Of a stretch of 33,734 nt of DNA, positions 1-33,734 are shown in pieces. Position 1 is the stretch's first letter; the number at the start of each line of letters is the position of its first letter. This DNA comes from Bacteroidales bacterium (GTDB lineage Bacteria > Bacteroidota > Bacteroidia > Bacteroidales > Marinilabiliaceae). The notes under the pieces are model-generated. The model was not told where the DNA came from, made no database searches, and was given only the letters and a program-made list of their open reading frames with translations. The position numbers and the translations under genes are program-made. Location: NCBI GenBank assembly GCA_022361295.1, contig JAKSBD010000174.1, positions 1-33,734 on the forward strand, read 5' to 3'.

Positions 1-1445
1 AATGAACCTTTATATTGCTTAACGATTTCTGCCGTATCTTTTGCTATCTGATAAAACAGCTCAACATCCTGCTCCTTTTTCATATTCAACACAGGACGCA
101 GATGTAATTCCCCGGTTCCAATATGTGCATAATACACACATTCTTTACCATATTTATTGAGCATGATTTTTATATCTGCAATAAAAGCCGGTAAATCTTC
201 AGGGCGAACAGCCGTATCTTCAATTACAGGAACAGGACGTTCATCACCAGGCATATTACCTAAAACACCTAAACCGGCTTTTCGCAGATTCCAGACCTTG
301 TTAATATCAGCGCCATACAGCACAGGATAAGCATAACCATACCCTTTGTTTTGCAAGGCTGCTATTAAATTATTGGCCAGCTCTTCAATCTCATTTTTGT
401 TGTGACGGGCAAATTCAACCAATAATAAAGCTTCAGGATCACCTTCTACAAAAAAACGGTTCTTATTTTGAAGCACATTCTTTTTTGTCAGGTCCATTAT
501 GGCTTTATCCATTAACTCAATAGCTCCCGGGGCAAACTGCAGCCCAACCAGGTTAGCCTCCAAAGCTTCCTCCAGAGAATTAAGATGCACACAAACCAAA
601 CCTTTCTCCCTGGGTGGCAAGTCTATTAGATTGAGCTTTATTTCTGTAGTAAAGAATAAGGTACCTTCTGATCCGGCCAACAGTTTACACATATTAAACT
701 GCCCACCTTCTTCCTTATAAGGATAGGCATCAATTAGGTAATCCAGTGCATATCCTGTATTTCTTCTATGAATATCGGGATGCGGAAACTCTTTTCGAAT
801 ACTTTTCCTGTTTTCTTTTGTCGTTAAGATATCACGTATTGAACGGTAAATTTCTCCCTCAAAAGATTCCTCCCGACACTTTTGATCAAACTCCCATTGT
901 TGAATGGCTTTAAAGACAGCTTCGTCGCCATTACTGAGATATCCTTTAAGCTCCAGAGTATGATCTCGTGTACTGCCATATATTAAGGAATGGGCACCAC
1001 ACGAATTATTTCCAACCATCCCCCCAATCATACAACGATTAGATGTTGAGGTTTCCGGTCCGAAAAATAAACCATAGTCTTCGAGGTATTTGTTTAGCTC
1101 ATCAAGAACAACTCCAGGCTGAACACGCACCCACTTTTCCTTTTTATTTACCTCAAGTATTTTATTCATGTGCCGACCAACATCGACAACTAATCCAGCA
1201 CCTACAACCTGTCCGGCCAATGAAGTTCCAGCAGCACGTGGTATTAAGTTTAAGTGATGTTTCTGAGCAAACAAAATAACCTCGCGAACATCAATGGTAT
1301 CGCGTGGAAGAACGGCTCCCAGTGGCTTTTCAAAATAAGCTGACGCATCAGTGCTGTATACAAGACGTGTTACATTATCAATGTCCAGCTCCCCTTTAAT
1401 TTTGCTTCTTAACTCAGCAAATTGATTCGCATCAAAATCAGGCAT
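1..1445 (-). CDS. FAD-linked oxidase (GlcD/D-lactate dehydrogenase-like), partial: N-terminal part in window, continues past left edge
   Basis: Reverse-strand translation from 1445 stays open to the edge: MPDFDANQFAELRSKIKGELDIDNVTRLVYSTDASAYFEKPLGAVLPRDTIDVREVILFAQKHHLNLIPRAAGTSLAGQVVGAGLVVDVGRHMNK...GGMVGNNSCGAHSLIYGSTRDH, a typical FAD_binding_4 motif set. Not in the supplied ORF track. Confidence 0.88.
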   Translation of the reverse strand, partial: MPDFDANQFAELRSKIKGELDIDNVTRLVYSTDASAYFEKPLGAVLPRDTIDVREVILFAQKHHLNLIPRAAGTSLAGQVVGAGLVVDVGRHMNKILEVNKKEKWVRVQPGVVLDELNKYLEDYGLFFGPETSTSNRCMIGGMVGNNSCGAHSLIYGSTRDHTLELKGYLSNGDEAVFKAIQQWEFDQKCREESFEGEIYRSIRDILTTKENRKSIRKEFPHPDIHRRNTGYALDYLIDAYPYKEEGGQFNMCKLLAGSEGTLFFTTEIKLNLIDLPPREKGLVCVHLNSLEEALEANLVGLQFAPGAIELMDKAIMDLTKKNVLQNKNRFFVEGDPEALLLVEFARHNKNEIEELANNLIAALQNKGYGYAYPVLYGADINKVWNLRKAGLGVLGNMPGDERPVPVIEDTAVRPEDLPAFIADIKIMLNKYGKECVYYAHIGTGELHLRPVLNMKKEQDVELFYQIAKDTAEIVKQYKGS

Positions 1446-1520
1446 AATTCAATCTTAGAATGGATTAATTAAACAATAGTCGGCATCTTCTGTTTTGAAA
1501 ATACATAATATGATTCACGC

Positions 1521-1961
1521 ATGACTAAATCAAAATTACAAACAAGAAATGACATAGAGCTTTTAGTTAGGAAGTTTTATAGCAAAATACAAATTGACGA
1601 TCTGTTAGGTCCTTTTTTTAACAAAATGATTCCGAATGAAGATGAGTGGGAAAAACACTACAAACTACTCACTGCATTCTGGGAACTTAACCTTATGGAA
1701 GTAAAAGGTTTTGATGGCAATCCGGCTAAAGCTCACAACGGTGTGGACAAAGCCTTTAAACAAGCCATTACCACCAAGCATTTTGATCGCTGGGTTGAAC
1801 TTTGGTCTGAAACCATTGACCAGTTATTTGAAGGAGAAATGGCTGATAAAGCAAAAAAAAGAGCGCAAGGCATGGCCAAAGGCATGTATAAAAAAATATT
1901 AGACCAACGACCAGGTGGCTTTATCTTACCAGGCAATGCCTCAGATTTAAAGTTTGGTTAA
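1521..1961 (+). CDS. Group III truncated haemoglobin-like protein
   Basis: 146 aa, DIELLVRKFYSKIQIDDLLGPFF...HYKLLTAFWELNL...KHFDRWVELWSETIDQLFEG, resembles group III truncated globins. Confidence 0.85.
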   Translation: MTKSKLQTRNDIELLVRKFYSKIQIDDLLGPFFNKMIPNEDEWEKHYKLLTAFWELNLMEVKGFDGNPAKAHNGVDKAFKQAITTKHFDRWVELWSETIDQLFEGEMADKAKKRAQGMAKGMYKKILDQRPGGFILPGNASDLKFG

Positions 1962-2244
1962 TTTTTATTTAAGTAATAAAAGTACTTGTTTTGTTGCCTA
2001 AAGCTGCAATTTCAAGTAATAAAACCCTTGCACAATAAATTAATTAAACAAAGCCAAAGCGGCATGAATACTAAAGCATTGATAGATGCCGTAAAGCATA
2101 TAATTCGGTAATTTTTGCTTTTATTTAATCTAAATAATTGTGTATTTTTGCGCTTCCAATAACCAATCAATCCAATAATTATTGAATTAAAATCCACAAT
2201 GAACTTAAAATATGCTTCGTTGTTAGTATGACGAACATGAGTTA

Positions 2245-3702
2245 ATGTATAATATGGCTGAAGATCAAGATAAAATATTAGAAGAAGTAACCGGTGGGGA
2301 ATATAAATATGGGTTTTATACCGATATTGAAATGGAAGAGTTTCCCAAAGGTTTGAACGAAGATATCGTTCGCCTGATTTCGGCAAAAAAGAAAGAGCCG
2401 GAATTCATGCTTGAATTTCGTTTAAAGGCATTTCGCCACTGGCAATCAATGAAACAACCAGACTGGGCACACCTTAATATCCCGGAAATTGATTTTAACG
2501 ATATCATTTATTACGCTGTTCCAAAAAAGAAACCTGAATTGGAAAGCATGGATGATGTTGATCCGGAATTGAAAGCAACATTCGACAAGTTAGGCATTCC
2601 GCTGGACGAACAGAAAGTTTTGGCTGGTGTAGCTGTAGATGCTGTTATTGACAGTGTGTCGGTAAAAACAACATTTAAAGAAACCCTGGCTGAGAAAGGT
2701 ATTATTTTCTGCTCAATCAGTGAAGCTATTCAGGAATACCCTGATTTAATTAAGAAATACCTGGGTTCTGTTGTTCCTCATCAGGATAATTACTTTGGCG
2801 CGTTAAATGCCGCTGTCTTTAGTGATGGTTCGTTTGTTTATATTCCTAAAGGTGTACGTTGCCCAATGGAGCTATCTACATACTTCCGTATTAATGCCAT
2901 GAATACAGGCCAGTTTGAAAGAACTCTGATTGTGGCCGACGATGACAGTTACGTAAGTTACCTTGAAGGCTGTACAGCACCTCAGCGAGATGAAAACCAA
3001 CTGCATGCCGCTATTGTTGAAATTGTTGCCATGGAGAGAGCTGAAGTAAAATATTCTACAGTTCAAAACTGGTATCCTGGCGATAAAGAAGGAAAAGGTG
3101 GTATTTATAATTTTGTTACCAAGCGAGGTATCTGCAAGGGCGATTATTCTAAAATATCATGGACCCAGGTTGAAACCGGTTCAGCTATTACCTGGAAATA
3201 TCCAAGCTGTGTTCTGCAAGGCGACCATTCTGTTGGTGAATTCTACAGCGTAGCTGTAACGAATAATTTCCAGCAAGCCGATACAGGTACAAAAATGATA
3301 CACCTTGGCAAAAACACCCGAAGTCTGATTGTATCTAAAGGTGTTTCTGCAGGTAAAAGTCAAAACAGCTATAGAGGGCTCGTTAAAGTATCTAAGAAAG
3401 CAGAAAACGCAAGAAACTTCAGTCAGTGTGATTCTTTATTACTGGGGGATAAATGTGGGGCACATACTTTCCCATATTTAGAAATAGCCAATAATTCAGC
3501 TAAGGTAGAGCACGAAGCAACAACATCAAAGATTGGTGAAGATCAAATCTTCTACTGTAATCAACGAGGCATGAGCACCGAAGATGCAGTAGGGCTGATT
3601 GTTAATGGCTACGTTAAGGAAGTTATTAACCAATTACCGATGGAATTTGCTGTTGAAGCGCAAAAACTATTACAAATCAGCCTTGAAGGCAGCGTGGGGT
3701 AA
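2245..3702 (+). CDS. sufB: Fe-S cluster assembly protein SufB (start may be the ATG at 2254, MAEDQDK)
   Basis: 485 aa; SufB family sequence ([44 protein letters not shown]); first gene of a suf cluster. Confidence 0.97.
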
Positions 3703-3748
3703 TCCACATTCAATTAACAACAATTAGAAACATTTACAGTAGCAACAT

Positions 3749-4501
3749 ATGTTAGTCATTAAAGATTTACACGCCAAAATAGATGATAAAGAAATATTAA
3801 GAGGCATCAACCTTGAAGTTAAACCTGGTGAAGTACATGCCATCATGGGACCAAATGGTTCAGGTAAAAGTACCTTGTCATCGGTATTGGCCGGTAATGA
3901 AAAGTTTGATGTAAGTGAAGGTAACGTATCTTTCAAAGGGAAAGACTTATTAGACCTGGCTCCTGAAGACAGAGCTCGTGAAGGTTTATTTTTAAGCTTC
4001 CAGTATCCGGTTGAAATTCCGGGTGTAAGCATGGTCAATTTCATGAGAACAGCAGTTAATGAACATCGCAAATACCGTGAAGAAGACCCATACTCTGCCA
4101 GTGAATTCCTAAAACTAATGCGTGAAAAGAAAAAGTTGGTAGAGATAGATTCTAACCTGACTAACCGATCTGTAAATGAAGGCTTCTCGGGTGGCGAGAA
4201 AAAGAAAAATGAGATTTTCCAAATGGCCATGCTGGAGCCTAAATTAGCCATTTTGGATGAAACTGATTCAGGACTGGACATTGATGCTTTGCGCATTGTT
4301 GCCAACGGTGTTAATAAGCTTAAATCACCGGAGACATCAACAATTGTGATCACACACTATCAGCGCTTATTGGATTATATTGTGCCTGACTATGTGCATG
4401 TATTATACAAAGGGCGCATTGTTAAGTCTGCCGGCAAAGAATTGGCTCATGAGCTTGAAGAAAAGGGCTACGACTGGATTAAGAAAGAGTTTGAAGATTA
4501 A
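3749..4501 (+). CDS. sufC: Fe-S cluster assembly ATPase SufC
   Basis: 250 aa; Walker A GPNGSGKST, signature FSGGEKKKNEIFQ, Walker B AILDETDSGLDIDAL. Confidence 0.97.
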   Translation: MLVIKDLHAKIDDKEILRGINLEVKPGEVHAIMGPNGSGKSTLSSVLAGNEKFDVSEGNVSFKGKDLLDLAPEDRAREGLFLSFQYPVEIPGVSMVNFMRTAVNEHRKYREEDPYSASEFLKLMREKKKLVEIDSNLTNRSVNEGFSGGEKKKNEIFQMAMLEPKLAILDETDSGLDIDALRIVANGVNKLKSPETSTIVITHYQRLLDYIVPDYVHVLYKGRIVKSAGKELAHELEEKGYDWIKKEFED

Positions 4502-4618
4502 TTTTAGTAGTGAGTACAAAGCAGCGGGCACGAAAGCAACTCGTAATCAATCATTATTCACACGATGCAAATCATTTTGATACTTTGTACTTGATACTCA
4601 ATACTAAATCATAAGATT

Positions 4619-6007
4619 ATGAATAAAACTTGCCGAATAGTCAATCTGCAAGATGAATATAGCCAGTTATTCAAAGAGAATCTGTCTCTTTTAGAAAATG
4701 GTGCACCCAAAAGAATGAATGAAACAAGGACCAAAGCCTTTGAATCATTCATAGACAAAGGGATTCCATCCAATAAGGTTGAAGAATATAAGTACACCAA
4801 TCTGCAACCTTACTTTAAAGGCTCGTTTGACATTGCATTTGATTCAAAAGCAGCCATTAACGGCTCTGCTGACAAATTTAATTGCGGTGTTCCCAATCTG
4901 GATACTTACAACATCTTTTTAATTAATGGCTGGTTTGCACAACAAGATGAAGCAAGTGCATTACCTGATGGTGTAATTATTGGCAGCATACGCGAAAAAG
5001 CCAATGAGCACCCTGAATTATTTGAAAAGCATTACAACAGCAATGCGCCTGTCGACAGTGATGCCATGGCAGCCATGAATACTGCCTTCGCACAAGACGG
5101 AGCTTTTATCTATATCCCGAAAGGCATAGTGGTTGACAAACCCATTCAGTTAGTCAACATCATGACTGGTGATAATGACCGTCTGGTGTTTCAACGAAAC
5201 CTGGTTATTGTTGAAGATAATGCGCAGGCCAAAGTCATGCTTTGTGACCATACCATTTCTCCACAAAAGTTTGTTATCAACAACCTGACAGAAGTTTTTG
5301 CAGGTGAAAACAGCGTGTTTGATATATATAATATACAAAATCAGCACAACCTTACGACCCAGGTGTCAGGTATGTACATTAAGCAAAAAAAGCACTCAAA
5401 CGTACTTTCCAACAGCCTAACACTTCATTCGGGGGTAACACGTAATAACATCAGGGTTAATATGGACGATGAACATTGCGAAAGTCATGTTTATGGACTT
5501 TACCTGAGTGATAAGAACCAACATGTTGACAACTACTCTTTTATCGATCATGCAAAGCCGCATTGTCAAAGCTTTGAGCTATTTAAAGGAGTTATGGACG
5601 ATTCTGCTTCAGCAGCTTTTACAGGTCGTGTACTTGTTCAGCCTGATGCTCAGCAAACCAATGCATACCAAAGTAATAACAACCTGCTGTTAACAGATAA
5701 TGCGAAAATAAACAGCAAACCTCAGCTTGAAATTTATGCCGATGATGTTAAATGTAGCCACGGCGCCACGGTTGGTCAGTTGGATGACGAAGCCATGTTC
5801 TATTTAAGAGCGCGAGGTATTAATGAAAACGAAGGACGCATTTTATTAATGTTTGCTTTTGCATATGAGGTTATTGAGAAAATAAGAGTAGAGCCATTAA
5901 AAGAAAACATCAGAAGTCTTGTTGAAAAACGCTTCAGAGGTGAATTTGACAAATGTGACTCATGTGTTGTTTGTGGCCAGCAAGGAACTAGTGTAAGCTG
6001 TTTGTAA
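4619..6007 (+). CDS. sufD: Fe-S cluster assembly protein SufD
   Basis: 462 aa; SufD core (HGATVGQLDDEAMFYLRARGI); Cys-rich C-terminus KCDSCVVCGQQGTSVSCL. Confidence 0.95.
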   Translation: MNKTCRIVNLQDEYSQLFKENLSLLENGAPKRMNETRTKAFESFIDKGIPSNKVEEYKYTNLQPYFKGSFDIAFDSKAAINGSADKFNCGVPNLDTYNIFLINGWFAQQDEASALPDGVIIGSIREKANEHPELFEKHYNSNAPVDSDAMAAMNTAFAQDGAFIYIPKGIVVDKPIQLVNIMTGDNDRLVFQRNLVIVEDNAQAKVMLCDHTISPQKFVINNLTEVFAGENSVFDIYNIQNQHNLTTQVSGMYIKQKKHSNVLSNSLTLHSGVTRNNIRVNMDDEHCESHVYGLYLSDKNQHVDNYSFIDHAKPHCQSFELFKGVMDDSASAAFTGRVLVQPDAQQTNAYQSNNNLLLTDNAKINSKPQLEIYADDVKCSHGATVGQLDDEAMFYLRARGINENEGRILLMFAFAYEVIEKIRVEPLKENIRSLVEKRFRGEFDKCDSCVVCGQQGTSVSCL

Positions 6008-6128
6008 ACTAAAAAATAGGTTCATTAAGAACCAGGCATATTGATTCTTACCTCAAAGACACAAAGAACACAAGATCATCCTCTTGGTGTACTTCGTGTC
6101 TTCTTGGTATATTTAAACACCATGAACA

Positions 6129-7349
6129 ATGACTATTAACATTGAGCAAATACGTAATGATTTTCCGATTTTGAATGAGCAAGTTCACGGTAAACCTTTG
6201 GTCTATTTTGACAATGCTGCAACAACACATAAGCCACAGGTAGTGATTGATGCCGTATCAGAGGTATATCAGAAATACAATAGTAATATTCATCGCGGCG
6301 TTCACCATTTAAGTAATGTGTGCACACAGGCACATGAGAATGCCCGCCTCAAGGTTCAGGAGTTCATCAATGCCAAACACTCTCACGAGGTAATTTTCAC
6401 CCGGGGAACAACCGAATCAATTAACCTTATTGCATCTTCCTTTGGTGAAACCTTTTTAAATGAAGGGGATGAGATTCTTGTTAGTCAACTTGAACATCAT
6501 TCAAATATTGTCCCATGGCAGTTACTGGAAAAACGCAAAGGAATAAAACTACGTTACATCCCTATCAACCAGGATGGAGAGTTAATAACGGACAATCTGA
6601 ATGAGCTGATAAATGATAAAACCAAGTTAGTTTCAATTGCTCATATTTCAAATGCATTAGGAACCATCAATCCAATTAAGCAGATTATCGACCTGGCACA
6701 TAGCAAAGATATTCCGGTTTTAATTGATGGTGCCCAGGCCATTCAGCACGTTAATGTTGATGTACAAGCCCTTGACTGTGACTTTTATGTTTTCAGCGGC
6801 CACAAATTATATGCTCCTACGGGAATCGGTGTACTATACGGAAAGGAAGAGTGGCTTAATAAACTGGAACCATACCATGGTGGTGGTGAAATGATTAAAA
6901 CAGTTTCTTTCGAAGGAACCACATTCAATGAGCTACCGTTTAAATTCGAAGCCGGCACACCTGACTTTTCAGGGTCTGTAGGACTTGGCGCCGCAATTGA
7001 TTACGTGCAATCAATAGGACTTGACAACATTGCAAAGTATGAGCATGAACTATTGGAGTATGCAACAGAAAAACTTTCGAATATTCCGAACATTCGCTTT
7101 TTTGGAACTGCTAAAGAGAAAACCAGTGTCGTTTCCTTTTTAATAGGAGATATTCATCCCTTTGATCTGGGAACCATGCTCGACAAAATGGGCATTGCAG
7201 TGAGAACCGGACATCATTGTGCTCAACCGTTAATGCAGTTTTTCAACATTCCGGGAACGATCCGTGCTTCATTTGCTATTTATAATACCAAAGAAGAAAT
7301 TGATAAGCTTTGCGAAGGCATAGAACGCATTGCTCAACTGTTTGGCTGA
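6129..7349 (+). CDS. sufS: Cysteine desulfurase SufS
   Basis: 406 aa; PLP lysine motif FSGHKLYAPTGIGVLYG and active-site Cys region RTGHHCAQPLM. Confidence 0.97.
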   Translation: MTINIEQIRNDFPILNEQVHGKPLVYFDNAATTHKPQVVIDAVSEVYQKYNSNIHRGVHHLSNVCTQAHENARLKVQEFINAKHSHEVIFTRGTTESINLIASSFGETFLNEGDEILVSQLEHHSNIVPWQLLEKRKGIKLRYIPINQDGELITDNLNELINDKTKLVSIAHISNALGTINPIKQIIDLAHSKDIPVLIDGAQAIQHVNVDVQALDCDFYVFSGHKLYAPTGIGVLYGKEEWLNKLEPYHGGGEMIKTVSFEGTTFNELPFKFEAGTPDFSGSVGLGAAIDYVQSIGLDNIAKYEHELLEYATEKLSNIPNIRFFGTAKEKTSVVSFLIGDIHPFDLGTMLDKMGIAVRTGHHCAQPLMQFFNIPGTIRASFAIYNTKEEIDKLCEGIERIAQLFG

Positions 7350-7400
7350 TTCATGATTAATTATCAATTTTGCAGCATACAATTTCACAATTAACAGACG

Positions 7401-7823
7401 ATGACAATTAACGAAATACAAGAAGAAATCATTGAAGAGTTTTCTGCCTTTGATGAATGGATGGATAAATATTCTTATCTGATTGAAATAGGTAATGACC
7501 TTGAAGGCTTTAAAGACGAATGGAGATTGGAGCAAAACCTCATTGAAGGTTGTCAGTCTAAAGTATGGGTACACGCAGAATTAGATGGCGATAAGATCAT
7601 CTACTCAGCCGACAGCGACGCCATTATTACAAAGGGAATCATTGCCTTACTTATCCGTGTTTTATCTGGCAGAACACCAGATGAAATTCTGAATACCGAA
7701 TTAACATTTGTCGAAGAGATTGGATTGAAAGACCACCTGTCTCCTACCCGTTCAAATGGGTTACTGTCAATGATGAAACAAATGCGCTTATACGCTGTTG
7801 CATTTAAAGCGAAGATGGGCTAA
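7401..7823 (+). CDS. sufE: Cysteine desulfuration protein SufE
   Basis: 140 aa; SufE motif NLIEGCQSKVWV; immediately after sufS. Confidence 0.95.
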   Translation: MTINEIQEEIIEEFSAFDEWMDKYSYLIEIGNDLEGFKDEWRLEQNLIEGCQSKVWVHAELDGDKIIYSADSDAIITKGIIALLIRVLSGRTPDEILNTELTFVEEIGLKDHLSPTRSNGLLSMMKQMRLYAVAFKAKMG

Positions 7824-7917
7824 TAAAGTCCGAAGCACTAAAGTACTAAGTCCGAATTTAAAACGAATTTTAAATTAAGCCAGCTACTAAAAGCTGACAG
7901 CTAAAAGCTAGAGAAAA

Positions 7918-8235
7918 ATGGCCAACGAGTTTTTACAATTAGAAGGAGAGATAATCAAAGTCATCAAAACTATTTTTGACCCCGAAATCCCGGTTAATGT
8001 ATATGACTTAGGTTTGATTTATGAGATTGATGTAAACGAGGAAGGGAAAGCTCGAATTGTAATGACCTTAACATCGCCTAATTGCCCGGTAGCAGAATCA
8101 CTTCCTGAAGAAGTGCAGGAGAAAGTGGCAGCTATTGATGGTATCACCAGCGTTGATTTAAACCTGACTTTTGATCCTCCATGGACCAAGGACATGCTTT
8201 CGGAAGAAGCCTTGCTTGAGCTTGGTTTGTTATAA
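7918..8235 (+). CDS. DUF59/MIP18-family protein (SufT-like)
   Basis: 105 aa; VIKTIFDPEIPVNVYDLGLIYEIDV...MTLTSPNCPVAESLPEEV typical of DUF59; co-directional at end of suf cluster. Confidence 0.9.
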   Translation: MANEFLQLEGEIIKVIKTIFDPEIPVNVYDLGLIYEIDVNEEGKARIVMTLTSPNCPVAESLPEEVQEKVAAIDGITSVDLNLTFDPPWTKDMLSEEALLELGLL

Positions 8236-8258
8236 ACAATAAAACAGAAAATTAATAT

Positions 8259-8286
8259 AAGCTCTCTTTCGAGGGCTTTATTTTTA
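8259..8286 (+). terminator. Intrinsic terminator of suf cluster
   Basis: AAGCTCTC-TTTC-GAGGGCTT stem (one G-U) followed by TATTTTT. Confidence 0.75.
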
Positions 8287-8459
8287 TCAATCATATCTTA
8301 TATATGAAACGAGCATGTAAAATTTAATTATCCAATTTCACACACATGAAACATTCATGATTAAGTATTAACCACACAGGAAAATGATTAAAGCACTTTG
8401 TGCGTCGTGTAAATCAGTCTTGAGTCTTGATACTTATATCTTGATACTAATTTATAAAT

Positions 8460-8909
8460 ATGAAACCTCTATTTATTAGTTTAAATAAAAGAACACCGAT
8501 AAATTATCTGCGATTAATTCTTGGTGTTATCATGATGGCAGCTACCATATACATTTACTTCTTTTCGGCCATTACACGATTTCAACCTTATCAGCTGGTG
8601 TTATTGTTTTTATTTGGTGTATACTATGCTATTATGGGTGCCGGACTCAACCTGATTAGTTTAATCTTTAAGCGCTACATCAATATTGACGATGAAGGTA
8701 TCACTGTAAAGCCAGGCCTTTTCAAAACAAAGACAACAGCAAAATGGAGTGACATTTCGGAAATCCAAATCAATGTTACAGCTATTCGGATAAAACTCAG
8801 TGACGGTGATTATCAATTTGAATATCAACACCTGGAAGAAGACACTATCCATAAACTTAAAACAGCCATTATTCATCAGGCTAAAGAACAAGGTATCACT
8901 ATTGGGTAA
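8460..8909 (+). CDS. Hypothetical membrane protein, two N-terminal TM segments and a PH-like soluble domain
   Basis: 149 aa; two hydrophobic N-terminal stretches then IDDEGITVKPGLFKTKTTAKWSDISEIQI; TAATG overlap with queG. Confidence 0.7.
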   Translation: MKPLFISLNKRTPINYLRLILGVIMMAATIYIYFFSAITRFQPYQLVLLFLFGVYYAIMGAGLNLISLIFKRYINIDDEGITVKPGLFKTKTTAKWSDISEIQINVTAIRIKLSDGDYQFEYQHLEEDTIHKLKTAIIHQAKEQGITIG

Positions 8910-9838
8910 TGAGTATCATTAGTCAGGCATATCATCAAAAAATAAAGGAGAAGGCCTTTGAATTAGGATTTTCAGATGTTGGCTATGCCATGGTTGAGCG
9001 ATTAAACCAAGATGAATCAAGGCTTAAAGAGTGGCTTGATAATGACTTTCAGGCCGGCATGGGCTATATGAATAATCATTTTGAAAAACGGGTTAATCCA
9101 GCCATGCTTGTTGAAGGTGCTAAAAGCGTCATTTCGGTTTTAATAAATTACAAACCACAGGAAGAACAGCAAGACAAAAAAGCCCCTAAACTGGCGCGAT
9201 ATGCCTATGGAAAGGATTACCATTTTGTCATAAAAGAAAAACTCCAGGAACTTTTCGATTTTATCAAAGAAGAGATTTACCCATCTCTGGAAGGTCGTGT
9301 TTTTACTGATTCGGCCCCTGTACTTGACCGCGCCTGGGCTGCAAAAGCGGGATTGGGATGGATTGGCAAAAACACCAACCTTATTCATAAAAAACTGGGG
9401 AGTTACACACTTATTGGTGAACTAATCAGTAACCTTGAACTGGAGCCAGACGAACCAATTAAAGAAGCTTGTGGTGGCTGCCAACGATGCATTGATGCCT
9501 GCCCCACTGATGCACTTGTTGCCCCCTATAAACTTGATGCCAACAAATGCATTTCCTACCTCACCATTGAACATCGCGATGAACTGCCGGAAACTTTGAA
9601 AAGTCAATTTAACAACTGGGTATTTGGCTGCGACATATGCCAGGAAGCTTGCCCCTGGAACTGGAAAGCAAGGCCTACTAAAGAAGAATCGTTTAAACCA
9701 CATCCTGATTTATTGTCTCTTTCAGAAGAAGATTGGCAGAATATGGATGAGGAATACTTTCGGGAGCTCTTTCGAAAGTCGGCTGTCAAAAGAACTAAAT
9801 ATTCAGGCCTAAAACGAAATCTTAATTTCCTGAAATAA
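8909..9838 (+). CDS. queG: Epoxyqueuosine reductase
   Basis: 309 aa; RVFTDSAPVLDRAWAAKAGLGWIGKNTN and two Fe-S motifs CGGCQRCIDACPTDA / CDICQEACPWN. Confidence 0.95.
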   Translation: MSIISQAYHQKIKEKAFELGFSDVGYAMVERLNQDESRLKEWLDNDFQAGMGYMNNHFEKRVNPAMLVEGAKSVISVLINYKPQEEQQDKKAPKLARYAYGKDYHFVIKEKLQELFDFIKEEIYPSLEGRVFTDSAPVLDRAWAAKAGLGWIGKNTNLIHKKLGSYTLIGELISNLELEPDEPIKEACGGCQRCIDACPTDALVAPYKLDANKCISYLTIEHRDELPETLKSQFNNWVFGCDICQEACPWNWKARPTKEESFKPHPDLLSLSEEDWQNMDEEYFRELFRKSAVKRTKYSGLKRNLNFLK

Positions 9839-9845
9839 TGCCATT

Positions 9846-9872
9846 AAAAAAGCCGGCTTAAGGCCGGCTTTC
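9846..9872. terminator. Terminator-like hairpin after queG
   Basis: AAGCCGGC-TTAAG-GCCGGCTT perfect 8-bp stem flanked by A/T tracts. Confidence 0.75.
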
Positions 9873-9891
9873 TATATCTCATTTCAGACTT

Positions 9892-9944
9892 ATACCAATT
9901 GAATTTCGGAATGCGCCTTTAGAATTTTGATGTTTAATTGGTAT
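9892..9944. repeat. Interspersed repeat copy 1 with inverted ends (ATACCAATT...AATTGGTAT)
   Basis: Nucleotides 9895-9944 are identical to 20853-20902. Confidence 0.9.
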
Positions 9945-9946
9945 TA

Positions 9947-10735
9947 TTATGCTTTATCAGGATAATAACCTTTAATAATACCACGTTGAGAGTTACGCAC
10001 GAATAAGATAATTTCGTCACGCTCTTTTGATGCAGGCATTTCTGCCTCAATACGCTCAATTGCTTCAGAGTTATTCAATCCCATCTGGAACAGGTAACGA
10101 TAGATATTCTGGATATCGCGAATTTGCTCATTGCTGAAATTACGTCGGCGTAAACCAATTGAGTTAACACCGGCATAAGAAATACGTTCACGACCTGCCT
10201 TCACATATGGAGGAACATCTTTACCAATAAGCGTACCTCCGGCAACCATCACATGAGCACCAATATGCACAAACTGATGAATAGCCGATGTACCACCAAT
10301 AATAGCAAAGTCATCAATTACAACTTCACCGGCAACCTGAACAGCATTGGCCAAAATAACATTATTACCCACAATTGCATCATGAGCAATGTGTGTATAA
10401 GCCATCAACAGACAGTTACTACCTACAACAGTCTTTCCCTTAGCTTTTGTACCGCGGTTCACTGTAACACACTCACGAATGGTAGTATTATCACCAATTT
10501 CAGCTGTGGTTTCTTCACCTGCAAATTTTAAATCCTGCGGAACCGCACCAATTACGGCACCCGGAAAAATTTTACAGTTCTTACCAATTCTTGATCCCTC
10601 AAGAATTGTAACATTTGATGCAATTGTTGTTCCTTCTTCAATAACAACATTTTTGTCAATCGTTACAAATGGTTCTATAACAACATTGGGAGCAACCTTT
10701 GCTTCCGGATGTATATATGCCAATGGTTGTTTCAT
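9947..10735 (-). CDS. lpxA: UDP-N-acetylglucosamine acyltransferase LpxA
   Basis: 262 aa left-handed beta-helix hexapeptide protein; IHPEAKVAPNVVIEPF...MAYTHIAHDAIVGNNVILANAVQ...IGGTSAIHQFVHIG. Confidence 0.96.
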   Translation of the reverse strand: MKQPLAYIHPEAKVAPNVVIEPFVTIDKNVVIEEGTTIASNVTILEGSRIGKNCKIFPGAVIGAVPQDLKFAGEETTAEIGDNTTIRECVTVNRGTKAKGKTVVGSNCLLMAYTHIAHDAIVGNNVILANAVQVAGEVVIDDFAIIGGTSAIHQFVHIGAHVMVAGGTLIGKDVPPYVKAGRERISYAGVNSIGLRRRNFSNEQIRDIQNIYRYLFQMGLNNSEAIERIEAEMPASKERDEIILFVRNSQRGIIKGYYPDKA

Positions 10736-10798
10736 TTTAATTGTTTTAGTTCTATATCCTTTCCTGAAAGTTGAAGGAATATGCTTATTTGGTGTATA

Positions 10799-12196
10799 TT
10801 ATTTATTCTTAACTACTGACGCCATAAACTCGCCTTCAGAAACGATTGTATCCCCTACAAAAGCAGTTCCTTTCATATTGGCCATTCCTCTGCGAAATTC
10901 TGTTAAAAGCTCAAGTTTAAAGATAATAGTATCGCCTGGCACTACTTTCTTACGCAACTTCACATTGTCAATTTTCAGGAAGTAGGTACTGTAAGAACCA
11001 GGATCATCCAATTGACTTAAAACAAATATCCCTCCGGCCTGAGCCATTGCTTCTATCTGAAGAACAGCAGGCATTACCGGCTCATCAGGGAAGTGCCCCA
11101 CAAAGAACGGCTCATTCATTGTCACATTCTTAATTCCGACAATGTGCTTTTCTCCCAGCTCAATAATCTTATCGATCAATAAAAACGGAGGTCTGTGCGG
11201 CAGCATTCTTTTAATATCATTAATGTCGCAAACAGGCTCCTTATTTGGATCATAAACAGGCACTTCCGGTTTAAGAGCACGCTGCTTAATTTCCTTACGA
11301 ATAAGTTTGGCAAACTCAACGTTAGCCATATGACCAGGTCGGCTTGCTATAATACGACCTTTTATAGGCATTCCACACAATGCAAGGTCACCAATGACAT
11401 CTAATAACTTATGACGGGCCGGCTCATTCGGATAAACCAATTCGAGGTTATTTAATATGCCCGTTGGACGAACTTCAACGCGCGGCTGATTGAATAAATC
11501 GGCCAGCTTATCTAATTCTTCCTGTGTTACCTCTTTATCAATTATAATAATGGCATTATCCAGGTCGCCACCTTTGATTAAATTATTTTTCAAAAGAGGC
11601 TCTAACTCATGCAAAAAGACGAATGTACGACAAGCAGATACTTCTTCTTCAAAATCATTTAGACTGTCCAGTGTTGCATATTGATTAGATAAAAGAAGTG
11701 ACTTATCGAACGAAATCTTAACATCAGCACTAAACTCATCATCAGGCAAAGCCACAATTTTAATGCCGCGCTCTTTGTCCTCAAACACCATTTTTTCTTT
11801 TACAACAAAATATTGGCGTTCCTCATCCTGCTCTTCTATGCCGGCATTTTTAATGGCCTCAACAAAGAATTTTGAACTACCATCTAATATTGGTGCTTCA
11901 GGACCATCTACTTCAATCAGGCAGTTATCAATTTTTAAAGCCGTTAGGGCAGCCAAACAGTGCTCAATAGTACTAACTTTTGCTTCACCTTTTTGAAGAA
12001 CTGTTCCTCGCTGTGTAAAAGCTACATTATCAGCCAATGCATCAATTACCGGCTGTCCTTCAAGGTCAATTCGTTTGAATTTATAACCATGATTTACCGG
12101 AGCCGGCATCAAGGTGAAATTCACATTCACTCCTGTGTGTAAACCTGTTCCTTTCAACGTAACAGGTGCTTTTATGGTATTTTGCTTTTCTATCAT
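10799..12196 (-). CDS. lpxC/fabZ: Bifunctional LpxC deacetylase / FabZ dehydratase fusion
   Basis: 465 aa; N-terminal LpxC (TLKGTGLHTG...STIEHCLAALTAL...HKLLDVIGDLAL) and C-terminal FabZ (MLPHRPPFLLIDKI...GHFPDEPVMPAVLQIEAMAQ). Confidence 0.97.
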   Translation of the reverse strand: MIEKQNTIKAPVTLKGTGLHTGVNVNFTLMPAPVNHGYKFKRIDLEGQPVIDALADNVAFTQRGTVLQKGEAKVSTIEHCLAALTALKIDNCLIEVDGPEAPILDGSSKFFVEAIKNAGIEEQDEERQYFVVKEKMVFEDKERGIKIVALPDDEFSADVKISFDKSLLLSNQYATLDSLNDFEEEVSACRTFVFLHELEPLLKNNLIKGGDLDNAIIIIDKEVTQEELDKLADLFNQPRVEVRPTGILNNLELVYPNEPARHKLLDVIGDLALCGMPIKGRIIASRPGHMANVEFAKLIRKEIKQRALKPEVPVYDPNKEPVCDINDIKRMLPHRPPFLLIDKIIELGEKHIVGIKNVTMNEPFFVGHFPDEPVMPAVLQIEAMAQAGGIFVLSQLDDPGSYSTYFLKIDNVKLRKKVVPGDTIIFKLELLTEFRRGMANMKGTAFVGDTIVSEGEFMASVVKNK

Positions 12197-12236
12197 AACT
12201 TATGTCACTCAACAATATGATTTAGTTTGCCACTGC

Positions 12237-13268
12237 TTATTTTAAATTATTTAAATCTCGCTGTAACTGATCAACCTGCATTTTCAATTCGGGCAATCGT
12301 CTGAAAACAGCAGAAGCTTTATAGAATTTTTTCACATCCATCACCGGAGAACCCATCAGTGTTTCACCTTCTTTTTTAATACTACCTCCTACTCCAGCCT
12401 GGGCACCCATCTTAGTATTATCTGCAATAGTAATATGGCCACCAACTCCAACCTGACCACCGAACATACAGTTTTTGCCAATTTTTGTTGAGCCCGCTAA
12501 ACCAGCCTGAGCAGCTATAACAGTGTTTTCTCCTACTTCAACATTATGAGCTACCTGTATTAAGTTATCAAGTTTAACTCCTTTTTGTATAACTGTTGAG
12601 CCCATTGTAGCACGATCTATTGTTGTATTGGCTCCAATCTCAACATGATCATGTAATACAACATTTCCAATTTGTGCTACTTTTTTATATTCATTCTCTG
12701 AATTCGGAGCAAATCCAAAACCGTCGCTTCCAATTACAGCTCCGGCATGAACAGTACATGCCTTGCCAATTGCGCAGTTTTTATAGACTTTAACACCAGA
12801 ATAGATCGTGGTATTATCACCAATTTTTACGTTATCACCAATATAGGCCTGGGGATAAATTTTTACATTATCACCGATTACCACATTATCACCAATGTAG
12901 GCAAAGGCGCCTACATAAGCAAAATCACCTAGCTTAGCAGATTCTGAAACAAAAGATGGTTGTTCAATACCTGTTTTTTGCGGCTGACTTTGCTCATACA
13001 TTTCCAAAAGCTGAGCCAGCGCCTCATAGGCATTTGGAACACGTATCAGTGTTGCATTAATTTCCTTTTCTGCTTCAAAGGAATCATTTACAATCACCAC
13101 CGCTGCATTGGTGGTATAAATGTATTGGCTGTATTTGGGATTAGCTAAAAAGGTAAGCGTTTCAGGTTTACCTTCTTCTATTTTAGATACATTTCTAACA
13201 ATAGCTTCTTTGTCTCCTTCTACCTTGCCATTTAATAGTTCGGCAATCTGACCGGCTGTAAACTTCAT
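12237..13268 (-). CDS. lpxD: UDP-3-O-acylglucosamine N-acyltransferase LpxD
   Basis: 343 aa; hexapeptide repeats with [16 protein letters not shown] and [24 protein letters not shown]. Confidence 0.97.
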
Positions 13269-13484
13269 ATGTCTAAACTATGTTTTCAAAAATGACATAC
13301 GGAACTCGCCATTCGTCCATCTCTTTATTAAAGAAAATAGTACAAACAGCCAGTTTCATCTAAACAATAATTTGTTAGTCAACTCATTACATCCATCAAC
13401 AAATAATAATCCATTGAATTTTAACCAGATAATCAATGAGCTAAACGTCAAAAATTTGGTGCAAATCTAGTAAATATATTTACT

Positions 13485-14747
13485 TTAGAAAAGTGCCTTT
13501 TCTGATTGCAACCTATCTTCTATACTCTTCGGATAGCATATATAATGTTTCCTAACCGTTTTGCCTAAAACTGAAAGGTTAAGCATATCCGATGCTTTAG
13601 CAATATCTTTTAGTTCATTATTATTAAATAATATCTCAATTTTATCATCTTTAATACTATAAGCATTATTCGTTATCGTATCGGAAAACACGAAATACTT
13701 AGCAGCCTTTGTCGACTTTAAATCAAACTCTTCCATTGTTATTTCTTTGATTGCTTTGATAACCTCAGGCTTTATTGGACGTTCCGATATTTTAATCCGC
13801 CATAATTTACGATTTACAAATCCTTTCGCCAGGGTAGATAAAATAACATCGGGGTGCTGTGTCCATGTTTTGATAGAACACATAATGTCATCATCATCAA
13901 GCATTGTGAAATTAGTTAAAACACTCTCATTTTCATAAAAATCATCAAGCTCAGGTTTCCTTTCTATGAAAAACAATAAATGTGGCGGAGCAAATAAGTC
14001 CTCACCTTTTGACACCAACTTACGGGCTCTTTTAAACAGATGAACCAACATTTGCTCTGCAGCTAATGCCGTTTTATGCAAATACACCTGCCAATACATC
14101 AGCCGCCTGGCTACAAGAAATTTCTCAATTGAGTAAATACCTTTTGATTCAATCACAAGCTTATCGTCAACTACGTTAAGCATCTTAATAATCCTGTCGG
14201 AACCGATAACCCCTTCAGAAACACCCGAGAAAAAACTGTCCCTTTTTAGATAATCGAGCCGATCCATATCCAACTGGCTCGACACCAACTGGTGTAAGAA
14301 TTTTTTAGGATAGGTATTGTTGAATATTTCAATGGCTACATCAAGCTGACCTCCAAATTCCTTATTCAGCTTTTGCATCATCATTTGAGAGATATCTTCA
14401 TGTGACACTTCAACCAGCGAATGTTCTAACACATGACTAAAAGGCCCATGCCCTACATCATGCAGTAGTATAGCAGCATGAACAGCAATTGACTCTTCTT
14501 TCGTAATCTCTAAACCTTTTGCCTGCAATGTTTCAACAGCAGAGGTCATTAAGTGCATAGCACCCATTGCATGCTGAAATCGGGTATGCATAGCACCCGG
14601 ATACACCAAATGTGTTAATCCCAATTGCTTAATTCTTCTCAAGCGTTGAAAATAAGGATGCTCAATCAAATCATACAATAGATCGTAAGGCACCTTAATA
14701 AAACCATGCACCGGATCATTAACTATCTTTCTTTTATTCACATTCAA
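13485..14747 (-). CDS. HD-domain phosphohydrolase (dGTPase-like)
   Basis: 420 aa; NDPVHGFIKV...RFQHAMGAMHL...LLHDVGHGPFSHVLEHS...SSQLDMDRLDYLKRDS. Confidence 0.92.
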   Translation of the reverse strand: MNVNKRKIVNDPVHGFIKVPYDLLYDLIEHPYFQRLRRIKQLGLTHLVYPGAMHTRFQHAMGAMHLMTSAVETLQAKGLEITKEESIAVHAAILLHDVGHGPFSHVLEHSLVEVSHEDISQMMMQKLNKEFGGQLDVAIEIFNNTYPKKFLHQLVSSQLDMDRLDYLKRDSFFSGVSEGVIGSDRIIKMLNVVDDKLVIESKGIYSIEKFLVARRLMYWQVYLHKTALAAEQMLVHLFKRARKLVSKGEDLFAPPHLLFFIERKPELDDFYENESVLTNFTMLDDDDIMCSIKTWTQHPDVILSTLAKGFVNRKLWRIKISERPIKPEVIKAIKEITMEEFDLKSTKAAKYFVFSDTITNNAYSIKDDKIEILFNNNELKDIAKASDMLNLSVLGKTVRKHYICYPKSIEDRLQSEKALF

Positions 14748-14886
14748 TCATTTAAATGTCATGGTGCACAATATACAAAAATCACATAACTGGTATCTTA
14801 ATTTCAGAATCAAGACATTAAAATAGTGTCTGATATGATAAAATAGACGAATAAACCACACCGGTCGCATTTCTCACAATCATCCA

Positions 14887-14918
14887 TTTGGATAAATCTA
14901 CTATTATTACTATTTTTG
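14887..14918 (+). promoter_or_regulatory. Putative Bacteroidetes-type promoter of rimP-nusA-infB
   Basis: TTTG (14887-14890), 20 nt spacer, TATTTTTG (14911-14918); matches -33 TTTG / -7 TAnnTTTG. Confidence 0.65.
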
Positions 14919-14943
14919 CGCTTGATTTACCGAGGGATTGACT

Positions 14944-14973
14944 TAGGGGACAAAGTAGTCCCCTATTTTATTA
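14944..14973 (+). promoter_or_regulatory. Leader hairpin upstream of rimP (possible attenuator)
   Basis: TAGGGGAC-AAAGTA-GTCCCCTA perfect 8-bp stem followed by TTTTATT, before rimP ATG at 14984. Confidence 0.6.
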
Positions 14974-14983
14974 AATAAAAAGC

Positions 14984-15448
14984 ATGATTAAAGAATCTTT
15001 AATACAAGGTATAATTGACGAAAAGCTGCAGGAAGATGATATGTTCCTTGTGGAATTGATCGTGAAACCTGGAAATAAGATACTTGTAATGGTTGACAGC
15101 GACAACGGAGTGCCTATCAGCTATTGTATTGAGTTAAGCAAATTCATTGAAGCAGGACTTAATCGTGATGAAGAAGATTTTGAATTAGAAGTTGCGTCTG
15201 CTGGTATTGGTCAACCGTTTAAAGTTAAACGACAGTATCAGAAAAACATTGGTCGCGATGTTGAAGTATTAACATTGGATGGCAAAAAGTTTAGCGGCAA
15301 ACTGACTGAAGTTGCCGATGACACTTTTAGTGTGGAAATTGAGGAAAAGGTGAAGGTAGAAGGCAAGAAACGCAAGGAATTGCAGGTGAGGACGGTAAAT
15401 TGTAAATTTGACGAAGTAAAACAGGTAAAAGACATTATATCTTTTTAA
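14984..15448 (+). CDS. rimP: Ribosome maturation factor RimP
   Basis: 154 aa; RimP-like (LDGKKFSGKLTEV, VMVDSDNGVPISYCIELSKFIE) directly upstream of nusA. Confidence 0.93.
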   Translation: MIKESLIQGIIDEKLQEDDMFLVELIVKPGNKILVMVDSDNGVPISYCIELSKFIEAGLNRDEEDFELEVASAGIGQPFKVKRQYQKNIGRDVEVLTLDGKKFSGKLTEVADDTFSVEIEEKVKVEGKKRKELQVRTVNCKFDEVKQVKDIISF

Positions 15449-15462
15449 ATATTCCTTAGAAC

Positions 15463-16698
15463 ATGGAAAATATTAATCTGATAGATACGTTTTCGGAGTT
15501 TAAAGAACTCAAGAATATTGATCGTGCAACCATGATCAGTGTATTGGAAGATTCATTTCGCAGCGTTTTAATCAAACGCTTTGGAACCGATGAAAATTTT
15601 GACGTTATCATCAATGACGACAAAGGAGACTTTGAAATATGGCGTAACCGCGAGGTGGTGAAAGATGAAGATTTGGAAGATGAAAACCTTCAAATTTCTC
15701 TGTCAGAAGCCAAAAAAATTGACGACGATTACGAATTAGGAGAAGAGGTAACTGATGAAGTTAAGTTCCTTGATTTTGGTCGAAGAGCTATATTAAGCCT
15801 TCGCCAAAACTTATCGGCTCGTATCCTCGAATTGGAAAAAGACAATATTTACCATGCTTACAAGGATCGTGTTGGCGACATCGTAACTGGTGAAGTGTAC
15901 CAGATATGGAAACGTGAGATACTAATTATTGACGACGAAGGCAATGAACTTATTTTGCCAAAAGCAGAGCAAATACCTTCAGACTTTTTCCGTAAAGGTG
16001 ACAATGTTCGTGCCGTTGTTGTTAAAGTAGAAATCCGCAACAATAATCCTTTAATTATTCTTTCACGTACTTCTCCTGTATTCCTTGAGCGTTTATTTGA
16101 ATTGGAAGTACCTGAGATTTTCGATGGATTAATTACAATTAAAAAGATTGTTCGCGTACCAGGCGAAAGAGCTAAAGTAGCTGTAGAGTCGTATGATGAA
16201 CGCATTGACCCTGTGGGGGCTTGTGTGGGTATGAAAGGTTCTCGTATCCATGGAATTGTTCGTGAGTTAAGAAATGAGAATATTGACGTTATTAACTACA
16301 CAAGCAACACACAACTATTTATTCAGCGTGCGTTAAATCCTGCCAAAATTACTAACATCAAAATTCTTGAAGAAGAAGGAAGAGCTGAGGTTTACCTTCG
16401 TCCTGAAGAAGTATCGTTAGCAATTGGTAAAGGAGGTCTTAACATACGCCTAGCCGGACAGCTTACCGGATATGAGCTGGATGTATACCGTGAGGCGGAA
16501 GAGGATGAAGAAGATGTGAAGCTGGATGAATTCGCTGATGAAATTGAAAGCTGGGTATTAGATGAGCTTAAAGCCATTGGTTGTGATACAGCCAAATCGG
16601 TATTGGATCTATCTAATCAAGACCTGGTTAAGAGAACTGATTTAGAAGAGGAAACAATTCAGGAAGTTAGGGATATATTGAGCGCTGAATTTGAATAA
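15463..16698 (+). CDS. nusA: Transcription termination/antitermination factor NusA
   Basis: 411 aa; S1 and KH regions (DPVGACVGMKGSRIHGIVRELRNENIDVI; EVSLAIGKGGLNIRLAGQLTGYELDV). Confidence 0.97.
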   Translation: MENINLIDTFSEFKELKNIDRATMISVLEDSFRSVLIKRFGTDENFDVIINDDKGDFEIWRNREVVKDEDLEDENLQISLSEAKKIDDDYELGEEVTDEVKFLDFGRRAILSLRQNLSARILELEKDNIYHAYKDRVGDIVTGEVYQIWKREILIIDDEGNELILPKAEQIPSDFFRKGDNVRAVVVKVEIRNNNPLIILSRTSPVFLERLFELEVPEIFDGLITIKKIVRVPGERAKVAVESYDERIDPVGACVGMKGSRIHGIVRELRNENIDVINYTSNTQLFIQRALNPAKITNIKILEEEGRAEVYLRPEEVSLAIGKGGLNIRLAGQLTGYELDVYREAEEDEEDVKLDEFADEIESWVLDELKAIGCDTAKSVLDLSNQDLVKRTDLEEETIQEVRDILSAEFE

Positions 16699-16762
16699 TT
16701 CGCTATATTTGCCCGCAAGAATTGAATCCGAAAAAGAAAAATTATAAGAAGAGTCCTGTTAT

Positions 16763-19699
16763 ATGGCAGTTGGAAAAAGACTTAGTAAAGTAGCACGAGA
16801 GTTCAATGTTGGACACCACACCATTGTGGAGTTCCTGCAGAAGAAAGGTTTCAAGGTAGAAACCAACCCGAATACAAAAATCTCGGAAGAGATGTATTCT
16901 CTTCTGTCACAAGAATATCGTGGCGATTCACATGTTAAAAAAGAGTCGGAAAAACTGGCTAAATTAAAGGAGAAATCGAAGAAAGAATCGATTTCACTTT
17001 CAGATATCAGAGATGATATTGAGCCAGCTAAAGAGAATGAAAAACCGGCTGAAAAACCGGCTGCCAAGGATGAATCCGGACCTAAAGTAGTTGGCAAAGT
17101 AGACTTAGATGCTTTAAAGCCTAAGAAAAAAGAAGCTCCTGCCCCTGCTCCAAAACCGGAGAAAAAAGCTGAAGTAGCGCCTAAGCAGGAAACTCCTAAA
17201 AAGGAAGAAAAGCCAGTAGAGAAAAAGGTTGAAAAGAAACCTGTTAAAAAACCTGAGCACATTCCTACTAAAGTGGAACCAGCTGAAGAAATGAAGGTAG
17301 TTGGTAAGATTGACCTTGAAAAAAAGCCAGTTAAACCAGCTGAAAAACCTCAGAAAGAAAAAGCGCAGCCTAAAGCAGAAGTGAAGAAAGAAACACCAGC
17401 TCCTAAACCAGCGGCGGAAGCAAAACCAAAGCCGGTAAAAGAAGCGAAACCAGCAGCAGAAAAAGCAGCAGAAGCACCTGAGAAAAAGGAAGAAAAGCCA
17501 GCAGGAGAAGATACTTTCAGAGCCACACAAGTTAAGAAATTGTCTGGCCCGACTGTAATTGGTAAGATTGAGTTGCCAAAAACTCCAGCTAAATCAGATA
17601 ACAAATCTGCTGCCGATAAAAATGCGAATAAGAAGCGTAAGCGTAAACGCATCAAAAAAGATAAAGAGAAGGTTGATATTAGCCAAAAGCAGCAACAAGG
17701 AGGCGAAAACAAACAACAGGGCGGCGGTCAGAGAAATGACAATCGTCCACAAAGACAACGTCCGGCTCGCGTTAAAAAGCGTCCTGTAAAAGCTGAGGTT
17801 AACGAGGAAGATGTACAAAAGCAAATTAAAGATACTTTAGCGCGCTTAACTTCTAAAGGTAAAAGCAAGGGTGCTAAACACCGTCGTGAAAAACGTGAAA
17901 TGCAGTCTCAGCGCCAACAGGCCGAGATGGAACAAGCAGACAAGGAAAAGTCAATTTTGAAAGTTACTGAGTTCGTAACTGCAAATGAATTGGCTAACAT
18001 GATGGAAGTACAGGTGAACCAAATTATTGCAACCTGTATGAGTTTAGGTATGTTTGTTTCTATCAACCAACGTCTGGATGCTGAAACATTAGCCTTAGTA
18101 GCAGAAGAATTTGGCTATACCATTGAATTCGTAAGTGCAGATGTAGTTGAATCCATTGTTGAAGAGGAGGATAAAGACGAAGATTTACAAGATCGTCCGC
18201 CAATTGTTACGGTGATGGGTCACGTTGACCACGGTAAAACTTCATTATTGGACCACATCCGCCAGGCAAACGTAATTGCCGGAGAGGCAGGTGGTATCAC
18301 ACAGCACATTGGAGCTTACAGTGTAACACGAGAAGATGGTCGTCAGATTACTTTCCTTGATACTCCGGGTCACGAAGCCTTTACAGCGATGCGTGCGAGG
18401 GGTGCACAGGTAACTGATATAGCAATTATTATTGTTGCGGCTGATGATAACGTGATGCCTCAAACAGTTGAAGCAATTAACCACGCAGCAGCAGCAGGTG
18501 TACCTATTGTGTTTGCAATCAACAAAATTGACAAGCCAGGTGCCAACCCGGATAAAATTAAAGAAGAGCTGGCTAATATGAACTACCTGGTTGAAGACTG
18601 GGGTGGTAAATATCAGTGCCAGGAAATTTCAGCCAAGAATGGTGTTAACATCGATGAGCTACTTGAAAAAGTATTGCTTGAAGCTGACCTTCTTGAGTTG
18701 AAAGCTAATCCTAATAAACGAGCAGTTGGTTCGGTAATCGAATCATCATTAGATAAAGGTCGTGGTTACGTAACTACATTACTTGTTCAAAGCGGAACAA
18801 TGCGTGTTGGTGATATGATGTTATCAGGTTCACATTCCGGTCACGTTAAAGCAATGTTTAACGAACGTAATCAAAAGGTTGAAGAAGTGGGTCCATCAGA
18901 ACCAGCATTAGTACTTGGTTTAAATGGTGCACCACAAGCCGGTGAACGCTTTAACATCATGGAAGATGAACGCGAAGCGAAAGACATTGCAACTAAGCGT
19001 GAGCAGCTTCAGCGTGAACAGGGAATGCGTACGAAGAAGCACATTACACTGGATGAGATTGGTCGACGTATCGCCATTGGTAACTTCCAGGAGTTAAATG
19101 TAATTGTGAAAGGTGATGTGGATGGTTCTATCGAGGCTCTTTCTGACTCATTAATTAAGCTTTCTACTGAAGAGATTCAGGTGAATGTTATTCACAAAGC
19201 GGTGGGTCAGATCTCAGAATCAGATATCATGTTAGCAACTGCATCAAACGCCATTGTAATTGGTTTCCAGGTACGTCCGTCTATGGCAGCCCGACGCATT
19301 GCAGAGAAAGAAGAAATCGATATTCGCCTTTACTCTATCATCTACGATGCAATTGAAGAATTAAAATCTGCGATGGAAGGTATGTTATCACCTGAAATCA
19401 AAGAGGAAATTACCGCAACCATCGAAATCCGCGAGACATTCAAAATCTCGAAAGTGGGTACAATTGCAGGTTGTATGGTGAAAGAAGGAAAAATCAAGCG
19501 TACCAATAAAGTACGATTAATCCGTGAGGGTATTGTGGTTTATACCGGTGAACTTGGCTCGCTTAAGCGCTTTAAAGATGATGTGAAAGAAGTAGCATCA
19601 GGTTACGAGTGTGGTTTGAACATCGACAAATACAATGACATTAAAGTTGGTGATATTGTTGAAGCTTACGAAGAAGTTGAAGTAAGCCGTAAATTATAA
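16763..19699 (+). CDS. infB: Translation initiation factor IF-2
   Basis: 978 aa; G-domain [45 protein letters not shown]; long Lys/Pro/Ala/Glu-rich N-terminal region. Confidence 0.98.
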
Positions 19700-19722
19700 A
19701 AGAGTCTTATACTATATACTAA

Positions 19723-19753
19723 AAATGGTCATCCAAGCGGATGACCATTTTTG
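19723..19753 (+). terminator. Terminator of infB
   Basis: AAATGGTCATCC-AAGC-GGATGACCATTT perfect stem followed by TTG. Confidence 0.85.
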
Positions 19754-19830
19754 TTATATCACTATTTAATTATTGATTATCCGTCATCAAGCATAAAATA
19801 TTTCACAGCAAACAACCAACACAACTTGTT

Positions 19831-19940
19831 CCGCAGAGGCGGAAGAGGCGCTGAGCCACAGAAATTTTATAACATATTTCAAAATTAACCCCGATGGCTA
19901 ACGGGGTGTACCATTGCTTCTCTGTGTTTATTCTTTGAGC
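19831..19940. repeat. Degenerate CGCAGAG-type fold-back between infB and kdsB
   Basis: CGCAGAGGCGGAAGAGGCGCTGAGCCACAGAAA... opposed by ...TTCTCTGTGTTTATTCTTTGAGCG, with central ACCCCG...CGGGGT hairpin (19888-19907). Confidence 0.55.
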
Positions 19941-19972
19941 GTAAATGCGGACTATTATTTTTTTGTGAAATA

Positions 19973-20737
19973 CTAGATCAAACCTGACTTTAAAAGGTTT
20001 TCCAAATCCTCAGGCGTATCAATACCATGCGATTCTTCAGTCGTTTCCTCAACGCGTATTGAATAACCATTTTCGAGCCAGCGCAACTGCTCCAATGATT
20101 CTGCACCTTCCAATTGACCTACTGCCAACTGTGTGATCTCAAACAAAACATCAGCCCTGTAACCATATAAGCCAACGTGATTAAAGTATTGATGCAAATC
20201 AGCCCATTGTCCTTCCTCCTTGCCTCGTAAATACGGGATAGGCGAACGACTAAAATACAAGGCTCGTTTATCATTGCTTAATACAACTTTCGGCTTATTG
20301 GGATTAAACAAATCTTCCGATGAAACAACCGGCTTTACCAAAGTTGCCAGTTCTGTGTTTTCATCATTAAAGCAGCCAGCGACAGACGCAATTTGTTTAG
20401 GGCTTATAAAAGGCTCATCACCCTGAATATTAATAACCGCATAAAAATCAGTTTGCTCTATCTCCTTTACCTTAGTCAAAGCTTCTGCACAGCGATCTGT
20501 TCCACTTTGGTGATCCACTGAGGTCATCACTACTTTCCCACCAAAATCAATTACTGCTCTTTCAATGCGTTCATCGTCGGTTGCAACATAAACACAATCT
20601 AACTCCTTGCTAGCTTGTTCATATACACGTTGAACCATAATTTTTCCACCAATATCAGCCAATGGTTTGCCTGGGAAACGCGTAGATGCATACCTGGCCG
20701 GAATAATTCCTAATATCTTTTTAGTCATCGCTATCAA
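19973..20737 (-). CDS. kdsB: 3-deoxy-manno-octulosonate cytidylyltransferase
   Basis: 254 aa; KILGIIPARYASTRFPGKPLADIGGKIMVQRVYEQA, INIQGDEPFI. Confidence 0.96.
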   Translation of the reverse strand: MIAMTKKILGIIPARYASTRFPGKPLADIGGKIMVQRVYEQASKELDCVYVATDDERIERAVIDFGGKVVMTSVDHQSGTDRCAEALTKVKEIEQTDFYAVINIQGDEPFISPKQIASVAGCFNDENTELATLVKPVVSSEDLFNPNKPKVVLSNDKRALYFSRSPIPYLRGKEEGQWADLHQYFNHVGLYGYRADVLFEITQLAVGQLEGAESLEQLRWLENGYSIRVEETTEESHGIDTPEDLENLLKSGLI

Positions 20738-20796
20738 TTTTTACTTCCACAAATTTATCAAGTTATACCATTTAAACATTTATTCGGCCACTATTA

Positions 20797-21010
20797 ATTC
20801 AATAGATCGTTAGACTTTAGACAATAGACATCGGAGCTATGAAGAATTAATTCCAATTGAATTTCGGAATGCGCCTTTAGAATTTTGATGTTTAATTGGT
20901 ATAAGTACTCTTAATGGTTTCAGAACTTATTTACAAGGTGCTTAAAACCAATTTATAAAACCAAACAAGTAAATTAGATCAAACATCTATTTTTCAATTG
21001 TTTACAAAAA
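20797..21010. repeat. Diverged intergenic repeat, version A (two blocks, interrupted)
   Basis: Blocks ATTCAATAGATCGTTAGAC.. (20797-20822) and GCTTAAAACC..TTTACAAAAA (20940-21010) match 31175-31201 and 31215-31285 in order and orientation. Confidence 0.75.
20853..20902. repeat. Interspersed repeat copy 2 (50 nt, identical to 9895-9944)
   Basis: CCAATTGAATTTCGGAATGCGCCTTTAGAATTTTGATGTTTAATTGGTAT. Confidence 0.9.
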
Positions 21011-21144
21011 GTTAACAATCTATTGTAATTTAATAAAGGAATTAAATCTATTTCCCTGGTGTAAACTTCAGTCAAATGCACTTCAATAAACCTATTTTTA
21101 ACAAAATTTGTTGGACTACATATAAATGAATCGCTTCAGAATTG

Positions 21145-21152
21145 TAACTTTG
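21145..21152 (+). promoter_or_regulatory. Putative -7 box (TAACTTTG) of the sigma54-activator gene
   Basis: TAnnTTTG match about 50 nt upstream of the ATG at 21202. Confidence 0.4.
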
Positions 21153-21201
21153 TCAGGTTTTCTGCAATTTTAGCAGGTTTATTTGAAGATATCAGTAGGG
21201 A

Positions 21202-22449
21202 ATGGATTTACAACAAATCAAACAACGTTTCGGAATAATTGGTAATTCATTTGGGCTTAATCGCGCCATTGATGTAGCTGTGCAGGTGGCTCCAACTGAT
21301 TTATCGGTATTAATAACAGGAGAAAGCGGAACCGGTAAAGAGGTGATGCCACAAATTATCCATCAATCGAGTGCCCGAAAGCATGGCTCATATATTGCGG
21401 TTAACTGTGGTGCTATTCCTGAGGGAACCATCGACTCCGAATTATTTGGCCATGAGAAAGGTGCTTTTACCGGTGCCTTATCCGATAGAAAAGGCTATTT
21501 CGAAGAAGCTAATGGCGGTACTATTTTCTTAGATGAGATTGGTGAATTGCCGCTTAATACACAGGTACGATTACTTCGTGTATTAGAAGCAGGTGAATTT
21601 ATTAAAGTTGGCTCTTCAAAGGTACTCAAAACGGATGTTCGCGTAGTAGCTGCTACCAATGTAAAAATGGAACAGGCTATTAAAGAAGGTAAGTTTCGCG
21701 AGGATTTATTTTACCGTTTAAACAGTGTGCCTATTTCTATTCCTCCTTTGAGAGAAAGAGCTGACGACATTTATTTATTATTCAGAAAGTTTGCCAACGA
21801 TTTTGCCACACGTTACCGTATGCCTGCAATACGCCTAAGCTCTGATGCCAAAGAAATGCTATTGCGCTATCGCTGGCCAGGAAATATTCGTCAATTAAAG
21901 AATATTACAGAGCAAATTTCTGTTATTGAGCAACAACGTGAAATTAACGGGGAAGCTATCACTAAGTATCTTCCATACCATTCGGGCGATAATTTACCGG
22001 CTATTATAACAGATAATAAAAAAGAAGATTCTGATTTTAGCAACGAGCGAGAGATCTTATATAAAGTATTGTTCGACATGAAGAACGATATGCATGATTT
22101 AAAAAAGCTTGTTCTGGACCTGATGGAAAATGGTGGCGTTAATGCGCAAGGTGAACATGCCCAAATCATTCAGAAACTATATCAGAGTGAAGATGGCGAC
22201 TTTGTACCGGGCAATAACAATGTACAGCCTATGACTTATTCTCAACCTGTTCATGAAGAAGGTCATGGCCCTATCCAGGATACAGAAGAGTTCGTGGAAG
22301 AATCTCTTTCATTGGCCGATAAAGAAATAGAATTAATTAAGAAAGCGCTTGATAAATACAATGGCCGTCGTAAACAAGCAGCTGTTGAATTAGGTATTTC
22401 AGAACGTACCTTATATCGTAAAATTAAAGAATATCAGATAGAACGATGA
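21202..22449 (+). CDS. Sigma54-dependent transcriptional activator (AAA+ with Fis-type HTH, no receiver domain)
   Basis: 415 aa; Walker A GESGTGKE, GAFTGA loop, GGTIFLDEIGELP, RWPGNIRQLKN, C-terminal RRKQAAVELGISERTLYRKIKEY. Confidence 0.95.
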   Translation: MDLQQIKQRFGIIGNSFGLNRAIDVAVQVAPTDLSVLITGESGTGKEVMPQIIHQSSARKHGSYIAVNCGAIPEGTIDSELFGHEKGAFTGALSDRKGYFEEANGGTIFLDEIGELPLNTQVRLLRVLEAGEFIKVGSSKVLKTDVRVVAATNVKMEQAIKEGKFREDLFYRLNSVPISIPPLRERADDIYLLFRKFANDFATRYRMPAIRLSSDAKEMLLRYRWPGNIRQLKNITEQISVIEQQREINGEAITKYLPYHSGDNLPAIITDNKKEDSDFSNEREILYKVLFDMKNDMHDLKKLVLDLMENGGVNAQGEHAQIIQKLYQSEDGDFVPGNNNVQPMTYSQPVHEEGHGPIQDTEEFVEESLSLADKEIELIKKALDKYNGRRKQAAVELGISERTLYRKIKEYQIER

Positions 22450-22952
22450 GTAAAATAAATATCATAGTAACCTTATGCCTGTCATTAATTGTGAGCGCTT
22501 GCTCCATCAATATGACCATGAGCGGTGCGTCAATCCCTGAAAACCTTAATACATTTTCAGTGCAGTATTTTGATAACCGCGCCCCCCTTATTAATCCTGT
22601 TTTAAGTCAAAACCTAACAGAAGGATTAAAAGACCGTATTGCCAATGAATCTCGTCTAAACCTGGTTAATGGTACCGGAGATGTGGATTTTTCGGGTGAA
22701 ATTACCGGCTACAGTGTACGTCCAATGGCTATACAGGCCGATGCTGTTTCTGCTGAAACACGATTGAGCATGACTGTCAAAGTGCGCTATAAAAACTATA
22801 AAGATCCAAAGCTTAACTGGGAAAGTTCCTTCTCGGCATTCCGTGATTTTGAATCATCGCAAAATATCAATGCCATTGAAAATGAATTAACCGCTGAGAT
22901 GATTGAAGAAATTACCGAAAACATTTTCAATAAGTCTTTCGCCGATTGGTAA
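22446..22952 (+). CDS. LptE-like LPS assembly lipoprotein
   Basis: 168 aa; lipobox LIVSAC; SINMTMSGASIP..FSVQYFDNRAPLINPVLSQNLTEGLKDRI; overlaps preceding stop by 4 nt (ATGA). Confidence 0.85.
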   Translation: MSKINIIVTLCLSLIVSACSINMTMSGASIPENLNTFSVQYFDNRAPLINPVLSQNLTEGLKDRIANESRLNLVNGTGDVDFSGEITGYSVRPMAIQADAVSAETRLSMTVKVRYKNYKDPKLNWESSFSAFRDFESSQNINAIENELTAEMIEEITENIFNKSFADW

Positions 22953-22972
22953 AATAGTATTGCCTTAACTCT

Positions 22973-23902
22973 ATGAAGAAAACAGACTTTTTTGATTTAG
23001 TTGCTGAACCGGCATTACTCAATGAGGAATCATTACCTGCGTTGAATGAAATCGTAGAGGAATTTCCCTGGTTTCAAACAGGTCGTATGCTATTAATCAA
23101 AAACCTTCATACTATTGAGCATCTTCGATTCAATGGGGAGTTAAAACATTCTGCTGCGTTCATTGCTGACAGAAAACGGCTTTTTGAGCTTATTCACAAT
23201 CATTCTGCTCTTTCTGTTGAAGAGGATCAAACAACGGAAGAAATCAAACAGCCGGCAGAGGAGACAATTGAGGTACAAATCGATGAAGAGGTAGAAAACA
23301 AAAAATCATCTGTTGGTATCACTACTAAAGTAAGCTCTATTGCTGACTATTTCCAGGCAGATGATGTTTACGAGACGGCAGAGGGAAGCCAGATTGATTT
23401 TTCTGTTATGTCTGATGATCAATCAGACAAAGAAGAAACATCATCGATGGTCATGCCAAGTGTTGACTTTTTGGGCTATGAATCATCAGAGTATGTTGGT
23501 TATGAGCTTAAAGAAAGCATTGACCCGGAAGAGAAAAAAGATGAGAGTCATTCATTTTCTGATTGGTTAACCATGCTTCGTCATGCCCCCGTTCAACCGG
23601 AAGAAAAACCGGTGAAGAAAAAATCACAGCAAATTATTGATAATTTCCTTCAGATCGATTCACCGAAAATCATTCCATCACTCAATAAGCAAGAGGAAAA
23701 AGAGAAGGTGAAACCGGCATTTGACAATGATTCTGACGATAGTTCAGATGATTTAATGTCAGAAACTTTAGCTGATATTTACATCAGGCAAAAGCACTAT
23801 GATAAAGCAATTGGGATATATGAAAAGCTACGTTTGAAATATCCCGAAAAAAATGCTTACTTTGCACGTCGAATTAGCGACTTAGAAAAATTAACAAATT
23901 AA
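22973..23902 (+). CDS. Hypothetical protein with C-terminal TPR-like segment
   Basis: 309 aa; acidic middle region, C-terminus LADIYIRQKHYDKAIGIYEKLRLKYPEKNAYFARRI. Confidence 0.8.
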   Translation: MKKTDFFDLVAEPALLNEESLPALNEIVEEFPWFQTGRMLLIKNLHTIEHLRFNGELKHSAAFIADRKRLFELIHNHSALSVEEDQTTEEIKQPAEETIEVQIDEEVENKKSSVGITTKVSSIADYFQADDVYETAEGSQIDFSVMSDDQSDKEETSSMVMPSVDFLGYESSEYVGYELKESIDPEEKKDESHSFSDWLTMLRHAPVQPEEKPVKKKSQQIIDNFLQIDSPKIIPSLNKQEEKEKVKPAFDNDSDDSSDDLMSETLADIYIRQKHYDKAIGIYEKLRLKYPEKNAYFARRISDLEKLTN

Positions 23903-23917
23903 ATAATTGAGCGAGAT

Positions 23918-24280
23918 ATGTATACTTTTGTTTCGATATTAGTAATCTTAGTAAGTATCTTTTTAATCCTTATTGTTTTGGTTCAGAACTCTAAGGGTGG
24001 TGGTTTAGCATCAAACTTCTCATCACAAAACCAGGTGATGGGTGTTCGTAAAACAACTGATTTCTTAGAAAAAGCAACATGGACAATGGCTACTGCTTTA
24101 TTGGTATTGTCATTTGTAGCAGTAATGGTATTGCCAAAAGGACAGATGACCGGTGCTGAAATTGATGAGAAATTAAACACTTTACCATCACAGCAGCAAG
24201 AAATGCAGGCTTTCCCTTCTCCTGCACAAGGCGATGAAGAAGCTACTACAGAAGAAGCTCCTGCTGAAGAAGGCAACTAA
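23918..24280 (+). CDS. secG: Preprotein translocase subunit SecG
   Basis: 120 aa; LIVLVQNSKGGGLASNFS between two hydrophobic segments. Confidence 0.93.
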   Translation: MYTFVSILVILVSIFLILIVLVQNSKGGGLASNFSSQNQVMGVRKTTDFLEKATWTMATALLVLSFVAVMVLPKGQMTGAEIDEKLNTLPSQQQEMQAFPSPAQGDEEATTEEAPAEEGN

Positions 24281-24302
24281 TCACTAAGATTTAAAAATAT
24301 TA

Positions 24303-24334
24303 AAGAGGAAATCCGTTTGGGTTTCCTCTTTTTC
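24303..24334 (+). terminator. Terminator of secG
   Basis: AAGAGGAAATCC-GTTT-GGGTTTCCTCTT followed by TTTC. Confidence 0.8.
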
Positions 24335-24659
24335 GTTTAACCGTTTTATTTCAAAGAGTTTTAACGGTTCACGCACAGAAGTTGGGTCTGATCTGGAATT
24401 CAGTAGAGTGATGCTGCTGCTGTTTTAAGGTCAGATAGAGACTTGTTTAGTTTTAATTCTCTACATAATCCATACGCTCACCCCTTCCAGAGATGATATA
24501 CACAAGTCAGTTTACCACCGACTTCAATGGTGATTATTCATGTTATGTCCATTCAGGACCATTAAAATGTTAATATCACTTACTGAAAAATCCTATTTTA
24601 CAATAATAGCTGTCTGAGGATAAAAAAGTTGGAATTTAAAGATCGACATCCAAAAGTTT

Positions 24660-24747
24660 CTTTGGCAATTCTTACCAACTTCTTCGGCATTGCATTGAAA
24701 CTGCTTCGGGACAACTTCGGGTCCGCTTCGGATCAACCTCGCTGTCA
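24660..24747. repeat. 11-bp periodic CTTCGG-type tandem repeat, about 8 degenerate units
   Basis: CTTTGGCAATT/CTTACCAACTT/CTTCGGCATTG/CATTGAAACTG/CTTCGGGACAA/CTTCGGGTCCG/CTTCGGATCAA/CCTCGCTGTCA. Confidence 0.75.
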
Positions 24748-24768
24748 GCGAGGTTGATCCGAAGCGGA
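24722..24768. repeat. Perfect 47-nt fold-back palindrome (23-bp arms, 1-nt centre)
   Basis: TCCGCTTCGGATCAACCTCGCTG-T-CAGCGAGGTTGATCCGAAGCGGA. Confidence 0.97.
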
Positions 24769-24956
24769 TACCTTTCAGACTACCGGAAGGTACTTCCTTA
24801 ACAGGAACCTGTCAGCAGTACCACAAGTCAATATTTAGATAATTACGTAACGCATTCCTCTGCCCTTTCACGCTCTAAAAAATCCAATGTTTATTGACAA
24901 TGATCATCTATACACTGAATCCACATATTGAAATAAAGGCGAATGTATCATTATCA

Positions 24957-25102
24957 GCCTGTCATGGCACCATGTCACATGACAAGGCTAAACAATCCAT
25001 CTGCAATTTTGACCTTGTATCATTCTCTTCATGTCAGTCATCTGCAAAAAAGTCAGTGAAACTTATAAAAATATGTCATAAATTGCTTTGGCATACTTTG
25101 TG
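24957..25102 (+). promoter_or_regulatory. Putative groESL regulatory region
   Basis: TGTCATG...CATGACA inverted pair (24960-24984), further TGTCA at 24973, 25032, 25074, then TTGGCATACTTTG (contains TACTTTG, a TAnnTTTG-like box) about 50 nt before the groES ATG. Confidence 0.45.
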
Positions 25103-25151
25103 AGAAAAAAGCAATCGTAAAAATTTAAAACAACATTAAAAATTAATAGAT

Positions 25152-25430
25152 ATGTCAGAATTAAAAGGAAGAATCTTAGCCGGCAAAATTTTGGTTAAGC
25201 CTCAGGCAGCTGAAACAACAACAGCAAGCGGAATTATCATTCCTGATTCAGCCAAAGAAAAACCATTACAGGGTGAAGTTGTATTGGTTGGTGATGCTAA
25301 AAAAGACGAAGCTATGGAAGTGAAAATTGGTGATACAGTATTGTATGGTAAATACGGTGGTACTGAATTATCAATCGAAGGCGAAGACTACTTGTTGATT
25401 TCACAATCTGATGTATTATACATCCTTTAA
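25152..25430 (+). CDS. groES: Co-chaperonin GroES
   Basis: 92 aa; GRILAGKILVKPQAAETTTASGIIIPDSAKEKPLQGEVVLVG. Confidence 0.98.
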   Translation: MSELKGRILAGKILVKPQAAETTTASGIIIPDSAKEKPLQGEVVLVGDAKKDEAMEVKIGDTVLYGKYGGTELSIEGEDYLLISQSDVLYIL

Positions 25431-25502
25431 TAACTAAAATACTGGTTTAGTGGCAGATTAAGCTTCTGCCTACTACCATACCGCGATAACTATTGCGACT
25501 AA

Positions 25503-27170
<1,668 letters not shown>

Positions 27171-27198
27171 GAATCATCACAAACAAATTATATAGAAG

Positions 27199-27229
27199 AA
27201 GGGAAGTCCATTGGGCTTCCCTTTTTTTA
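27199..27229 (+). terminator. Terminator of groESL
   Basis: AAGGGAAGTCC-ATT-GGGCTTCCCTT followed by a T tract. Confidence 0.88.
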
Positions 27230-27326
27230 TGTTGGATCAAAAATATACGGATGTCATCTTTCATTCATCAAGCTAAATAAAGATCACATCCGTTAACTTC
27301 CTATAGTCAGATTTTAATTAATTGAG

Positions 27327-27334
27327 TATCTTTG
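27327..27334 (+). promoter_or_regulatory. Putative -7 box (TATCTTTG) of lepA
   Basis: TAnnTTTG match 50 nt upstream of the lepA ATG. Confidence 0.45.
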
Positions 27335-27383
27335 CAGTCCTTGTCAACCGATAGATAAGTTAATTGATTGAAAGTAATTGTAG

Positions 27384-29171
27384 ATGAAGAATATACGTAA
27401 TTTTTGCATTATTGCTCATATCGACCATGGAAAAAGCACCCTGGCTGACCGTTTGTTAGAATTCACCAAAACAGTTTCTGACAAAGACTTACAGGCACAG
27501 GTATTGGATGATATGGATCTGGAGCGCGAGCGTGGAATTACCATCAAGAGTCACGCCATCCAGATGGATTATGAGTTTGAGGGTGAAAAATATGTTTTGA
27601 ACCTGATTGATACACCGGGACACGTTGACTTTTCGTATGAAGTATCGCGTTCTATTGCCGCCTGTGAGGGTGCACTATTAATTGTTGATGCCACACAGGG
27701 TATTCAGGCTCAAACAATCTCCAATCTATATCAGGCCATTGAAAATGACTTGACCATTATTCCGGTATTGAATAAAATGGACTTGCCCAATGCTATGCCT
27801 GAAGAAGTGGAAGACCAGATTATTGACCTTATTGGTTGTGATCGGGAAGAAATTATCCGTGCCAGTGGTAAAACCGGCGAAGGTGTTAATGATATATTAG
27901 CTGCACTGATTAACAGGGTACCGGCACCTGAAGGCGACACAGAAGGACCGTTGCAATGTTTGATTTTCGACTCGGTATTTAACTCATTCCGAGGCATTAT
28001 TGCCTACTTTAAAGTGGTGAATGGCAGCATTAAAAAAGGTGATCATGTTAAGTTCTTCAACACCGCAAAGGAATACTACGCCGATGAAGTAGGTGTACTT
28101 CGTTTGGACATGGAGCCCCGCAAAGAGCTGAAAACAGGCGATGTGGGTTACATTATATCGGGTATCAAAACCAGTAAAGAGGTGAAGGTTGGTGATACAA
28201 TCACGCATGTAAAAGGTGGTTGTGCAGAAGCAATTGGTGGTTTTGAGGAAGTAAAGCCAATGGTATTTGCCGGTGTTTACCCAATTGATGCAGAGGATTA
28301 CGAAGATCTTCGCGCAGCAATGGAAAAACTGCAGTTGAACGATGCCTCATTGACCTACGAGCCTGAATCATCTGCAGCACTAGGATTTGGTTTCCGATGT
28401 GGATTCCTGGGCTTATTGCACATGGAGATTATACAGGAACGTCTGGATCGTGAATTTGACATGGCTGTTATTACAACTGTTCCTAACGTGCCATATGTGG
28501 CACACACTAAAAAGGGTGAAACCATTGATGTCCATACTCCATCAGAATTACCTGAACCAACCATTTTAGATGTGGTTGAGGAACCATATATCAGAGCATC
28601 GGTTATTACCAAGTCGGAATACATTGGTCAGATTATGACCCTTTGCCTTGGTAAGCGCGGTACATTAATGAAGCAGCATTACTTGACTGCTGACCGTGTG
28701 GATCTGGAATTTGAATTGCCGTTGGCCGAGATTGTATTTGACTTTTACGATAAGTTAAAGAGTATATCAAAAGGTTATGCCTCCTTTGACTACCATCCTA
28801 TTGAATTCAGAGCGGCAAAATTAGTTCGTTTGGATATTCTTTTAAATGGTGAAAGTGTTGATGCTTTATCATCGTTAATTCACTTTGATAATGCACAAAC
28901 ATTTGGTCGTCGTATGTGTGAAAAGCTTAAGGAACTGATACCTCGTCAGCAGTTTGACATTGCTATTCAGGCGGCTGTGGGCGCTAAGGTTATTGCCCGC
29001 GAAACAGTTAAGGCGGTTCGTAAAGATGTGACAGCCAAGTGTTATGGTGGTGATATCTCTCGTAAGCGTAAACTTTTGGAGAAACAGAAAAAAGGTAAGA
29101 AACGTATGAAGCAGGTTGGTAATGTAGAGGTACCACAAAAAGCCTTCTTAGCGGTTCTTAAACTAGACTAG
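27384..29171 (+). CDS. lepA: Elongation factor 4 (LepA)
   Basis: 595 aa; [51 protein letters not shown]-terminal [27 protein letters not shown]. Confidence 0.98.
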
Positions 29172-29209
29172 TATAAATTGATCCCTGTTGGGATGTGGAA
29201 ATAACTCGG

Positions 29210-29246
29210 GCTCGTCAAACTTTTGTTTGGCGGGCTTTTATTTTTT
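29210..29246 (+). terminator. Terminator of lepA
   Basis: GCTCGTCAAAC-TTTT-GTTTGGCGGGC with G-U pairs, then TTTTATTTTTT. Confidence 0.8.
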
Positions 29247-29876
29247 ATACGAACTAAGCCAATATCAACAAACACGAAGATTATAAATCAGTATAGCCGA
29301 TAACTCACCCCTCGGCATATTCTTTATTAATTTAACGGATAAGAAAGAGTAGAAACGACACATGAAGCTTTTGCTTAAACGATCATGGCTTCACAATCAA
29401 TACGAGACCGACAATCATTTATATAGCGTCGTATTCAATAAGAAACAAGATCCTTGTTTGCACATGAAGCAAGTGTTATTTTAGAGCCTGCCCACCCTCC
29501 TACTTAATATCTTTTCGTATCTATTCATATCATACTAGTATCTATCTTTCTATTAACTACATCTGTTTTTATTATTACTTAATCTTCTCTTTATGTCATC
29601 TATTCTTTTTTCATATGGTATGTTTCTTACCTATATTATTGGCTTCTATTTTTAATATGTATCTCTGCATTTATTATATAGATAAGTACTTCTAAGACTT
29701 AGATATATATTTATTGCATTTAGCAGTTAATTGTATCGGTCAGACATTTACTATTACAACTTATCTTACATTATTTAATCAAATATATAGCTCCTGTAAT
29801 TATTTATACAGCGCTGTTAACTATACAGATGGAGCAAATTGTATAAGCTGATAAGAATTGTATATATAAAACAGAA

Positions 29877-29941
29877 AGCTAATGCCACAAACAGGATACA
29901 CAAGCTCTTATTGAGCTGTTCTATACCTTGTTGCATTAGCT
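29877..29941. other. Strong imperfect hairpin of unknown function
   Basis: AGCTAATGC...GCATTAGCT outer arms (9 bp), AACAGG/CCTTGTT middle, AGCTC-TTATT-GAGCT apex. Confidence 0.65.
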
Positions 29942-30176
29942 ATAAACCTTGTACTGAGCAATTATTGCACAAAGAACAAATGGTTGGAGTTAGTAAAAGG
30001 AAAGCCTGTGAAGTACATGCTACAAACTGAAACCGGAAAAATACTAAGGGTATTAAACCCGCAATATGCATTAGAAAATCTATTACACATTGAAATTACT
30101 TCAAAACAAGTCACTTTGTTGTTTCATTGCACTTTCAATGTTCATGACGACATTCTAATACATAATCCGGGTTAAA

Positions 30177-30302
30177 AGGGACTGTCTCAAAAGTCAGAAA
30201 CATTTACCTGCGAGTTAGAAGACGTAAGTATTTATTTTTACGTTTTACAATTTACAAAATGAAAGTTTCATATTAGATTAAAATACTATTGAGACAGCAC
30301 CT
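30177..30302. mobile_element. MITE-like / IS-remnant element, 126 bp, 18-bp terminal inverted repeats
   Basis: AGGGACTGTCTCAAAAGT (30177-30194) vs reverse complement of ACTATTGAGACAGCACCT (30285-30302): AGGTGCTGTCTCAATAGT, 3 mismatches; resembles GGGACTGTCTCAAA-type IS ends; no transposase inside. Confidence 0.7.
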
Positions 30303-30364
30303 GCTGAAAGATCATACCAATAGTCTGCTATTGGCGCTTAACCGTTTTATAAATTGGTGAAATC

Positions 30365-31051
30365 TTATTCATCGTCAGGGGATAGAAACTTATAAACAAT
30401 ACCCGCTATAAGAGCACCGATAACAGGTGCTACCCAAAACAGCCATAATTGGCTCATAAACTCGCCTCCGGCAAATAAAGCCTGACTGGTGCTTCGGGCA
30501 GGGTTAACAGACGTATTTGTAACAGGAATACTAATGAGATGTATTAGTGTAAGACCTAATCCTATGGCTATGCCGGCAAAGCCCTTAGGGGCTTTTGAAT
30601 GAGTTGAACCAAGTATAATAATCAGGAACATAAATGTCATGGCAATTTCGCAAACCAAAGCAGCTACCAATCCATATCCATCTGGTGACTGGTCATTAAA
30701 TCCATTTGCAGCAAATCCCCCCACCTCAAACCCGGGCTTTCCGGTAGCAATAAGGTAAATGACAGTAGCACCGGTTATGGCACCCAACACTTGTGAAATA
30801 ATGTAAGGAACAATATCCTTAGCTTCGAAACGTCCTCCGGCCCACAATCCAATAGTGACAGCAGGATTTAAATGACATCCTGAAATATGGCCAATAGCGT
30901 AAGCCATGGTTAAAACAGTTAATCCAAAGGCTATGGATACACCTACAAAGCCTATCCCTAATTCAGGATATGCTGCAGCAAATACTGCGCTACCACAACC
31001 GCCTAAGACCAACCAAAGGGTTCCAAAAAACTCAGCAACTAATTTTTTCAT
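30365..31051 (-). CDS. aqpZ: Aquaporin Z-like MIP channel
   Basis: 228 aa; two NPA motifs ([24 protein letters not shown]), [23 protein letters not shown]. Confidence 0.94.
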
Positions 31052-31174
31052 CTCATTAAAGTTTTAGGTTAAAAATAATCCAGTGCATAACTGAGGTGGT
31101 GATATACCACTATTACTCATTACGAGAAACAAATCTCACAGCCTGTTGCACCTAAGTAAAATTTATGTTCGGTT

Positions 31175-31285
31175 ATTCAATAGATCGTCAGACCATTAGA
31201 CTGATTTACACCTTGCTTAAAACCAGTTTTTTAAATCAAACAAGCAAAACAACTGAAGTATCTACTTATCAATTTATTACAAAAA
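31175..31285. repeat. Diverged intergenic repeat, version B (compact)
   Basis: Blocks 31175-31201 and 31215-31285 match 20797-20822 and 20940-21010. Confidence 0.75.
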
Positions 31286-31380
31286 CCGAACGAACTATTA
31301 GTTATTAATATTGATGAATAAATGTAGGGTGATATTTTGTATATGTCCAGTTGATAATACTATTTACAGCAGACAAAACA

Positions 31381-31414
31381 TAAAAAAAGCGGATGTAATA
31401 TCTAACATCCGCTT
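31381..31414 (-). terminator. Terminator of aspA
   Basis: On minus strand AAGCGGATGT-TAGATATT-ACATCCGCTT followed by TTTTT. Confidence 0.88.
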
Positions 31415-31436
31415 AAACAATTAACTAGTCAAGTAC

Positions 31437-32843
31437 TTATTGGCATGTTCTTTTAGCCGGGCCAATCATATTTTCCGGCTTTAATATTTCTTTTAACTGC
31501 TCTTCAGAAAGGATTCCTTCCTCCAAAACAATTTCATATACTCCTTTTCCGGTTTTTAAGGCTTCTTTGGCAATGCGTGTGCTGTTTTTGTAACCAATAT
31601 GCGGGTTAAGAGCTGTGACAATACCAATGCTCTTTAAAACCATATTTTCACATATATCTTCGTTGGCAGTAATACCATCAATACACTTGGTGCGAAGCGT
31701 ATCCATACCTCGCATTAAAAACTGCATTGATTCAAGTATACTGTGACACAATACCGGCTCCATCACATTTAACTGTAACTGTCCTGCTTCAGCAGCAAAT
31801 GTTACTGTCAGATCATTACCTATTACCTTGAAGCAAATCTGGTTCATTACCTCCGGGATAACAGGATTAACCTTACCCGGCATAATAGATGAACCTGGCT
31901 GCATAGCAGGAAGATTTATCTCATTAAATCCTGCACGCGGGCCAGATGATAAGATACGAAGGTCGTTACATATCTTCGAAATTTTAACAGACATACGCTT
32001 TAAGGCCGAAGAATAGATAACATATGAACCTGTATCCGGGGTTGCTTCCACAAGGTCGCTGGCTAATACAATCGGGTAACCGGTAATATCACACAGGTGC
32101 TTAACACAAGCCTCTGAATAGCCTTCAACCGAGTTAATACCGGTACCAATGGCAGTGGCTCCCATGTTTACTTCGCGAAACAGGTTAGCATTTTGTGTTA
32201 ATCTCTCAATTTCCTCTGTTAAAGTAATGGCAAAGGCACAAAACTCCTGACCTAATGTCATCGGCACAGCATCCTGCAGCTGTGTGCGCCCCATTTTAAT
32301 AATGTCTGCAAACTCATTGCCCTTCTTTTTAAAGGCATCAACCAACAGCTGAAGGTGCTCAATTAAGATGTAATTCATCTTTATTAAGGACAATTTAATT
32401 GCTGTTGGATAGGCGTCATTTGTTGATTGCGATAAGTTTACAATATCATTTGGTGAGCAATGCTCATACTGCCCTCTTTCGTATCCCATCAACTCCAGTG
32501 CCCGATTGGCAATAACCTCATTGGCATTCATGTTGGTACTTGTTCCCGCACCCCCCTGAATCATATCAATGGGGAATTCTTTGTCGAACTTACCATCCAT
32601 TACCTCTTTACAGGCCTGAACGACTGCATTTTTTACTTTATCATCAACCAAACCCATATCGTGATTGGCTTTGATAGCAGCCATTTTCACCACTCCCAGA
32701 GCCCAGATAAAATGACGATATTGGCTCAAGCGAGCAGTAGATATATTAAAATTTTCAACCGCACGTTGAGTTTGTACTCCATAATAAGCATTAACGGGTA
32801 CTTGCAATTCTCCTATTAAATCGCTTTCAATACGTGTTGCCAT
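31437..32843 (-). CDS. aspA: Aspartate ammonia-lyase
   Basis: 468 aa; fumarase/aspartase signature GSSIMPGKVNP; RIESDLIGELQVPVNAYYGVQTQRAVENF. Confidence 0.94.
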   Translation of the reverse strand: MATRIESDLIGELQVPVNAYYGVQTQRAVENFNISTARLSQYRHFIWALGVVKMAAIKANHDMGLVDDKVKNAVVQACKEVMDGKFDKEFPIDMIQGGAGTSTNMNANEVIANRALELMGYERGQYEHCSPNDIVNLSQSTNDAYPTAIKLSLIKMNYILIEHLQLLVDAFKKKGNEFADIIKMGRTQLQDAVPMTLGQEFCAFAITLTEEIERLTQNANLFREVNMGATAIGTGINSVEGYSEACVKHLCDITGYPIVLASDLVEATPDTGSYVIYSSALKRMSVKISKICNDLRILSSGPRAGFNEINLPAMQPGSSIMPGKVNPVIPEVMNQICFKVIGNDLTVTFAAEAGQLQLNVMEPVLCHSILESMQFLMRGMDTLRTKCIDGITANEDICENMVLKSIGIVTALNPHIGYKNSTRIAKEALKTGKGVYEIVLEEGILSEEQLKEILKPENMIGPAKRTCQ

Positions 32844-32916
32844 AATTCGTTATTTTTAGTTATGTGAATGCAAATGTTGATGTTTTAAAAATTCAAAAAC
32901 ATGTCATTCGTCATCT

Positions 32917-32975
32917 AAAAAAAAGGGGCTATACGTGGCTGAATTCAGTTTATCAGCACGCATGCCCCTCTTTTG
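32917..32975. terminator. Large inverted repeat upstream of aspA, terminator-like in both directions
   Basis: AAAAAAAAGGGGC TATACGTGGCTG ... CAGCACGCATGCCCCTCTTTT, imperfect long stem with A/T tracts on both flanks. Confidence 0.55.
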
Positions 32976-33165
32976 ATAAAGTCTATGAATAATCATTGAC
33001 TTTTTATTGAACAATGATTCAAATCAGAACATCTGGTTACGATTTGTAAGTAGAGGTTTTTTGCGCTTTTAAAGGAATTTAACCCTTTTTATGTCGCACA
33101 ACATCAGGCATCGCTTACAAATTACTTTTAGGTTTGGAAGATGATTGTAGTGTTGCTAATATTAG

Positions 33166-33453
33166 AAGCACAGATGACAGGGATTGACATGGAAATAGAT
33201 TAAACCACAGATGACACGGATTACACGGAAATAGATAAAACCACAGATGACACGGATTGACACAGAAATAGATGAAACCACAGATTACACGGATTGCACG
33301 GAAATAGATTAAACCACAGATTGCACGGATTACATGGAAATAATTAAAACCACAGATTACACAGATTGACACAGAAATAGATGAAACCACTGATTACAGG
33401 GATTACACGGAATAGATAAAAGCACAGATTGAACGGACTATACGGAGATTAAT
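33166..33453. repeat. Tandem array of about 8 degenerate ~36-bp units
   Basis: Consensus by eye AACCACAGATTACACGGATTACACGGAAATAGATTA. Confidence 0.92.
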
Positions 33454-33500
33454 TGTTAAAGTGTCGAACCGTTAAAGTGTTGAATCGTTAAATCGTCGAA
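33454..33500. repeat. Degenerate 16-bp repeat GTTAAAGTGTCGAACC
   Basis: gttaaagtgtcgaacc / gttaaagtgttgaatc / gttaaatcgtcgaac. Confidence 0.7.
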
Positions 33501-33521
33501 CTGCTTAATGGTTTATGGTCT

Positions 33522-33568
33522 AATCGTAAATCGTAAATCGTAAATCATAAATCGTAAATCATAAATCA
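33522..33568. repeat. 7-bp tandem repeat AATCGTA/AATCATA
   Basis: aatcgtaaatcgtaaatcgtaaatcataaatcgtaaatcataaatc. Confidence 0.92.
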
Positions 33569-33569
33569 A

Positions 33570-33616
33570 AAAAGGTACCTGTAACAAGGTTTAACACCAG
33601 GTTACAGATACCTTTT
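33570..33616 (-). terminator. Terminator-like stem downstream of the right-edge CDS
   Basis: AAAAGGTACCTGTAAC ... GTTACAGATACCTTTT, 16-bp stem with one mismatch/G-U, 15-nt loop. Confidence 0.75.
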
Positions 33617-33634
33617 ATCAGTCTAATAAACTAC

Positions 33635-33734
33635 TTAGTTTACTTTTTTAGAATACCATTGGTATGTTGTAACAAAGTGAGAACCGTTTCCTACCCGACC
33701 AAACTTTGTAATCTGATCCTGTATTGAAGCTTCA
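33635..33734 (-). CDS. C-terminal end of an unidentified protein (partial, continues past right edge)
   Basis: Reverse strand reads EASIQDQITKFGRVGNGSHFVTTYQWYSKKVN* with a terminator just downstream. Confidence 0.6.
   Translation of the reverse strand, partial: EASIQDQITKFGRVGNGSHFVTTYQWYSKKVN

Follow-up and report, generated by a model that had tools for sequence, protein, structure and literature searches.

An 11-bp-phased array folded into a perfect palindrome upstream of groES-groEL is one of eleven intergenic copies in a Bacteroidales genome and resembles arrays upstream of DUF6266 genes

Results

The window, by which we mean the whole stretch of 33,734 nucleotides analysed, carries secG (23918-24280; Pfam SecG) and, 871 bp further on, the groES-groEL operon on the plus strand (25152..27170, with groES at 25152-25430; Pfam Cpn10 and Cpn60). 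The original prediction gave this gap as about 870 bp. It contains the secG terminator (24302-24331) and an array on the plus strand (24660..24744), defined from the sequence, the positions of exact CTTCGG and the lag-11 score. The array has eight unit starts in 11-bp phase, at 24660, 24671, 24682, 24693, 24704, 24715, 24726 and 24737. It had been described as about eight CTTCGG units. The phase is real, but the exact word stands on the plus strand in only four of them (24682, 24704, 24715 and 24726), and the other half are degenerate (CTTTGG, CTTACC, CATTGA and CCTCGC). Self-similarity at lag 11 is 40/66 in the 1-kb tile of the array, and none of the window's 32 remaining tiles reaches 36.

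As had been proposed, the array folds back on itself, through a perfect palindrome at 24722-24768 (no strand assigned). Its 23-bp arms, TCCGCTTCGGATCAACCTCGCTG and CAGCGAGGTTGATCCGAAGCGGA, enclose a single T, and both the arms and the loop were exactly as predicted. The fold has a z of -7.9, and none of 200 shuffled sequences equalled its stability. The palindrome is not a simple secG terminator, a point already made in the original prediction: secG has its own terminator, and the sequence directly after 24768, TACCTTTCAG, offers no T-run behind the stem. Rfam covariance models gave no match above the gathering score in the window.

We searched the whole genome (6.04 Mb in 739 contigs, 96% complete) for related sequences. 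Two phased CTTCGG units with at most one mismatch matched 30 times per strand, compared with 4 and 7 matches for a reversed-pattern control. The arrays fall into two large families. Family A, to which the window copy belongs, has 11 copies of the core GGATCAACCTCGCTGnCAGCGAGGTTGATCC (up to three mismatches, whole genome) against none for the control. Family B has about nine copies with the centre CTACGCGCGTAG. The palindrome is therefore not unique, and the repeat family expected here and in other Bacteroidota exists. Isolated half-sites of the core outside the 11 copies were not found at up to one mismatch; only weak two-mismatch matches appeared. All family-A copies, scattered over the chromosome of this marine bacterium, are intergenic and non-coding. 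Their neighbours lie in every relative orientation, divergent pairs included, and the nearest sizeable flanking ORF is at least about 230 bp away. The genes downstream include groES-groEL and others that, read from the sequence, we take to be pyrH, carA and a beta-glucosidase. The gene on the promoter side is co-oriented in 23 of 28 copies, which is suggestive only. Apart from DUF6266, a few neighbour families recur beside solo copies. Two family-B solos (L043 and L045; contigs C646 and C91 of this genome, G000) share an ORF start, MKLNRTVA.., just past a promoter-like motif, possibly a leader peptide or a remnant.

Alignment of the family-A copies reveals a common anatomy. The inner 37 nt of the window palindrome, TTCGGATCAACCTCGCTG-n-CAGCGAGGTTGATCCGAA, correspond to the family-A core, which in nearly all copies is a perfect and unusually strong palindrome. 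Identity between copies is about 95% in the core and 25-60% in most flanking stretches. The perfect arms had been taken as a sign of recent formation. This is unlikely, because old, diverged copies carry the same 37-nt core, which is conserved and not of recent making. The extra 4 bp of arm look like a coincidence: beyond the core, the two arms of one copy match each other no more closely (0.355) than arms taken from different copies do (0.350). With these equal values, we rejected compensatory change as the force that keeps the hairpin.

From motifs conserved among the 11 copies (left TTTnACAATAATA, right TTTTGATAAATACAA), we place the window element at approximately 24596..24846 on the plus strand, about 250 bp. 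Its left-edge motif, TTTTACAATAATA (24596..24608, plus strand), is conserved in most family-A copies and by eye resembles, on the minus strand, the Bacteroidota -7 promoter element TATTATTG. To the right of the palindrome, folding and alignment define a short second hairpin, ACCTTTC...GGAAGGT (24770..24791, plus strand; ACCT...AGGT in family A). It is followed by a degenerate, putative promoter motif directed at groES, TACTTCCTT (24791..24799, plus strand), which we recognised by comparing the copies by eye; other copies have the TAnnTTTG-like TACTTTTG at this position. The element closes with the conserved block AATATTTAGATAATTAC (24830..24846, plus strand), the counterpart of TTTTGATAAATACAA in the other copies.

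The closest relative, G011, differs at this locus. In a blastn comparison of the two intergenic regions, similarity stops at 24339 (100%) and restarts at 25001 (90%), leaving 24340..25000 (no strand assigned) without a counterpart. Although groES is 98% identical, the G011 gap has no array and holds a different stretch of 127 bp, so that it is not a clean empty site. In other members of the genus, where the compared region is correctly oriented, the secG-groES gap is much shorter. The G011 gap (L141) has an imperfect inverted repeat of its own, CGCTGATTTCGCAGATTAACGCAG ... CTGCGTTATCTGCGGGAA, and that of G009 (L142) contains CGAAAATCTGCGTTATCAGCGGGAA, related to the G011 repeat. Because relatives hold a different inverted repeat at the same site, the gap seems to take up small repeats repeatedly.

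Arrays of the same architecture are spread over Marinilabiliaceae, and other families of Bacteroidia have them sporadically. Of 71 genomes from the bacterial family, 21 contained a fold-back pattern built from four TTCG/CGAA words, some of them more than 20 times, while controls gave 0-2 matches. A stricter version matched in 7 of 393 genomes across the phylum, among them members of two additional families (f50, f63); one of these matches (G445) looks like chance or coding sequence. The family-A core is also present in a named relative, Carboxylicivirga sp. A043. Two G014 copies have 84% identity over a sharply delimited 319 bp. The G014 copies and family B follow a common plan: behind the array come a stretch that is AT-rich or forms a hairpin, an operator-like palindrome (TGACGGTAATATTACTGTCA; ACAATGCATGCAcTGTCATTG), a spacer of about 20 bp and a TAnnTTTG-like motif. 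We recognised the TAnnTTTG-like motifs by eye and read them as putative promoters from the Bacteroidota -7 consensus. Plasmid and phage collections yielded no homologue of the element, and the plasmid collection no array. In viral-collection contigs, matches were mostly chance or coding, with one convincing array.

Clustering of the proteins encoded near arrays brought out one conspicuous recurrent family, DUF6266 (PF19781), a connection that the original prediction had not made. We searched for PF19781 in 41 genomes and scored the surrounding DNA for self-similarity at lag 11, independently of any motif, with a threshold of at least 36/66. An array lies within 1 kb upstream of 42 of the 55 DUF6266 genes and downstream of none; because the genomes were partly picked for having arrays and the genes are related, 42/55 is not a phylum-wide rate. 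The other 13 genes have no array at this threshold. At lags of 9, 10, 12 and 13, the upstream regions of 0, 1, 0 and 0 genes passed. Among 107 control stretches two passed, and both are the window's own array, met once upstream of groES (1/14) and once in the window tiles (1/33); flanks of Y1 genes gave 0/60. A class-wide draw found PF19781 in 15 of 247 genomes and added arrays before three further DUF6266 genes in two other families (L329, score 54; L338, 41; L333, 38). A conserved DUF6266 subgroup in other Bacteroidia (L323-L328) has no array at threshold.

Two layouts recur. The first places the array about 400-1000 bp upstream; operator- and promoter-like motifs come next, then a small membrane-type ORF whose tail is basic, and finally DUF6266. 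The second has no small ORF, and some 100-330 bp separate the array from DUF6266 downstream of it. The units vary by locus (TTCGG, AAACTCA, AAAGTCA, or TTCAAAG of the TTCAA type), the 11-bp period is constant, and many arrays have inverted arms. The operator-like palindrome ACGGTAATATTACCGT upstream of DUF6266 operons (L160-L164, L168 and L169 in G014; L265-L275) is conserved between genera, and within it lies TAATATTAC, the nonanucleotide known from rolling-circle origins.

Both families of the genome under study have a gene-linked member. On contig C317, a family-B array (about 5046-5253) precedes a small ORF and DUF6266 (5827-6408). On C221, a co-oriented protein of 245 aa starts 370 bp downstream of a family-A core (L050:409-1146). 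It is a divergent DUF6266-like protein, found with our own DUF6266 profile (E 3e-19) and missed by Pfam PF19781, so annotation probably underestimates the size of the family. A third DUF6266 gene (C714) has an 11-bp array of the TTCAAAG type. Between the solo family-B copies and the C317 upstream region, colinearity extends over the array, the operator-like palindrome and the promoter-like motif; homology stops soon after. Family-A solos have tail sequence in common with the C221 copy. A profile scan beside the examined solo copies, that of the window included, found no DUF6266 remnants other than the linked genes.

An AF2 model of DUF6266 (pLDDT 90.4) comprises N-terminal beta-hairpins, two helices and a C-terminal FN3-like sandwich. 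The closest PDB structures for this sandwich are FN3 domains (E 2.5e-3), and viral matches of similar E are FN3 or tail proteins. The model contains no transposase fold, which disfavours a transposase as the predicted role. The C317 protein had no match in phage and plasmid collections. The small ORF (about 67-100 aa; 13 aligned) is conserved directly upstream of DUF6266, for example at L319:1714-2016, L265:2111-2365 and L269:1209-1460, and in others. It had no significant match in Pfam, NCBIfam, PHROG or PDB, and as a candidate holin it had insignificant PHROG matches only.

Folding was compared across both sets of arrays. Most family-A copies have z values from -3.8 to -12, and roughly half of the arrays linked to DUF6266 are significantly more stable than their shuffles. 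In the linked arrays, the two strands fold equally (mean z -2.2 and -2.4). Arms pair at 0.57 in exact register and only slightly less well, at 0.51, when shifted by one unit, a comparison in which selection bias favours the exact register. This small difference, like the lack of covariation outside the core and the equal folding of the two strands, speaks against an RNA hairpin as the main function; the latter two results favour a function at the level of DNA. In addition, the nearest promoter-like motifs recognised by eye are downstream of the arrays, between array and gene, and the array would therefore fall outside the mRNA.

Discussion

Our data suggest, with roughly even confidence, that the feature upstream of groES belongs to a dispersed intergenic element, of which it is a solo copy without a gene, that its class is an inverted 11-bp array normally located upstream of DUF6266, and that the array binds protein as DNA. 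The array would then be a row of predicted binding sites, one per helical turn, on both sides of a dyad. A DNA-binding protein would assemble on it along one face of the DNA, beside the promoter; we predict such an assembly because the constant features are one motif per helical turn, often facing the centre, next to a promoter-like motif. Solo copies might arise when trans-acting machinery copies the upstream module away from its gene. In the window, the module lies upstream of groES-groEL with its tail directed at them. A row of direct sites alone leaves the perfect family-A core without explanation; the core may serve as a central site of greater strength, or gene conversion may keep it. 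Against this reading, neither terminal inverted repeats nor target duplications were identified in the element copies, whose ends are approximate, and G011 offers no clean empty site. The stable folding of about half of the linked arrays also counts against it, as do the 13 of 55 DUF6266 genes and the L323-L328 subgroup that have no array at the threshold.

Alternatively, the array could be transcribed and its long stem could act as an attenuator, a stability element or a dsRNA-like trap, which we consider improbable. Eleven base pairs make one turn of an A-form helix, the window fold is very stable, as are most family-A copies, and about half of the linked arrays beat their shuffles. The structured RNA suggested in the original prediction keeps some probability. 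It fits less well with the equal folding of the two strands, with the lack of within-copy covariation outside the core, with the absence of an Rfam match in the window, and with promoter-like motifs, spotted by eye, that would leave the array outside the mRNA. A Rho-independent terminator or transcription-insulating hairpin would account for a strong GC-rich stem in an intergenic region. We regard it as highly improbable, for the stem has no T-run, secG is already served by a terminator, and other family-A copies separate divergent genes, a setting that calls for no terminator.

The remaining alternatives concern the origin of the copies. The element could be an ordinary selfish MITE/REP-like repeat, with the array serving only as the site bound by a transposase from another locus, and DUF6266 nearby as cargo or by hitch-hiking. 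The copies are indeed dispersed, intergenic, multi-copy and non-coding, their presence differs between relatives, and the two similar G014 copies have sharp limits, where no target-site duplication was recognised. The G011 site carries different DNA. Copy alignments show no shared inverted ends, although the element ends are only approximately defined. The Y1/REP-type transposase proposed earlier was not found: the Y1 (RAYT) family PF01797 has no match in the genome, and the 30 Y1 loci of relatives are all free of arrays over about 1.5 kb. In addition, the arrays lie upstream and never downstream of DUF6266 in several bacterial families, which is not what cargo alone predicts. We therefore consider this reading unlikely. 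Somewhat less probable still is that the solos are remains of whole DUF6266 loci whose genes have decayed, the array itself being little mobile. The operator- and promoter-like motifs retained in solo family-B copies and the tail that family-A solos have in common with the C221 copy agree with such relics. The profile scan beside the examined solos, in contrast, found DUF6266 sequence only in the linked genes, and the family-A core is not simply decaying, because its identity of about 95% is kept while the flanks decay. The solo, DNA-level protein-binding element remains our preferred explanation.

Several known systems have one or more of these properties. The parC centromere of plasmid R1 consists of 11-bp direct repeats bound by ParR, next to a promoter. 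The window array is similar in its 11-bp units, that is, one predicted protein site per helical turn, and in its nearness to a promoter-like motif recognised by eye; unlike parC, it is chromosomal, inverted about a centre and dispersed. BOX elements of Streptococcus pneumoniae are modular, non-autonomous and intergenic; the number of their internal units varies, and their stem-loops are stable. The window element is modular in the same manner, whereas BOX has another unit length and sequence, no dyad array and no associated gene family. REP/BIME elements, which come with RAYT (Y1) transposases (PMC3733652), are likewise palindromic, intergenic and multi-copy, but here there is an 11-bp period, no Y1 gene in the genome and none near an array in the relatives. 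Among described elements, the nearest is the BrickBuilt MITE of Porphyromonas gingivalis, with 19 intergenic copies in one genome, a 23-nt tandem unit (AGAYCATARTATCCTCTCRTRTG) and TIRs of the IS5-family type (PMC4596501). Like the window element, it is an intergenic multi-copy element of Bacteroidota with internal tandem units, long stem-loops and no encoded transposase. Instead of 23-nt units with IS5-type TIRs, the window element has 11-bp TTCGG units that face each other, and no TIRs were found. BrickBuilt has promoter activity, while promoter-like motifs were recognised here by eye only; DUF6266 linkage is seen here, and the passages of PMC4596501 consulted link BrickBuilt to no protein family.

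More tentatively, and with less than even probability, the arrays and DUF6266 may together form an undescribed gene-plus-array system of Bacteroidota, in which a promoter-proximal inverted 11-bp array keeps its geometry while its unit sequence diverges, and solo modules upstream of host operons (groES-groEL, pyrH, carA) would be portable regulatory or nucleoprotein-assembly sites. In a literature search of partial coverage, which makes the novelty provisional, we found no paper that names DUF6266 and none that describes the array architecture or its link to DUF6266. The motif-independent upstream array is a first handle on this uncharacterised family, and it predicts a DNA-binding partner for DUF6266 loci together with a testable promoter architecture. 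A geometry that stays constant despite sequence change is unusual among promoter elements, and binding in helical phase can be tested directly. The solo copies suggest that the upstream module spreads on its own, and since it sits beside essential operons it could rewire host regulation.

Two further sets of arrays were noted in the searches. The convincing viral-collection array is an 11-bp fold-back array with units CTTCGCTGTGC / CGAAGGAAAAG (L242:7300-7393; IMGVR_UViG_3300037400_001217) and no DUF6266 nearby. G016 (L060, L074, L078, L082 and L086) carries CTTCGGTGTAG/CTTCGGCGTGT tandem arrays at several loci, mostly without the fold-back pattern.
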